Source of the DNA: Rhodospirillaceae bacterium
Lineage (GTDB): Bacteria > Pseudomonadota > Alphaproteobacteria > SHVP01
DNA length: 64,000 nt
NCBI GenBank assembly: GCA_002722055.1
Contig: PBKD01000003.1
Location: 1 to 64,000, forward strand
Direction: 5' to 3'
The notes beneath the pieces are model-generated. The model worked only from the letters and a program-made list of their open reading frames with translations, made no database searches and was not told the DNA's origin. The position numbers and the translations under genes are program-made. Below are positions 1 through 64,000 of the stretch, in pieces; within the stretch, counting starts at the first letter, position 1, and each line of letters opens with the position of its first letter.

Positions 1-291
1 ATTGTTTTTTACAGAATAATAAAGAGAAGTTTACGTAGAGGTATAAGAAATGAAGAACTATGGCATGGAAACAAAGAGACACTTTGGAAACATCTCTTCA
101 CTACTGATTCCATGATTCTTTGGACAATTAAACGATTCTCTATGAATCGTAAAAGGTACACAGAACTATTTGAAAAGCCTGAATACTCACATATCAAGTT
201 CGTCAGATTGTGTTCCGATAAAGAAGTAGAAGATTTTGTTACACATAAGTTACACATTTTTTTTAATGCACCTGAAACCTATGCACTATAA
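1..291 (+). CDS. P-loop NTPase, adenylate-kinase / topology-modulation-like (C-terminal part)
   Basis: This frame is open from base 1 to a TAA at 289-291, so the start lies outside the window. About 96 residues are visible. The arrangement of a basic helix (RSLRRGIRNEELWHGN) followed by a tryptophan-rich segment and a final 'hxxVRLCSDKEVEDF' strand and helix is what I know from the lid and C-terminal part of small adenylate-kinase-like NTPases, often called topology modulation proteins. The Walker A motif would be upstream and cannot be checked. Base composition is less AT-rich than most of the window, as in the next gene, which suggests a variable region. The opposite-strand ORF over the same bases is taken to be a shadow. 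Confidence 0.6.
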   Translation: MVFYRIIKRSLRRGIRNEELWHGNKETLWKHLFTTDSMILWTIKRFSMNRKRYTELFEKPEYSHIKFVRLCSDKEVEDFVTHKLHIFFNAPETYAL

Positions 292-305
292 GGGTTTAAA
301 ATTGG

Positions 306-325
306 GTTACTATTGAGTGGGAATA
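306..325. repeat. 20-base direct repeat, copy 1
   Basis: GTTACTATTGAGTGGGAATA occurs here and returns at 1381-1400 with two mismatches (GTTACAGTTGAGTGGGAATA). Both copies are intergenic and they bracket the methyltransferase gene. They may mark a past recombination or insertion, or be a shared leader element. No transposase or integrase is visible nearby. Confidence 0.6.
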
Positions 326-486
326 GTTCATATCTTTTTAGCAACTGATTTGTAATGGTTTTTGGCTTGTGAAGCAGTAAAAAACTCCAGAATTCTTCGT
401 TGCTAAGAGTTACTTTTGTCTATAAAATAGGGTATCGTTAGTGATTGCTGGATCTATCACAAAGCATAAGACTTTTTGGAGCCGTA

Positions 487-1230
487 ATGAATATAAGTCA
501 TGTATTAAAGAGATTTCCAAAAAAGCGCCCCATACTTTCGAAAGCGATTAAAAATATATACGCCAAACAATACAAAGAAAATAGAAATGGTGGTAGCCCC
601 GCCTCATCGCTAGCGCAAAAGTTAGAGGCTTGGATGCACAAAAAAGTTGCAACGGCGAGCCCTAAGCAACAATTAAGTTTTTGTGATACTTTAGAAATTG
701 GAGCCGGAACACTCAACCAACTACCCTTTGAATTTAAAAAAGGTAATTATGACTTTATTGAACCGTTAGATTTTTTATATTTGGATAGTCCTTATATAAA
801 AAATACACGGAATTCCTTTTCTGATATTTCTAATATTCCTTCATCAACCCTGTACAGCCGGATTATTTCTATTGCTGTTTTGGAGCATGTAGAAGATTTG
901 CCGAATTTGATAGAAAAATGTATCGAACACATGAATGAAGGAGGTGTTTTCGCGTGTGGAATTCCTTCTGAAGGAGGATTATTATGGGGTTTGGCTTGGA
1001 GGTTAAGTACTGGACTAGAATTTCGTATTAGAACTGGTTTGGATTATTCAGAATTAATGCGTTATGAGCACTTAAATGATGCGGATGAGATTGAGCACCT
1101 TCTACGCTATTATTTTAGAGATGTTGAAGTATGCAGATTTGGTTTTGGAATGCACTTCTCACTTTATACATATATTGAGTGCAGAAACCCAAAACGGACA
1201 AAAACTATTTGTTTAACAGAAGTGAATTAG
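487..1230 (+). CDS. class I SAM-dependent methyltransferase
   Basis: A 247-residue protein with a class I methyltransferase core: the motif I region reads TLEIGAGTLNQLP and the later acceptor-side motif reads SIAVLEHVEDLP, typical of Methyltransf_11/UbiE-like enzymes. The substrate is unknown. Neighbouring pseF and a pseudaminic-type methylase suggest sugar or polysaccharide modification, but this is inference. The ATG at 487 is preferred to the TTG at 445 because GGAG lies at 478-481 with good spacing. The gene stands alone between two copies of a 20-base direct repeat, and its codons are less AT-rich than those of the downstream genes, which suggests it arrived as a separate piece. Confidence 0.75.
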   Translation: MNISHVLKRFPKKRPILSKAIKNIYAKQYKENRNGGSPASSLAQKLEAWMHKKVATASPKQQLSFCDTLEIGAGTLNQLPFEFKKGNYDFIEPLDFLYLDSPYIKNTRNSFSDISNIPSSTLYSRIISIAVLEHVEDLPNLIEKCIEHMNEGGVFACGIPSEGGLLWGLAWRLSTGLEFRIRTGLDYSELMRYEHLNDADEIEHLLRYYFRDVEVCRFGFGMHFSLYTYIECRNPKRTKTICLTEVN

Positions 1231-1380
1231 CTACGCTAAGTTCAAAGGCTTTATCAAAGCAAAAGTAACCACAGGGAAAGGCAATGTGTTGTTTATGTTA
1301 AGATTATAGGTTGCCACGTAAAGTTAGAAAGTAGTTAGAAACAAAAAATAATATGATAAAAATCAGAAACATAAAAGCAT

Positions 1381-1400
1381 GTTACAGTTGAGTGGGAATA
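1381..1400. repeat. 20-base direct repeat, copy 2
   Basis: GTTACAGTTGAGTGGGAATA is the partner of the copy at 306-325 (18 of 20 identical). It lies in the AT-rich gap between the methyltransferase and the truncated DUF1772 gene. Confidence 0.6.
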
Positions 1401-1467
1401 ATAATATAAAAATAATTACTTAATAAATTTTAGTAATTTAAAAATTGACTATAAGGTTAAACATTAA

Positions 1468-1740
1468 ATGAACTTGTTGGACATCTCATTAATCTTTTCC
1501 ATTACATTTTGTAGTGTGGTAAGTGGTTTCATTTTCACATACGCAATTGTTGTAATGCCTGGCTTATCTAACCTTAATTATAAAGTGTTTATAAGAGTGT
1601 TTCAGGTTACAGATGCTGTAATACAAAACAATCAGCCAATACTTATGTTCACTTGGATAGGTTCTAGTGTCTCATTACTAAGCACAATATTAACTTCAGT
1701 GGTAGATTTTGAGCTATCAGATATTAGAGAGAATAAGTGA
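1468..1740 (+). pseudogene. DUF1772 (anthrone-oxygenase-like) membrane protein, 3'-truncated
   Basis: The 90 residues match the N-terminal half of the DUF1772 family: a first hydrophobic segment (LIFSITFCSVVSGFIF), the 'VVMPGLSNL' motif, a 'QVTDAVIQN' helix and a second membrane segment (FTWIGSSVSLLSTIL). The family normally runs to about 150 residues with further membrane segments. Here the reading frame leaves the family after about residue 77 and ends in a short polar tail lying directly upstream of pseF. The simplest reading is that a deletion or insertion joined the start of a DUF1772 gene to the pseF upstream region near 1700. The shortened protein could still be made, but it is probably non-functional. 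Confidence 0.55.
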
Positions 1741-1741
1741 A

Positions 1742-2494
1742 ATGGTGAGTATAAATGAAAAATTTGAATCCACTCTAGTTGTAATTCCTGCTAGGGGAGG
1801 TAGTAAAAGGATCCCAAATAAAAATATAATTCATATTTATGGACAACCTATGATTTATTGGCCTCTAGCGGAATTAAGTAAATTATTTAATTCAAAAAAT
1901 GTTCTGGTGTCGACTGATTCTGATGAGATAAAATCTATGGTTGAAACTAAAGGATTAAAAGTACCTTTTAAGAGACCAGATAAATTATCTGATGATATTA
2001 CAGGAACTACCGAAGTAGCAAAACACGCACTTGAATGGTATGAGAAAAATGTTCGCAAAGTTGATTATGTTTTAATGGTTTATCCAACAGCGGTATTACT
2101 TTTTGAAAAAGATATATGTGAAGCAATGAACAGTTTATGCAATGATAATAAATGTGATTCGGTTATGTCAGCAACTAGCTTTTCATATCCTATTCAAAGA
2201 GCAGTTTTTGAAAATAAAAATGGATTTGCCGAAATGTTTCATCCAGAAAATTACCCTTGCCGATCTCAAGATTTAATTGAGGCAAAGCATGATGCAGGAC
2301 AATTTTATTTAAGTAAAGTTGAAGCTGTTAGAGATGGTAAGTTGCTAACTAATTCAAATGTAAAATTACATTTATTAAATAGAGATAAAGTAATTGATAT
2401 AGACACATTGGAAGACTTTGATATTGCGGAAGACAGATTAAGGATGTACAAAAAAGATTTAAAAAGCGATAATTGGTCATTTAATAAATTATAA
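1742..2494 (+). CDS. pseF: pseudaminic acid cytidylyltransferase (CMP-sugar synthetase)
   Basis: A 250-residue nucleotidyltransferase of the CMP-NeuNAc-synthetase fold. The diagnostic N-terminal motif IPARGGSKRIPNKNI (CTP-binding loop) is near residue 15, and the C-terminal 'NRDKVIDIDTLEDFDIAE' segment is typical of the family. It would couple CTP to an acidic nonulosonate, most likely pseudaminic acid, since the next gene is a pseudaminic-acid-associated methylase. The ATG at 1742 is preferred to the upstream TTG at 1709, which overlaps the truncated DUF1772 gene. The other pse genes (pseB, C, H, G, I) are not in the window. CMP-sialic or CMP-legionaminic synthetase is the alternative. Confidence 0.8.
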   Translation: MVSINEKFESTLVVIPARGGSKRIPNKNIIHIYGQPMIYWPLAELSKLFNSKNVLVSTDSDEIKSMVETKGLKVPFKRPDKLSDDITGTTEVAKHALEWYEKNVRKVDYVLMVYPTAVLLFEKDICEAMNSLCNDNKCDSVMSATSFSYPIQRAVFENKNGFAEMFHPENYPCRSQDLIEAKHDAGQFYLSKVEAVRDGKLLTNSNVKLHLLNRDKVIDIDTLEDFDIAEDRLRMYKKDLKSDNWSFNKL

Positions 2495-2524
2495 ATTAAA
2501 AAACTAATAATTATAATAATAGGA

Positions 2525-2620
2525 ATGAAGTATATTAAATTTTTTAAATATAATAAAAATTCTAAAATATTTGTAGAAAATTTAAGTAATATTAAAAAGG
2601 ATATATTAAATGAAATATAA
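2525..2620 (+). CDS. short ORF of unknown meaning
   Basis: ATG at 2525 opens 31 codons (MKYIKFFKYNKNSKIFVENL and a further 11 residues) that overlap the start of the methylase gene by 11 bases. A GG lies just upstream. No family is recognised. It may be a remnant of another gene, a leader peptide coupling translation to the methylase, or chance in AT-rich DNA. Confidence 0.2.
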   Translation: MKYIKFFKYNKNSKIFVENLSNIKKDILNEI

Positions 2621-3221
2621 AACAGAACAAGAGGAATTCTGGGCCGGTGAATTTGGTTTAAATTATATTGATAGAAATAAATCTGATTCTTTATTTTACT
2701 CTGTAGTATCTATGTGGGGGAAAATGTTACGTGCTACAAATAATATTAAATCAGCCAGAGAATTTGGTTGCAATATTGGATTAAATTTAATGGCTCTTAA
2801 AAAATTAAAACCTATGATAGATTTAAGTGCTTATGAAATAAATAAACAAGCTGCTAAGCAAGCTGAAGATTTAGGTATTGCCCAAATTAAACTTGGTTCA
2901 ATTTTAGAAAATATAAATGATCACAAAGTTGATTTGACTTTTACAGTATGTGTATTGATTCATATACATCCTGAGCATTTAGGAAATGTATATAGTAACC
3001 TTGTAAATGGTTCAAATCGTTATGTTCTTGTAGCTGAATACTACAACCCAAAACCTACTAAAATTAAATACAGAGGTAACGAAAATAAACTATTTAAGAG
3101 AGATTTTGCGGGTGATTTAATTGATGACTACGGTTTAAATCTTGTAGATTATGGTTTTATATATAAAAGAGACAACTGGGCCCCACAGGATGATATTTCA
3201 TGGTTTTTGTTAGAAAAGTAA
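2610..3221 (+). CDS. pseudaminic acid biosynthesis-associated methylase
   Basis: The 203 residues start KTEQEEFWAGEFGLNYIDRN, the hallmark N-terminus of the TIGR03587-type methylases found in pseudaminic acid clusters. A Rossmann methyltransferase core follows: REFGCNIGLNLMAL as the SAM-binding loop and DLTFTVCVLIHIHPEHL as motif IV. The protein ends with 'DDISWFLLEK', also family-like. It probably methylates a nonulosonate or its precursor for surface glycan or flagellin modification. It follows pseF by 115 bases on the same strand. Family assignment is by eye from memory of the motif. Confidence 0.8.
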   Translation: MKYKTEQEEFWAGEFGLNYIDRNKSDSLFYSVVSMWGKMLRATNNIKSAREFGCNIGLNLMALKKLKPMIDLSAYEINKQAAKQAEDLGIAQIKLGSILENINDHKVDLTFTVCVLIHIHPEHLGNVYSNLVNGSNRYVLVAEYYNPKPTKIKYRGNENKLFKRDFAGDLIDDYGLNLVDYGFIYKRDNWAPQDDISWFLLEK

Positions 3222-3266
3222 AGGTTAGTTTTTTGATTAAAAAAATTAAAAAAGAGATAAAAATAA

Positions 3267-4403
3267 ATGTCTAGCGAATTTTCAAGGGAAATTAGGTCAG
3301 AAGTTACTAAAGATGGAAAAATTAAAATTTCTATTGCTAAAGTTCCAATTATTTTTCCAAAACAAGATGAAGTGTTAGTAAAAGTAGAAGCATCACCAAT
3401 TAACCCTTCAGATTTGGGGAGGCTTATTACTTTTGGAGCAGATTTGAATAATATTAATATTTTAGGTTCAGGTAATGAAACGGTAACAAAAATAAAATTA
3501 TTTAGTAAGTTTTTTAATTCTCTTAAAAATAGAGTTGGTAAATCACTGAATGTTGGAAACGAAGGTGCGGGAATAATTGTTGAAAGTGGAAAAGATTCAA
3601 GACATCTTATTGGAAAAATAGTTGGACTAGCTGGAGGTGGAATGTATTCTGAATATAAATGTGTAAAAGCTCAGTCCTGTTTAATTATGAATGATGGTAC
3701 GAGTTCTATTGAAGCAGCTTCATCTTTTGTCAATCCACTAACTGCTTTAGGTTTTATTGAAACGATGAAACTAGAAAATCATAAAGCTATTATTCATACT
3801 GCTGCTGCATCTAATTTGGGGAAAATGTTAGTGAGATTATGCAAAGAAGAATCTATTCCTTTAATTAATATAGTTAGAACATTTGAACAAGTTGAAATTT
3901 TAAAAAAATTAGGTGCAGATTTTGTATATAATATGAATGACTCTTTATTTATGGATGATTTAATAAGTGCAATAAAACAAACAGGTTCTACACTAGCTTT
4001 CGATGCTACAGGAGGAGGAAATGAAGGAAAATTAGTAGGTAAAATACTAACTGCAATGGAAATTTCTGCAAATATTAATTCAAAAGAATATTTAATGTAT
4101 GGTTCGGAAGTTTTTAAAAAAATATATATTTATGGAGTTTTAGATAGAAGTCCAATAATCCTTAAAAACTCATTTGGATTTAATTGGGGAATAGGAGGCT
4201 GGCTTTTAATGCCAATGATAAAAAAATTTGGCTCTGAGATTTTTGAGAATATGAGAGAGAGAGTTGCTAGGGAGATTAAAACAACTTTTCGTAGCGAATA
4301 CAAAAAAGTTATATCTTTTGAAGAAATGCTTCAGCCTGAAATTATAAGGAATTTTTCGCGTCAATCAACAGGTAATAAATATTTATTAGATCCTTCTATG
4401 TAA
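3267..4403 (+). CDS. MDR-family NAD(P)-dependent oxidoreductase (quinone-reductase-like)
   Basis: A 378-residue medium-chain dehydrogenase/reductase. The N-terminal GroES-like domain carries EVLVKVEASPINPSDLG and GNEGAGIIVESG. The nucleotide-binding domain is recognisable by position (HTAAASNLGKMLVRL), with A-A-S-N-L-G replacing the usual G-x-G-x-x-G glycine loop. No catalytic or structural zinc-binding cysteines are visible, so a zinc-free reductase of the quinone oxidoreductase or enoyl reductase type is likely. It is a little longer than typical quinone oxidoreductases, with an insertion around residues 70-95. Substrate unknown. It starts a run of same-strand redox genes. Confidence 0.75.
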   Translation: MSSEFSREIRSEVTKDGKIKISIAKVPIIFPKQDEVLVKVEASPINPSDLGRLITFGADLNNINILGSGNETVTKIKLFSKFFNSLKNRVGKSLNVGNEGAGIIVESGKDSRHLIGKIVGLAGGGMYSEYKCVKAQSCLIMNDGTSSIEAASSFVNPLTALGFIETMKLENHKAIIHTAAASNLGKMLVRLCKEESIPLINIVRTFEQVEILKKLGADFVYNMNDSLFMDDLISAIKQTGSTLAFDATGGGNEGKLVGKILTAMEISANINSKEYLMYGSEVFKKIYIYGVLDRSPIILKNSFGFNWGIGGWLLMPMIKKFGSEIFENMRERVAREIKTTFRSEYKKVISFEEMLQPEIIRNFSRQSTGNKYLLDPSM

Positions 4404-4493
4404 GAAAATTAAATAAAATTTAAAAAAATTTTGATAAAATAAAAAAATTCTATATCATTTCAAACGAATAAATTTTTAAATAGGGGTTTTACT

Positions 4494-5474
4494 ATGAAAG
4501 GTATAGTTATCTATGAAGATGGTGATAGTTATGTCAGGAAATTAGAAGATAATCTTACTATACCAATAATTCAAAAAGATGAAATACTTATAGAGACTCA
4601 TTATGGTGGACTTAATTTTGCTGACCTAATGATGTGCAATGGAACATATCCACACCCTAAGGGATACCCCTTAAAAGCAGGATTAGAATTATCTGGAATC
4701 GTAACTGAGTGTGGTGATGATGTAAAAGAATTTAAGCCAGGTGATAGAGTTGTTGGATTTTCTGAGGAAGCAGGTGCGTTTTCAGAGTTTTGTAAACTAA
4801 AAAGTATGGCGGCTGTAAAAGTAATGGATAGTATTTCTCTCTCAGATGCTGCAGCATATTTTGTTCAAGCAACAACTGCATATCATTTATTGCATACAAT
4901 CGGTAAAATAAATTCTAATGATACTATTTTAGTACATGCAGTAGGGGGTGGTGTTGGTTTAAACTTAGTTCAACTAGCAAAGTTTGTAGGAGCAAAAGTA
5001 ATAGGTACAGTTGGTACTTCAGGTAAAGAAATAAAACCATATGATTGCGGGGCTGACTTAGTTATAGATAGAAATAAAAGCAGTTTTGTTAAAGAAATAA
5101 ATCAAAAGTATGGTGATAATTGTATTGATATATTAATTGATTCAACTGGGGCAGAGATTTTAGATGCTAGTTTTAATTTAATGAAAAAACTAGCACATGT
5201 TATTAGCTATGGCGAAGCAAGTGGAAAACCTTATAATAACTTATGGGAAAAATTAGTTGAAAAATCACTTACTTTTAGCAGGTTACATATAGGCCATATG
5301 GATTTTTTTAGTGCTTATTGGATAGATGCACAATTTGATATTCAAAATAAAATAAGTAAAAAAGAATTAATTGTATATGTTGAAAAAATTTTTGAGTTAG
5401 ATGATTTTGATAATTTGTATAATGCTCTTGAGTCAAGAAATATTGGAGGGAAACTTCTTTTAAAATTTAAATAA
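4494..5474 (+). CDS. NADPH:quinone oxidoreductase-like MDR enzyme
   Basis: A 326-residue zinc-free MDR protein. GGLNFADLMMCNGTYPHP and GLELSGIVTECG mark the catalytic domain, and VHAVGGGVGLNLVQLAKFVGA is the NADPH-binding loop of the quinone oxidoreductase (QOR) group. Length and motifs match QOR or synaptic-vesicle VAT-1-like enzymes. It would reduce quinones or reactive enones with NADPH in the cytoplasm. AGGGG stands a few bases before the ATG. It is the second MDR enzyme in a row, but the two are clearly different in sequence. Confidence 0.8.
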   Translation: MKGIVIYEDGDSYVRKLEDNLTIPIIQKDEILIETHYGGLNFADLMMCNGTYPHPKGYPLKAGLELSGIVTECGDDVKEFKPGDRVVGFSEEAGAFSEFCKLKSMAAVKVMDSISLSDAAAYFVQATTAYHLLHTIGKINSNDTILVHAVGGGVGLNLVQLAKFVGAKVIGTVGTSGKEIKPYDCGADLVIDRNKSSFVKEINQKYGDNCIDILIDSTGAEILDASFNLMKKLAHVISYGEASGKPYNNLWEKLVEKSLTFSRLHIGHMDFFSAYWIDAQFDIQNKISKKELIVYVEKIFELDDFDNLYNALESRNIGGKLLLKFK

Positions 5475-5510
5475 TTAGTATGAATTCATCTTATTTTTTA
5501 GGAATTTAAA

Positions 5511-6173
5511 ATGTTTTATAAAACAGAACAAAATAATCATGGTTTATCACATGATCCATTTAAGGCTATCGTAACTCCTCGTCCAATAGGTTGGATTGGT
5601 TCAATTGATATTAATGGTGTTCCTAATCTTGCTCCATATAGTTATTTTAATGCTATTTCAGATAATCCTTATTTTGTAGTATTTGGATCAATAAATTATA
5701 AAGATTCAATAAAAAATTGTGAAGAAAATAAGGATTTTACCTGTTCATTAGTATCTGAGAACCTATTTAATGCCATGAATAATTCTTCTGCAACAGTTGA
5801 ATCGGATGTGGATGAGTTTAATATTAGTGGTTTAAAAAAAGAAAATGGCAGAATTGTAAATGCGCCATTTGTTAAAGGTTGTAGTGCGGCATTAGAATGT
5901 CAACATTGGAAAACGATTGACCTCCCCGGTTCTGACAGAACTACAGGTCAAGGAAGTTTTATAATTATCGCCCATGTTGTGGGTATTTATATTGATGATA
6001 AATATATTATCAACGGTAGATTTGATACGGCTTCTGTAAGGCCATTAGGTAGGTTGGGTTATATGGATTATGGTGTGATAGGTAAAAAAAATATATTCTC
6101 AAAAAACAGACCAAAGGTAAATCAACATGGTAATTTAAAGGATGTAGATGATTGGGACGGAATATATAGGTAA
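5511..6173 (+). CDS. flavin reductase-like FMN-binding protein
   Basis: A 220-residue protein of the flavin_Reduct (PF01613) / DIM6-NTAB type. Conserved features seen are AIVTPRPIGWIGSIDINGV near the N-terminus, NLAPYSYFNAISDNPYFVVFG for flavin contact, and RPLGRLGYMDYG near the C-terminus. The family binds FMN and acts as an NAD(P)H flavin reductase or as an accessory reductase for a monooxygenase. No partner oxygenase is next to it. Its 3' end overlaps the start of the CIA30-like gene by 26 bases, so the two are probably translated together. Confidence 0.8.
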   Translation: MFYKTEQNNHGLSHDPFKAIVTPRPIGWIGSIDINGVPNLAPYSYFNAISDNPYFVVFGSINYKDSIKNCEENKDFTCSLVSENLFNAMNNSSATVESDVDEFNISGLKKENGRIVNAPFVKGCSAALECQHWKTIDLPGSDRTTGQGSFIIIAHVVGIYIDDKYIINGRFDTASVRPLGRLGYMDYGVIGKKNIFSKNRPKVNQHGNLKDVDDWDGIYR

Positions 6174-6765
6174 TAGAATATTTTATGAATATTTAAAAAA
6201 AATTTTTTTTCGTAGTAATTTTGTTTTATTTATTTATTCAATAATTATTTTTATGTTTATTTATAACAATGCATTTTCTAAACCTTTTTTTGCTGATAAT
6301 TTTAACGATAAAAATAAATGGGTTTTTATTACAGATGGTGTTATGGGTGGTATTTCTTCTGGTTCATTAAATTTTTTAAATATTAATAATAAAATAATTG
6401 CTCATATGTCAGGTGAGGTTTCTACAAAAAATAACGGAGGCTTTATTCAAATAAGAAGAGATTTACAAAATATTAATTTAGCTAAATTACGAAATATAAG
6501 TTTATTTGCAAAAGGAAATAATGATGAATATTTTATTCATATCAGAACAAATAAAACTATATTACCATGGCAGTACTATTCAATTAAATTTTTTGTAAAT
6601 GATAAATATACCAAGATTATTTTACCAATCTCTAAATTTAAGAAATCTAATTTTTTACTACCAAGTAAAATATCTCCCGAAGATATAAAATCTATAGCAG
6701 TTGTCGCCTATGGAAAAAATTATTCAGCAGAAATATTTATTCAATCTATTGGTTTTAATTATTAA
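6148..6765 (+). CDS. CIA30-like (complex I intermediate-associated protein 30 domain) exported protein
   Basis: 205 residues. A hydrophobic segment around residues 23-41 followed by NNAFSKPFFADNF looks like a long signal peptide or membrane anchor. The rest resembles the CIA30 galactose-binding-like beta-sandwich, with WVFITDGVMGGISSG as the best motif and a second motif GGFIQIRRDL. In mitochondria the family helps complex I assembly; the bacterial role is unknown. The ATG at 6148 lies inside the flavin reductase gene and is the only ATG ahead of the hydrophobic segment, so it was kept. Apparent export to the periplasm argues against a direct NADH-binding role. Confidence 0.7.
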   Translation: MIGTEYIGNRIFYEYLKKIFFRSNFVLFIYSIIIFMFIYNNAFSKPFFADNFNDKNKWVFITDGVMGGISSGSLNFLNINNKIIAHMSGEVSTKNNGGFIQIRRDLQNINLAKLRNISLFAKGNNDEYFIHIRTNKTILPWQYYSIKFFVNDKYTKIILPISKFKKSNFLLPSKISPEDIKSIAVVAYGKNYSAEIFIQSIGFNY

Positions 6766-6788
6766 CAGGGTTTTATATTTTATAGATA

Positions 6789-7547
6789 ATGAAAAAGACT
6801 CACCCTTTTTTTGAATATGCTTTTCAACCAATAGTACATAGGGGTTTATCTGATAATTTTTCTGAAAACACATTAGAGTCATTTAAAGAAACAACTAGTT
6901 TAGGATATAAGTATTTAGAGACAGATCTTAGATTAACATCAGATAATTATGTGATTGCTTTTCATGATGATAATTTAAAAAGGGTTGCTAATTTTGATAA
7001 AAAAATTAATGATATCTCATTTAAGGAAATAAAAAATATTAATTTAATAAATGGTGGTACTATATTAGATCTTGGAAGTCTTCTAGAAGAATTTCCTAGG
7101 ACTAAATTTAATATTGATGTGAAAGATTTTAATACATTAATTCCGACAATAGAAATCTTAGATTCTTTAAATGTATACGATAGGGTTTGTGTAGCATCAT
7201 TTAATAGTTTTATTCTTTGGAGGCTTAAAAAAATGAGGCCTCAATCATGCGTTTCTATGGGTGTATTGGATACCTTTTTATTTAAATTATTTAATATAAT
7301 AATTAATGAAATAGATTGTATTCAAGTTCCTTTAAAATGGAGGGGATTAAAGGTATTTAATAATAAATTAGTAAAAAAGGCGCATTTACATAATTTTAAA
7401 ATTCATGTTTGGACTATAAATGACGAAGAAGAAATGGTTAAATTAATTAATGAAAATATAGATGGAATAATTTCTGATGATGCTGTTTTATTAAAAAGTG
7501 TATCCGAAAGGTTTAACCTATTTGACTTTGAAAATAGGAAAAAATAG
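6789..7547 (+). CDS. glycerophosphodiester phosphodiesterase (GDPD)
   Basis: A 252-residue GDPD-family TIM barrel. VHRGLSDNFSENTLESF gives the catalytic His-Arg and Glu-Asn, ETDLRLTSDNYVIAFHDDNL gives the metal-binding Glu/Asp and second catalytic His, and HVWTINDEEEM and DGIISDD match the C-terminal strands. It hydrolyses glycerophosphodiesters to sn-glycerol-3-phosphate and an alcohol. No signal peptide is seen, so a cytoplasmic UgpQ-like enzyme is likely, possibly for phosphorus scavenging or lipid recycling. It follows the CIA30-like gene by 23 bases. Confidence 0.88.
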   Translation: MKKTHPFFEYAFQPIVHRGLSDNFSENTLESFKETTSLGYKYLETDLRLTSDNYVIAFHDDNLKRVANFDKKINDISFKEIKNINLINGGTILDLGSLLEEFPRTKFNIDVKDFNTLIPTIEILDSLNVYDRVCVASFNSFILWRLKKMRPQSCVSMGVLDTFLFKLFNIIINEIDCIQVPLKWRGLKVFNNKLVKKAHLHNFKIHVWTINDEEEMVKLINENIDGIISDDAVLLKSVSERFNLFDFENRKK

Positions 7548-7653
7548 TTAAATTGTTGATAAAAATTAAAAAAAACAAATATATTTGTAACTATCTTGGT
7601 TTATTAACAGAAATAAGCTTGAAATCAATAGACTAATAACCAATTAGATCAGG

Positions 7654-7670
7654 TATATAATTATTCTAAG
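7654..7670 (+). promoter_or_regulatory. possible Irr (iron control element) site overlapping a -10 box
   Basis: TATATAATTATTCTAAG matches 11 of the 14 defined positions of the alphaproteobacterial Irr motif as I remember it (TTTAGAA-N3-TTCTAAA); the right half is 6/7. TATAAT at 7656-7661 could be the -10 hexamer. It lies 7 bases before the bacterioferritin start. AT-rich background makes chance matches common. Confidence 0.3.
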
Positions 7671-7677
7671 GAAACTT

Positions 7678-8112
7678 ATGAAACAACTAGATAAATCCAA
7701 GGTATGCATAATTTTAAACAAGATTATGGAATATGAATTAGCAGGTGTTGTTCGTTATACTCACTCTTCTCTAATGGTTTCTGGCCCAAATAGAATACCA
7801 ATAGTTGAATTTCTTCAGTCGCAAGCTCAAGAATCCCTAACACATGCTCAAGAAGCAGGAGAGTTATTGACCGGTTTAGACGGACATCCAAGCCAAAAAA
7901 TCCCTACAATACAGGATAATAACCAACATTCTATCGAAGATATTTTGAAAGAAAGTTTAGATCATGAGCTTCACGCCCTTGGTCTTTACAAGGAATTATT
8001 AGAAAGCGTCCAAGATTCATCAATATATTTGGAAGAATACTCAAGGAACATGATTAGTCAGGAAGAAAAGCATACACTTGAACTAAAAAAAATGCTTAAA
8101 GATTACTCCTAA
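7678..8112 (+). CDS. ferritin-like protein, bacterioferritin type
   Basis: A 144-residue four-helix-bundle protein. Helix A carries NKIMEYELAGVVRYTHSSLM, helix B carries QSQAQESLTHAQEAGELLTGLDGHP, and the C-terminal helix carries ISQEEKHTLELKKML. The E...E-x-x-H spacing is that of the bacterioferritin diiron centre, so iron storage or detoxification is likely. The family is usually about 155-160 residues, so this one is slightly short. AAGGAAA lies just before the ATG. The photolyase gene starts 8 bases downstream, so the two are probably co-transcribed, joining iron handling to light-damage repair. A DPS-like or rubrerythrin-like assignment is less likely. Confidence 0.75.
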   Translation: MKQLDKSKVCIILNKIMEYELAGVVRYTHSSLMVSGPNRIPIVEFLQSQAQESLTHAQEAGELLTGLDGHPSQKIPTIQDNNQHSIEDILKESLDHELHALGLYKELLESVQDSSIYLEEYSRNMISQEEKHTLELKKMLKDYS

Positions 8113-8120
8113 TAATTTCT

Positions 8121-9545
8121 ATGACTGAAATAAATAGTATAGTTTGGTTTAGGTATGATCTCAGAGTAAATGACAATCCAGCATTAAATGCAGCATGCAA
8201 GAACTCTAGCGTTTTACCTATATATATTTTTGATAATAAAAATTTTGATAAGTTTCAAATGGGTTCAGCTAGTCGCTGGTGGCTACATCACTCATTGATT
8301 GAATTAAATAAATCATTAAATAGCTCACTGTCTATTTATATCGGAGATCCTATAAGAATCATAAAAAAAATTATAGAAAAGTTTCAAATAAAAAACATCT
8401 ACTGGAATAGATGTTATGATCCAAATAGCATTAGACGCGATAAGGATATAAAGAATAAACTAACGTGTGATAATATTAATATATTCACTTTTAATGGTAG
8501 TGTATTATGGGAGCCATGGACTATATTGAAGGATGATAAAACTCCCTATAAGGTTTTTACACCTTATTATAAAAAAGGGTGTTTAAATGCTGCCAAGCCA
8601 AGGCCTCCAATTGATTTTAATAATAACTCTGTTTTACATAAAGATAATACGAATTCAATTGATATTGATGGCCTAAACCTTTTAGATAAAAAAAGCTGGT
8701 ATTTAAAATTTCATAAATATTGGAAACCAGGTGAAAAAAAAGCTAGAGATATGCTTAATAATTTTTTATCTACTGGTATTAATGATTATAAGGAAGGTAG
8801 AAATTTTCCCTCTAAAAAAAATGTTTCTAAACTTTCTCCTTATATTCATTTTGGAGAAATATCTGTAAATCAAATTTGGTACGCTATTTTAAATAACCCA
8901 AAATTAAATAATGATAAAAATGTAGATCATTTTCTAAGTGAATTAGGTTGGAGAGAGTTTTCTAATTATCTACTATATCATTTTCCTAAAATTGTAGATA
9001 CCAACCTACAAGCAAAATTTGATAAATTCCCTTGGGTAAATGATAAAAATTATTTAAATTGCTGGCAAAAAGGGCAAACTGGTTATCCTATTGTAGATGC
9101 TGGAATGAGAGAATTATGGAAAACTGGTTACATGCACAACAGAGTAAGAATGATTGTTGGATCATTTCTGGTAAAAAATTTATTAATTGACTGGAGAAAG
9201 GGTGAGGAATGGTTTTGGGATTGCCTATTAGATGCAGATTTAGCAAGTAATTCTGCAAGTTGGCAATGGGTTGCAGGTTCTGGTGCTGATGCAGCACCGT
9301 ACTTCAGGATTTTTAACCCAATATTACAAGCTAAAAAATTTGATCCTAATGGTGATTATATAAAACAATTTTTACCTGTTCTAAGAGGTTTACCAAATAA
9401 ATATTTATTCTCTCCATGGGAAGCACCCGAAAATATTTTAGAAAAATCTAATATTATATTAGGAAAAAATTATCCAAAACCAATTATAGATATAAAATTA
9501 TCTAGAGATAAAGCACTTGATTTATTTAAGCAAATTTCAAATTAA
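8121..9545 (+). CDS. phrB: cyclobutane pyrimidine dimer photolyase (class I)
   Basis: 474 residues, normal length for class I CPD photolyases. The N-terminal antenna domain starts SIVWFRYDLRVNDNPAL. The FAD-binding domain has SPYIHFGEISVNQIW, SELGWREFSNYLLYHFP, QTGYPIVDAGMRELW, NRVRMIVGSFLVKNL and the dimer-contact region SASWQWVAGSGADAAPYFR. These are the standard photolyase signatures. It splits UV-induced cyclobutane dimers using blue light and FADH-. It sits between bacterioferritin and a second, different photolyase-family gene with a 2-base gap, so an operon is likely. Confidence 0.92.
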   Translation: MTEINSIVWFRYDLRVNDNPALNAACKNSSVLPIYIFDNKNFDKFQMGSASRWWLHHSLIELNKSLNSSLSIYIGDPIRIIKKIIEKFQIKNIYWNRCYDPNSIRRDKDIKNKLTCDNINIFTFNGSVLWEPWTILKDDKTPYKVFTPYYKKGCLNAAKPRPPIDFNNNSVLHKDNTNSIDIDGLNLLDKKSWYLKFHKYWKPGEKKARDMLNNFLSTGINDYKEGRNFPSKKNVSKLSPYIHFGEISVNQIWYAILNNPKLNNDKNVDHFLSELGWREFSNYLLYHFPKIVDTNLQAKFDKFPWVNDKNYLNCWQKGQTGYPIVDAGMRELWKTGYMHNRVRMIVGSFLVKNLLIDWRKGEEWFWDCLLDADLASNSASWQWVAGSGADAAPYFRIFNPILQAKKFDPNGDYIKQFLPVLRGLPNKYLFSPWEAPENILEKSNIILGKNYPKPIIDIKLSRDKALDLFKQISN

Positions 9546-9547
9546 AT

Positions 9548-11056
9548 ATGTTTAATAAAGAAAAATTACTAATAATACTGGGTAATCAATTATTTCCAAT
9601 TCACGAAATAAAAAAAGCAGGTATAAAAAATATATTTATGGCTGAGGATTATGGTTTATGTAATGAGCACAAACATCATAAATTAAAAATTTTAGTTTTT
9701 TTATCAGCAATGCGTGAGTATAAAAAATATTTAATAAAAAATAATTTTAATGTTCATTACTACACAATAAATAATAATTTTGAAATGCCTTATGAGCAAA
9801 AGATTGAAATTGTATTAAAAAAATATAATTACAAAGAAATAAAATATTTTGAAATTGAAGATATTTTTTTTTCTAAAAGGTTACATAAATTTTTATCTTC
9901 ATTAAATCAAATTAATTTTATAGAAATCAAAAGTCCTATGTTTTTATCAGACAAAGACTACTTTGCAAAAGAATCTGATAATAAATCACTTAGGCTTACT
10001 CCTTTTTATAAAAAGATTAGAAAAGATCTTTCATTATTAATTAATAATGATGGTACTCCAGTAGGAGGAAAGTGGTCTTATGATGGGGATAATAGAAAAA
10101 AAATACCTAAGAATTTAGTTTTGCCTTCCAAGCCTCCAAATCTTAAATATAAATATTTTAAAGAGATGAGTTTATTTATTAATACAAAATTCTCAAAACA
10201 TCCAGGTGTTTTAAATAATACTTGGGTTCCTATTACTAGGGAAGAATCTCTTAAATGGTTAAATAACTTTTTTAAATTTAAATTAACAAATTTTGGTGAT
10301 TACGAGGATGCAATAGTATCAGAAAATAATTTTCTTTTTCATAGTGCTTTAAGTGTAATATTAAACCTAGGATTAATCACTCCTAGTGAGTTAATTCAAA
10401 AGTTAAAAAATTTTAAAAAAAATAATGATGTGCCAATTAACTCATATGAAGGTTTTGTAAGACAAATTGTTGGGTGGCGAGAATTTATAAGATGTATTTA
10501 TCATAGATATGGGGATACAATGATAAAATCAAATTATTGGAATAGCAAAAGATCTATGAAGCAATCATGGTACTCTGGAAGTACTGGAATTATTCCTTTG
10601 GATGAATCAATTAAACATTGTGTAGATTATGGTTATACTCATCACATTCCTCGCTTAATGATTATAGCAAACATTATGACATTGGCAGATATCCATCCAA
10701 TTGAAATTTATAATTGGTTCATGGAAATGTTTATTGATTCTTCTGATTGGGTAATGGTTCCAAATGTTTTTGGAATGGGAACTTATGCTGATGGTGGAAT
10801 ATTTTCCACAAAACCATATATTTGTGGATCTAATTATATTCTTAAGATGAGTAACTATAAGAAAGGAAAATGGTGTGATATTGTTGATGGTTTGTATTGG
10901 AAATTTATAGAAAGAAATAAAAAATTTTTTAAAAAAAACCCTAGATTATCAATAATGATAAGATCATTAGAAAAGATAGACAAAAATAGAAAAGAATATA
11001 TTTTTAGCGAAGCTAATAAATTTATATTAAAAAACACTAATATAAAGAATAATTAA
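9548..11056 (+). CDS. cryptochrome/photolyase-family protein of the COG3046 (FeS-BCP-related) branch
   Basis: 502 residues, related to the prokaryotic (6-4) photolyase/cryptochrome group represented by Agrobacterium PhrB. The antenna domain begins LLIILGNQLFPIHEIKKAG. FAD-domain motifs are FVRQIVGWREFIRCIYHRYG, YGYTHHIPRLMIIANIM and VMVPNVFGMGTYADGG. Expected role: light-driven repair of (6-4) photoproducts, or light sensing. The four cysteines holding the [4Fe-4S] cluster in the classic members do not line up: where those have a C-x-x-C pair, this protein reads YKKGKW. Cysteines visible are C316, C358, C426 and C443. It may therefore be a cluster-less branch. Confidence 0.82.
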   Translation: MFNKEKLLIILGNQLFPIHEIKKAGIKNIFMAEDYGLCNEHKHHKLKILVFLSAMREYKKYLIKNNFNVHYYTINNNFEMPYEQKIEIVLKKYNYKEIKYFEIEDIFFSKRLHKFLSSLNQINFIEIKSPMFLSDKDYFAKESDNKSLRLTPFYKKIRKDLSLLINNDGTPVGGKWSYDGDNRKKIPKNLVLPSKPPNLKYKYFKEMSLFINTKFSKHPGVLNNTWVPITREESLKWLNNFFKFKLTNFGDYEDAIVSENNFLFHSALSVILNLGLITPSELIQKLKNFKKNNDVPINSYEGFVRQIVGWREFIRCIYHRYGDTMIKSNYWNSKRSMKQSWYSGSTGIIPLDESIKHCVDYGYTHHIPRLMIIANIMTLADIHPIEIYNWFMEMFIDSSDWVMVPNVFGMGTYADGGIFSTKPYICGSNYILKMSNYKKGKWCDIVDGLYWKFIERNKKFFKKNPRLSIMIRSLEKIDKNRKEYIFSEANKFILKNTNIKNN

Positions 11057-11218
11057 TATTAAAAAGATTATGATAAATTTATATAATAATTTTATTGTTT
11101 TTATATAATCTTCATTTTTTAATGTTTTATGATGCTTATTTTTAAAATATTTTAATTAAATATATTTGTTTTTAATAAAATAATTGACTAAAAGTATAAT
11201 GTAATACTATCTTTTCCA

Positions 11219-11235
11219 AACGAGTATTACTCGTT
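11219..11235. promoter_or_regulatory. inverted repeat upstream of trhO
   Basis: AACGAGT-ATT-ACTCGTT is a perfect 7-base inverted repeat with a 3-base centre, 27 bases before the TrhO start. A TTGACT at 11184-11189 and TACTAT at 11205-11210 (15-base spacer) just upstream could be a promoter, which would put the repeat near the transcription start. It could be an operator or an RNA hairpin. No regulator is assigned. Confidence 0.35.
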
Positions 11236-11261
11236 AAATTGAGTAGAGAATTTATCTTTAA

Positions 11262-12188
11262 GTGAAAATTTTGAATAAATACAAAATAGCATCGTTTTAT
11301 CAGTTCCAAGATTTTTTTGAATTTAAAAATTTAAAAAAACCAATAGAACTAATTTTACAAAAAAAAAATATAACTGGTACAATCCTTCTTGCATCGGAAG
11401 GAATAAACGCAACAATATCAGGTAATACTAACTCATTAGATAATGCATTACAAAGTTTAAAGAAAATTGTAAATATAGAAAATTTAAATATAAAATATTC
11501 TTACTCTTCAAATAAACCATTTAAAAGGTTAAGAATTAAAATTAAAAATGAAATAGTAACTATGGGTATTCCTAACACATTACCTCATAAGAATACTGGT
11601 ACATTTATTGAGCCAATTGAATGGAATAAAATTATTAATGATAACTCTATTTTAACTATAGATACTAGAAATTCATATGAAGTATCTATTGGTTCATTCA
11701 TTAATTCATTATCCCCTGATACTAAATCATTTAGGGACTTTCCTGAATGGGTAAGGCAAAATCTAGATAAAAATAAGAATTCTAAAATTGCAATGTTTTG
11801 TACAGGTGGAATAAGATGTGAAAAAGCATCTTCTTATCTTAAATCAATTGGATTCAAAGATGTTTTTCAACTGAAGGGTGGTATACTTAAATATTTAGAA
11901 GAAATTAAGAAAAAAGATAGTTTATGGAAGGGTGAATGTTTTGTTTTTGATGAGCGTGTGTCTGTTGTTCATAATTTAGAAGAAGGTAATCATGAAATGT
12001 GTCATGCTTGTAGGATGCCTATAAATGAGACTGATATGAAAAATATTAATTATATTAAAGGTGTAAGTTGCCCACATTGTTTTAATCAAACTTCGGAAGA
12101 AGATAAAAAAAGATTTTTAGATAGACAAAAGCAAGTTGAACTATCAAAATTAAATAATACTAATCATTTTGCATCACAGAAAAGATAA
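11262..12188 (+). CDS. trhO: tRNA uridine(34) hydroxylase, rhodanese family
   Basis: 308 residues. The N-terminal ferredoxin-like domain contains GTILLASEGINATISG, the family signature. A rhodanese domain follows with TIDTRNSYEVSIGSF and the active-site loop MFCTGGIRCEKASSYL. The tail has paired cysteines (CHACRMP and CPHCF) as in YceA/TrhO proteins. It makes 5-hydroxyuridine at position 34 of certain tRNAs. The GTG at 11262 is used as start; the TTG three codons later is an alternative. The downstream GST and SDR genes follow with gaps of only a few bases, suggesting one transcript. Confidence 0.9.
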   Translation: MKILNKYKIASFYQFQDFFEFKNLKKPIELILQKKNITGTILLASEGINATISGNTNSLDNALQSLKKIVNIENLNIKYSYSSNKPFKRLRIKIKNEIVTMGIPNTLPHKNTGTFIEPIEWNKIINDNSILTIDTRNSYEVSIGSFINSLSPDTKSFRDFPEWVRQNLDKNKNSKIAMFCTGGIRCEKASSYLKSIGFKDVFQLKGGILKYLEEIKKKDSLWKGECFVFDERVSVVHNLEEGNHEMCHACRMPINETDMKNINYIKGVSCPHCFNQTSEEDKKRFLDRQKQVELSKLNNTNHFASQKR

Positions 12189-12192
12189 TTAT

Positions 12193-12852
12193 ATGGGAAG
12201 TCTGCCAATTTTATACTCTTTCAGAAGATGCCCTTATGCTATGAGGGCAAGAATGGCTATATATATTAATCAGATATGTTGTGAATTAAGAGAAGTAAAG
12301 TTATCAGATAAACCTAAAGAAATGCTATTAATATCTCCTAAAGGTACTGTGCCAGTTTTACAATTAAAAACTGGTAAAGTATTAGAAGAGAGTTTAGATA
12401 TAGTTTTTTGGGCTTTTAATATTAATGATCAGACAGAAGATTACAAAAGATATAAATTAAATAAAAATAAATTCAATGATTTAATATCAATTATAGATAA
12501 TTCATTTAAATATAATCTAGATAGGTATAAATACCCTGATAGATATTCAGAAATTGATATAAATTTTCATAGAAATGAATGTTACAAAATAATTAGAGAT
12601 TTGAATTCATTATTATTGAATAAAAAATATTTATTTTCTGAATATATTGGTATAGCAGATATTTGTATATTCCCTTTTATCAGACAGTTTAGAATAGCTG
12701 ATACAAGATGGTTTGATGAAGAAATGGGTTTGAGTAGTGTATTAGAATGGTTTTTACGTATTAATGAATCCGAAATTTTTCAGAATGTGATGAATAAGTA
12801 TGAGCCATGGAAAGAAAAATATAAATCAGTTATCTTTAATAAGTTAGATTAA
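12193..12852 (+). CDS. glutathione S-transferase-like protein
   Basis: 219 residues with a thioredoxin-fold N-terminus: LYSFRRCPYAMRARMAI contains a C-P-Y-A site like that of glutaredoxin/GST-N domains, and PKGTVPVLQL supplies the cis-proline. An all-alpha GST-C domain follows, including GIADICIFPFIRQF. The CPYA site suggests an omega- or beta-like GST with thiol-transferase activity rather than a classical conjugating enzyme. The ATG at 12193 was preferred to the TTG at 12169, which lies inside trhO. The SDR gene follows almost directly. Confidence 0.8.
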   Translation: MGSLPILYSFRRCPYAMRARMAIYINQICCELREVKLSDKPKEMLLISPKGTVPVLQLKTGKVLEESLDIVFWAFNINDQTEDYKRYKLNKNKFNDLISIIDNSFKYNLDRYKYPDRYSEIDINFHRNECYKIIRDLNSLLLNKKYLFSEYIGIADICIFPFIRQFRIADTRWFDEEMGLSSVLEWFLRINESEIFQNVMNKYEPWKEKYKSVIFNKLD

Positions 12853-12864
12853 TTGAAGCAAGAA

Positions 12865-13581
12865 ATGTTAAATAACTTAAATTTTTTGCCTGAAAATTCA
12901 TCTGCAATAGTTATGGGAGCAAATGGTGGTATTGGAAAAGCAATATTAAAGACTATAAAATCTAAGTATAAATTTAAAAATGTTTTTGGTTTATCACGTA
13001 AATCCGAAATTTATATTAACTATTATTCTGAAGAATCTATCAAAAAAGCTGCTGAATATTTTCTTTCTGAGTCTTTAAATATAAGATTAATTATTAATTG
13101 TGCAGGGTATTTGTATGATAAAGAATTCTTACCTGAAAAGTCGATAAAAGATATTGATATAAATTATATGCAGAAATCATTTTATATGAACTCTATAGGT
13201 CCAGCATTATTTATGAAGTATTTCTTTCCAGTTTTACCAAGAGATAATAAATTTATTTTTGCAAATCTCTCTGCTAAAGTTGGTAGTATTTCTGATAATA
13301 AATTAGGTGGATGGCTCTCTTATAGATCATCTAAAGCAGCACTTAATCAATTAGTAAAATGCATGTCAATTGAGCTTTATAGAAGAAATAAAAACTCTAT
13401 ATGTGTTGCTATCCACCCTGGTACAGTAGATACAAATCTATCTAAACCTTTTAATAAGAAAGGGTTAAATGTAAGAACACCTGATGTTGCTGCTAACGAA
13501 ATATTAAGTGTTATATCATCACTTAACACAACCCATAATGGAAAGTTTCTTGATTACAAATTTAAAGAGATAACTTTTTAA
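12865..13581 (+). CDS. short-chain dehydrogenase/reductase (SDR)
   Basis: A 238-residue classical SDR: the dinucleotide loop is VMGANGGIGKAI, the structural motif is INCAGYLYD (NNAG-like), and the catalytic Tyr-x-x-x-Lys is YRSSKAALNQL with the preceding Ser in the LSAKVGS strand. The late motif VAIHPGTVDTNLS is also typical. It resembles CsgA/carbonyl-reductase-like SDRs. Substrate unknown. A TTG at 12853, directly after the GST stop, could also be the start. It ends 3 bases from the convergent SMR transporter gene. Confidence 0.82.
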   Translation: MLNNLNFLPENSSAIVMGANGGIGKAILKTIKSKYKFKNVFGLSRKSEIYINYYSEESIKKAAEYFLSESLNIRLIINCAGYLYDKEFLPEKSIKDIDINYMQKSFYMNSIGPALFMKYFFPVLPRDNKFIFANLSAKVGSISDNKLGGWLSYRSSKAALNQLVKCMSIELYRRNKNSICVAIHPGTVDTNLSKPFNKKGLNVRTPDVAANEILSVISSLNTTHNGKFLDYKFKEITF

Positions 13582-13583
13582 TG

Positions 13584-13904
13584 TTAGTTTTTAAAATAGT
13601 TTATAATAATTATACCACTTATAACTAATATTAGACCTATTACGATTTCTAAATTTATTTTTTCTTTATAAATATAAATGCTCATAATTGTTACACAAAA
13701 TACACCTAAACCTGTCCATGAGGCATAGACTATTGATAGAGGTAAATATTTAATTGTTACACTTAGAAAATAAAAAGAAAATATATAACATATAACCAAA
13801 GTAATAGTTGGGATAATTTTAGTAAAACTCTGAGATGCCGGTAAAAATAAAGTTCCAGTAACTTCGAAAAAAATAGCCAGCGATAAGTATACATATTTAA
13901 CCAT
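13584..13904 (-). CDS. small multidrug resistance (SMR) family transporter
   Basis: 106 residues with four membrane segments, the length and layout of EmrE/Sug/QacE proteins. The key glutamate of the first helix is in LAIFFEVTGTLFLPAS. The motif YASWTGLGVF is the conserved helix 3 GxG region, normally YAxWxGxG. It works as a dimer exchanging cationic drugs, polyamines or guanidinium for protons. It lies 18 bases downstream of the thioesterase gene on the same strand and converges on the SDR gene. Confidence 0.88.
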   Translation of the reverse strand: MVKYVYLSLAIFFEVTGTLFLPASQSFTKIIPTITLVICYIFSFYFLSVTIKYLPLSIVYASWTGLGVFCVTIMSIYIYKEKINLEIVIGLILVISGIIIINYFKN

Positions 13905-13922
13905 AATTAAATAAAAAAATTA

Positions 13923-14336
13923 TTAATAATTTGCATAATCAGTCTCTTTAAACATATCAATAATTTTTTTTGATGGTTTTTGAATTTTTCTTGTTTCTAA
14001 ATTAAAAAATGCACCTTTGCTATTGATTTGTGCTGATAACTCGTTTTTATGGTTATAAATTTTAATTATTCTTTCCCATTTTTTTAAATCATTTGGCACA
14101 CTATATATATCAATACTTACTTCAATGTATTCATTTTTAAATATTTCTTTAAAAAACTTAATTTCAGAATTAAATGTGACTGGTGCAATATTTTCTTCAA
14201 GGAAAATTTTATCCATGCCTGAATCTTTGTTCATTTGCCAAAGTGCTTTTAAACCAATATTGTAATATTTATCTTCACCGACATGATTATTGGGGTCTAT
14301 TAAATCTTTTGTAATTTTATATTTTTTTTTACCCAA
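13923..14336 (-). CDS. hot-dog-fold acyl-CoA thioesterase-like protein
   Basis: 137 residues with the 4-hydroxybenzoyl-CoA thioesterase/YbgC type of layout: an N-terminal D-x-x-x-H-V motif (LIDPNNHVGEDKYYNIG), a long central helix, then FKEIFKNEYIEVSIDIYS and a final GAFFNLETRK strand. The usual catalytic Asp of YbgC is replaced by a DPNNHV arrangement, so the substrate is uncertain. The start is a TTG at 14336; no ATG gives a full domain. It precedes the SMR gene on the same strand. Confidence 0.65.
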   Translation of the reverse strand: MGKKKYKITKDLIDPNNHVGEDKYYNIGLKALWQMNKDSGMDKIFLEENIAPVTFNSEIKFFKEIFKNEYIEVSIDIYSVPNDLKKWERIIKIYNHKNELSAQINSKGAFFNLETRKIQKPSKKIIDMFKETDYANY

Positions 14337-14507
14337 ATTTTTATTCCATTATTTCTATTTTAGCTATTAGATTTGCCAACCAGAGTTGTCTAAATTGTAT
14401 ATAAATTATATTATTGTATCTATTGGTAGTTTTTTTCACGTAATTTGTCAGTAGAATAAATATTTTAAATACAAAGTTTCAAAAAATAATTTATATAGCA
14501 GATAAGG

Positions 14508-14582
14508 TGGCTCCCCGGCACGGATTCGAACCGCGGACCGTTCGGTTAACAGCCGAATGCTCTACCGCTGAGCTACCGGGGA
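14508..14582 (-). tRNA. tRNA-Asn (GTT)
   Basis: Read on the minus strand it folds as a complete cloverleaf: acceptor TCCCCGG/CCGGGGA, D arm with AGCTCAGCGGTAGAGC, anticodon stem TTCGG/CCGAA around loop CTGTTAA (anticodon GTT), and T arm with GGTTCGAATCC. The discriminator is G and the CCA end is encoded (14508-14510). Confidence 0.95.
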
Positions 14583-14688
14583 TCAACTCAAAGATACTTT
14601 GTTATAATATCCATAGAAACATTATAATTTGACACTAATTCATAATTTAAACAATTTCAATTATTTTATGGTTGGATTTATTAACGTT

Positions 14689-14705
14689 ATGTTATAATAT
14701 AACAT
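14689..14705. promoter_or_regulatory. Zur box (zinc uptake regulator operator)
   Basis: ATGTTATAATATAACAT is a perfect palindrome about a central A and matches the core of the proteobacterial Zur motif (ATGTTATANTATAACAT). It ends 35 bases before the DUF1826 start, a normal place for repression. Confidence 0.75.
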
Positions 14706-14740
14706 TAATTGTGAAATTTATAAATTATTAATTTATTTAA

Positions 14741-15415
14741 ATGAGAAATATATATATAACATCAGATATTAAAAATTTATCAAAATTCTTAAATTCGGAT
14801 GAACAATTATGCGTTGTTAACCGACAGAAACCAATTAATGCTTGTAAATATTTTAAAAAATTAATGGAAGTTGATATTAGAATCATTGGTAAAGTTTCAA
14901 ATAAAAATGGAATTTCTGAAATCACAAATTTACTTAAAGATGCTGTTCCAGACGAATTAAAACATTTTTCATTTTACTCTTTATGGATTTCAGACATGGC
15001 GCATGTATGTAAATTATTTTGTGAATTCATGAATAGTGATAGTATTGATTTTTGTTTAAGTACAAAAAGAGGTTGTCGACGTTACCATGTTGATCATGTT
15101 CCATTTCGCTTACTTATAACATACGCTGGAAAAGGGACAGAATATATTCCTGATGAAGCTGCTAATCGTAAAGCCTTTTTCAATGGAGCTCCTAACGAAG
15201 AAATAATTATTGATAAAAATAAGCGGTATTATATGGAACCATGGGACATTTCAATTTTTCGTGGTGGGAAAAATGGACTCCTACATCGTACTCCAGATGC
15301 TGCATTAAATGAACCATCTCTACTATTACGTCTTGATCATCAAAAATATTGGGATTATATATTTAAGCAAAATAATAATTCTATTTTTGATTTGAGTATT
15401 AAAAATATTAAGTAG
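14741..15415 (+). CDS. DUF1826 family protein, probably zinc-responsive
   Basis: 224 residues of the DUF1826 family. The diagnostic motif RRYHVDHVPFRLLITYAGKGTE (residues about 111-132) holds two histidines in an H-x-x-H pattern, and the C-terminal SIFRGGKNGLLHRTPDA adds a third, a plausible metal site. The biochemical role is unknown. To my knowledge the family is often found with COG0523 metal-chaperone GTPases and zinc regulation. Here no COG0523 gene is adjacent, but a near-ideal Zur box lies just upstream, so production under zinc shortage is likely. Confidence 0.8.
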   Translation: MRNIYITSDIKNLSKFLNSDEQLCVVNRQKPINACKYFKKLMEVDIRIIGKVSNKNGISEITNLLKDAVPDELKHFSFYSLWISDMAHVCKLFCEFMNSDSIDFCLSTKRGCRRYHVDHVPFRLLITYAGKGTEYIPDEAANRKAFFNGAPNEEIIIDKNKRYYMEPWDISIFRGGKNGLLHRTPDAALNEPSLLLRLDHQKYWDYIFKQNNNSIFDLSIKNIK

Positions 15416-15444
15416 TAAAAATTAAAATTTCGTAAAAATATAAT

Positions 15445-15600
15445 TTATATAGATAGCCTTTTCATTATTTTTTCTCTTTTTTTATCAGAAAATTTAGACC
15501 AATTTTTTATTTCTTTTTTCGTTCTACCACAGCCTACACAGACTTTGTTAATATCTAATCGGCATATAGAAATACAGGGACTTTTAATTTTTTTTTTCAT
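15445..15600 (-). CDS. DUF1289 family small cysteine-rich protein
   Basis: A 51-residue protein. It carries the DUF1289 pattern S-P-C-x-x-x-C-R-L-D near the N-terminus, followed by C-x-G-C-G-R-T-x-x-E-I-x-x-W and a final basic helix (SDKKREKIMKRL). The four cysteines (9, 13, 21, 24) probably bind zinc or an Fe-S cluster. Function unknown. It is convergent with the DUF1826 gene, and its start codon is followed by a run of ten A. Confidence 0.85.
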   Translation of the reverse strand: MKKKIKSPCISICRLDINKVCVGCGRTKKEIKNWSKFSDKKREKIMKRLSI

Positions 15601-15829
15601 GAAGTCTATATATTGTAAACTTTTTTCTCTTCAAGTAGTTAAAATAAATTAGATAAAAATATTACATAAGATATTAATAATTAAGGAAAATATTTAATTT
15701 TATTTAAAAATTTAATATTTGCTATATTTTTTTATATTTCCTAAGATTTATTTTTTTTTTTGTTTTAATCTACCTTCAATACTTTAAAAGACTTATTTAT
15801 CATATTATTATTTAAAATAGGAAAAAAAA

Positions 15830-15976
15830 TTGAAAGACTCAAATTTTAGGATAAAAAAATATGAAATAAAAATAAGAGATTTAGAAAACGAAAATATAAA
15901 GCTAAAAAAGAGAATAGAAATACTAGAAAAAGCAATAAAAAGTTTTAGAAATGCTATCTCAGACACTTTAAAATAA
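15830..15976 (+). CDS. 48-residue coiled-coil protein of unknown function
   Basis: TTG at 15830 (AGGA about 7 bases upstream) opens 48 codons ending at TAA 15974-15976. The product is almost one amphipathic helix: YEIKIRDLENENIKLKKRIE followed by ILEKAIKSF, with hydrophobic residues at heptad spacing and dense charge elsewhere. This regular pattern is unlikely for a random AT-rich ORF. It resembles short SlyX/ZapB-like coiled coils but I do not recognise a family. It lies 33 bases before an SDR gene on the same strand. Confidence 0.5.
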   Translation: MKDSNFRIKKYEIKIRDLENENIKLKKRIEILEKAIKSFRNAISDTLK

Positions 15977-16009
15977 TGTTTATAAACAAATATAAAAAAG
16001 GGAATTAAT

Positions 16010-16717
16010 ATGCCATCTGTTCTAATTACCGGTTCTAATAGAGGAATAGGTTTAGAATTTACCAAACAACTTTTATCAAAAAACTGGGATTGTATTGCAA
16101 CATGCAGAGATGAAAATAAAAATGATGATTTGAGGGAATTATCTAAAATTTTTCCTGATAAAATAATTATTGAGCAAATGGATGTTCTTGATCATAAATC
16201 AATTGATAATCTTGCAGTCAAATTAAAAAATAGAAAAATTGATATGTTAATAAATAATGCAGGTATATTAGGCCCAAGATCCTCAGATAAAACAAGTCAA
16301 TTTTTTGGGAATATGGACTATGATTATTGGGATTTAGTTCATAAAACAAATACAGTAGCTCCATTTAAAGTCGTTGAGGCTTTTTTTGGGAATTTAGAAA
16401 TAAGTAAACAGAAGAAAATCGTTATTATTTCCTCAACTGTTGGTTCAAATATTGAAATGCAAGCACCAATATTTAGTTATGCATCTTCAAAAGCTGCTGC
16501 TACTAAAGTATTTACATTGCTTTCGAAGGTATTGAGGGAAAAGGGATATAATATCTATATTTTTTGCCCTGGACACGTTAAAACTGAAATGGGAAGTGAA
16601 GACGCAGATTTGGATGTTGAAGAATCAGTAGAAGGAATGGTTAAGCTAATAGAGAATTTAAAATCTTCACAAACAGGACATTTTCTTAGATATAATGGCG
16701 AAAAAGTAAAATACTAA
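16010..16717 (+). CDS. short-chain dehydrogenase/reductase (SDR)
   Basis: A 235-residue classical SDR. SVLITGSNRGIGLEFTKQL is the nucleotide-binding loop, MLINNAGILGPR the NNAG motif, VIISSTVGS the catalytic Ser strand, and YASSKAAATKVF the Tyr-x-x-x-Lys site; FCPGHVKTEMG is the late motif. It resembles sniffer/carbonyl-reductase-like SDRs. Substrate unknown. It differs clearly from the SDR at 12865-13581, so the pair is not a recent duplication. The groESL promoter region follows. Confidence 0.85.
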   Translation: MPSVLITGSNRGIGLEFTKQLLSKNWDCIATCRDENKNDDLRELSKIFPDKIIIEQMDVLDHKSIDNLAVKLKNRKIDMLINNAGILGPRSSDKTSQFFGNMDYDYWDLVHKTNTVAPFKVVEAFFGNLEISKQKKIVIISSTVGSNIEMQAPIFSYASSKAAATKVFTLLSKVLREKGYNIYIFCPGHVKTEMGSEDADLDVEESVEGMVKLIENLKSSQTGHFLRYNGEKVKY

Positions 16718-16768
16718 TAAAAAATCTCATTTATTACACCTAAAATTGTTTAATTTTAGTATATACCC

Positions 16769-16797
16769 TTGACATTAGGTCAAACGAGCACTAAATC
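16769..16797 (+). promoter_or_regulatory. groESL promoter (sigma70-like)
   Basis: TTGACA at 16769-16774 and TAAATC at 16792-16797 are separated by 17 bases. Predicted transcription would begin near 16803, just ahead of the CIRCE element. A CCCATCTAT at 16797-16805 looks like a heat-shock -10, but its distance from CTTGACA (22 bases) is too long for a typical sigma32 promoter. Confidence 0.55.
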
Positions 16798-16808
16798 CCA
16801 TCTATCAT

Positions 16809-16835
16809 TCGGCACTCATGCCAAATGAGTGCTAA
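16809..16835. promoter_or_regulatory. CIRCE operator (HrcA binding site)
   Basis: TCGGCACTC, nine bases, GAGTGCTAA. The right arm matches the CIRCE consensus (TTAGCACTC-N9-GAGTGCTAA) perfectly and the left arm matches in 7 of 9 positions. It lies in the 5' leader of groES, the classical location for HrcA repression. Confidence 0.85.
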
Positions 16836-16857
16836 TTCTTTTTTAGGAGGGAAAATT

Positions 16858-17169
16858 ATGAAATTTAGGCCTTTACATGATCGAGTTCTTGTTCGTCGAG
16901 CTGAAGAGGAGGAGAGATCAGCAGGTGGGATAATTATTCCAGACACAGCTAAAGAAAAACCTATGGAAGGTGAAATTGTTGCTGTTGGTTCAGGTGCTAG
17001 GAATGATAACGGAGATTTAATACCTATGGAAGTTAAAGTTGGTGACAGAGTTTTATTTGGTAAATATTCAGGTACCGATGTTTCTGTTGGTGGTGAAGAT
17101 CTTGTTATCATTAAAGAAAGCGATGTTATGGGCATCGTTGAAGGTAAATCATCAAAGAAAAAAAAATAA
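16858..17169 (+). CDS. groES: co-chaperonin GroES
   Basis: 103 residues starting [14 protein letters not shown], with the mobile-loop region [18 protein letters not shown] and the C-terminal [20 protein letters not shown]. It caps the GroEL ring during ATP-driven folding in the cytoplasm. The ATG at 16858 is chosen because AGGAGGG stands just upstream and the protein then has standard length. It has a lysine-rich tail (SSKKKK), slightly longer than usual. Co-transcribed with groEL, 32 bases downstream, under the CIRCE element. Confidence 0.97.
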
Positions 17170-17186
17170 ATTAAAGCACATATTAG

Positions 17187-18830
<1,644 letters not shown>

Positions 18831-18850
18831 ATATAAATATAGTAATTATT

Positions 18851-18879
18851 AAGGGCGTCATTTCGATGCCCTTTTTTTT
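18851..18879 (+). terminator. intrinsic terminator of groESL
   Basis: AAGGGCGTC and GATGCCCTT form a 9-base-pair stem (one G-T pair) around a five-base loop, followed by eight T. It lies 20 bases after the groEL stop. Confidence 0.92.
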
Positions 18880-18891
18880 GGAAAATTTTTT

Positions 18892-19911
18892 ATGAAAGCA
18901 ATTTCTTTAAGTGATACAACTTCTATTTCAAATCTTGAGTTAATTGATAGACCTGTTCCTGAACCAAAACCAGGTGAAGTATTAGTTAAACTGCATGCTT
19001 CATCAATTAATTATAGAGATGTACTAATTGCAATTGGTGGTTATGGTTCTCGTCAAAAAAAGAGAGATTTAATTCCTTTATCAGATGGAGCTGGAGAAAT
19101 AGTCAGTGTTGGAGGTAAATTAAAAAAACTAAAAGTAGGAGATAGAGTCCTTGCTAGTTTTTTTCAATCATGGGTATCTGGTGAACTAACCGAGGCAATT
19201 TTAGATGATGATCTTGGTAGATCATCTGATGGAGTTTTAACACAATACAGGTGCTTTAGAGAAGAGGGTCTTGTAAAAATCCCTAATTATTTATCTTTTG
19301 AAGAAGCAGCCTCTCTTCCATGTGCGGCTCTTACTGCTTGGTCTGGTATAGTTGAACTTGGATGTACTAAACCTGGGCAAACTGTTTTAATTCAAGGCAC
19401 AGGGGGGGTTTCGCTTTTTGCTATGCAATTTGCTCTAATGGCTGGTGCATCAGTTATAGTGACTTCATCAAGTGATCAAAAAATAGAAACTCTAAATAAA
19501 ATGGGTATCAAAAAAACAATTAATTATAAAAAAATCCCTGAGTGGGGGTTGAAAGTTCTAGAGATTACCAATGGTAAAGGTGTTGATCATGTAATGGAGG
19601 TTGGAGGTGCTGGAACTCTTAAGCAATCAATTAGATCTATCAAGCCAGGAGGTTTTATAAGCATTGTAGGTGTTTTAGATGGAGCAAAATCAAATTTATT
19701 AATACCACTTATTGGTTCACGACAAATAAGACTGCAAGGTGTAACAGTTGGTTCAGTTGAAAATTTAAAAAGTATGCTTATTGCAATGGAAAATCACAAA
19801 ATTAAACCAATAATTGATAAAGTTTTTAAATTAAATGAAGCCATTGATGCATATGAATATCTAAAATCGGGGAAACATTTTGGTAAAATTTGTTTATCTC
19901 ATGACTTGTAA
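18892..19911 (+). CDS. NAD(P)-dependent alcohol dehydrogenase, MDR family
   Basis: A 339-residue MDR protein. HASSINYRDVLIAIGGYG and PLSDGAGEIVSVG belong to the catalytic domain, and VLIQGTGGVSLFAMQFALMAGA is the cofactor loop. MEVGGAGTLKQSIRSIKPGG is typical of the subgroup often annotated as zinc-dependent alcohol dehydrogenase, although the zinc ligands are absent (Y-R-D replaces the usual C-x-T/D). A zinc-free enoyl- or quinone-type reductase is therefore also possible. It starts 12 bases after the groEL terminator and runs into the radical SAM gene with a 3-base gap. Confidence 0.8.
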   Translation: MKAISLSDTTSISNLELIDRPVPEPKPGEVLVKLHASSINYRDVLIAIGGYGSRQKKRDLIPLSDGAGEIVSVGGKLKKLKVGDRVLASFFQSWVSGELTEAILDDDLGRSSDGVLTQYRCFREEGLVKIPNYLSFEEAASLPCAALTAWSGIVELGCTKPGQTVLIQGTGGVSLFAMQFALMAGASVIVTSSSDQKIETLNKMGIKKTINYKKIPEWGLKVLEITNGKGVDHVMEVGGAGTLKQSIRSIKPGGFISIVGVLDGAKSNLLIPLIGSRQIRLQGVTVGSVENLKSMLIAMENHKIKPIIDKVFKLNEAIDAYEYLKSGKHFGKICLSHDL

Positions 19912-19914
19912 AAA

Positions 19915-20856
19915 ATGCTAGAAAAAAATCCAGAATTTCACAATAAAGCAAACTTTAAAGATAAATACTTTACAAATGACGGAAAAGAGAGAGCTTTTGT
20001 AAATTTTAATACTTTTGAAATTTTGTGGTTCAATACTGGAACCTTATGTAATATTGAATGCAAAAATTGTTATATTGAATCTAGTCCAAAAAATGATTCT
20101 TTAGCTTATATTAAATTTGGGGAGGTAGAGAAATTTTTAGATGAGATAATTACAATTGATAAAATAAAAACTGTTGGCTTTACTGGTGGTGAGCCATTTA
20201 TGAATCCTGATATAATTGATATTATATCCGAATGTTTAAATAGAAATTTTGATGTTTTAGTTTTAACGAATGCTATGAGACCTATGATGAGACATAATAT
20301 TTCTCTTTTAAATTTAAAAAAAAAATATGCAAATAAACTTTCTATAAGAGTTTCTTTAGATAGTTTTGACAAAAATATTCATGACTCCCATAGAGGTGAT
20401 AGTTCATGGGGTAAAGCTCTATTTGGTTTATTATGGTTAAGTGATAATAGTTTTAATTTTAAGGTCGCTACAAGAAAATTTAGTGAAGATAATGAATATA
20501 GTATTAGAAAATCTTTTAATCAATTATTTGAAAAATTTAAAATAAGGTTGGATGCGTTTTCTAATAATGATTTAATAATTTTTCCTGAAATGACAGATAA
20601 CTTCTTTAGTCAAGAAATATCTACTGAGTGTTGGGGTAAGGTAAAAATAAAACCTGATGAATTAATGTGCTCTAATTCTAGAATGATAGTTAAGAAAAAA
20701 AATAAAGATAAACCTAATGTTCAAGCATGTACTTTAATTCCCTATCACCCTGATTTTGATTTAGGTAAAACATTAAAACAATCTAAAAAGAAAGTTTATT
20801 TAAACCATCGATTTTGTTCTCAATTTTGTGTATTAGGTGGTTCAAGTTGTTCATAA
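19915..20856 (+). CDS. radical SAM protein with extra C-terminal cysteines
   Basis: 313 residues. C45-N-I-E-C49-K-N-C52 is the CxxxCxxC [4Fe-4S] motif of radical SAM enzymes, GFTGGEPFMNP is the glycine-rich SAM motif, and LSIRVSLDSFD is the following strand. Several cysteines lie in the C-terminal third (ECW, LMC, QAC, then HRFCSQFC and SSC), consistent with a SPASM/Twitch-like auxiliary cluster, though they do not fit the standard SPASM spacing by eye. Substrate unknown. It is tightly linked to the upstream dehydrogenase and the downstream VOC gene, so the three may share a pathway. Confidence 0.85.
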   Translation: MLEKNPEFHNKANFKDKYFTNDGKERAFVNFNTFEILWFNTGTLCNIECKNCYIESSPKNDSLAYIKFGEVEKFLDEIITIDKIKTVGFTGGEPFMNPDIIDIISECLNRNFDVLVLTNAMRPMMRHNISLLNLKKKYANKLSIRVSLDSFDKNIHDSHRGDSSWGKALFGLLWLSDNSFNFKVATRKFSEDNEYSIRKSFNQLFEKFKIRLDAFSNNDLIIFPEMTDNFFSQEISTECWGKVKIKPDELMCSNSRMIVKKKNKDKPNVQACTLIPYHPDFDLGKTLKQSKKKVYLNHRFCSQFCVLGGSSCS

Positions 20857-20865
20857 AATATAAAT

Positions 20866-21348
20866 ATGAATATTAATAGTAATAGCAATCTAACATTTCC
20901 AGTATCTAGAACAACCATATTCACTGATGATGTTGATAAATCTCTTGTTTTTTGGCAGGATATTCTTGGTTTTACTATAGCTATAGAAGCTAAAATACCT
21001 AACCCAGGTGCATCTGAAATAGTTGGTTTTAATTGTGAATTGTTAGAAGTAACTGTTTTATCGAATTTTAACTCAACTATTGGTAATGTTGGGTTAGCAA
21101 AAATAATTAATCCACAAATAACATTAGATAAAATAAAAATTTCAAAAAATATTTCTATTGGCGAAACTTGCTTAGTAATTAGAACAGAAAACTTAAAAAC
21201 TATTCTTTCTAAATTAAAAAGAATTAATGCAAATATTATTAGCTTCCCTACGAAATTAGAATTACCTATAGAAGAAGAGGTTTGGGAGATGTTTGTAAGA
21301 GACCCAAATGGAATTTTAGTTAATCTATCTCATCATGGAAAATGGTGA
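20866..21348 (+). CDS. VOC (glyoxalase/bleomycin-resistance) superfamily protein
   Basis: 160 residues, one VOC domain made of two beta-alpha-beta-beta-beta units. RTTIFTDDVDKSLVFWQDILGF opens the first unit and MFVRDPNGILVNLSHH closes the second. Such proteins bind a divalent metal and act as lyases, dioxygenases or resistance proteins; the substrate here is unknown. It begins 9 bases after the radical SAM gene and converges on the EamA transporter gene. Confidence 0.8.
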   Translation: MNINSNSNLTFPVSRTTIFTDDVDKSLVFWQDILGFTIAIEAKIPNPGASEIVGFNCELLEVTVLSNFNSTIGNVGLAKIINPQITLDKIKISKNISIGETCLVIRTENLKTILSKLKRINANIISFPTKLELPIEEEVWEMFVRDPNGILVNLSHHGKW

Positions 21349-21360
21349 AAGAAATTAAGA

Positions 21361-22251
21361 TTAATTATCACTTCTTTGTAAAAGTATTGTTGCAAATAAA
21401 ACAATTATTACTCCAGGTAAGACCTGAAATGCAGGTAAACCTTTCCCTATAGACCAATTAATGATTACAACTAAAGAAGGATTAAGATATGTATAAGCTG
21501 CTACTTTATTTCCACCAAGATTTATTGCTGCTGATTGAAAAAATAAAGTGCTGAGAATTGTTGTAAAAACTGCAAGATAACCAATCAATAGAAAAGTTGA
21601 GGCTGGAATAGATGACCACTCAACTTCAAATAATTTGAAATTAGAGAAAAGAAGGAGCCAAAAGCAACCGGTTATTAGAGTCCAATAACTTATAATTGCA
21701 GCTGGTTCGCCACTATGAATTTTCTTAACTAAAGGTGCATAAAGTGCCATTAAAAAACAACCACATAAAAATATCAAATCACCAATATTGAATTTCATAT
21801 TTAGCAAACTACTAATGTCACCTTTGAAAACCACCCATATTGCACCAATAAAACCAAATAAAAGCGCTAATAATTTTGCTGAACCCATTTTTTCTTTTAG
21901 TAAAAAAAATGAAAAAATTGCTGCTATTCCAGGAATTAGAACAAAAAGTGTTCCAGTATTTAAAGCTGTAGTGTGCTTCAGAGATTCAAACATGAACCAA
22001 AAAAAACCTGTAAGACAAAAACTAATTAGAGAGTAAGACAGGATTTTTTTAATACTAGGAAAAAATAAAGAATTATACTTCCAAATAATGAAAGGTGTAT
22101 AAACAATTACAGCAGTAATAAATCTTAATAAATTTAAAATACCTGGATCTAAATCATTTGCAACAAATTCACCAACAGGAAAAGAAGTCGCTATTAACAG
22201 ACTAGCAATCCATATTTGGATTTGACCTTTATAGTAAATAGACTTATTCAA
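21361..22251 (-). CDS. EamA/DMT-family transporter (RhaT-like)
   Basis: 296 residues with about ten hydrophobic segments in two EamA repeats. The second repeat ends with YLNPSLVVIINWSIGKGLPAFQVLPG, equivalent to the 'P-x-x-x-x-x-x-x-x-x-x-E' helix of DMT exporters. It is an inner-membrane carrier for metabolites or amino acids; the cargo cannot be told. It lies 6 bases after the small secreted protein gene on the same strand. Confidence 0.85.
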   Translation of the reverse strand: MNKSIYYKGQIQIWIASLLIATSFPVGEFVANDLDPGILNLLRFITAVIVYTPFIIWKYNSLFFPSIKKILSYSLISFCLTGFFWFMFESLKHTTALNTGTLFVLIPGIAAIFSFFLLKEKMGSAKLLALLFGFIGAIWVVFKGDISSLLNMKFNIGDLIFLCGCFLMALYAPLVKKIHSGEPAAIISYWTLITGCFWLLLFSNFKLFEVEWSSIPASTFLLIGYLAVFTTILSTLFFQSAAINLGGNKVAAYTYLNPSLVVIINWSIGKGLPAFQVLPGVIIVLFATILLQRSDN

Positions 22252-22257
22252 ATTATA

Positions 22258-22599
22258 TTATTTCTTTTCGCAAGTATATTTATTCGAAAAAGCTACTGTA
22301 ATTAGTTCTGCTGCAGGTTTATTTCTATCTAGTCTACTTTTTTCTATAAAAGCTACAGTTTCTTTTATTAGGTCTGTAAGTTTCATTTTCTTATCTAAAC
22401 AAGCTTTTCTTTTTCCAACTGAAGAAGAGCGCATAATATCAGCAACTGCTGAAACATAGCCAAGACATATGGATCTCATTGTAGATCCTGGGTCATCTTT
22501 ACAACCTGATAATAGGGTTTTTCCATCCACATAAGCATTTGCTTGATTTGGCAGTTGATAAAAAATGAACAAAAGACCTATAAAAATTATATATTTCAT
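22258..22599 (-). CDS. secreted Rap1a/Tai-like protein
   Basis: 113 residues. Signal peptide MKYIIFIGLLFIFYQLPNQANA, then a small cysteine-containing domain: SGCKDDPGSTMRSICLGYVSAVADIM resembles the Rap1a/Tai (T6SS amidase immunity) fold, a family common in proteobacteria also without any T6SS. The ATG at 22599 has GAGAGG upstream. The longer frame that starts at 22701 runs through tRNA-Cys and is rejected. No effector or T6SS gene is visible, so an immunity role is not supported here. Confidence 0.65.
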   Translation of the reverse strand: MKYIIFIGLLFIFYQLPNQANAYVDGKTLLSGCKDDPGSTMRSICLGYVSAVADIMRSSSVGKRKACLDKKMKLTDLIKETVAFIEKSRLDRNKPAAELITVAFSNKYTCEKK

Positions 22600-22625
22600 T
22601 AATATCCTCTCTATGTTGCTATTTT

Positions 22626-22699
22626 TGGAGGCCGGGACCGGAATCGAACCGGTATTCAAGGATTTGCAGTCCTCTGCGTAGCCATTCCGCCACCCGGCC
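22626..22699 (-). tRNA. tRNA-Cys (GCA)
   Basis: On the minus strand: acceptor GGCCGGG/CCCGGCC, D arm with GGCGGAATGGCTACGC, anticodon stem AGGA/TCCT with loop CTGCAAA (anticodon GCA), and T arm GGTTCGATTCC. The discriminator is T and CCA is encoded at 22626-22628. Confidence 0.95.
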
Positions 22700-23012
22700 A
22701 TAGATGCAAAAATTTGCTTTAAAATTACAAAATATATGAAACATATATAAATTTATTCAAAAGTACAATCTAGAAAATTTATGTAATTAAAAGGAAAATC
22801 CTTTATGAATCAAGCTTTTCCTGAAAATTTTATTCAATTAAATTTAATTTTAAATATTTATTAATTACTTAAATTTCAATAATAATGATTTAATATACCG
22901 ATTTAATGAATGCTTGGTTGTTTTTATTAACATGAGACAGTATATAGCATATACAACTTAAAATATTGAAATCTTGGTTAAATTCAAGTTTTCTAGGTTC
23001 TGGGGCAGTTTA
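22700..23012. other. intergenic region between tRNA-Cys and the pcm-like gene
   Basis: 313 bases, very AT-rich. It contains no convincing gene; the longest ATG ORF seen is 19 codons at about 22804. A possible promoter for the downstream pcm-like/tolC pair is TTGTTT at 22918-22923 with TATATA at 22941-22946 (17-base spacer). Confidence 0.4.
22918..22946 (+). promoter_or_regulatory. candidate sigma70 promoter for pcm-like/tolC
   Basis: TTGTTT, a 17-base spacer, then TATATA, about 70 bases ahead of the gene start. The surroundings are AT-rich, so this is a weak call. Confidence 0.35.
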
Positions 23013-23666
23013 ATGAATATTTTTAATAAAGCACGTGAAAGTATGATACTTAGTCAGCTTCAAACTAATAATGTAACAAATGAACGCTTATTGAAGGCAA
23101 TGAGAGACATTCCCAGAGAAGTATTTGTTCCTGAAGAAAAAATTGATCTTGCTTACATAGATGGAAATATTGAAATTTACCCTATGAGATATATGTTATC
23201 TCCAATGTTTTTAGCAAAAATGATTCAAGAGGCAAGAATATTAGATAGTGATGTAGTTTTAGACATTGCATGCCTTACTGGTTATTCAACAGCAGTACTA
23301 TCTAAATTAGCTGCCACGGTAATAGGTATAGAACCGAGTAGTGCCTATGTTGAGAAGGCAAATAAAATCTTGTCAGATTTACAAATTGATAATGCTGCCG
23401 TTTTGTTAGGCGATATCTCTAATGGCTGGTTATCTCAGGGTCCATACAATGTAATATTAATTAATGGATCAATAAATTTGATTCCTAATAAATTAATTGA
23501 CCAGTTATCTAATGGTGGACGTTTAATTTGTGTTGAAAATATTAATAATATTGGAAAAGCAGTTTGTTATCTTAAACAACCTGATAGTTTTGGTAGAAGA
23601 GTCCTTTTTGACGCCTCTATACCATTAGTGCCTGGTAATGAAGAAAAAGCGGAATTTATTTTTTAA
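23013..23666 (+). CDS. Pcm-like methyltransferase lacking the canonical active-site motif
   Basis: 217 residues related to protein-L-isoaspartate O-methyltransferase: ESMILSQLQTNNVTNERLLKAM matches the Pcm N-terminus and VLDIACLTGYSTAVLSKLA the SAM loop. The G-Q-T-I-S-Q-P segment of true Pcm is replaced by a stretch reading EIYPMRYMLSPMFL, so repair activity is doubtful. A Pcm-like gene just ahead of tolC is a recurrent alphaproteobacterial arrangement. The ATG at 23013 is chosen over a TTG at 22974. The window also carries a canonical pcm at 51796. Confidence 0.75.
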   Translation: MNIFNKARESMILSQLQTNNVTNERLLKAMRDIPREVFVPEEKIDLAYIDGNIEIYPMRYMLSPMFLAKMIQEARILDSDVVLDIACLTGYSTAVLSKLAATVIGIEPSSAYVEKANKILSDLQIDNAAVLLGDISNGWLSQGPYNVILINGSINLIPNKLIDQLSNGGRLICVENINNIGKAVCYLKQPDSFGRRVLFDASIPLVPGNEEKAEFIF

Positions 23667-23688
23667 TTTTTTGGAGATTATAAATAGT

Positions 23689-25047
23689 ATGATATTTAGA
23701 ATTAAATTATTAGTTATTTTTATTTTACTATCATCTACGACTTTTTATGTAAAGAATATATATGGTCAATCCCTTGAGGAGTCTTTAGTAGCTGCTTATA
23801 AAAATAATCCATTACTGAAAAGTCAGAGGGCTTCTTTGAGAGCAACGGATGAACAAATACCTCAAGCATTGTCTGGGTTTAGACCGTCATTAACATTGTC
23901 TACCTCAGCTTCTGTTAATCATGTTCAAGGAAAGTCAACTGGTTCAACTGATACTAAACCAAGAAGCTTATCTCTATCATTAAGCCAACCTTTGTACAGA
24001 GGAGGGAGAACAACAAACACAATTAAGCAAGCTGAGGCAAATATAATTGCAGCAAGAGCTAGGATCAATCAATCTGAACAAAGTATTTTACAGAGTGTTA
24101 TAAGAATTTATATGGATGTTTTAAGAGATACAGCTGTTGTTGAATTGAACCTGTCAAATGAAGAGAGATTAAAAAAACAAGCTCAGGCAACTAGAGATAG
24201 ATTTGATGTTGGAGAGGTAACTAGGACAGATGTAGCACAGGCTGAAGCAAGGTTATCAAGAGTCATTTCTGAGAGAGTTGCTGCTGAGGGTTCATTAGGT
24301 GTTTCTAAAGCTACATTTATAAGGATAACAGGAATTGAGGCTAAATCTTTGACCAGAGTTCCTCCTATTAGTTTTATTCCATCTTCCGTAGATGAAGCAA
24401 TTTCTCTAGCTTTAGAGAAAAACCCGGCATTAATTCAAGCTTTAAGTGTTCAGAGAGCTGCAATTGCATCAATTGAAATAGCAAAATCATCTATGAGGCC
24501 GACAGTTACTATTAATGGAAGCCTTACTACGGCTTACGATTCCTCTTCGTTTAATTATATAACTGAGACTGCTCAAGTTTCAACATCATTATCAGTTCCC
24601 ATTTTTCAAGGAGGTACTTTATCTTCCCAAGTTAGGCAGGCAAAGCAATTAGCCAGCCAAAGAAAACTTGAATTAGAACAACAGAGGCAAACTATTATTG
24701 AAGGTGTAACATCCGCTTGGACAGCTTTACAATCTGCATCTGATAGAATTAGGTCAAATATTGTTCAAGTTGAGGCAGCAGAAATTGCTTTAGATGGAGT
24801 TATTCAGGAGGCTGAAGTTGGGGCAAGAACTACACTTGATGTTCTTGATGCGGAACAGGAGCTTTCAGATGCTCAAGTAGCTTTGGTTAGAGCTGAGAGG
24901 GATGAATTTGTGGCTGCATTTGACTTAAGGTTAGCAATAGGGACATTATCAGCAGAAGAATTGGGTCTCCCAACTACTTTATATGACCCAAATAAGAACT
25001 ATAATTTGGTAAAAAATAAGCTATTCGGAGTAGAGATTATTGAATAA
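23689..25047 (+). CDS. tolC: TolC-family outer-membrane efflux protein
   Basis: 452 residues. A hydrophobic signal segment ends near NIYGQS. Two OEP repeats follow, each beginning with a 'SLEESLVAAYKNNPLLKSQR'-type helix (the second is SSVDEAISLALEKNPALIQA). Each repeat has a beta-strand SLSLSQPLYRGGRTTN or TSLSVPIFQGGTLSSQ and long coiled-coil helices rich in A, E, Q and R. It forms the trimeric outer-membrane and periplasmic duct for type I secretion and RND efflux. The ATG at 23689 is favoured over one at 23638 that lies inside the upstream gene. It is followed by popZ. Confidence 0.93.
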   Translation: MIFRIKLLVIFILLSSTTFYVKNIYGQSLEESLVAAYKNNPLLKSQRASLRATDEQIPQALSGFRPSLTLSTSASVNHVQGKSTGSTDTKPRSLSLSLSQPLYRGGRTTNTIKQAEANIIAARARINQSEQSILQSVIRIYMDVLRDTAVVELNLSNEERLKKQAQATRDRFDVGEVTRTDVAQAEARLSRVISERVAAEGSLGVSKATFIRITGIEAKSLTRVPPISFIPSSVDEAISLALEKNPALIQALSVQRAAIASIEIAKSSMRPTVTINGSLTTAYDSSSFNYITETAQVSTSLSVPIFQGGTLSSQVRQAKQLASQRKLELEQQRQTIIEGVTSAWTALQSASDRIRSNIVQVEAAEIALDGVIQEAEVGARTTLDVLDAEQELSDAQVALVRAERDEFVAAFDLRLAIGTLSAEELGLPTTLYDPNKNYNLVKNKLFGVEIIE

Positions 25048-25060
25048 ATCAAATTTTTGA

Positions 25061-25074
25061 TTGATTTAAATCAA
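25061..25074. promoter_or_regulatory. candidate FNR/FixK-type box
   Basis: TTGATTTAAATCAA is a perfect 14-base palindrome matching TTGAT-N4-ATCAA. Its centre (25067.5) is about 42-44 bases upstream of the start expected from a TATATA at 25099-25104, the standard class II activator position. In AT-rich DNA a chance match in a window this size is quite possible. Confidence 0.4.
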
Positions 25075-25157
25075 TATTTTGTTATGTATGCTGGAAATAT
25101 ATATATATATGGCGTATTATAAATATTATCTGTGCATAATGAATGCGGGGGCTTTAT

Positions 25158-25736
25158 ATGAGTGAGTCTCAAACTGAGCAAAATGATCAAGAACCTACAA
25201 TGGAGGAAATACTATCCTCTATAAGAAGGATAATTTCTGATGATGACAAAGACTCATCGGATACATCAAATAACCAACCAGCCGTCAAGGAACAAACTAA
25301 TGATGGTAATGATGAAGATAAATATTATGATCAAAATGATATTGTCGATTTAACTGATATGGTTCTTGATGATGGTTCTAAGGTCAAACTAAATAAAGAC
25401 GGTAATCCACAAAACTTGCAAAATCAATCTGGTGCATCAGATATAAGTGACCCTAATGTGAAGTCTAAATTAGATGCTCTAAATTTAATTGCTTCAAAAA
25501 AAACAATGGGAGCAGATGTAGCCAGTTTGTTAGATTCAGTTACCGCTGATAATGCATCAGCCGCTTTTGCACAATTAGCAAATACAAGAGCTGAAAGAGC
25601 TACTACTCTAGAAGAACTAGTAAAGGAATTACTTCGACCTATGCTTAAGACTTGGTTAGATGAAAATTTATCGCAAGTTGTTGAGAGGTTAGTAGAAAAA
25701 GAAATAACTAAATTATCAGGAAATATCAAAGAATAA
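25158..25736 (+). CDS. popZ: polar organizing protein PopZ family (DUF2497)
   Basis: 192 residues with the PopZ layout. The N-terminal helix is EPTMEEILSSIRRIISDDD. A long acidic, disordered linker follows (residues about 30-110). The C-terminal oligomerisation helices read LEELVKELLRPMLKTWLDEN and VERLVEKEITKL. PopZ forms a polar matrix that anchors ParB and the chromosome origin. The start at 25158 is preferred because the family begins with M-S just before the conserved helix; an ATG at 25143 would add five residues. A possible FNR-type palindrome lies upstream, and valS follows as usual in this lineage. Confidence 0.9.
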   Translation: MSESQTEQNDQEPTMEEILSSIRRIISDDDKDSSDTSNNQPAVKEQTNDGNDEDKYYDQNDIVDLTDMVLDDGSKVKLNKDGNPQNLQNQSGASDISDPNVKSKLDALNLIASKKTMGADVASLLDSVTADNASAAFAQLANTRAERATTLEELVKELLRPMLKTWLDENLSQVVERLVEKEITKLSGNIKE

Positions 25737-25819
25737 TGATATAGTAAAATTTTATTTATATCTTCTAAAAATATTTTCAACATATTTTTATAATCAAATT
25801 ACCATATATGTGAATTTCA

Positions 25820-28486
25820 ATGCCTCTTTCTAAAACATATGATCCAAAATCCTTAGAAGCAAAACATTATACAGAGTGGGAAAAAAATAATTTTTTCTCC
25901 CCAGATAAAAATAACTCAATTGAAACATACACTATTGTTATACCTCCGCCTAATGTTACTGGTTCTTTGCATATGGGACATGCTCTTAATAACACTATTC
26001 AAGATATTTTAATAAGGTACAAAAGAATGAGAGGTTTTAAAACTCTTTGGCAACCTGGGACTGATCATGCAGGAATAGCTACTCAAATGGTAGTTGAAAG
26101 AATGATTAACGAAGAAGGTATCAGTAAAGAAAGTTTAGGTAGAGAAAAATTTATCAATAAAATTTGGGAATGGAAAGATAAATCTGGGAATACAATTATA
26201 AATCAACTGAAAAGACTTGGTTCTTCGGCTGATTGGTCTCGAGAGAGATTTACTATGGATGAAGGTCTTTCAAAATCTGTTACAAAAGTTTTTGTCGATT
26301 TGTATAAAGATGGATTAATTTATAAAGACAATAGATTAGTTAACTGGGATCCAAAGCTTCTCACTGCAATATCTGACTTAGAGGTAGAAAATAAAGAAGT
26401 TGAGGGTCATTTATGGTACATAAAGTACAGATTATATGAATCTAAAAATTTTATAACAATTGCAACAACAAGACCTGAAACAATGCTAGGGGATTCTGCA
26501 ATAGCTGTTAACCCCAATGATAATCGTTATAGGAACTTGATTGGTAAATATGCTGTTGTACCAATTATAGAAAAAAAAATTAAGATTATTTCTGATGAAT
26601 ATGTTGATCCTAATAATGGAACAGGTGCATTAAAAGTTACTCCTGCTCATGATTTTAATGATTTTGAAATTGGTAAAAGACATCGCCTAGAAATAATTAA
26701 TATTTTTGATGAGCATGCTGTCTTAAATAAAAATTGTCCCAAAGATTTTCAAGGAATTGAAAGGTTTGAAGCAAGAAAAAAAATTATTGATTATTTAAAA
26801 ATGCTTAAAGCTATAGAAAAAATTGACAAAATTACTCATACTCTACCTTTTGGGGATAGAAGTGGAGTTATAATTGAACCTAGAATCACAGATCAATGGT
26901 ACGTCGATGCAAAAACATTAGCAAAACCAGCTATAGATGCTGTAAAAGATGGAAAAGTAAAATTTGTTCCAAGTAATTGGTCAAAAACTTTTTTTGAATG
27001 GATGGAAAATATTGAACCTTGGTGTGTTTCTAGACAATTATGGTGGGGACATCAAATTCCAGCCTGGTATGGCCCTGATGGTAAATATTTCATCGAATAT
27101 TCTGAGGAAATAGCAAATGAATCAGCTAAAAAATTCTATGGCAAGGAAGTTTTTCTTAAAAGAGATCAAGATGTTTTAGATACATGGTTTTCTTCAGCAC
27201 TTTGGCCGTTCTCTACATTAGGTTGGCCTGTTGATACTAAGGAAACAAAAATTCATTACCCTACAAGTACTCTAGTTACAGGTTTTGATATTATATTTTT
27301 TTGGGTTGCTAGAATGATGATGATGGGTATTCATTTTCTAAAAACCCCTCCATTTAAAGATGTTTATGTGCATGCACTTGTTCGAGATGAAGATGGAAAA
27401 AAAATGTCTAAGTCTAAAGGAAATGTTATAGATCCATTAGATCTAATCGATCAATTTGGAGCAGATGCATTAAGGTTTTGCTTAAGTTCAATGGCAGCCC
27501 AAGGTCGTGATGTTAAATTATCAATATCTAGGGTTGAAGGGTATAGAAATTTTGCAACAAAATTATGGAATTCAGTTAGGTTTTGTGAATTAAATGAATC
27601 ATTTTTAAATACAAATTTTAATCCTAAAAATTGTAAAAATGTTATTAATAAGTGGATAGTTTATAAAACAAATTTAACTATAGAAGGTGTTTCTAAATCT
27701 ATAGAAGAATATAAATTTAATGAAGCATCTAATGTATTATACAGTTTTATTTGGCATATATTCTGTGATTGGTATATTGAGCTGATTAAACCATCTCTTT
27801 ATGATAAAGGTAGTCAAGATAACTTAGAATCTAGAAATTGTAGTGCTTGGGTTTTAAAAATAATTTTACATCTACTACACCCTTTTATGCCTTTTATAAC
27901 TGAAGAGCTTTGGGAAAAATTCAGCAAAAACCCCCTTAAAGACTCTAATGAGAAACTTATTATAAGCTCTTGGCCTAATTCTTTTGTTTCTAAAAACTAT
28001 ATAGATGCTAATGAAGAGGTAAATTGGCTAATTGATATAGTTACACAAATTAGAAGTGTTAGATCAGAATTAAATATTTCACAAAATTTAGAAATTGACG
28101 CATATTTTTATAGTAAAGATACTTTAATGAATAATTATTTTGATAATTCAAAATCATCTATTGAAAAACTCTCAAAGTTATCAAAAATAAGCAAAATTGA
28201 AAATGAGAATGTAAATGGTGTAAAAATAATTATTAAAAAATGTATTCTTTTTTTATTAATATCAAATACTGTAAATGTTGCTCAAGAGATAGAAAGAATA
28301 AAAAAAGTTATGGATAAAAACCAAATAGAGATAAATAAAGTAGATAATAAATTATCAAATGAAAAGTTCTTATTGAATGCACCTACAAATATTATTAATA
28401 AGCAAAAGAATATACTTGCTAAGCTTGAAGAGAATCAAGAAAAAATGAAAATATCCTTAGCTAAACTATCTGAATTAAAATTATAG
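25820..28486 (+). CDS. valS: valyl-tRNA synthetase
   Basis: 888 residues. The HIGH-type motif is H51-M-G-H54 in PPPNVTGSLHMGHALNN, the editing-domain motif is TTRPETMLGDSAIAVNP, the KMSKS loop is at 528-532 (KKMSKSKGNVIDPLD), and the C-terminal coiled-coil tRNA arm is rich in Lys, Glu and Asn. It charges tRNA-Val and edits threonine. Length and order are standard. Confidence 0.97.
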   Translation: MPLSKTYDPKSLEAKHYTEWEKNNFFSPDKNNSIETYTIVIPPPNVTGSLHMGHALNNTIQDILIRYKRMRGFKTLWQPGTDHAGIATQMVVERMINEEGISKESLGREKFINKIWEWKDKSGNTIINQLKRLGSSADWSRERFTMDEGLSKSVTKVFVDLYKDGLIYKDNRLVNWDPKLLTAISDLEVENKEVEGHLWYIKYRLYESKNFITIATTRPETMLGDSAIAVNPNDNRYRNLIGKYAVVPIIEKKIKIISDEYVDPNNGTGALKVTPAHDFNDFEIGKRHRLEIINIFDEHAVLNKNCPKDFQGIERFEARKKIIDYLKMLKAIEKIDKITHTLPFGDRSGVIIEPRITDQWYVDAKTLAKPAIDAVKDGKVKFVPSNWSKTFFEWMENIEPWCVSRQLWWGHQIPAWYGPDGKYFIEYSEEIANESAKKFYGKEVFLKRDQDVLDTWFSSALWPFSTLGWPVDTKETKIHYPTSTLVTGFDIIFFWVARMMMMGIHFLKTPPFKDVYVHALVRDEDGKKMSKSKGNVIDPLDLIDQFGADALRFCLSSMAAQGRDVKLSISRVEGYRNFATKLWNSVRFCELNESFLNTNFNPKNCKNVINKWIVYKTNLTIEGVSKSIEEYKFNEASNVLYSFIWHIFCDWYIELIKPSLYDKGSQDNLESRNCSAWVLKIILHLLHPFMPFITEELWEKFSKNPLKDSNEKLIISSWPNSFVSKNYIDANEEVNWLIDIVTQIRSVRSELNISQNLEIDAYFYSKDTLMNNYFDNSKSSIEKLSKLSKISKIENENVNGVKIIIKKCILFLLISNTVNVAQEIERIKKVMDKNQIEINKVDNKLSNEKFLLNAPTNIINKQKNILAKLEENQEKMKISLAKLSELKL

Positions 28487-28530
28487 AAATTTTTTTGTAT
28501 AATTTATAATATGAAAGTAAAGGTATATTT

Positions 28531-29700
28531 ATGAAGTTAATTACTAGAAGTTATTCTCTTTTAGGTTTTTTCTTGGCCTTTTTTTTTATTTTACTAATTT
28601 TATTATGGTCAGCTTCAAGTTTCATTAAATATATTGATTTTAGTTTATATAATAGTTTGAGAGATCAAATTAGAGTATTTAGAACAGAAAACTTGAGACC
28701 TAATCAAAAATATCGATTCACTGAGTTGCATCCCCAATTTACTGAAGTAGATGTAAATTCTTTAATCAGAGTAAAAGATATTAAAACTTCAAAAAATTCT
28801 AGAAGAAATTTATTAAATGTAATATGGAATGATCCCAATATAAGATATAATCTCTTGCCAAATAATTATATCAATATTGATAAAAATAAAATTCATACTA
28901 TTCAAAAAATTGACAAAAGTGAGTTAATTAAAAATATTGAAGAGATACATTTTTCCGGTAAGAATGACTTTTTCTCTAAATCATACCACTTCACACCAAA
29001 AAAAAGAAATGGATCTTTAATTTTATTTCATTCCGGAAATACTGGTTCTTTTTTAAAATATATGGCATCAATAATAAAATTTTTAGAAGAGGGTTATGAT
29101 GTTTTAGCGTTTTCTATGTGGATAATCGATAAGCAACCAGAAATATCAGTAGCTGGTTCCGGTACAATTAAATTCAGAGATCACTCTTTTTTAAAATTTA
29201 TTAGTGAACCTCTAAGAATATATTTTGATCCAGTTATAGCTGGTTTGAATTATCTAACACAAAAAAATGATTATGAGAATATAGTAGCTATTGGTTTTTC
29301 TGGAGGTGGGTGGGTTGTTACTGTTCTTTCTGCATTTGATCAAAGAATAAATTTTTCATACCCTATTGCTGGAAGTTATCCGCTGTATTTAAGAAGGTTT
29401 AGAAATTGGTCAACATGGCAAGAAACATATCCACCTTTATTAGAGGCTGCAAATTACTTAGATTTATATTTGATGGCTTCTGAAGGTAAAGAAAGAAGGC
29501 AAGTTCAGGTATTAAATAAATATGATGGATGTTGTTACTCTGGTATAGGTTGGACAACTTATGCTAGTATAATCAGAGATATTTCTATGAAATTAGATGG
29601 AAATGGTTGGGATATATATATAGATGAGTCACATGCAGATCATAAAATTTCAAGTCAGGCAATAGAGTTTATATTGAATGACATTAAAAAAAATAAATAA
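28531..29700 (+). CDS. membrane-anchored alpha/beta-hydrolase-like protein, function unknown
   Basis: 389 residues. A single N-terminal membrane segment (about residues 9-33) is followed by a roughly 130-residue region of unknown fold. A hydrolase-like domain follows, with [20 protein letters not shown], the putative nucleophile elbow G-F-S-G-G in [18 protein letters not shown], and a late His in [12 protein letters not shown]. That order (Ser, then Asp/His) suits an alpha/beta hydrolase of the periplasmic or membrane-bound kind. I do not recognise a named family. It lies between valS and ilvD on the same strand. Confidence 0.6.
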
Positions 29701-29723
29701 TTAATAGTTGGGAGCAAAATTCA

Positions 29724-31448
29724 ATGGATTCAAAACGTTTTGATAAGACTAAACTACCAAGCAGACATGTATCAATAGGAACAAATAAAGCGCCACATCG
29801 TTCATACTATTATGCAATGGGTTTAGAGCAATCAGATATAGATAAACCATTCGTAGGGGTTGTAACAACTTGGAATGAAGCTGCTCCTTGTAACATAGCT
29901 TTATCAAGGCAAGCTAAGTCAGTAAAAAAAGGTGTTAAAGAAGCAGGTGGAACTCCAAGAGAGTTTACAACAATTACTGTAACTGATGGAATTGCAATGG
30001 GTCATGAAGGTATGCGATCTTCTCTTGTTAGTAGAGAAATAATTGCAGATTCTACTGAACTAACTGTTAGAGGTCATTGTTACGATGCAATAGTTGGGCT
30101 TGCTGGATGTGATAAATCTTTACCAGGTTTAATGATGGCAATGGTTAGATTAAACGTCCCAAGTGTATTTATGTATGGTGGTTCAATACTTCCAGGTAAA
30201 TTTCGCGGAAAGGATGTTACAGTTGTTGATGTATTTGAGGCAGTTGGAATGTATCAAGCTGGTAAAATGACAGAAGAAGATGTAAGAGAGCTTGAATGTG
30301 TAGCCTGTCCATCAGCTGGATCTTGTGGTGGCCAATTTACTGCGAATACTATGGCTACAGTATCAGAAGCTATTGGTTTAGCAATTCCTGGTTCAGCTGG
30401 TGCTCCAGCCCCGTATGAATCAAGAGATGAATATGCATATAAATCAGGCATAGAAATAATGAATCTTATTGAGAATAACCTTAGACCAAGGGATATAGTT
30501 ACACTTAAATCTTTAGAAAATGCAGCAACAGTAGTTGCAGCTTCTGGTGGTTCCACCAATGCTGCTTTACATCTTCCTGCAATTGCTAACGAGGCTGGGA
30601 TTGATTTTGATATTCATGATGTAGCAAAAATTTTTAAGAAAACTCCTTATATTGCAGATCTAAAACCAGGAGGGAAATATGTAGCAAAGGATATGTTTGA
30701 GGTTGGTGGTGTTCCGATTTTAATGAAAACATTACTTGATGGTGGTTATTTACATGGGGAATGTATTACTGTAACTGGGAAGACAATAGAGCAAAATTTA
30801 CAACATGTTGTTTTTCCATCTAATCAAGATGTTATTTATCCAGTTACTAGCCCCATATCTTCTTCGGGGGGAGTAGTTGGTTTAAAGGGAAACCTAGCAC
30901 CAAAAGGAGCAATTGTAAAAGTAGCTGGAATGAAAAATTTAATTTTTAGTGGACCAGCCAGAGTATTTGATTCTGAGGATGATTGTTTTAAAGCAGTTCA
31001 AGATAAAAAATATAATTCAGGTGAAGTATTAGTTATAAGATATGAGGGACCAAAAGGTGGCCCTGGAATGCGGGAAATGCTTGCTACAACTGCAGCATTG
31101 TATGGTCAAGGAGTGGGCGAAGAAGTTGCATTAATAACTGATGGGAGGTTTTCAGGGGGTACACGAGGTTTTTGTATTGGTCATGTTGGTCCTGAAGCTG
31201 CTAAAGGTGGCCCAATAGCTCTTATTAAAAATGGAGATATAATTTCTATTGATGCTAATGAAGGAACATTAAATGTTGAAATTTCTGATGCAGAATTAGC
31301 AGAACGTAAATTAGAATGGAAACCTCGTGTTACAAACTATCAAACTGGAGCCCTCTGGAAATATTCTCAAGAGGTTAGTGATGCTGAAAAAGGTGCGATA
31401 ACTCACCCTGGTGCTAAATTAGAAACTCATGTATATGCTGATCTATAA
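29724..31448 (+). CDS. ilvD: dihydroxy-acid dehydratase
   Basis: 574 residues. Fe-S cluster motifs are [11 protein letters not shown] and [17 protein letters not shown]; substrate and C-terminal motifs are [36 protein letters not shown] and [14 protein letters not shown]. It converts 2,3-dihydroxy-isovalerate (and the methylvalerate) to the 2-keto acids of valine, leucine and isoleucine synthesis. GGGAG stands upstream of the ATG. It converges with the VOC gene on the other strand, 5 bases apart. Confidence 0.97.
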
Positions 31449-31453
31449 TTAAA

Positions 31454-32410
31454 TCAAGTTTTCGAGAAATCAATAAATTCAATTTTTTCATTATTTGGTC
31501 CATAAACTATGAATGTAAGATTGCCATTGTAAGGTGCCTCTTTCAATTTAATTACGGGTGAAGTTTTCATATTTAAAATTTTTAAGTATTTATGTAATTC
31601 TATAATATTATTAACTGCGAATGTTACAATACATGCTCCTCCATCAAGAGAGTCATCAAACATAATTTCCTTATCTAAGAATATTTTTCTACAACCATGA
31701 ATTTCAATTGATCCTAAACCAGAATTAGAACCAGAGCTTTTAAATATCCCAAGAGAATAATTTTCTCCGACTGGAATTTTCCAACTTTTATGAAGAGGTC
31801 CGTTATTTGAAATGGCCTCTAAAATTTTAATCAAGCCTAAGTCTTCCTCATAAAATTTTTTTGTTTTTATATAATCCGAAGTATTAAGCGGAATTTCAAA
31901 AATATGCCCAACTTGAGAGCCAGACTTAGGAAATAATCTATTTTTTGGTTCAGTAATTTTCATAGTAAATGTAGCATGTGTACCACCAGGTAGTATAGCA
32001 CTAAAAGCTCTATGAATATTACTGTTTACATCTGTAAAATCATAATTTTCGGGTGGAGATATTGGAATAAAGTTATCAAAGTTTAATAATTTATTAAAAA
32101 GTTTATCAATATCATACATTACAACCACTTCAAACCCGCCCCATCTAAGACTCCTTTGTTTTTCTCTGATTCTATCATCACCTTCAAGGACTCTTATCAT
32201 TCCAGTTTTAGAATTTGGAGATCTAAAAATATTCAATTCGCTATCTACTAAGTTTTTTTTATAATTTATTTGATTAATTAATTCTTTAGATATATTAGAT
32301 TTTGAATATAATTCCCAACCTAAACCATTTAACAGTATATTTTCTAGAGATTTCTTTTCGCTACAAGAAATTGTAAGATATAAAAGTGAGTGAATTTTAA
32401 AATTTTGCAT
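31454..32410 (-). CDS. two-domain VOC superfamily protein
   Basis: 318 residues that appear to hold two VOC units. The first begins LLYLTISCSEKKSLENILLNGLGW and includes RVLEGDDRIREKQRSLRWGGFE. The second begins GHIFEIPLNTSDYIKTKKFYEEDLGL, with ACIVTFAVNNIIELHKYL and a terminal FIVYGPNNEKIEFIDF. Tandem VOC proteins of this size include extradiol-dioxygenase-like and glyoxalase-like enzymes, but substrate and activity are unknown. Encoded 16 bases downstream of xthA on the minus strand and convergent with ilvD. Confidence 0.65.
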   Translation of the reverse strand: MQNFKIHSLLYLTISCSEKKSLENILLNGLGWELYSKSNISKELINQINYKKNLVDSELNIFRSPNSKTGMIRVLEGDDRIREKQRSLRWGGFEVVVMYDIDKLFNKLLNFDNFIPISPPENYDFTDVNSNIHRAFSAILPGGTHATFTMKITEPKNRLFPKSGSQVGHIFEIPLNTSDYIKTKKFYEEDLGLIKILEAISNNGPLHKSWKIPVGENYSLGIFKSSGSNSGLGSIEIHGCRKIFLDKEIMFDDSLDGGACIVTFAVNNIIELHKYLKILNMKTSPVIKLKEAPYNGNLTFIVYGPNNEKIEFIDFSKT

Positions 32411-32426
32411 GATTTTTAATAAATAA

Positions 32427-33197
32427 TTAAATTTCTAACTTACACCACAAAGGTATATGATCTGATGGCTTATCTTTTCCTCTTTCTTCCTCATCAATAT
32501 CGCATGATATTAATTTATCAGCTATATACGGTGAGACAATAAAATGATCTATCCTTACACCAAGTTTGTGAAGCCATGAATTTTTTTGGTAATCGTAATA
32601 TGTGTAGGAGTCTTTAGATGAGTTAAATATTCTAAATACATCTACTAAACCAAAATTTTCTATTTCTCTAAATATTCTTTTTGCTTTTATATTAAAAATT
32701 GAATCCTCTAAAAATAAATTAGGATCGTATACATCTTTATCAGTAGGTGCTATATTCCAATCCCCACCAATAATAAAATTATTTTTTGAAATTATCATAT
32801 TCTTAATATGTTCTTTCAATTTATTAAGCCATAATATTTTATAATCGAACTTTTCAGAATTAATAGGGTTACCATTTGGTGCATAGATTGATGATATAAT
32901 GATTCCATTTATATTACATTCTATATATCTTGCTTGAACATCATCTTTGAAATTAGGTAACCCTTTAATTACTGAGGAAGGCTTATATTTGGATAATATT
33001 GCTACTCCATTATATGATTTTTGACCATATATTTCTACAAAATAACCAATTTTTTTAAATTCATCTATTGGAAAAGAAATATCTTCAGTTTTAGTTTCTT
33101 GAAGTAAAATAATATCTGGGTTAACTAAATTAATATAATTAAAAATATTGATTAGCCTTGCTTTTACCGAATTAACATTCCAAGTAACAATTTTCAA
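32427..33197 (-). CDS. xthA: exodeoxyribonuclease III (AP endonuclease)
   Basis: 256 residues, standard length. KIVTWNVNSVKARL opens the EEP fold, ILLQETKTED holds the metal-binding Glu, SIYAPNGNP the catalytic Tyr region, GGDWNIAPTDKDVYDP the Asp/Asn, and PSDHIPLWC the final Asp-His pair. It cleaves at abasic sites in base-excision repair. The start is a TTG at 33197, one base after the erpA stop, because longer frames run back through erpA. Probably translated together with erpA. Confidence 0.93.
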   Translation of the reverse strand: MKIVTWNVNSVKARLINIFNYINLVNPDIILLQETKTEDISFPIDEFKKIGYFVEIYGQKSYNGVAILSKYKPSSVIKGLPNFKDDVQARYIECNINGIIISSIYAPNGNPINSEKFDYKILWLNKLKEHIKNMIISKNNFIIGGDWNIAPTDKDVYDPNLFLEDSIFNIKAKRIFREIENFGLVDVFRIFNSSKDSYTYYDYQKNSWLHKLGVRIDHFIVSPYIADKLISCDIDEEERGKDKPSDHIPLWCKLEI

Positions 33198-33198
33198 T

Positions 33199-33534
33199 TT
33201 ATACTGAGAACGATGTGCCACAAGAACAGGAAGATTTGGCATTTGGGTTAGTAATAGAAAAGGCAGAACCAACTAAATCTTCTGTATAATCAATTTGGGA
33301 ACCTGCAAGATATAGAAGCGATATATTATCTGTAACAATAGTTATTCCATCTTGTTTTATTAAAACATCATCATCAGTCTTTTCATCAGAAAACGAAAAT
33401 GAATACTGAAAGCCGGCGCATCCTCCTCCAGAAACCGTTACTCTTAACATAGAAGAATCTTCAGCTTCTGATTTCATTAAAAAGGACACTCTTTTAACGG
33501 CATTTGGCGTCATAGAGAGTGGAATATCATTCAT
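33199..33534 (-). CDS. erpA: iron-sulfur cluster insertion protein ErpA/IscA family
   Basis: 111 residues of the A-type carrier family. The three ligand cysteines are present: C39 in SGGGCAGFQYSF, and C103/C105 in SSCSCGTSF. It passes Fe-S clusters to apo-enzymes. In alphaproteobacteria erpA is commonly divergent from dgt and next to xthA, exactly as here. One base separates it from xthA. An IscA assignment is possible, but this context favours ErpA. Confidence 0.92.
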   Translation of the reverse strand: MNDIPLSMTPNAVKRVSFLMKSEAEDSSMLRVTVSGGGCAGFQYSFSFSDEKTDDDVLIKQDGITIVTDNISLLYLAGSQIDYTEDLVGSAFSITNPNAKSSCSCGTSFSV

Positions 33535-33683
33535 AATATTAAAATCCGCAAAAACATATAATTGATAATAATCTATTCTGTATAATATACCTATATATTT
33601 AATTTAATATGAATAATTTTTTTTTCAAATAAAAGTTATTTATTAAGGTGAAATTATCTATTTTTTTTGTTAAATTATAGCAA

Positions 33684-34868
33684 ATGACTCTTAAATTAGC
33701 GCCCTATGCAACAGATTCTGACAATTCTATTGGTAGACAACACTCAGAGGAAAAAAGTTTTGAAAGGTCTCCCTTTCAAAGAGATAGAGATAGAGTTATC
33801 CACTCAGGAGCTTTTAGGCGCTTAAAACATAAAACTCAAGTATTTGTGTATCATACTGGTGATTATTTTAGAACTAGACTAACACATTCGATAGAAGTAT
33901 CTCAAATCGCAAGAACAATATCTAGGACTTTACTCATAGATGAGGATCTATCAGAAACAATTGCATTAGCACATGATTTAGGGCATACCCCATTTGGGCA
34001 TGCAGGAGAGGACGCTTTAAATGAAGTAACTGAAAATTGGGGTGGTTTTGATCATAATGCACAAACATTAAAAATTCTAACTGATCTTGAGCATAGATAT
34101 GCAGCTTTTAATGGATTAAATTTAACTTGGGAGACATTAGAAGGGATTATTAAACATAATGGTCCCCTTAAAGATATATATAAAAAGAATAATAATCGAT
34201 CAAAAATTATCCTTTCCTTTAATGATTTATATAACTTAAAGCTTAATACATTTCCTTCACTTGAAGCACAAGTTGCGTCTTTATCGGATGATATAGCATA
34301 TAATAACCACGATATTGATGATGGGTTAAGGGCTAAATTATTTACAATAGAGGATCTGATTGATGTTCCACTAGTTGGTAATATCGTTTATAAGGTTACA
34401 AAATTATATGGTAAAGACCTTGAAAAATCACGTCTATATAATGAAATAGTAAGAAGAACAATTAATAAAATGGTAGTTGATTTAATCAGTGAAACAAAAT
34501 TGAGAATAAATGAATTAAAAATAGAAAATGTTGAAGATATAAGAAATTCATATAGAATGACTGCGGGTTTTTCAGAAGAATTATCCAAGGATAATTTAGT
34601 TCTTAAAGATTTTTTGTTTAATAATATGTATAAACATCCTTTTGTAAATGAAATGACAAATAGTGCAAAAATTATTATTAAAGACCTTTTTAATGTTTTC
34701 CTTAATGATCATAAATTACTTCCAAAAGAATGGTATAAAAAAATCTCTAATGATGATAAAATAAATGTTTTAGTTATATCAGATTATTTGTCTGGAATGA
34801 CAGATCGTTATGCATTAAAAAAACATAAAATTTTATGTTTCAATAATAAAATTCAATACGATTACTAA
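33684..34868 (+). CDS. dgt: deoxyguanosinetriphosphate triphosphohydrolase-like protein
   Basis: 394 residues of the HD superfamily: FRRLKHKTQVF at 44-54, the metal-binding residues H68 (RLTHSIEVSQIAR) and H97-D98, and GHTPFGHAGEDAL from 100. It hydrolyses dNTPs to deoxynucleosides and triphosphate, or is an activating relative. It is divergent from erpA and runs into argS with a 5-base gap, the usual alphaproteobacterial arrangement. Confidence 0.93.
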   Translation: MTLKLAPYATDSDNSIGRQHSEEKSFERSPFQRDRDRVIHSGAFRRLKHKTQVFVYHTGDYFRTRLTHSIEVSQIARTISRTLLIDEDLSETIALAHDLGHTPFGHAGEDALNEVTENWGGFDHNAQTLKILTDLEHRYAAFNGLNLTWETLEGIIKHNGPLKDIYKKNNNRSKIILSFNDLYNLKLNTFPSLEAQVASLSDDIAYNNHDIDDGLRAKLFTIEDLIDVPLVGNIVYKVTKLYGKDLEKSRLYNEIVRRTINKMVVDLISETKLRINELKIENVEDIRNSYRMTAGFSEELSKDNLVLKDFLFNNMYKHPFVNEMTNSAKIIIKDLFNVFLNDHKLLPKEWYKKISNDDKINVLVISDYLSGMTDRYALKKHKILCFNNKIQYDY

Positions 34869-34873
34869 TTATT

Positions 34874-36622
34874 ATGAATTTAATAAATAAAATACAGGTT
34901 TTAATATTTGATATTATCAATGATAATGATTTTAATAAATTATCAAATTTAAAACCCGATGATATCTCTATTGAATTATCAAAATCATCAAAACATGGTG
35001 ATCTATCAACAAATATTGCTATGGTTCTAGCAAAAAAATTAAAAACTAAACCAAAAGATGTTGCACTAAATTTACAAAAACAAATTGAAAAAACAGAATA
35101 TGTTAATCATGTTGAGATAGCTGGTCCAGGCTTTATAAATATATTTATTTCTATTGAAGCTTGGCATAATCAACTATCAGAGATAATTAATGCTGGAGAA
35201 GATTGGGGAAAGTCAAAAATAGGTAACTCTAAACTTGTAAACGTAGAATATGTCTCTGCAAATCCAACTGGACCACTTCATGTAGGTCATGTTAGAGGGG
35301 CTGTATTAGGAGATGTAATTGCTAATATTTTAGAATTTGTAGGTTTTAAAGTTACCAAGGAGTATTATGTTAATGATGCTGGAATTCAAATCAAAAATTT
35401 ATCAAAATCTTTGTATAAAAGATATAATGAACTTTTTGGTATTAATAATCAGGAAGAGTTTAAAGATTTTTATCCTGGATCTTATTTAATTGAAATAGCA
35501 AAAGAAATAAAAAATAAAGATAATAGTGAATGGCTAAACTTACCAGAAAGTGATTGGATAGATTATTTTAGTAATTATGCAATTTCAAAAATAATGCAGA
35601 TAATCAAGAATGATCTTGCTCTACTTAATATTAAACATGATTATTTTTTCTTTGAAAGCTCACTTCATGAAAAATTCAAAATTGATAAGGTCCTTAAAAA
35701 GCTTATTAACTTAAACCTTATATATGAAGGTGTAATTCCACCACCCAAAAATAGTAAATTTTCTAATGAAAAACCTGAAAAACAATTATTATTCAGATCA
35801 GAAAAATTTGGCGATGATATTGATAGACCCCTGAAAAAAAACGATAATTCATTTACTTATTTTGCTGCAGATATGGCTTATCATTATGATAAAATTGATA
35901 GGGGTTATAATGAATTAATTAATATATGGGGAGCTGATCATGCGGGTTATATAAAGAGAGTTAAATCTGCAGTAAGTGCCTTATCAGAAAATAAAATAAA
36001 CTTAGACGTAAAAATTTGTAATTTAATTAAACTATCAAAAGATGGTAAACCATTCAAAATGTCAAAAAGATCTGGGAATTTTGTAACTTTAAATCAATTA
36101 GTTGATGAAGTAGGTCCTGATGTTATTAGGTTTATGATGTTAACTCAAAAACCTGAAACTCCTATAGAATTTGATTTGAAGAAAGCTGTTGAAATGTCTT
36201 CTGATAATCCTGTTTTTTACGTTCAATATGCTCATGCTAGGATCTATTCATTATTTAGAAAAATAAAAGATATTGATATTGATTTTGATATTGATGCAGA
36301 TCTTTCTTTTGTTAAATTATCCTCTAAGTTAAATGATTCAGGTGAGATCAGTTTAATAAAAAAAATTTCTATATGGCCAAGTATTGTTCTAACAGCTGCT
36401 TCCAAAAATGAGCCTCATAAAATTGTTTATTACCTTCAAGAATTAGCTAACCTTTTTCATTCTCATTGGAATCAAGGATCAAAAAATACAGAAATTAGGT
36501 TTATTAATTTAGAGGATAAATTATTAACTAGAAGTAGGTTACTTATGTGTTACGCAATTTCTATTGTTATTTCAAATGGTTTAAGGTTAATTGGAGTAGA
36601 ACCTTTAAAGGAAATGTATTAA
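34874..36622 (+). CDS. argS: arginyl-tRNA synthetase
   Basis: 582 residues, class I synthetase. The N-terminal Add-1 domain is followed by VEYVSANPTGPLHVGHVRG (HIGH motif), NIWGADHAGYIKRVKSA, and SKDGKPFKMSKRSGNFVTL in the KMSKS region. The C-terminal helical DALR domain ends SNGLRLIGVEPL. It charges tRNA-Arg. The final A of its stop codon is the first base of the next gene's ATG, implying coupled translation. Confidence 0.97.
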   Translation: MNLINKIQVLIFDIINDNDFNKLSNLKPDDISIELSKSSKHGDLSTNIAMVLAKKLKTKPKDVALNLQKQIEKTEYVNHVEIAGPGFINIFISIEAWHNQLSEIINAGEDWGKSKIGNSKLVNVEYVSANPTGPLHVGHVRGAVLGDVIANILEFVGFKVTKEYYVNDAGIQIKNLSKSLYKRYNELFGINNQEEFKDFYPGSYLIEIAKEIKNKDNSEWLNLPESDWIDYFSNYAISKIMQIIKNDLALLNIKHDYFFFESSLHEKFKIDKVLKKLINLNLIYEGVIPPPKNSKFSNEKPEKQLLFRSEKFGDDIDRPLKKNDNSFTYFAADMAYHYDKIDRGYNELINIWGADHAGYIKRVKSAVSALSENKINLDVKICNLIKLSKDGKPFKMSKRSGNFVTLNQLVDEVGPDVIRFMMLTQKPETPIEFDLKKAVEMSSDNPVFYVQYAHARIYSLFRKIKDIDIDFDIDADLSFVKLSSKLNDSGEISLIKKISIWPSIVLTAASKNEPHKIVYYLQELANLFHSHWNQGSKNTEIRFINLEDKLLTRSRLLMCYAISIVISNGLRLIGVEPLKEMY

Positions 36623-37629
36623 TGAGAGACGATAATAATTTGCCTCCACCAAAAAAACCTTTAGACATTGCTGATGTAAAAAAGGGTTTTGATAGTATCG
36701 AATCCTCACCAATTAATATTCCCCCGCTTAGAGATGTTGCTGCTGAGGAAGAGTCTAAAAGGAATATATTTAAAAATAAAATAAGTGGATTAATTATTGG
36801 AGTATCTATTTCATTTGCCTTAATGGGTGTTAGTTTTTGGTGGGGATTGGAGATAGGAAGAAAATCTACAGGTCTAAATACTAACCCTATTCCTATAATT
36901 AGATCTGACCCTGAACCGATTAAAGTTATTCCAGATGAACCTGGAGGTTTGAATATTCCTCATAAAGATATACAAGTACTTGATAATTCAACTAACACTG
37001 AAAAAATTGATGAAGGAACAGTTGTATTACTTCCTGAACCAGAAAAGCCAATATTACCCATAGACAATAGTGATACAAATATTGAGAGTAATCCTAAAAG
37101 TAAAATAATTAATAGTGAGATAAAAAAAGGAAAAATTGAAGAAAAAAATGGAATTAATTTAAATCAAAATATTGAAAAAAAATTAGAATTAAATATAAAA
37201 GAAAACAATAGTTTGAATAAAAATGATTTTGATTCTCCAAAAAAAATTATAAAAGAATCTATAAATTCTATGGATAAAAACAAATCAGTAAAAAATATTG
37301 AAACAAATTTAGATAAAAAACTAGAGAATGATGTTAAGAAAAGCGATCTCAAAAAAAATAAAAAAAATGATAATTTAAAATTAAATTATAAAATTCAATT
37401 AGCGTCTTATAGAAGTGAAGAAAGTGCATTTACTGGTTGGGAAAAACTATCCAAAAAATATAAAGATAATTTTAAAAATCAAAAACCTACAATTGAAAAG
37501 GTAAATATAATAAACAAAGGCACCTTCTATAGACTCCAAACTGGTAATTTTTTAAATAAAAAAAATGCTCAGGATTTTTGTAATAAATTAAAATTATTAA
37601 ATTTAAATTGTTTGGTAATAAAAAAATAG
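36622..37629 (+). CDS. SPOR-domain inner-membrane protein
   Basis: 335 residues. A cytoplasmic N-terminus with PPPKKPLDIADVKKGFDS, one membrane helix at about 55-77 (ISGLIIGVSISFALMGVSFWW), a long Lys/Asn/Glu-rich periplasmic linker, and a C-terminal SPOR domain (about 258-335: YKIQLASYRSEESAFTGWEK to KLLNLNCLVIKK). SPOR domains bind denuded glycan strands at the septum, so a cell-division role is likely. The ATG at 36622 overlaps the argS stop. The linker is low-complexity. Confidence 0.88.
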   Translation: MRDDNNLPPPKKPLDIADVKKGFDSIESSPINIPPLRDVAAEEESKRNIFKNKISGLIIGVSISFALMGVSFWWGLEIGRKSTGLNTNPIPIIRSDPEPIKVIPDEPGGLNIPHKDIQVLDNSTNTEKIDEGTVVLLPEPEKPILPIDNSDTNIESNPKSKIINSEIKKGKIEEKNGINLNQNIEKKLELNIKENNSLNKNDFDSPKKIIKESINSMDKNKSVKNIETNLDKKLENDVKKSDLKKNKKNDNLKLNYKIQLASYRSEESAFTGWEKLSKKYKDNFKNQKPTIEKVNIINKGTFYRLQTGNFLNKKNAQDFCNKLKLLNLNCLVIKK

Positions 37630-37640
37630 GAAATCTTATT

Positions 37641-38678
37641 ATGCCTTCACCAATTGTTGTTTCTTTAATAGGGACAGAGTTAACATTTGATGAGATTGAA
37701 TTATTTAATAAGATTGATCCAATTGGTTTTATTTTTTTTGAGAGGAATATACGTAGTAAGAATCAAATAAAGAAATTAGTAAAATCCTTATATAGTATTG
37801 GTGATTATAAAAAAAAATTTTTTTTTATTGATCAAGAAGGGGGTAGAGTCGCAAGGTTAAAAAAACCAGAATGGCGAGAAATGCCGCCTAATAATTTTTT
37901 TGGTAAATTATATGATATAGAACCTAAAAAAACAATTGAATTGCTTACCCTTAACACAAAGCTTTTATCTCACGAATTAAATGAAATAGGCATAAATGTG
38001 AATTGTAGCCCAGTTTTAGATTTATTATTTGAAAATTCTAATAATGTTATTGGTGATAGGTCTTTCCATCAAGATCCAATAATTGTGGCAAAATTAGCAA
38101 AAAAATTCTGTGATACATTAATTAATGGGGGTGTGCTTCCTGTGATTAAGCACATACCTGGACATGGAAGAGGTGATGAGGACAGCCATTATAAATTACC
38201 TAAAGTAAATTTAAAATTTGATGAGCTTTTTAAAACTGATTTTTTACCATTTAGTAAATTATCAGATCAGCCAATTGCTATGACTGCTCATGTTTTATTT
38301 ACAGAATTAGATGATAAATTTCCAGTAAGTATTTCCCAGACTATTATTAAGGAAATAATAAGAGAAAAATTAGGTTTCAAGGGATTACTTTTATCTGATG
38401 ATATTAGTAGTAATATGAAAGCCCTAGGAACTAATGAGGAAAGAAATGCGATTAATGCATTGGATGCTGGTTGTGATGTTTTGTTACATTGTAGCGGTAA
38501 CTTTGAAAGTATGCTAAGATTATCATCAATACTCCCACAAATCTCAGATATATCTTTAACAAGGGTTTTTAAGGCTTTTGATAAACTCAATAAACCCATA
38601 AATATTGATTATTTAGATACTTTAAATAAGTATGAAGATACTTTAAAATATGGTAGAAGATTATTATTAAATAATTAG
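37641..38678 (+). CDS. nagZ: beta-N-acetylhexosaminidase NagZ
   Basis: 345 residues of glycoside hydrolase family 3. FFIDQEGGRVARLKKPEW is the substrate-binding loop, KHIPGHGRGDEDSHYKLPKV the catalytic Asp-His loop, and GFKGLLLSDDIS the nucleophile region (Asp). It removes GlcNAc from muropeptides in peptidoglycan recycling, in the cytoplasm. The ATG at 37641 is used; an earlier frame start lies inside the SPOR gene. The order SPOR-nagZ-scpA is conserved in the lineage. Confidence 0.95.
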   Translation: MPSPIVVSLIGTELTFDEIELFNKIDPIGFIFFERNIRSKNQIKKLVKSLYSIGDYKKKFFFIDQEGGRVARLKKPEWREMPPNNFFGKLYDIEPKKTIELLTLNTKLLSHELNEIGINVNCSPVLDLLFENSNNVIGDRSFHQDPIIVAKLAKKFCDTLINGGVLPVIKHIPGHGRGDEDSHYKLPKVNLKFDELFKTDFLPFSKLSDQPIAMTAHVLFTELDDKFPVSISQTIIKEIIREKLGFKGLLLSDDISSNMKALGTNEERNAINALDAGCDVLLHCSGNFESMLRLSSILPQISDISLTRVFKAFDKLNKPINIDYLDTLNKYEDTLKYGRRLLLNN

Positions 38679-38728
38679 ACTTTAAATATTTATGGAAATT
38701 TTTTTATAAATAATAGCAGGAATCAATA

Positions 38729-39502
38729 TTGATAAATAGTTTTACAGAAAATAATGGTGGTCTTGAAAATTCTATTTCTTTATTAATTGATCTTGATGGT
38801 TTTGAAGGTCCCTTAGATGTTTTACTGACTCTTGCAAGAAAACAAAAGGTAGATTTAACTAAGTTATCAATTCTAACTTTAGCGGATCAATATCTAGCAT
38901 TTATTCAAAAAATAAAGGAAAAAAATATTGAAATTGCTGCTGATTATTTAGTTATGGCAGCTTGGTTGGTTTATCTTAAATCTAAACTTCTACTTCCAAA
39001 AGAAGAAAATAATGAAGAATTATCGGGAGATGAGTTAGCTGCAAGATTACAATGGCAATTAAGAAGACTAGATTCTATGAGGGAAGCAGCAAAAAAAATT
39101 ATGACCAGAAATAGGCTTGGTATGGATATTTTTCCTAGAGGTTTTCCTGATAAAATTAAATTAATAAGAAATTCAGTATTTAATTTATCTCTTTATGATA
39201 TTCTTAAAGCTTATTCGGATTTTAATTCTCGTAGTCAAAAGAAACCATACATTAAAAAAAGGTTATTTTCTCATACAATTGATGATGCCTTAAAATGGTT
39301 AAGTATTATTATAGGATCACCAGTACCTAAATGGGAGCTTTTGGAGAGTTTTATTCCAGAATCAATAATTTCAAATCAAGAAAAAAAATCTGCAATAACA
39401 GCAACATTTTCAGCATCTTTAGAATTGGTCAAAGATGGAAAGGTGATTATTCAACAAGATAAGGAATTTTCACCAATTTATATAAAGAGTAAGTTAGTAT
39501 AG
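38729..39502 (+). CDS. scpA: segregation and condensation protein A
   Basis: 257 residues of the kleisin ScpA: LLIDLDGFEGPLDVLLTLARKQKVDL is the family N-terminal motif, followed by AADYLVMAAWLVYLKSKLLLP and a C-terminal winged-helix region. It bridges SMC heads with ScpB in chromosome condensation. The start is a TTG at 38729 with AGGA about 8 bases upstream; no ATG gives the conserved N-terminus. Confidence 0.94.
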   Translation: MINSFTENNGGLENSISLLIDLDGFEGPLDVLLTLARKQKVDLTKLSILTLADQYLAFIQKIKEKNIEIAADYLVMAAWLVYLKSKLLLPKEENNEELSGDELAARLQWQLRRLDSMREAAKKIMTRNRLGMDIFPRGFPDKIKLIRNSVFNLSLYDILKAYSDFNSRSQKKPYIKKRLFSHTIDDALKWLSIIIGSPVPKWELLESFIPESIISNQEKKSAITATFSASLELVKDGKVIIQQDKEFSPIYIKSKLV

Positions 39503-39525
39503 GTAAATTTTTTTATGAGAGTCTA

Positions 39526-40098
39526 ATGGTACAGAATGATAAAATAATTAGAATGATGGAAGCAATTTTATTTGCAGCCGTACAGCCGCTTTCTGAAGAA
39601 GATTTATCAGAAAGGCTTCCAGATGGAATCAATTTAAATGATTATATAGAACAACTAAAAAATAAATATGCAGCAAGTGGTATTAATTTAATTAAAGTTG
39701 CTGGGGGTTGGTCTTTTAGAACTGCCCCTGATTTATCATTTTTATTAGAAAAAGAAAGAACTGTTACAAGGAGATTATCCAGAGCTGCAATAGAAACTTT
39801 AGCAATTATTGCTTATCATCAACCTATAACTAGGGCAGAGATAGAAGAAATAAGAGGTGTAGCATTATCCAAAGGTACGGTAGATTTACTAATGGAAGCT
39901 AACTGGGTAATTTTAAAAGGTAGAAAAAAAGCTCCTGGAAGACCGGTTATGTATGGTACTTCAAATGAATTTCTTAACCATTTTGGGCTTGATAATGTAG
40001 ATGATTTACCTGGAATTGAAGAATTAAAAGCTACTGGGTTATTAAGTCCAGACCCTCCACAAAATATAAATACTCAAGACGATGAAAGTCATACTTAG
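39526..40098 (+). CDS. scpB: segregation and condensation protein B
   Basis: 190 residues with two winged-helix domains. RMMEAILFAAVQPLSEEDL opens the first; LSRAAIETLAIIAYHQPITR followed by AEIEEIRGV is the family signature in the second. It dimerises and binds ScpA in the SMC complex. In many alphaproteobacteria tatABC follows scpB directly; here the iron locus lies between them. Confidence 0.95.
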   Translation: MVQNDKIIRMMEAILFAAVQPLSEEDLSERLPDGINLNDYIEQLKNKYAASGINLIKVAGGWSFRTAPDLSFLLEKERTVTRRLSRAAIETLAIIAYHQPITRAEIEEIRGVALSKGTVDLLMEANWVILKGRKKAPGRPVMYGTSNEFLNHFGLDNVDDLPGIEELKATGLLSPDPPQNINTQDDESHT

Positions 40099-40199
40099 TA
40101 CTTAATCATTAATTTTTTTAAATTTAGATTTTCTTTTAAATATAAGGTTAATTATCGCTATATTTATACTTGAAGGCTTTAATGATTTCCATAAAAACA

Positions 40200-40727
40200 T
40201 TATTTATTATCTTCAAGAAATTTTAGTATATTCTCTGGTTTAGTTTTTTCATAAGGATCATCATCACAATTATCTTCAAAACCTTCTTCAATAAAAGAAT
40301 ATTTAATTTCGTAATTTTCACAAATAATTGCATATCTCCATGACCTTAAACCAAACCCAAGGTTATTTTTTTCTACTAACATTCCAATTTTTCTTGTAAA
40401 CTCTGCATTTCCATCAGGAATCATTTGAATATTATTAATATCATGTTGTTTAGCCCATGAGTTCATTACAAATGCATCATTGACTGAAACACAGTATATT
40501 GCATCTATGTTTTGTTTAACAAAATCATTATATAATTTTTCAAAGCCTGGTAATTGAAATGTTGAACAGGTTGGTGTAAATGCTCCTGGTAAAGAAAAAA
40601 TTATAATTTTTTTTGGACTAAATAACTCTTTTGTTTTCAATAATGACCACTTATATTTTTTTTCTTTTTCAGCAGTTTCATATAAGGTTCTTAGGTAAAA
40701 CTCTGCATTTGGAATTGTTTTATTCAT
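40200..40727 (-). CDS. peroxiredoxin (Prx5/AhpE-like redoxin)
   Basis: 175 residues. IIFSLPGAFTPTCSTFQLPGF contains the P-x-x-x-T-x-x-C active site of Prx5-type enzymes, and VSVNDAFVMNSWAKQH and FGLRSWRYA match the group. It reduces peroxides using thiols. The ATG at 40727 is preferred (GGAG at the right distance) over ATG/TTG starts five residues upstream that overlap the preceding gene. It follows the unknown gene 40739-41644 almost directly on the minus strand, so it probably shares the Fur-type promoter, which makes sense for iron-linked oxidative stress. Confidence 0.88.
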   Translation of the reverse strand: MNKTIPNAEFYLRTLYETAEKEKKYKWSLLKTKELFSPKKIIIFSLPGAFTPTCSTFQLPGFEKLYNDFVKQNIDAIYCVSVNDAFVMNSWAKQHDINNIQMIPDGNAEFTRKIGMLVEKNNLGFGLRSWRYAIICENYEIKYSFIEEGFEDNCDDDPYEKTKPENILKFLEDNK

Positions 40728-40738
40728 CTTTTTCTCCA

Positions 40739-41644
40739 TCAATTTATATATTTATTTTTATTTAAATGTGTAAATTTAGAAATACTATTTGACTTAATAT
40801 AATCAATATTTGAAATTGCTTTTAATGTATCTAAATTATTATTCTCAATTACAAATAGATTAATAGCAAATTGTTTGAGTAAAATAATCAAGTTTATTGG
40901 TTGTTGTATTTTAAAATATGTTTCAATTATCTTTTCACAACTTTTCCATTTACTTGCTATAGAAAGTTCAATAATTTCTAAAAATTTAATCTCATCTAGT
41001 GAAAGTCTTTTACAATCTATGCAGTTAATTTTTAAATTCTTTTTTTTATCTAACACAATCTTTTCAATTATGCTATGAAATGAAATTGTAATTGCAGAAT
41101 AATCTATCTCTATATGATATTTATAAAGCATACCAAACATATCTAAATCTTCCTGAAGAGCTTTGTACCAAATTCTTAAAGATCTAATCATTATAAATTG
41201 AAAACTATTTAAGCTAGTTTCAACACATGAACTGTTAATTATTTTAGGTTTCAGTAAACAATTATTAGATTTATTGATTATTTTTTTTATTTTTATTAAT
41301 TCATTAATAAAACTAATGTTATCTCTCTCATTTATATTAAGGGAATTAACAATTTTTTTACTTATTAGAGATTTATCCTTTTCTATACCAAGAGAGTAAA
41401 GAGATAGAATTTTTTCTTCTTCAATATTTATTTTATTTCTTTTTTTATTTGATTTTTCGATTTTTGGTAGAAAAAAAATAAGTTTACTTAATGAGTTATA
41501 TATCCTAAACGCTTCTTTTTTTGGTAATATTTTATTAAGAATTACCCAAATATGCTGATTTCTTTCATAATTAAGCGTTCTTTTTTGCCTTATTAACCAA
41601 ATAATGAATTGCTCTTCAAATTCTAAGTTACTGATATATCTCAT
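40739..41644 (-). CDS. unknown protein, divergent from the iron operon
   Basis: 301 residues, no family recognised. It is mainly helical by eye and very rich in Ile, Lys and Asn. It has no signal peptide and no convincing membrane helix. The N-terminus (LEFEEQFIIWLIRQKRTLNY) is the most complex part and the likeliest conserved region. A single C-x-x-C (INCIDCKRL) could bind metal. Its start is about 34 bases from the nearer of two Fur-type boxes that it shares with the divergent DUF4856 gene, and the peroxiredoxin gene follows. An iron-regulated cytoplasmic role is inferred from position only. Confidence 0.6.
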   Translation of the reverse strand: MRYISNLEFEEQFIIWLIRQKRTLNYERNQHIWVILNKILPKKEAFRIYNSLSKLIFFLPKIEKSNKKRNKINIEEEKILSLYSLGIEKDKSLISKKIVNSLNINERDNISFINELIKIKKIINKSNNCLLKPKIINSSCVETSLNSFQFIMIRSLRIWYKALQEDLDMFGMLYKYHIEIDYSAITISFHSIIEKIVLDKKKNLKINCIDCKRLSLDEIKFLEIIELSIASKWKSCEKIIETYFKIQQPINLIILLKQFAINLFVIENNNLDTLKAISNIDYIKSNSISKFTHLNKNKYIN

Positions 41645-41677
41645 TTATTTATATTCCATTAAATTTTTTTTACATAT

Positions 41678-41696
41678 GATAATGATTATCGTTGTC
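41678..41696. promoter_or_regulatory. Fur box 1
   Basis: GATAATGATTATCGTTGTC matches the classical 19-base Fur box (GATAATGATAATCATTATC) at 16 of 19 positions. It lies in the divergent promoter region and overlaps a possible -35 (TTGTCA at 41692-41697) for the rightward operon. Confidence 0.8.
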
Positions 41697-41706
41697 ATTA
41701 TCAAGA

Positions 41707-41725
41707 AATAATGATAATCATTCTC
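41707..41725. promoter_or_regulatory. Fur box 2
   Basis: AATAATGATAATCATTCTC matches the classical 19-base Fur box at 17 of 19 positions. Its centre is 29 bases from the centre of box 1. It covers the region expected for the -10 of the DUF4856 gene. Confidence 0.85.
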
Positions 41726-41759
41726 AAATAAATTAACTAAAGATGGGAGTTCAAAAATA

Positions 41760-43145
41760 ATGAATAAAGTATTTTGTGTTATTACAATAATATCTGGACT
41801 ATTTTTTTCTAATTTTGCTTTTGCAAATGAGGTTTATGGTCCTTACAAGGTTACACTAAAAGGTTATAAAGGTAATAAAACCAATTCAGTGTCTTATAGT
41901 GGTCAGGTTGCTAGGCAAGTACTTCATACTTCACTTAAAAAATTAAGTTCATCTGGATCACTACCAAAAATGTTACCATATTATACAGGTATGGAATACA
42001 TGGGCACAAGTAAGGCTTCATTAGATATAATTGACCCAAAATGGTCAGAAAAATTTCCTATAAAGCCGTCTACTATAAATGAAATTTCTTCTGGAAAAAA
42101 TTTAAATGGTAAGGCATATAAAGGGATAGTTAATGGTTGGCCTGGTCAAATGACTGGTAAAGAAGTTATTGATTTCATGATAAGGAAGGCTGCAAAATCA
42201 AATAAGGGTGTCGATTTAGCCAATGGCTACAATTACACACAGTTAATTTCTAAATTTGTAATGGGTGCTGTTTTCTATAATCAAGCAGTAGATGGTTACC
42301 TAGATGAAAAATTAACTAAACCAAATGATAAACCTTATAAAAAAGGCGCATACTATACTGGTAAAGAACATGTATGGGACGAAGCCTTTGGATATTGGGG
42401 TGCTGCAGCACATACCTTAACATTATCTCCAAAAGAACAATATGAAGTTGCTAAAAAGAAGAACTTGAAAGCTGCTGATTATAATAAAGATGGTGTAGTT
42501 GATTTAAGAAATGAAATGACTTTTGCTCATGCATACTATGCTGCTAGTTTTGATAAAGGTGGTAAAACTAATTACTCTAAAACAATTATGCAAGCTTTTA
42601 TTGATGGAAGAAAATTAATAGAAAGCGCAAATGGAGCCAAGTTTTCTGACTCACAAAACGCGAAACTTAAATCATACGTTGATATTATTACTTCAAACTG
42701 GGAAAAAGTAATAGCAGAATCAGTATTTAAATATGCTGGAAGTGTTTATCTAGATATGGCTAAGCTTGAAAAAGCTATTAAAAATGGTTCTTCAACTGAT
42801 AAAGCGTATTCAGCTTATCTTAAACATTGGGGTGAATTAAAAGGTTTTGCTTTATCACTTCAAACAGGAAAAAAGAATCTTGGAGATACAGCTGTTAGGT
42901 TGAATAGGTTAATAGGTTTTTCTCCATTATTACTGAATTCATCACAAGTTGTGGGTCTTGACTCAAAAGGTAATTATACTAAAGATCAAGGTTCATCTTG
43001 GGAAGAATATATGCTTCATATGCTCAAAGTTCAGAAACTTATGGTTGATGAATTTAAAGTTGCTGCAAGAAACAAAGATCAACTCTCAGGTATAGCAGAC
43101 TTATCTAAAAAATTAGGTGGGTCCAATTCTGCAGAGAACGATTAA
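41760..43145 (+). CDS. secreted DUF4856 (imelysin-like) iron-regulated protein
   Basis: 461 residues. Signal peptide MNKVFCVITIISGLFFSNFAFA (cleavage about 22/23). The DUF4856 hallmark is EHVWDEAFGYWG at about 203-214, and a D-Y-N-K-D-G-V-V-D loop near 240 looks like a calcium-binding EF/dockerin-type loop. The C-terminus has a helix-rich part ending 'SSWEEYMLHMLKVQKLMVDEF'. The family is related to imelysins and to iron-uptake-associated surface or periplasmic proteins; the exact role is unproven. GGGAG (41745-41749) precedes the ATG. Two Fur-type boxes lie just upstream, and an iron ABC importer follows. Confidence 0.78.
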   Translation: MNKVFCVITIISGLFFSNFAFANEVYGPYKVTLKGYKGNKTNSVSYSGQVARQVLHTSLKKLSSSGSLPKMLPYYTGMEYMGTSKASLDIIDPKWSEKFPIKPSTINEISSGKNLNGKAYKGIVNGWPGQMTGKEVIDFMIRKAAKSNKGVDLANGYNYTQLISKFVMGAVFYNQAVDGYLDEKLTKPNDKPYKKGAYYTGKEHVWDEAFGYWGAAAHTLTLSPKEQYEVAKKKNLKAADYNKDGVVDLRNEMTFAHAYYAASFDKGGKTNYSKTIMQAFIDGRKLIESANGAKFSDSQNAKLKSYVDIITSNWEKVIAESVFKYAGSVYLDMAKLEKAIKNGSSTDKAYSAYLKHWGELKGFALSLQTGKKNLGDTAVRLNRLIGFSPLLLNSSQVVGLDSKGNYTKDQGSSWEEYMLHMLKVQKLMVDEFKVAARNKDQLSGIADLSKKLGGSNSAEND

Positions 43146-43152
43146 ATGAATG

Positions 43153-43250
43153 GGCTCAGAAAATAATATTCTCTTCTCCCATCAACGAAGACTATCCTGC
43201 TGTCTAGAATTTAAGTCTTCGCCCCTCAACAGAGAGAAATTTTCTGAGCC
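43153..43250 (+). ncRNA. structured intergenic RNA element (novel, three nested stems)
   Basis: The 117-base gap holds a compact fold. An outer 12-base-pair stem (GGCTCAGAAAAT at 43153-43164 with ATTTTCTGAGCC at 43239-43250) encloses TTCTCT/AGAGAA (43169-43174 with 43233-43238) and an inner 8-pair stem CGAAGACT/AGTCTTCG (43186-43193 with 43214-43221). Two C-rich single-stranded stretches (CTCCCATCAA and CCCCTCAAC) face each other in the internal loop. A T-rich run (TTACTTTTCTTT) follows. It could be an attenuator, an mRNA-processing/stability hairpin, or a 3'-UTR-derived small RNA. No known family is recognised. Confidence 0.65.
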
Positions 43251-43262
43251 TTACTTTTCTTT

Positions 43263-45293
43263 ATGTCAGAACTTTATATATTAATTGATCAATTACAGGA
43301 TGTATTCTTAAATCAATTTACTGATTCAAGAAAGAGAATATTTTTTCTCTATATTTTTTCTGCTTTTGTTATTTCTTTTATTTGGCTAAAATTTTTTAAA
43401 TCATACAAATATAATGAGATTGTTAATAAAATTTTTGATAGAAAAGTTTATTTTTCTTTGTCAGCATTTGAAGATTACTTTCTAGCAATAATTAACCAAC
43501 TTATAATGGTAATTATATCACCATATTTATTGACACAATTAATCTTAGCTACCTTTTTATTCAATTTATTTCATAAACTATCATTTTCACCTCATTTATA
43601 CTCAGGTCTTTTCTCTAATTTAACAATTGCAATATTATTTAGTTCCATTTTTTTTATTTTAGATGATTTCGCAAGATTTTATGTTCATAGATTACTTCAT
43701 AAAATATCATTTTTTTGGGTATTTCATAAAGTCCATCACTCTGCAAGAACATTGAACCCTTTGACAGTTTATCGAACTCATCCTGTTGAAGGTATAATTT
43801 TTTCGATTAGAGGTGCATTAGTACAAGGATTGTTAATATCAATTTTTGTTTTTTTATTTGGGTCACAAGTTGATTTAATTACTATCTATTCAGCAAATAT
43901 TTTTGCTTTTATTTTTAATATTGCTGGATCAAATTTAAGACATACAAATATTGAAATAAAATATTATAGTTTTTTAGAAAAAATATTCATTTCCCCTTAC
44001 CAACATCAAATCCATCATTCAAGTCTTCCAGAACATCATGATAAAAATTATGGTGTAGTGTTCTCTATTTGGGACAATATTTTTGGAACACTTATTTTAT
44101 CTAAAAAAGTAAAAGAAGTAAGATATGGCTTATTTAAAGATTCATTTCCAGAAAAATTATCTTTTTTTTACCTTTACTTTTATCCATTTTATGAAAGTTT
44201 TAAAATTATGAAAAATATAAAATATAAATTAAATACCCCTTTATTTAAATATATAAATTTTGCAAAAATTATTAGAACCTTTACTGTTTCATTTATATTT
44301 TTCTTATTTATATCTCCATTAATTATAAATAAATCATTTTCTAATGAAATAAATATTTATTCTCATAGACAACCTTTTTTAATCAATCCCTTTTTAGACT
44401 TATTTACAAAAGAAACTGGAATTAAAACAAATATTGTTTATGCAAAAAAAGGTCTTGCAGAAAGATTGCAAGCGGAGGGAAGAAATACTCCAGCTGATGT
44501 TATATTGACGGTTGATATTTCTAGATTGCATGTTTATGCAGATAAAAACTTATTAGCTTCTGTATCCTCTCAAATATTAACTAAAAATATTCCTGTACAC
44601 CTTAGGAGCATAGATAATACATGGTTTGGTTTGTCAAAAAGAAATAGAGTAATAGCGGCATCTGTAGATAGAGTAAAAAAAGAAACAGTCAAAACATATG
44701 AGGATTTAATTAATAGTAAATATAAAGGTAAAATATGTTCAAGACCAGGTAGCCATGTTTATAATCGTGCGCTTCTATCTTCAATTATTATCGCTCATGG
44801 TAAAGAAGATGCTGAAGAATGGGCGAAGCAATTAGTAAATAATTTAGCGAGAAGACCTCAAGGAAACGATAGATCGCAACTTAAAGCTATTTATCAAGGA
44901 GAATGTGACTTGGCAATTATAAATCATTATTATTTTGGTAAACTAAAATATTCAGATATTGAGCAGCAAAGAAAATGGATGGAAAGTGTTTATCTTATAT
45001 TTCCAAACCAAGAAAAAGGTGACAGGGGGGTTCATGTAAATATATCCGGCGGTGGTGTTGTTAAATATTCAAAAAATAAAGATCTTGCTATAAAGTTACT
45101 TGAGTTTTTGTCAGAAAGAAAAGCACAAACTCTTTATAGTGAAATAAATTTTGAATTTCCTGTTAATCCAAATGTTAAGCCAGGGGAAAAACTTAGTAGT
45201 TGGAAAAAATTTAGAGAAGATAATGTAAATATTAGCAAGATAGCAGAGTTTTCTAATGAAGCTCAAGTAATCATTGATAAAGTTGGGTGGTAA
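43263..45293 (+). CDS. fusion: fatty-acid-hydroxylase/sterol-desaturase membrane domain + FbpA-type iron(III)-binding protein
   Basis: 676 residues in one uninterrupted frame. Residues about 25-280 form a multi-pass membrane domain with the diiron histidine boxes H142-R-L-L-H146, H155-K-V-H-H159 and H248-Q-I-H-H252, the signature of fatty-acid hydroxylases/sterol desaturases. Residues about 336-360 are a hydrophobic stretch ending in SFSNE, like a signal peptide. Residues 361-676 are a periplasmic iron-binding protein of the FbpA/FutA kind: NIYSHRQPF at the start and a Tyr pair in DLAIINHYYFGK. An in-frame ATG at 44208 (residue 316) could allow separate production of the binding protein. No clear ribosome site precedes 43263. 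FbpB and FbpC genes follow. Confidence 0.85.
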   Translation: MSELYILIDQLQDVFLNQFTDSRKRIFFLYIFSAFVISFIWLKFFKSYKYNEIVNKIFDRKVYFSLSAFEDYFLAIINQLIMVIISPYLLTQLILATFLFNLFHKLSFSPHLYSGLFSNLTIAILFSSIFFILDDFARFYVHRLLHKISFFWVFHKVHHSARTLNPLTVYRTHPVEGIIFSIRGALVQGLLISIFVFLFGSQVDLITIYSANIFAFIFNIAGSNLRHTNIEIKYYSFLEKIFISPYQHQIHHSSLPEHHDKNYGVVFSIWDNIFGTLILSKKVKEVRYGLFKDSFPEKLSFFYLYFYPFYESFKIMKNIKYKLNTPLFKYINFAKIIRTFTVSFIFFLFISPLIINKSFSNEINIYSHRQPFLINPFLDLFTKETGIKTNIVYAKKGLAERLQAEGRNTPADVILTVDISRLHVYADKNLLASVSSQILTKNIPVHLRSIDNTWFGLSKRNRVIAASVDRVKKETVKTYEDLINSKYKGKICSRPGSHVYNRALLSSIIIAHGKEDAEEWAKQLVNNLARRPQGNDRSQLKAIYQGECDLAIINHYYFGKLKYSDIEQQRKWMESVYLIFPNQEKGDRGVHVNISGGGVVKYSKNKDLAIKLLEFLSERKAQTLYSEINFEFPVNPNVKPGEKLSSWKKFREDNVNISKIAEFSNEAQVIIDKVGW

Positions 45294-45373
45294 GATATTT
45301 TTTTCTTTCATAATTGTTTATTTATTATAAAGTAAACTAATTATAATATTTTCAGATATTTAAGTGAATTTTT

Positions 45374-47008
45374 ATGAAATACTCTTTAAAATTATGGGGT
45401 GTATTAGGAATCGTTTTAACACTAATTATTTCAATTCCTATAATTTCAATAATTATTATTGCACTCACACCTAATTTCAATATATGGGGACATCTAATAT
45501 CAACTGTTCTACCAGTTTATACATCAAATACTTTATTGTTAATGCTTGGTAATATTATATGTGTTTGCTTAATTGGTATACCTACTGCATGGTTAGTAAG
45601 CTGTTATTCTTTTTTTGGTAGAAATTTTTTCAGCTGGGCACTTATTTTACCATTAGCCGTACCAGCTTACATAATTGCCTTCGTATATACTGATATTTTA
45701 GAGTACTCTGGCGCCTTTCAAGTTATATTAAGAAATTTATTTAATTGGAATAATGCACAGGATTATTGGTTTCCAAATATTAGATCAATTGGAGGTGCGG
45801 TTTTTGTAATGTCATTTGTATTATATCCATATGTTTATCTTTTATGCAGAAGTTCATTCCAACATAATTCAGCTAGATTTTATGAAGTAAGCAGAACTCT
45901 AGGTTATAATCTTTGGAGTACTTTTTTTAAGCTTTCATTACCATTAACTAGACCTGCTTTAGTTATTGGATGTTCGTTAGTTATGATGGAAACATTAGCA
46001 GACTTTGGAACTGTTGATTTCTTTTCTATAAATACTTTAACTTTAGCTATTTTTAATGTGTGGTTAGGGATGGGTAATGCATCTGGTGCAGCACAAATTT
46101 CTTTAGTAATTCTAATTTTTGTATTTACTTTGTTATATTTTGAAAAAAGCGCAAGAAATAGAAGAGAATATCATATTATAGATAGAAATAATATTTTAAT
46201 TCAAAGAAATATTTTAAAGGGATATAAGTCGTTCATAGCTTTCACAATTTGTTTTATACCCCTTTTAATAGGATTCATTATTCCATCAATAATTCTTTTT
46301 TATTATTCATTATTAACTTTTGATATTTCTTTTGATATTTCATTTTATAAATTAATAATTAATAGTTTTAGCTTATCTCTTATTGCATCACTAATTACAG
46401 TTATAGCTGCAATAGTTATTGCATCTGGTCAAAGATTATATGGTAACAAATTTATTATTTTCACACGTATATCATTATTAGGTTATGCTTTTCCTGGTGC
46501 GGTTTTAGCTCTAGGAATTATTATTCCTTTAGCTTTAATTGATAATTATATTGATAAATTTTTTATTTCATATTTTAACATTTCAACTGGACTAATTTTA
46601 AGTGGTAGTATTTTTGCATTACTTTTTGCTTATTTAATTAGGTTTATTGCTATTGGATATGGCGCAATCGAATCAGGGTATACAAGTATTAATAAAAATA
46701 TTGATATGGCATCGATTTCATTAGGTGCTGGAAAAATATTTACTATTAAAAAAATTCATATTCCTTTACTTAAATCAAGTATTTTAATTGCATCTATAAT
46801 TGTTTTTGTAGATACTATGAAAGAATTACCTGCAACTTTAATTTTAAGGCCTTTTAATTTTGATACATTGGCTACAAATGTTTATCAATTAGCTTCAGAT
46901 GAACTATTAGAACAAAGTTCTCTGTCTGCTCTTACGATTGTTTTAGTAGGGATTGTTCCTTTAATTTTTTTAACAAAAAAAATTAGTGATAACAAATATT
47001 TTTCTTAA
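45374..47008 (+). CDS. fbpB: iron(III) ABC transporter permease (FbpB-like)
   Basis: 544 residues with about twelve membrane segments, formed as two fused BPD-type permease halves as in FbpB/HitB/SfuB. The EAA-type loops, which dock to the ATPase, are recognised at EVSRTLGYNLWSTFFKLSLP (first half) and DMASISLGAGKIFTIKKIHIP (second half). It forms the inner-membrane channel for ferric iron delivered by the binding protein. It follows the fusion gene by 80 bases and precedes the ATPase gene by 11. Confidence 0.92.
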   Translation: MKYSLKLWGVLGIVLTLIISIPIISIIIIALTPNFNIWGHLISTVLPVYTSNTLLLMLGNIICVCLIGIPTAWLVSCYSFFGRNFFSWALILPLAVPAYIIAFVYTDILEYSGAFQVILRNLFNWNNAQDYWFPNIRSIGGAVFVMSFVLYPYVYLLCRSSFQHNSARFYEVSRTLGYNLWSTFFKLSLPLTRPALVIGCSLVMMETLADFGTVDFFSINTLTLAIFNVWLGMGNASGAAQISLVILIFVFTLLYFEKSARNRREYHIIDRNNILIQRNILKGYKSFIAFTICFIPLLIGFIIPSIILFYYSLLTFDISFDISFYKLIINSFSLSLIASLITVIAAIVIASGQRLYGNKFIIFTRISLLGYAFPGAVLALGIIIPLALIDNYIDKFFISYFNISTGLILSGSIFALLFAYLIRFIAIGYGAIESGYTSINKNIDMASISLGAGKIFTIKKIHIPLLKSSILIASIIVFVDTMKELPATLILRPFNFDTLATNVYQLASDELLEQSSLSALTIVLVGIVPLIFLTKKISDNKYFS

Positions 47009-47019
47009 TGGTTTAACAG

Positions 47020-48093
47020 ATGTCTAATAATTCCAACCCAATTTTGAAAATAGATAATATAAGTCATAAATTTGGTAAATTTGAAATTATTAATAATTTA
47101 TCATTGGAAGTTCTTCCAAATGAAATTATTTGTTTATTGGGCCCTTCAGGTTCTGGTAAATCAACTATACTTAGAATAATTGCTGGTCTAGAAAAATTGC
47201 AAAAGGGAAAAATATATCTAAATAATAAAATTATATCAACTAATGATTTCGATTATATTCAACCTGAAGATAGGGAAATTGGTTTTGTTTTTCAAGATCT
47301 GGCTTTATTTCCACATTTAAATGTAGAGGATAATATTAATTATGGTCTAAATAAAATTAATAAAGAAATAAAAAAACAAGTTTATAATTCTTTAGTAAAT
47401 AAAATTGGAATTCAGCATCTTGGAAAAAAATATCCACATGAACTTTCTGGTGGTGAACAACAGAGAGTTGCTCTTGCAAGAGCTCTTGCTCCTAATCCTA
47501 AACTAATGTTACTTGATGAACCATTTTCTGATCTAGATACTAGATTAAGGGAAAAAATTAGAGAGGAAACAATTTCTATTCTGAAATCAAATAATACTCC
47601 AGTTCTATTAGTAACTCATGATCCTAACGAAGCGATGTTAGTATCAGATAAAATTATTATTATTAATAACAAACAAAAGATACAAGAAGGTTCATCAGAG
47701 GATATTTATTTCAAACCTAAAAATAAATTTGTAGCAAGTTTTTTTAGTGATATAAATATTTTCTCTGGTTTAGTGAATGAATCAAAGGTTAATTTCTTGC
47801 TTGGTGGTGTTAATATTAATAAAAATTATAGTCAAAAAGAAGTTGAGGTAGTTATCAGAACAGAAGGGGTTAAAATTAATAATATAAAAGATGAAAGTAT
47901 TTTTAATGTTGAGGGCGAAATATCATCTGTAAAAAATGTAGGTATTTATCAGTATGTAAATATAAAAATTAATGGACATCCTTATTTAATATCAGCTAAA
48001 TTAACTGATAGGCTTAATATTGTAAAAAATTCAAAGGTGTGGGTAGGATTTGACCCTCGTTTTGCCTTTATATTTGAAAAAGAAAAACTATAA
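47020..48093 (+). CDS. fbpC: iron(III) ABC transporter ATP-binding protein (FbpC-like)
   Basis: 357 residues. Walker A GPSGSGKST, signature motif LSGGEQQRVALARALAP, Walker B LMLLDEPFSDLD, switch His in LLVTHDPNEAML, and a C-terminal TOBE-like regulatory domain (about 240-357). It powers the FbpB-type permease. Last gene of the iron operon; tatA follows after 113 bases. Confidence 0.93.
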   Translation: MSNNSNPILKIDNISHKFGKFEIINNLSLEVLPNEIICLLGPSGSGKSTILRIIAGLEKLQKGKIYLNNKIISTNDFDYIQPEDREIGFVFQDLALFPHLNVEDNINYGLNKINKEIKKQVYNSLVNKIGIQHLGKKYPHELSGGEQQRVALARALAPNPKLMLLDEPFSDLDTRLREKIREETISILKSNNTPVLLVTHDPNEAMLVSDKIIIINNKQKIQEGSSEDIYFKPKNKFVASFFSDINIFSGLVNESKVNFLLGGVNINKNYSQKEVEVVIRTEGVKINNIKDESIFNVEGEISSVKNVGIYQYVNIKINGHPYLISAKLTDRLNIVKNSKVWVGFDPRFAFIFEKEKL

Positions 48094-48206
48094 ATATATT
48101 ATTTATGGTTGTATTTAATTAAATTTTAATGAATATTTGCGATTTTTAGAATTTTCTGACAATATACGAAGGTATTTTTTTAAATTAAAAATAGGAGTAA
48201 CCTCAA

Positions 48207-48437
48207 ATGGGTATAAGTTTCTGGCAAATTGGTGTTGTATTAGTATTAGTTCTATTGCTTTTTGGTCGAGGACGCATATCTCACATGATGGGAGACTTAG
48301 CAAAAGGAATTAAAAGTTTTAAAAAAGGTATGAATGAAAATGATACACCTTCTGATGATATAACAAAAACCATTGATGCTTCTGCTGATGAAAAATCTGA
48401 ATCTGTTTCTAAAGAAAAAGAAACAGCCTCTAGTTAA
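48207..48437 (+). CDS. tatA: twin-arginine translocase subunit TatA
   Basis: 76 residues: one membrane helix ([16 protein letters not shown]) followed by the hinge FGRGR and an amphipathic helix [18 protein letters not shown]. The usual K-L-P after the FG is R-I-S here. A polar acidic tail follows. TatA oligomers form the folded-protein channel. AGGAG stands before the ATG. It starts tatABC. Confidence 0.93.
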
Positions 48438-48467
48438 AATTTAAAATATTTACTTCAGGAGTTTCCT

Positions 48468-48821
48468 TTGCTTGATATAGGGTGGACAGAGTTACTTGTT
48501 GTAGGGCTGGTGCTTGTTGTTGTAGTTGGCCCTAAAGACCTACCTAAAGTTCTAAGAACTATTGGTCAATGGACGAGAAAAGTAAAAAAAATTGCTAGAG
48601 ATTTTCAAGATAATATCGAAGATATTGCTCGGGAGTCAGAAATAGATGAAGTTAGAAATAATTTTAATGAAACAATAAATTATTCTGAAAATTTTAATAA
48701 TTCTATAAATCCAGAAGATAATTTAAAAGAGATGATCGTTCCAAATATAACTGAAGATGAAGTAGATGAAATAAAAAATGAAGATAGAAATGATAAAAGC
48801 AATTTAAAAAATGTTGTATAA
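48468..48821 (+). CDS. tatB: twin-arginine translocase subunit TatB
   Basis: 117 residues. MLDIGWTELLVVGLVLVVVVGPKDLPKVLRTIG is the TatB N-terminus, with one membrane helix, the G-P hinge and the amphipathic helix; a long acidic tail follows. It binds Tat substrates together with TatC. The start is a TTG at 48468, with GGAG eight bases upstream (CAGGAGTTTCCTTTG). Confidence 0.92.
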   Translation: MLDIGWTELLVVGLVLVVVVGPKDLPKVLRTIGQWTRKVKKIARDFQDNIEDIARESEIDEVRNNFNETINYSENFNNSINPEDNLKEMIVPNITEDEVDEIKNEDRNDKSNLKNVV

Positions 48822-48896
48822 AGTAAATTTTATTTTTTTTACATTACTAATTTTTTTTTATTAATCTAAATTAAATTACCTGAACAGAATAGAATT

Positions 48897-49712
48897 ATGA
48901 CTGTACCTTCTGAAGATGAAGAATCCACAATAGCTAAATCAAAAGCTCCTATACTGGAGCACTTAATTGAACTACGTAAAAGATTAATTTATGTTGCTAT
49001 ATTTTTTATTATAAGTTTTGTTTTTTCATATATTTTTTCAAAAGATATATATAATTTTTTAGTTAAACCTTATGCTGATGTTGTTGCTGGGCAAGATGGT
49101 CGTAGACTTATATATACAGCTTTGCATGAAGCTTTTTTTACTTTATTGAAGGTTTCTTTTTTTACCGCTGCTTGGTTAACATTTCCTTTTCTGGCAATTC
49201 ATACTTGGAGATTTGTAGCTCCAGGCTTATATAATAAAGAAAAAAATGCTTTTCTTCCGTATTTAATTGCAACTCCAATATTATTTTCAGCCGGAGCTGC
49301 TTTAGTCTATTACTTGATCATACCTTTAGCATGGAAATTTTTCATAGGTTTTGAAACAGAGGGAGGTTCAGGTACTTTACCTATTCAACTTGAGGCTAAA
49401 GTTAATGAATACTTATCATTGATAATGAAATTAATTTTTGCCTTTGGTATAAGTTTTCAACTTCCAGTAATTCTTACTTTATTAGCAAGAGCTGGTATCG
49501 TAAACTCAAAAACACTTGCTTCAAAAAGAAAATATGCAATAGTTATTACTTTTGTTGTTGCTGCAATTTTGACTCCTCCCGATTTAATTAGTCAAATAGG
49601 TTTAGGAATTCCAATTCTGGGTTTATATGAAATATCAATCATTATGGCACGTTATGTTGAAAAAAAGAAAAATATTAATGTGGATAAGGAAAAAAATAAT
49701 AACGTTCAATAA
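48897..49712 (+). CDS. tatC: twin-arginine translocase subunit TatC
   Basis: 271 residues with six membrane segments. [17 protein letters not shown] is the cytoplasmic N-terminal motif, and [38 protein letters not shown] and [20 protein letters not shown] are the conserved family segments. It recognises the twin-arginine signal. Confidence 0.96.
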
Positions 49713-49744
49713 ATTATATTAAATTTAACACTTAGTTATATGGC

Positions 49745-51025
49745 ATGCATGATATTAAGAAAATAAGAGAAAATCCAATAGAATTTGATAATGGTTTAAT
49801 TAAAAGGGGTGAAAATAAACAATCATCAAGCTTAATACAAATTGATGATAAGAGAAAATCTATCCAAACTAAACTTCAAGATATCCAAAATAATAGAAAT
49901 TTACTTTCTAAAGAAATTGGTATCGCTATAAGCGAAGATGATCATGACAAAGTAGAAAAATTAAAAAATCAAGTGCAAGAATATAAAATTGAAATTCAAG
50001 AACTTGAGAGTATTGAGAAAAAAATATTACTTGAACTTAAAAGAAATCTTTCTGTTCTCCCTAATATTCCCTCTGATGATGTTCCTGTTGGTGATTCTGA
50101 AGAAAATAATATAAAAATTCGTGATTGGGGCAAAATAAAAAATTTTGATTTTGATATTAAAGATCATGTTGAGTTAGGGCAAAAACTTGGTCTTATGGAC
50201 TTTCAAAAAACATCGGAAATCTCTGGTTCTAGGTTTGTTACTCTTAAAGGTAATTTGGCCTATCTAGAAAGAGCTCTTGGTGCATTTATGCTTGATGTTC
50301 ATACTAAACAAAATAATTATGTAGAAATTTCACCTCCAATACTTGTGAAAGATAATGCTCCATTTGGTGTTGGGCAATTACCTAAATTTGAGGGAGATCT
50401 ATTTAAAACTACTTCAGGTCATTGGTTAATTTCTACAGGTGAAGTGCCATTAACAAATTTACATCGTGATGAAGTGATTGATATCAAAAATTTACCTATT
50501 AAATATGTTGCTTTAACACCTTGTTTTAGATCAGAAGCAGGTGCAGCCGGAAAAGATACTAGAGGAATGCTAAGAATGCATCAATTCTATAAAGTTGAAA
50601 TTGTTTCGTTTGTTACATCAGAAGATGGTAATGAGGAACATATTAATCTTACAAATTGTGCTGAAAATATTTTAAAACAATTAAAACTTCCTTATAGAGT
50701 AATGTCTTTATGTACAGGTGATTTAGGTTTTAGTTCATGTAAAACCTTCGATCTGGAAGTTTGGTTGCCAAGCCAAAATAAATATAGAGAGATTTCATCT
50801 TGTTCTTATTTTAGTGATTTTCAATCAAGGAGAATGAATACTCGTTATTTAGATAAAAATAAGAAATATCAATTTATTCATACAATTAATGGTTCTGGTC
50901 TTGCCATAGGAAGAGCACTAGTAGCAATTATTGAAAATTATCAACAAAAAGATGGTAGCATCAAAATTCCAGAAGTACTTGTTCCATATATGTCTGGTTT
51001 AAAAACAATTCAAGTCATGACTTAG
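49745..51025 (+). CDS. serS: seryl-tRNA synthetase
   Basis: 426 residues, class II. The N-terminal coiled-coil tRNA arm spans about 30-100. Motif 2 is near YVALTPCFRSEAGAAGKDTRG, with EISSCSYFSDFQSRRMNTRY, and motif 3 is near GSGLAIGRALVAIIENYQ. It charges tRNA-Ser. Standard length and order. It follows tatC and leads into surE with a 9-base gap. Confidence 0.97.
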   Translation: MHDIKKIRENPIEFDNGLIKRGENKQSSSLIQIDDKRKSIQTKLQDIQNNRNLLSKEIGIAISEDDHDKVEKLKNQVQEYKIEIQELESIEKKILLELKRNLSVLPNIPSDDVPVGDSEENNIKIRDWGKIKNFDFDIKDHVELGQKLGLMDFQKTSEISGSRFVTLKGNLAYLERALGAFMLDVHTKQNNYVEISPPILVKDNAPFGVGQLPKFEGDLFKTTSGHWLISTGEVPLTNLHRDEVIDIKNLPIKYVALTPCFRSEAGAAGKDTRGMLRMHQFYKVEIVSFVTSEDGNEEHINLTNCAENILKQLKLPYRVMSLCTGDLGFSSCKTFDLEVWLPSQNKYREISSCSYFSDFQSRRMNTRYLDKNKKYQFIHTINGSGLAIGRALVAIIENYQQKDGSIKIPEVLVPYMSGLKTIQVMT

Positions 51026-51034
51026 TTAAAAATT

Positions 51035-51799
51035 ATGATAAATAACCCTTACATATTAGTTACAAATGATGATGGAATAGATTCGCAAGGAATGAAGATT
51101 CTCGAGAGAATTGCTAAAAAAATATCTAATAATGTATATATTGTAGCGCCAAATAAAGAACAGTCTGCAAAGTCTCATTCAATTACTTTAACTGAACCAT
51201 TAAGAATAGAAAAAAAATCAAGATATAAATTTTCAGTATCTGGAACACCAACAGATTGTGTAATTTTGGGAGTTAATGAAGTTATGCCACGTATTCCAGA
51301 CCTATTATTATCAGGGATTAATTGTGGAGCAAATATTGCAGAAGATATTTCCTATTCTGGAACAATCGCTGCTGCAATCGAAGGCACTCTAATGGGGATA
51401 AAGTCTATAGCTTTATCTCAAGTATATTTGAATAGAAAAAAAATTTCTTGGGATATTTCAAAAAATTACTCCGAAGAAATAATTTTAAAAATTTTAAGAA
51501 ATAAATGGGATAAAAATGTTCTTCTTAATATAAACTTTCCACATAAATTATCGCAAAAAAAAGATTATATTAGCATTACTAAACAAGGTAAAAGGGCTTA
51601 CGAGAAATCTTTAATTGAAAAAAGACTTGATCCAAGAGGAGATCATTATTACTGGTTAGGTTATAGAAAACAAAAGGTATCACGAAATGATTCTTCAGAT
51701 TTAGCTGCTATAGCAAAGGGTTATATTTCAATATCACCTTTAAAAATAGATTTCACTCATAATAGTTCTATAAAAACTCTAGGGGCTATTTTTAAGTGA
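51035..51799 (+). CDS. surE: 5'-nucleotidase / survival protein SurE
   Basis: 254 residues. ILVTNDDGIDSQGM holds the metal-binding Asp pair, VAPNKEQSAKSHSIT the active-site loop, and LLLSGINCGANIAEDISYSGT the conserved core. It dephosphorylates nucleoside monophosphates in stress and stationary phase. Its stop overlaps the GTG start of pcm by four bases (GTGA). Confidence 0.96.
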   Translation: MINNPYILVTNDDGIDSQGMKILERIAKKISNNVYIVAPNKEQSAKSHSITLTEPLRIEKKSRYKFSVSGTPTDCVILGVNEVMPRIPDLLLSGINCGANIAEDISYSGTIAAAIEGTLMGIKSIALSQVYLNRKKISWDISKNYSEEIILKILRNKWDKNVLLNINFPHKLSQKKDYISITKQGKRAYEKSLIEKRLDPRGDHYYWLGYRKQKVSRNDSSDLAAIAKGYISISPLKIDFTHNSSIKTLGAIFK

Positions 51800-52428
51800 A
51801 ATTTGAAGCTAGGAAAATTAGATTAATAATGCAATTAAGAAAACAAGGTATTACTAATACAAGTGTATTATCTGCTATAGAGAAAGTCCCCAGAGAAAAA
51901 TTTATACCAAAAAATTTTATTGATCAGGCATATGAAAATTCAGCGTTACCTATAGAAGAAGGCCAAACTATCAGTCAGCCATTTATAGTTGCTTTTATGA
52001 CTCAGGCATTAACTTTGGAGAGGAATTCAAAAGTTCTTGAAATTGGAACAGGATCGGGTTATCAGTCAGCTGTATTATCGCAAATTTGTAGGAGAATTTT
52101 TACTATAGAGAGGTTTAAATCACTTTTAAAAATCGCTCAATCAAAATTTTCAATTTCTAATATTCATAATATTGTTACAAAACATGGTGATGGACATTTA
52201 GGATGGCCTGAACAAGCACCATTTAATAGAATAATCGTAACAGCTGCTTCTAAATCTGTTCCTAAAAATTTATTTTTACAACTATCGGATAATGGTATAA
52301 TGATAATTCCATTAGAGGATGAACATAAAAATCAAAAAATTTATTTTATAAAAAAAATAAATAAAAAAATTTACAAAGAACCTTTGATATCAGTTAGATT
52401 TGTTCCTTTAGTAGATGGAAAGAACTAA
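51796..52428 (+). CDS. pcm: protein-L-isoaspartate O-methyltransferase
   Basis: 210 residues. The canonical active-site segment is present: EEGQTISQPFIVAFMTQAL. The SAM motif is VLEIGTGSGYQSAVLSQI, and HGDGHLGWPEQAPFNRIIVTAA follows. It methylates isoaspartyl residues to start repair of aged proteins. GTG start at 51796, in the surE stop. Unlike the Pcm-like gene at 23013, it keeps all catalytic motifs. Confidence 0.95.
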   Translation: MKFEARKIRLIMQLRKQGITNTSVLSAIEKVPREKFIPKNFIDQAYENSALPIEEGQTISQPFIVAFMTQALTLERNSKVLEIGTGSGYQSAVLSQICRRIFTIERFKSLLKIAQSKFSISNIHNIVTKHGDGHLGWPEQAPFNRIIVTAASKSVPKNLFLQLSDNGIMIIPLEDEHKNQKIYFIKKINKKIYKEPLISVRFVPLVDGKN

Positions 52429-52444
52429 CAATAAATGTATTAAT

Positions 52445-53206
52445 ATGTTTAAGCTATTTTATATATTATTTTTTCTAATTTTTTTATATTCATGCTCTGA
52501 GAGAAAACCTGCACCAGTTATATATAAGATAACTCCCATTCTAAATGAAATTTTAAAAAATGAGGCAAAAAATAACAAATCAAAATTAAATTCAAATATA
52601 AAACCAATATCAAAGCCATATAAAAACATATATATTGTAAAAAAAGGTGATACTCTTAAGAAAATTTCTAAAAAAATAAAAGTAAGTATAAATGAATTAA
52701 TGATTTTAAATAATTTAAAAAATCCTAATAAAATTTTTATCGAGCAAAAATTGATCTTACCAGAAAATAAAATTGATAATAAAATTCAAAAAAAAATAAT
52801 ATTAAAAGAAAATAATTTAAAAAATAATCAGTTTATTTGGCCTATTAAAGGAAAATTACTTAACCAATTTGGTAAAGATAAAAATGGTTATGTTAATGAT
52901 GGTATAAATATATCTACTAAAAAGGGAGATATAATTGTAGCTGTTGAAAGTGGTACAGTAATATTTGTAGGTAATAATATAAGAGGTTTTGGTAACTTAT
53001 TAATGATCAGACATGCAAATGGATGGATAAGCGCATATGCTCATAATAGCAAAATTACTGTAAAAAAGGGAGATTTCGTAACAAAAGGGGATAAGGTTGC
53101 TAATAGTGGATCAACTGGTTTAGTTAAGAAACCTCAATTACATTTTGAATTAAGAAAAGGTATAAAGCCAATAAATCCAATTAAATATTTGCCCCCACTA
53201 GTATAA
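52445..53206 (+). CDS. nlpD: NlpD-like lipoprotein with LysM and degenerate M23 domain
   Basis: 253 residues from the ATG at 52445 (a start 10 residues earlier overlaps pcm). Lipoprotein signal: MFKLFYILFFLIFLYSC with lipobox L-Y-S-C17. The LysM domain is at about 62-106 (IYIVKKGDTLKKISKKIKVS). The LytM/M23 domain runs from about 131 to the end. Where active M23 peptidases have H-x-G-x-D, this protein reads N-D-G-I-N, while QLHFELR keeps only part of the second site. This is the pattern of catalytically dead amidase activators such as NlpD, so a role in septal peptidoglycan hydrolysis is likely. Confidence 0.85.
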   Translation: MFKLFYILFFLIFLYSCSERKPAPVIYKITPILNEILKNEAKNNKSKLNSNIKPISKPYKNIYIVKKGDTLKKISKKIKVSINELMILNNLKNPNKIFIEQKLILPENKIDNKIQKKIILKENNLKNNQFIWPIKGKLLNQFGKDKNGYVNDGINISTKKGDIIVAVESGTVIFVGNNIRGFGNLLMIRHANGWISAYAHNSKITVKKGDFVTKGDKVANSGSTGLVKKPQLHFELRKGIKPINPIKYLPPLV

Positions 53207-53209
53207 AAT

Positions 53210-54076
53210 TTAGATTATTTTTATATTTTTTTTTGCACAATAATTTATGATAAATTGCCATGCTACTCTACCTGATCGTGAACCTCTATTTATTGACCAT
53301 TGATTTGCTTCACTAAGAAAATCATCTTTAATAAAATCTATTTCAAACTGTTTAGCATAATTTAAAACAATATTATTATATTGATCATAAGAGCATTTAT
53401 GAAAACCCAACCATATTCCAAATCTATCAGATAAAGATATCTTTTCATCAATATTTTCGTATGAAGTAATAGAGTTATCATCATCATTAATTATGGATTT
53501 AGGTATTAAGTGTCTTCTATTAGATGTGGCATAAAACAAAACGTTAGAGGGTTTTTCCTCCAGTCCTCCTTCAAGCATTACCTTAAGAGATTTATAATTT
53601 TCATTAGTATTTTCAAAAGATAAATCATCACAAAATATAATAAATTTTTTCTCTTTATCTTCTAAATTATTTAATAAAAATGGTATAGCTGCAAGATCAT
53701 TTTTATCCAGCTGTATTAGGTATAAATTTGGATTTATTTTTTTATTTATTTCGTAATGAACTGCTTTTACTAGTGAGCTTTTGCCCATGCCTCTGCTCCC
53801 CCAAAGAAGAACGTTATTTGCAGTAAGGCCTTTAGCAAAAAAAGAAGTATTTTTGATAAGTGTTTCTTTTGCGCTATCAATTCCAATAAGTAAATTAATA
53901 TTTATTCTATTAATCTTTTTTACAGGCCTTATAGTATTGAATTTTGAATCCCAAATAAAGCACTTATAGACATCAAATAATTTTTTATCAATTCTCTTAT
54001 GATCATTTCTAATTTTATCTATGGACTTAGAAATCTCATTAAGAGAATTAATTATATTATCTATATTTTTTGACAT
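53210..54076 (-). CDS. DUF815 family AAA-like ATPase
   Basis: 288 residues. Walker A is WGSRGMGKSSLVKA, Walker B is KFIIFCDDLSFE, and sensor-like NVLFYATSNRRHLIP and FGIWLGFHKC follow. This is the DUF815 group of AAA ATPases, whose substrate is unknown. Position between the nlpD-like gene and yajC is common in alphaproteobacteria, here on the opposite strand. A cysteine in the region (C136) is of unknown importance. Confidence 0.85.
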   Translation of the reverse strand: MSKNIDNIINSLNEISKSIDKIRNDHKRIDKKLFDVYKCFIWDSKFNTIRPVKKINRININLLIGIDSAKETLIKNTSFFAKGLTANNVLLWGSRGMGKSSLVKAVHYEINKKINPNLYLIQLDKNDLAAIPFLLNNLEDKEKKFIIFCDDLSFENTNENYKSLKVMLEGGLEEKPSNVLFYATSNRRHLIPKSIINDDDNSITSYENIDEKISLSDRFGIWLGFHKCSYDQYNNIVLNYAKQFEIDFIKDDFLSEANQWSINRGSRSGRVAWQFIINYCAKKNIKII

Positions 54077-54293
54077 TTCAGGTTAAACATATTATAAATA
54101 GGGTGTAAAAAATATAAAAAAATTATATATATTGTAAATATATATATTTCGGCAAAAAAAATAAAATTCTTAAGTATTTTATTAATTAACTTATTGAAAA
54201 ATTTATCAATTTATATAAAGTTAATATCTGATTTTTCAATTTTTTTAAAAGAGAAGAAAAAATATTAATTTATCTAAATTATAAGGAGAAGTT

Positions 54294-54653
54294 ATGTTTG
54301 TATCTATAGCTAATGCTCAAACTGCATCTGGTGGAGGTGGCTTTGATCCACTGCAATTATTACCTTTAGTTTTGATATTTGTCGTTTTCTATTTTCTTTT
54401 AATTAGACCTCAGCAGAAAAAAGCTAAAGCTCATCGAGAGATGGTTGCGCAAGTTAAAAGGGGCGATAAGGTTTTAACTGGTGGAGGTATATATGGTAAG
54501 GTTGTTAAAGTTGTAGATGAACATTCAGTTCAGATTGAGATATCAGATGGAGTTAAAGTGCACGTTGCTAGACCTACAATTACAACAGTAGTCGATAAGG
54601 GTGATACTAGTTATAACGAAAAAGATCAAACTAAACAAAATGAAAAAAAATAA
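54294..54653 (+). CDS. yajC: Sec translocase accessory subunit YajC
   Basis: 119 residues: one membrane helix LLPLVLIFVVFYFLLIRPQQ with the family R-P-Q-Q-K motif, then KKAKAHREMVAQVKRGDKVL, a beta domain and an acidic/lysine tail. It associates with SecDF-YidC. AGGAG precedes the ATG. secD follows by 12 bases. Confidence 0.95.
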   Translation: MFVSIANAQTASGGGGFDPLQLLPLVLIFVVFYFLLIRPQQKKAKAHREMVAQVKRGDKVLTGGGIYGKVVKVVDEHSVQIEISDGVKVHVARPTITTVVDKGDTSYNEKDQTKQNEKK

Positions 54654-54665
54654 CTAGGTTTAATA

Positions 54666-56282
54666 ATGAATAATTTTGATAGATGGAAATTTTCCTTTTC
54701 ACTTTTAATTATATTTATAGGTTTATTTTTTTTATATCCAAATTTTATTTCAAAAAAAAACTTAACTAATTTGCCAACTTGGCTACCCCAAAAACAAATC
54801 AATCTTGGTCTTGACTTGCAAGGAGGTTCATATTTGCTTTTAGAAATTGATATAAATTCAATTATTAATGAAAAGCTAGATTCTTTAGTAAGTGAAATTA
54901 GGACTAATTTTAGAATGCCTAACAATAGGATATCTTATACTGATTTGGGTTCTGAAAATAATAATGTTTCTGTTAGAATTATTAAAAATGATGATTTTGA
55001 TAAGGCAGTTAAAATAATTAAAGATCTATCACAACCAATTCAATCAACCAATAGTTTTTTAAGTTCAGGAAAAAAAGATTTAAAATTCAATATAGATAGG
55101 GAAAATAAACTAATTACTATTTCTTTAAATGATGAAGCTATAACTCAAAAAAGACGTTCTGCAGTTGAACAAAGTATTGAAATAATAAGACGTAGAGTAG
55201 ATGAAACAGGAACTAGGGAACCAGCAATTCAGCGTCAGGGGGATGATAGAGTTCTTGTTAAAATTCCCGGTTTAGATGACCCTGAAAGAATTAAAAATTT
55301 ACTAGGTAAAACTGCAAGGTTAACATTTCAATTAGTAGTAAATGATATTAATGTTGATGGGAGAATACCGCCTGGTATGGCAGTTTATAAAGCAGATGAC
55401 TCTAATAAAAGTTTTACTGATAAATATGTATTACAAAAAAGAGTATTGTTATCAGGAGAAAATCTATTAAATGCAAACCCGACAATTGATCAACAAACTG
55501 GTAAACCAGCAGTAGCTTTTAGGCTTAATGCTTCTGGTAGTAAACGGTTTGGAGATATTACAACTGAAAAAGTAGGCTATCAATTCGCAATTGTTTTAGA
55601 TGGAAAAGTTATTAGCGCTCCTGTAATTAGACAGCCTATAACAGGAGGTAATGGAATAATAACAGGGAGTTTTTCAGTAGATGAAGCAAATGATCTTTCA
55701 GTTCTATTGAGAGCCGGAGCACTTCCCGCACCTTTAACTATACTAGAGGAAAGAACTGTCGGTCCTGGATTAGGAGCCGACTCAGTAGCAGCTGGAAAAA
55801 TTGCCTGCATTGTTGCTTTCATAGGAATAATTATTTTTATGTTAATATCATATGGAATATTTGGTTTAGTTGCAAATTTTTCACTAATTGTAAATTTAAT
55901 TTTAATTGGTGGAGTTTTATCACTATTACAAGCAACACTTACTTTACCTGGTATTGCAGGTATTGTATTAACAATTGGTATGGCTGTAGATGCAAATGTT
56001 CTTATATTTGAAAGAATAAGGGAAGAAGTTATAAATGGTAAATCACCAATTGCTGCAATTAATAATGGGTATTCTAAAGCCATTGCAACAATTATAGATG
56101 CAAATTTAACAACCTTAATTGCAGCAGTGCTTTTATTTTCTTTTGGAAGTGGTCCAGTTAAAGGTTTTTCGGTTACTTTAGGTCTTGGTATCATTTCCTC
56201 AATGTTTACAGCTATAACTTTAAGTAAATTAATTATTTTTATTTGGTTAAGAAAATCTAAGCCAAAGTATTTACCGATTTGA
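54666..56282 (+). CDS. secD: Sec translocase subunit SecD
   Basis: 538 residues. The first membrane helix is followed by NLGLDLQGGSYLLLEID. The P1 periplasmic region follows, with RRRVDETGTREPAIQRQGDD and RVLVKIPGLDDPERIK in sequence. The C-terminal RND-type helices include ALPAPLTILEERTVGPGLG and IGMAVDANVLIFERIREEV. It uses the proton gradient to assist export. A 10-base gap separates it from secF. Confidence 0.97.
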   Translation: MNNFDRWKFSFSLLIIFIGLFFLYPNFISKKNLTNLPTWLPQKQINLGLDLQGGSYLLLEIDINSIINEKLDSLVSEIRTNFRMPNNRISYTDLGSENNNVSVRIIKNDDFDKAVKIIKDLSQPIQSTNSFLSSGKKDLKFNIDRENKLITISLNDEAITQKRRSAVEQSIEIIRRRVDETGTREPAIQRQGDDRVLVKIPGLDDPERIKNLLGKTARLTFQLVVNDINVDGRIPPGMAVYKADDSNKSFTDKYVLQKRVLLSGENLLNANPTIDQQTGKPAVAFRLNASGSKRFGDITTEKVGYQFAIVLDGKVISAPVIRQPITGGNGIITGSFSVDEANDLSVLLRAGALPAPLTILEERTVGPGLGADSVAAGKIACIVAFIGIIIFMLISYGIFGLVANFSLIVNLILIGGVLSLLQATLTLPGIAGIVLTIGMAVDANVLIFERIREEVINGKSPIAAINNGYSKAIATIIDANLTTLIAAVLLFSFGSGPVKGFSVTLGLGIISSMFTAITLSKLIIFIWLRKSKPKYLPI

Positions 56283-56292
56283 TAGGTCAATA

Positions 56293-57219
56293 ATGAAACT
56301 TTTACGTCTTGTCCCAAAAGATACAAATATATCTTTTATGAAAGTGCATATACCAGCAATTTTTATTTCAATTATTTTGGTTATTTTATCTTTAATTGGT
56401 TTTATCTTTATAGGAGTGAATTCTGGGATCGACTTTAAGGGAGGCACAAATATAGAAGTAAGAATAAGTAAAGATAGTATAAATATTTCTGATGTACGTA
56501 GTTTGTTTTCTAATTCAAATATTGGTGAAGTTAATATTCAAGAATTTGGTAAGCCACAAGATTATATTGTTAGTGTTCAAAAACAATCAGACGAAGAGGA
56601 GCTAGAACAAAGTGTTGTAGTGATAGTAAAAAAAATATTAGTAGATGAGTTTTCAGGTTTTGTTGAATTTCGTAGAACAGAAACTGTTGGGCCTGTAGTT
56701 TCTAATCAATTGAAGAAAGATGGTGCAATTGCATTAGGTGCTGCATTAATAGCTATGCTTATGTATATCTGGTTCAGGTTTGAGTGGCAATTTAGTATTG
56801 GTGCTATTATAGCATTAACACATGATGTTATTTTAACCATAGGTTTTTTAGTTTTTACAAAGCTTGAATTTAATTTAGCAACTATAGCCGCAATATTAAC
56901 AATTATTGGTTATTCAATGAATGATACTGTAGTTGTCTATGATAGAATTAGGGAAAATTTAAGGAAATATAAAAAACTAAGTATTTTTGAACTACTTAAC
57001 TTATCAGTTAACAATACTCTATCAAGAACAATTCTTACTTCTGTAACTACATTATTAGCCCTTTTTGCCTTATATATTTTTGGAGGTGCTAATATAGCTG
57101 GTTTTACACTTGTTATGATTTGGGGTGTAATAATTGGTACATACTCATCAGTTTTTATTGCAGGTCCTCTTTTAATGTATTTAAAAATTAAACAACCTAA
57201 TTCGGCCGAAATAAAGTAA
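56293..57219 (+). CDS. secF: Sec translocase subunit SecF
   Basis: 308 residues. GVNSGIDFKGGTNIEVR is the SecF N-terminal motif, FRRTETVGPVVSNQLKKDG follows, and GYSMNDTVVVYDRIRENLR with TLSRTILTSVTTLLAL are in the membrane part. It partners SecD in export. The following Mth938-like gene starts 6 bases later. Confidence 0.97.
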   Translation: MKLLRLVPKDTNISFMKVHIPAIFISIILVILSLIGFIFIGVNSGIDFKGGTNIEVRISKDSINISDVRSLFSNSNIGEVNIQEFGKPQDYIVSVQKQSDEEELEQSVVVIVKKILVDEFSGFVEFRRTETVGPVVSNQLKKDGAIALGAALIAMLMYIWFRFEWQFSIGAIIALTHDVILTIGFLVFTKLEFNLATIAAILTIIGYSMNDTVVVYDRIRENLRKYKKLSIFELLNLSVNNTLSRTILTSVTTLLALFALYIFGGANIAGFTLVMIWGVIIGTYSSVFIAGPLLMYLKIKQPNSAEIK

Positions 57220-57225
57220 TTGACA

Positions 57226-57609
57226 ATGGAATTAAGAGAATTAAATCAAGGCGGAAATAAGTTAATTGATTCATATGATAAGAATAGTTTTATTATTTCA
57301 GGTGAAAGAATAGAAGGTATTGCAATAATTTTTTATAATTTTTCTAAAAAAATAATTCTTGATAGTGAAAATGAAATAAAAAAAAATCACTTAGATGAAC
57401 TAATATCAGCAAAACCTGAAATAGATATAATTATTATTGGTCATGTACAAGGATTAGAATTTAAATTAACAACATATATTATTCAACTTTTGAAATCAAA
57501 AAATATTAAAACTGAGAAAATGATTACTAGCTCTGCTTGTCGTACATATAATCTACTTGTAAGTGAAAACAGAAAAGTTGCATGTATTTTATTTCCTGAT
57601 GAATTATAA
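57226..57609 (+). CDS. Mth938-like (DUF498) domain protein
   Basis: 127 residues, with IIIGHVQGLEFKLTTYIIQLLKSKNI and KMITSSACRTYNLLVSENRKVACILFP as the conserved core of the Mth938/NDUFAF3-like fold. In eukaryotes the relative NDUFAF3 assists complex I assembly; in bacteria the function is unknown. A secDF-linked position is common in alphaproteobacteria. ATG at 57226 is preferred to a TTG at 57220. Confidence 0.88.
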   Translation: MELRELNQGGNKLIDSYDKNSFIISGERIEGIAIIFYNFSKKIILDSENEIKKNHLDELISAKPEIDIIIIGHVQGLEFKLTTYIIQLLKSKNIKTEKMITSSACRTYNLLVSENRKVACILFPDEL

Positions 57610-57610
57610 A

Positions 57611-57642
57611 AAAGGCGTGAGGTAAATTTACCCCACACCTTT
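57611..57642 (-). terminator. intrinsic terminator of the PuuD-like gene
   Basis: A 32-base near-palindrome (AAAGGCGTGAGG ... CCCCACACCTTT). On the minus strand every position pairs (two as G-U), and a further T run follows (CCTTTTTTATAATTC). On the plus strand the same positions are mismatches and the T run is poor, so it mainly serves the minus-strand gene, perhaps weakly both. Confidence 0.85.
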
Positions 57643-57658
57643 CTAACTCTCTTATAAA

Positions 57659-58264
57659 CTAGTAAATATTTTGTGCTGAAACCATTGCATAAAGCATTGG
57701 AATTGAAAGCATAGTATTGGTTCTTGAAAAAAGCATTGCTATTTTTGCTGACTTAGCTTTTACATCAGCTTCAGCTTCTACAATACCTAGTGCCTTCTTT
57801 TGATTAGGCCATATTACAAACCAAACATTGAACCACATTATAGCACCAAGATACATACCTATACCAATTGCAGTGTGTTTAGGATCAGAGCTATTAATTC
57901 CTAATGCCAAAGCATCTAAGAAATATCCACCATACATAGCTAAAATTAATCCTGTTACTAATGTCGCCATTGCACCCCATCTAAACCAGAAAAGGGCAGC
58001 TGGTGCTATGTGTTTAGATATACCTGGTTTTTGTTCATCTGGTATTTTAGGCATAGTAGGTATCTGAACAAAATTAAAATACCACAGCAAACCTATCCAC
58101 ATTACTCCTGACAAAACATGTAACCATCTAAATAAAAAAGCCCACCAAGAATAATCAAACTCAAGTCCCTGCCCATAGGTTCCTGTAATAATAGCTATCA
58201 TGACTAGACATAGAATTATTCCAGCAATAATAGTTGAAGTTAGATTTTGAAGAATAGATGACAT
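57659..58264 (-). CDS. PuuD-like (urate hydroxylase N-terminal) membrane protein
   Basis: 201 residues with about five or six membrane segments, including the family motif RWLHVLSGVMWIGLLWYFNF with a likely haem-binding His. The second half carries YLGAIMWFNVWFVIWPNQKK and SRTNTMLSIPMLYAM. This matches the membrane domain of PuuD (urate_ox_N), but full PuuD is about 400 residues with a C-terminal cytochrome c domain that is absent here. Short stand-alone members occur in many proteobacteria. Urate oxidation is not demonstrated; no purine catabolism genes are nearby. Confidence 0.75.
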   Translation of the reverse strand: MSSILQNLTSTIIAGIILCLVMIAIITGTYGQGLEFDYSWWAFLFRWLHVLSGVMWIGLLWYFNFVQIPTMPKIPDEQKPGISKHIAPAALFWFRWGAMATLVTGLILAMYGGYFLDALALGINSSDPKHTAIGIGMYLGAIMWFNVWFVIWPNQKKALGIVEAEADVKAKSAKIAMLFSRTNTMLSIPMLYAMVSAQNIY

Positions 58265-58427
58265 AAAAAAATCCTATATAAATTAACTTTAGTTTTATTT
58301 TAGATATTAAGATAAACTGGACAAAGGTAGTTATGCAACAGTAAGCTTGCAAAAATCTATATTTTATATAAATAAATTTAAAATTAATGTTTGATTTTAG
58401 TAATTTTTAGAATTTTGCAAACAGTTA

Positions 58428-59777
58428 TCAGTTTTCATGCGTTTGTTCATGCCAGTTTGAAAAATCCTTCTTTGCTCTGTCTGTATAGAATTTTTTTCTA
58501 TCTTTTTTCTTAATTTTTTGAGTAATTGGAGGAAACAAACCAAAATTAACATTCATTGGTTGAAAAGTATTTACATTAGAGTTTTCAATAATATGATTTA
58601 AAAGTGCTCCAAAAGCTGAATTTTCTGGTGGTATTTTTACATTTTTATTTTGGTGTCTAAAGGCAGTAAATATTCCTGCAAGAATACCTATAGCTGAACT
58701 CTCAACATAACCCTCAACACCTGTAATTTGACCAGCAAAAGTTATTTTATTGTTATTTTTAAGTCTAAGAAAATTATCTAAAATTTTTGGGCTTTTTATA
58801 AATGTATTTCTATGAATACCCCCTAATCTAGCAAATTCAGCATTATTTAAACCAGGTATGCTTCTAATGATTTCTAATTGATTTTTATGCTTAATTTTTG
58901 TTTGAAAACCTACAATATTGTATAAAGTTGCCAATTTATTATCCTGTCTAAGTTGAACAACAGCCCAAGGATTTTGTTTATTATGTGGATTAGTAAGACC
59001 AACAGGTTTAAGTGGTCCCCATCTTAGAGTTTCTTGCCCTCTCTTAGCCATTTCTTCAATCGGTAAACAAGACTCAAAATAAGGAGTATTCTTTTCCCAT
59101 TCTTTAAATTCAATATTATCAGAGTGGATAAGTTTATTAACTAAATTTTTATATTCATTTTCATCTAGTGGGCAATTAATATAATCCTTACCATCTCCAT
59201 CAAAATTTGATTTATCATATCTTGACTGGAACCAGGCTATATTTAAATCAATAGAGTCTTTGTATACAATTGGTGCTATAGCATCAAAAAAATCTAAGTA
59301 ATCATTACCAGTAATTTTAATAATATAATTAGAAAAATTTTTTGATGTTAAGGGTCCAGTAGAAATTATAGTTTGCATCCAGTCATCTGGAATATAATTT
59401 ACTTCTTCTCTTATTAAATTTATATAAGGATTATTTATTATCTTATCTTGAATAGATTTTGAGAAATTTTCTCTATCTACTGCCATTGCTGAACCAGCAG
59501 GTATTTTATTTTTATCACCACACTCCATTACTAATGAACCCATTTTTCGCATTTCATAATGAAGGAGACCAACAGCGTTATTTGAACTATCATCAGATCT
59601 GAATGAATTTGAGCAAACAAGTTCTGCAAGGTAATCAGTCTTGTGTGCTTCTGATGTCCTGAAAGGTCTCATTTCATGCAAAATTACAGGAATTTTTCTT
59701 TTTGCAATTTGCCAAGCAGCCTCTACACCAGCAAGTCCTGCTCCAATAATATGTATTGGAATATTATTATCAAACAT
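58428..59777 (-). CDS. trmFO: methylenetetrahydrofolate-tRNA-(uracil-5-)-methyltransferase TrmFO
   Basis: 449 residues. IHIIGAGLAGVEAAWQIA is the FAD-binding loop, ELVCSNSFRSD holds a conserved Cys, RGQETLRWGPLKPVGL is a family signature, and AGQITGVEGYVESSAIG is the C-terminal FAD motif. It makes m5U54 in tRNA using folate and FAD. It is 14 bases downstream of uvrA on the minus strand. Confidence 0.96.
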   Translation of the reverse strand: MFDNNIPIHIIGAGLAGVEAAWQIAKRKIPVILHEMRPFRTSEAHKTDYLAELVCSNSFRSDDSSNNAVGLLHYEMRKMGSLVMECGDKNKIPAGSAMAVDRENFSKSIQDKIINNPYINLIREEVNYIPDDWMQTIISTGPLTSKNFSNYIIKITGNDYLDFFDAIAPIVYKDSIDLNIAWFQSRYDKSNFDGDGKDYINCPLDENEYKNLVNKLIHSDNIEFKEWEKNTPYFESCLPIEEMAKRGQETLRWGPLKPVGLTNPHNKQNPWAVVQLRQDNKLATLYNIVGFQTKIKHKNQLEIIRSIPGLNNAEFARLGGIHRNTFIKSPKILDNFLRLKNNNKITFAGQITGVEGYVESSAIGILAGIFTAFRHQNKNVKIPPENSAFGALLNHIIENSNVNTFQPMNVNFGLFPPITQKIKKKDRKKFYTDRAKKDFSNWHEQTHEN

Positions 59778-59791
59778 TAAATATTTACTTT

Positions 59792-62647
59792 CTATTTTTT
59801 AAGATATTTCTTTAGGTATTTTCCTGTATAACTTTTATTAACTTTACAAATATCTTCTGGTGATCCAGTTGCAACTACTTCACCTCCATTATTCCCACCA
59901 TCAGGACCAAGGTCAATTAACCAATCTGCAGTTTTAATTACATCCAGGTTATGTTCAATCACTATAACTGAATTACCTTGGCTAACTAACTTATGTAATA
60001 CAATTAATAGTTTGTTAATATCATCAAAATGAAGGCCTGTTGTAGGTTCATCTAGAATATATAATGTTTTTCCAGTAGCTCTTTTTGCTAACTCTTTTGA
60101 AAGTTTAATTCTTTGAGCTTCACCTCCAGATAGTGTTGTTGCTTGTTGGCCGATTTTTATATATCCTAGACCCACTTCTTGTAATTTTTTCATTTTTTCT
60201 CTTATAGCAGGTATAGAGTCAAAAAAAATGTTTGCTTCATCAACTGACATATCAAGTATATCAGCTATAGACTTATTTTTATATTTTATTTCTAAAGTTT
60301 CTCTATTATATCTTAAGCCATTACACACATCACACTTCACAAAAACATCAGGTAAAAAATGCATTTCAATTTTTACCAAACCATCACCCTGACATGCCTC
60401 ACACCTTCCACCCCTAACGTTAAATGAGAATCTCCCCGCCTTATAACCTCTTTGTCTAGATTCTGGTAAGTTAGCAAACCAGTCTCTTATTGGAGTAAAA
60501 GCGCCTGTATAAGTTGCTGGATTAGATCTTGGTGTTCTTCCTATAGGAGATTGATTAATATCAACAATTTTATCAATAAAATGTAGACCTTCAATTTTGG
60601 AGTATTTCCCAGGAGTTAGTCTCGAGTTATTTAGATTTTTAGAAAGTGATTTATATAATGTTTCAATTATTAAAGTTGATTTTCCACTTCCAGATACACC
60701 CGTAACACACACAAAAGTGCCAAGAGGTATTGTAACACTAATATTTTTAAGGTTATTTTCTTTAGCTCCAACGATTTTAATTTGTCTTTTATCTTTATTA
60801 ATTCTTCTTGTAGTGGGAATGGGTATACTAAGTTTTCCACTCAAATATTTACCCGTTAAACTTTTGTTATCCTTTAAAATTTGTTGAGGTTTCCCTTGTG
60901 ATATGATTTCCCCTCCATTTACTCCAGCTCCAGGTCCAATATCTACCACATAATCAGCTTCAAGAATTGCCTCTTCATCATGTTCAACAACAATAACTGT
61001 ATTGCCAAGATTTCTTAAATTTTTAAGTGTTTTTAGAAGTTTTTGATTATCCCTTTGATGTAATCCAATAGAAGGTTCGTCTAATACATATAAAACACCT
61101 GTTAAGCCAGATCCAATTTGAGATGCTAACCTTATTCGTTGACTCTCCCCTCCAGATAATGTGCCTGAAGTTCTTGATAAATTTAAATATCCAAGCCCAA
61201 CATTAACTAAAAAGTTTAGCCTCTCAGTTATTTCTTTTGTAATTCTTGCAGAGATAGTTCTTTCTTTTTTATTAAAAAATTTATTTAAATTACTAAACCA
61301 ATCTAAAGCATCTTTAATTGTAAAGTTTGTTACTTCTCCTATATTTAATTTATTTATTTTTACACATAGGGCTTCTTCCTTAAGTCTTAACCCATTACAT
61401 TTTTTGCACACTCTAACATTTTGATATTTTGATATTTCATCTCTTTTCCAGCTTGATTCAGTTTCCACCCATCTCCGTTGCATATTTGGGATTATACCCT
61501 CAAATATTTTTTTTGTTTGATAGATACTTTCATTATCCAGGTACTTCATTATTATTTTTTTATTTTGACTACCATATAGAAAAACATTTTTAACATTCTC
61601 AGGTATTTTAACCCATGGCGTATCCTTTGAAATTTTAAAATGTTTGGTAATTGAATCAATAGTTTGATTATAATATTGTGAATATGAATTAGACCAAGGT
61701 GATATTGCCCCATCATTTAACGATAAACTTTCATCAGGTATAATTAACTTTGGATCAAAATAAATATCTGTTCCTAAACCATCACATTCATCGCATGCTC
61801 CGAATGGATTATTAAATGAAAATAATCTTGGCTCAATTTCTTCTATAGTAAATCCTGATACAGGGCATGCAAATTTTGACGAAAATGTTTCAGTATTACC
61901 ACTATCAACTTCTTCAACGATAATTAATCCTTCAGATTCATTTAAACAAATTTCAACAGAGTCCGACAATCTTGTTTTAATATTCTTACTTATTACTATT
62001 CTATCTATTACAGCTTCAATATTATGTTTAATTTTTTTATTTAGGTCAGGTAATTCATCTATTTCATATATTTCTCCATCAATTTTTAATCTTTGATAGC
62101 CTTTTTTTTGTAACTCAGAAAATAGTTTTTTAAATTCTCCTTTTCTACCTCTAATAATAGGAGATAAAAGGTATAATTTTGTTTTTTCTTTTTTTTGTAA
62201 TATTCTATCTACAATTTCGCTAACTGATTGACTTTTTATTGGTTTATTTGTTGCTGGTGAATATGGTATACCAACTCTTGCATATAGAAGCCTTAAATAA
62301 TCATATATTTCTGTAACAGTACCTACAGTAGACCTTGGGTTTTTTGAAGTTGTTTTTTGTTCTATAGAAATTGCAGGCGATAGACCCGTAATTGAATCAA
62401 CTTCAGGTTTTTGCATTAATTCTAGAAATTGTCTGGCATATGCTGATAAACTTTCTACATATCTTCTTTGTCCCTCAGCATAGATTGTATCAAATGCAAG
62501 AGATGATTTTCCAGACCCTGAAATACCTGTGAATACAACGATAGATTCCTTTGGTATATCTAAATTAACTGATTTAAGGTTATGTTCCTTTGCACCTCTG
62601 ATACTTATCTCTTTATTTAGTAATTGATCGGTTCTTGTTTTTACCAT
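59792..62647 (-). CDS. uvrA: excinuclease ABC subunit A
   Basis: 951 residues. Two ABC ATPase halves: Walker [17 protein letters not shown] and [13 protein letters not shown]; signatures [16 protein letters not shown] and [13 protein letters not shown]. Zinc-finger cysteines are present in each half ([21 protein letters not shown] and CDVCNGLR). It is the damage-recognition ATPase of nucleotide excision repair. Divergent from ssb. Confidence 0.97.
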
Positions 62648-62672
62648 TTGATTTTTTTTCTATTACTTCAAA

Positions 62673-62684
62673 AATAGTACTATT
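62673..62684. promoter_or_regulatory. palindrome in the uvrA/ssb divergent promoter
   Basis: AATAGTACTATT is a perfect 12-base palindrome in the 102-base gap between uvrA and ssb, both DNA-repair genes. It could be an operator (for example for a LexA-type repressor), but does not match the LexA motifs I know for alphaproteobacteria (GAAC/GTTC-N7-GAAC/GTTC). Confidence 0.3.
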
Positions 62685-62749
62685 ATTTTTTTTATTAATT
62701 TTATATAATATTTATATAAATTTTATTAATTAAGTTAAGGATATTCTGC

Positions 62750-63205
62750 ATGGCAGGTTCTGTAAATAAAGTAATTATTGTTGGAAATCTTGGAAGAGAT
62801 CCTGAGGTAAGAAGCATGCAAAATGGTGGGGAGCTTGTCAACCTATCTATTGCTACTTCTGAGCAATGGCGTGATAGAAACTCTAATGAAAAAAAAGAGA
62901 AAACAGAATGGCATAGAGTAGTTATATTTAATGAAAATTTAGTAAGGGTTGCAAAAGATTTCCTTCAAAAAGGTAAAAAAGTTTATATTGAAGGTCAGCT
63001 TCAAACGCGTAAATGGCAAGACCAAAATGGTAATGATAGGTATTCCACTGAGGTAGTATTAGGTAAATTTAGAGGTGAATTACAAATATTAGATGGTCGA
63101 AATTCTATTTCTGACGGTCAAGATAGTATTTCAGAAGATAATTCTATGCAACAATCTATTCCACAATCTGTTGGGGAAGATTTTGATGATGATATACCTT
63201 TCTAA
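62750..63205 (+). CDS. ssb: single-stranded DNA-binding protein
   Basis: 151 residues. OB-fold with [54 protein letters not shown] and [20 protein letters not shown]. The disordered tail ends in the partner-binding acidic tip DDDIPF. Binds ssDNA in replication and repair. GyrA follows, a usual order. Confidence 0.97.
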
Positions 63206-63453
63206 ATTTAAATCTCCAAATTTTTTAAATTATTTGTTTTAATATACATATGTTTTATTTAAAAATTTTTAATTTTCTAAATTTATAATCGTTATTTTCT
63301 GATATTACTTTATACTATTCTAAATTATTGAAAATAAACAATAAAATTAGGTTAAAATATAACTTTTACTTCTTTATTTTTTTATTTTTTCATGCGATAA
63401 ATTATACGTAATTTTCATAAATTTTATGATTCTTCAATATATGCGAGATAATC
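63206..63453. other. intergenic region before gyrA
   Basis: 248 very AT-rich bases with no convincing ORF or RNA gene. A weak promoter candidate is TTGAAA at 63328-63333 with TTAAAA at 63352-63357 (18-base spacer). Confidence 0.35.
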
Positions 63454-64000
63454 TTGATTGAAAAAAATGACGATATTAACTTATCAGAATCAATTGATAT
63501 AGCACCAGTTACAATAGAAGATGAGATGAAAAAATCTTATCTTGATTATGCTATGAGCGTAATAGTATCTCGCGCACTTCCGGATGTAAGAGATGGACTA
63601 AAACCTGTTCATAGAAGGATTCTTTATGCAATGCATGAGAATGGTTATGAATTTAATAAACCCTATAGAAAATCAGCAAGAGTAGTCGGAGATGTAATGG
63701 GTAAATATCACCCTCATGGAGACTCTGCCATATACGACGCAATGGTAAGAATGGCTCAAAATTTCTCTATGCGTTTACCTTTACTAGATGGTCAAGGTAA
63801 TTTTGGATCTATGGACGGTGATCCTCCAGCAGCTATGCGTTACACAGAGATAAGAATGGCTGAATCTGCTCATTTTATTCTAGAAGATATAGAGAAAGAA
63901 ACAGTTGATTTTCAGGATAATTATGACGGAAGTTCAAAGGAGCCTGTTGTTCTTCCTTCAAGAGTTCCTAATCTACTTATAAATGGAGCAGGGGGTATTG
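63454..64000 (+). CDS. gyrA: DNA gyrase subunit A (N-terminal part)
   Basis: 182 codons are visible; the gene continues beyond the window. [20 protein letters not shown] is the typical GyrA start, [18 protein letters not shown] the quinolone-resistance region (S91 and D95, the equivalents of E. coli S83/D87), and MRYTEIRM holds the catalytic Tyr, here residue 130. The start is a TTG at 63454; no in-frame ATG is seen upstream. Introduces negative supercoils with GyrB. Confidence 0.96.

Follow-up and report, generated by a model that had tools for sequence, protein, structure and literature searches.

How a membrane hydroxylase and a ferric-iron-binding protein came to share one gene, and whether they act as one protein, is the question raised by positions 43263–45293 (+) of the window, the 64,000-nt stretch of DNA analysed here, which comes from a marine-type bacterium. 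The ORF reading gives a single uninterrupted 676-codon frame at these positions, with a Pfam match to FA_hydroxylase (PF04116) at residues 129–276 (E = 1.7e-24; 87.1 bits against a cut-off of 31). Solute-binding families of Pfam match residues 372–650, and residues 360–674 resemble solved ferric-binding proteins over the whole mature domain (FbpA 1q35, E = 1.3e-82). The union of a hydroxylase domain and an FbpA-type domain in one frame, as read in the preliminary description from the letters alone, therefore holds, and so do the finer points of that reading. The three histidine boxes are present where it had placed them (H142/H146, H155/H158/H159 and H248/H251/H252, of the forms HX3H, HX2HH and HX2HH) and, together with H173 and H227, are invariant in an alignment of 30 relatives, 29 of which also keep H258. 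The iron-binding tyrosines are found as Y500, Y556 and Y557; they are invariant in 28 relatives and align with Y142, Y198 and Y199 of 1q35 FbpA, which we take to be its Fe ligands. Between the two domains lie the hydrophobic stretch (residues 331–360) and the in-frame ATG at 44208 (M316) that had been pointed out. Because the di-iron histidines and Fe-ligand tyrosines are all there and hardly vary among relatives, both halves of the fusion look intact and functional. The features of the locus are collected in Table 1.

Table 1. Features of the DUF4856–hydroxylase–FbpABC locus, in window coordinates.
Feature	Position	Strand	Basis and remarks
Fur-box-like site 1, upstream of operon	41678..41696	.	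Motif scan
Fur-box-like site 2, upstream of operon	41707..41725	.	Motif scan
DUF4856 (PF16148) protein, N-terminal signal peptide (by eye)	41760..43145	+	Pfam; obligate genomic partner of the hydroxylase
Stable intercistronic hairpin, DUF4856/fusion gene	43152..43251	+	Folding; nearly identical in sister species
FA_hydroxylase (PF04116) membrane di-iron domain, residues 1–315	43263..44207	+	Pfam match; all expected His present
Linker and intact FbpA-type signal peptide, residues 316–360	44208..44342	+	In-frame ATG 44208 (M316); putative signal peptidase I site S358-F359-S360/N361
Mature FbpA ferric-iron-binding domain, residues 361–676	44343..45290	+	Tyr ligands Y500, Y556, Y557
FbpB-type permease of ferric ABC importer	45374..47008	+	Pfam and neighbourhood
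FbpC-type ATPase of ferric ABC importer	47020..48093	+	Pfam and neighbourhood

The PF04116 superfamily includes Scs7 as well as sterol and carotenoid oxygenases. The hydroxylase of the window shares the three boxes and the membrane segments with this superfamily (NCBIfam OlsE), but belongs to a distinct clade that is bound to iron-uptake genes and DUF4856. Its identification as an ornithine lipid hydroxylase (OlsE) was rejected, as it scored 54.4 bits against an NCBIfam equivalog cut-off of 475. A search of the hydroxylase profile against the PDB gave no match, and an AlphaFold model of the fusion built from two sequences reached a pLDDT of 31 and was set aside. A second, distant FA_hydroxylase-like gene is found in the same genome outside the window (G000:C3:109003-109581, minus strand). 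In another genome (G491, L160:4666-6504), a creatininase domain (PF02633) shares a single frame with an FA_hydroxylase protein of a different kind.

An assembly or sequencing artefact that joined two genes has a negligible probability, and the accompanying prospect of separate genes in all relatives is excluded. The second species of the genus (G001; MarineAlpha2_Bin1, record PTLN01000078) carries the same fusion at 84% identity in an independent assembly with divergent sequence. Across the linker, the two species differ at about 50% of synonymous sites (pS 0.49) with a dN/dS of 0.27, and a 24-nt indel lies in frame, so that one frame is kept; the other two frames contain many stops. The linker is thus under purifying selection, which argues against an artefact, as do 16 further fused loci elsewhere in the class, one of them in a single-contig genome.

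The fusion was searched for in the window's own family, in the class and in selected families and orders, and its recurrence in related genomes is clear: frame analysis places the hydroxylase directly before FbpA in 18 fused and 10 split loci of the Alphaproteobacteria, and 19 further split loci all come from one order. In most split pairs the two genes overlap in different frames, by anything from a few to about 100 nt, and some pairs have short gaps; because of this overlap a single indel can merge or separate the two genes. The FbpA proteins that adjoin a hydroxylase form one clade (100/100), apart from FbpA proteins of the same class without a hydroxylase, and the matching hydroxylase clade is supported at 100/99. 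In the FbpA tree, well-supported branches force at least five changes between the fused and split states, from which it follows that the covalent linkage is dispensable; starred branches of the hydroxylase tree force four to five. One fused clade comprises 13 loci across several families. The genus of the window falls in with f141, a family with split loci. Other genera of its own family have FbpABC without the hydroxylase and a more distant FbpA, and the hydroxylase cluster has either been lost in these genera or been gained by transfer. No fused copy was found in plasmid records, where the best matches were to the FbpA half only.

The split form is common in families f141 and f30 (the order of genome G168), in species with genomes of 1.1–1.6 Mb. 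The hydroxylase occurs in 42 of the 150 searched genomes of this order (families f141 and f30), which may be abundant marine lineages. One FbpA-like match in a single-contig genome (L026; G038:C1:164969-165985) contains three internal stops; the gene may have decayed, or the match may run too far.

The FbpA domain adjoins the permease and the ATPase of the same importer type. As in ferric ABC importers of the FbpABC/FutABC type (periplasmic FbpA; PDB 1q35, 2pt1, 6g7n), an FbpA with its tyrosine set is followed in one operon by a two-half permease and an ATPase. The window differs in that FbpA is preceded in frame by the 315-residue di-iron membrane hydroxylase, and in that a DUF4856 gene heads the operon. 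Relatives of this DUF4856 protein were found in 9 of 385 genomes of the class, and the hydroxylase clade, whose membership is set by a clear gap in E-values (1e-70 vs. 6e-52), in exactly the same nine. The DUF4856–hydroxylase pair also occurs without fbpA directly behind it (L078, L080, L093), in one genome outside the class (L149/L155), and in family f30 ahead of a second, separate FbpA lineage. Outside the class, in other proteobacteria, sister hydroxylases follow DUF4856, imelysin and TonB receptor genes. Because the pair is thus found without fbpA, with a second FbpA lineage and with imelysin–TonB receptor genes, what stays constant is the pairing of DUF4856 with the hydroxylase, and the iron-uptake module joined to it varies. 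The window cluster shares with the DUF4856/imelysin (Peptidase_M75)/TonB receptor clusters the leading DUF4856 gene and a related hydroxylase; it differs in having FbpABC in place of the imelysin and the TonB receptor.

Two loci outside the class (L156, L157) have the order DUF4856, imelysin, TonB receptor, hydroxylase, and look like a cassette for iron uptake with the same kind of hydroxylase. A reading of DUF4856 as a diverged imelysin was rejected (hhalign probability against Peptidase_M75, 0.1%), and no PDB match was obtained. Two motifs of the DUF4856 proteins, DxNxDGxxD (EF-hand-like) and an invariant HxWDE, hint at a metal-binding protein. On the minus strand at 40739–41644 of the window, a 301-codon frame with no Pfam match is divergent from the Fur-box-like sites and adjoins a redoxin gene; it was not found in the clusters of relatives.

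The two Fur-box-like sites at 41678–41725, just before the DUF4856 gene, are the only close Fur-box matches in the 64-kb window. They have two to three mismatches, against a chance expectation of 0.08 matches per window, and none of 100 shuffles equalled them. Six other loci have similar sites ahead of DUF4856, among them L080, where no fbpA stands beside the pair; the region upstream of DUF4856 in L073, L078, L155, L158 and L159 shows no conspicuous Fur-like box, and scans for RirA-type and Irr-type motifs gave nothing consistent. The motif scans suggest that the locus is probably Fur-controlled. The link of the hydroxylase to iron, proposed in the preliminary description from the adjacent iron importer, is thus strengthened by the gene neighbourhood and by these sites.

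Between the DUF4856 gene and the fusion gene, positions 43140–43262 are ~98% identical to the sister species, vs. ~84% for the downstream genes. This region holds a single-copy hairpin of ~100 nt (−35 kcal/mol, z −4.6), for which an Rfam search of the window hairpin gave sub-threshold chance matches only and no family. A stable hairpin directly follows the DUF4856 stop in most loci, with no shared sequence (L073, L074, L075, L076, L079, L080, L104, L121, L123, L127). Such a hairpin could keep DUF4856 more strongly expressed than the genes behind it, perhaps through partial termination that fixes the ratio between them.

Whether the frame yields one chain or two products depends on the region between the domains, where a hydrophilic basic linker is followed by a typical signal peptide ending S358-F-S360, before N361. 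The −3/−1 consensus of signal peptidase I is present in 18 of 18 fused loci, compared with 37% of background positions, by a rough test that applies a simple −3/−1 rule to related sequences and that many split members (f141) fail although they are presumably cleaved; among the rows listed for this test, L100 is a mislabelled split locus and L116 a duplicate. All 17 fused loci examined keep an in-frame ATG where the split genes start FbpA, and in 11 of the 17 it is preceded by a strong ribosome-binding site (−5 kcal/mol or better). The site at this ATG is weak in the window (−0.4 kcal/mol), in its sister and in L110; several other start codons in the window also have no ribosome-binding site. 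In split relatives, FbpA is encoded as a usual free protein, signal peptide included. Most likely, then, FbpA is released into the periplasm by cleavage of the fusion as a precursor, and in some lineages internal initiation adds to the supply; a lasting tether is less likely. Fused and split states replace one another on the tree and the signal peptide is never lost, from which we infer separate mature proteins whether or not the genes are fused.

Two other accounts of the frame bear on the same evidence. The binding protein had earlier been proposed to be membrane-tethered, and the join on which that proposal was built is genuine and recurrent. The fusion would then stay whole, with residues 331–360 anchoring FbpA in the inner membrane beside the permease and the hydroxylase serving as a membrane platform. 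The long and strongly hydrophobic h-region (peak 2.06) would suit such an anchor, and the 13-locus clade has kept the fusion across several families, where a tether may be useful. A lasting tether is nevertheless unlikely in view of the consensus cleavage site in every fused locus, the retained internal start, the free FbpA of split relatives and the repeated changes of state. ABC importers with tethered or fused binding proteins, such as the OpuA and GlnPQ types, likewise have a covalent link between the binding protein and a membrane protein acting in the same pathway. In the window, the membrane partner is an enzyme and not a permease, and the join keeps a predicted cleavable signal peptide.

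The earlier suggestion of two proteins from one frame fits better than a tether, as the internal ATG is kept, although the ribosome-binding site at 44208 is weak. In its strong form, FbpA would come chiefly from initiation at this ATG, and the full-length fusion would be a lost-stop by-product serving mainly as hydroxylase. The conservation of the ATG at the start position of the split genes, its strong ribosome-binding site in most fused loci and the overlap of the split pairs, which suits coupled translation, speak for this account. It is nonetheless a somewhat doubtful one, given the weak sites in the window, its sister and L110 and, as no stop exists, the fact that every hydroxylase chain would still be a fusion; in G001, moreover, eight extra codons would lengthen an internally started signal peptide to ~53 residues.

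The account of the whole locus that we hold to be slightly more likely than not is that the periplasmic DUF4856 protein, the membrane di-iron hydroxylase, FbpA, FbpB and FbpC together serve in iron starvation, that the fusion is cleaved to free FbpA, and that the hydroxylase and DUF4856 modify a lipid or a lipid-like iron ligand. An ancestral hydroxylase gene and fbpA would have overlapped end to start until a small indel merged their frames; the class has seen several such mergers or reversals. The long product would insert in the inner membrane, where the His boxes of the hydroxylase would face the cytoplasm, as is usual for the family. The FbpA signal peptide would then work as an internal export signal, with signal peptidase I cutting after S360, and the free periplasmic FbpA would load FbpB/FbpC with ferric iron. 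In some lineages, extra FbpA may arise from the kept internal ATG and its ribosome-binding site. The hydroxylase would stay in the membrane and, with DUF4856, hydroxylate some lipid of the membrane, or an iron ligand resembling a lipid, that the cell needs under iron scarcity; this choice of substrate is a guess from family and neighbourhood.

The hydroxylase could instead be a general modifier of membrane lipids (OlsE-like, or of sterol or hopanoid type) under iron stress, with no direct handling of iron and linked to FbpA by co-regulation only. OlsE is the only named-family match, the PF04116 superfamily is generally known to act mostly on lipids, and DUF4856–hydroxylase pairs exist without an adjoining fbpA, all of which makes this a serious possibility, if one with less than even chances; the repeated joining to two FbpA lineages and the TonB receptor and imelysin neighbours outside the class suggest more than shared regulation. 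A more far-reaching version, which appears improbable, makes the hydroxylase a working part of ferric uptake. Its substrate would be an organic, lipid-like ligand of iron, hydroxylated at the inner membrane and carried in the periplasm by DUF4856, so that iron is handed to FbpA; the single chain would fix ratio and place. If true, this would add a new, enzyme-coupled route to the known kinds of iron import. For the ferric reductase-like accessory role once suggested, nothing was found in favour beyond gene neighbourhood.

Both domains belong to well-known families, and the locus looks like an undescribed iron-starvation gene set. In the open-licence literature, no description was found of the hydroxylase/FbpA fusion, of the DUF4856–hydroxylase pair or of the operon, nor of DUF4856 or of a sterol desaturase with imelysin and a TonB receptor; the nearest matches proved unrelated. 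The mosaic of fused and split loci is a natural experiment on the merging of overlapping genes into a single frame, with mature proteins that probably stay separate, and through it the internal cleavage of a signal peptide can be tested directly. The findings point to an apparently iron-controlled gene set that ties an iron-consuming membrane enzyme to ferric iron uptake and is present in many alphaproteobacteria, small-genome families among them.
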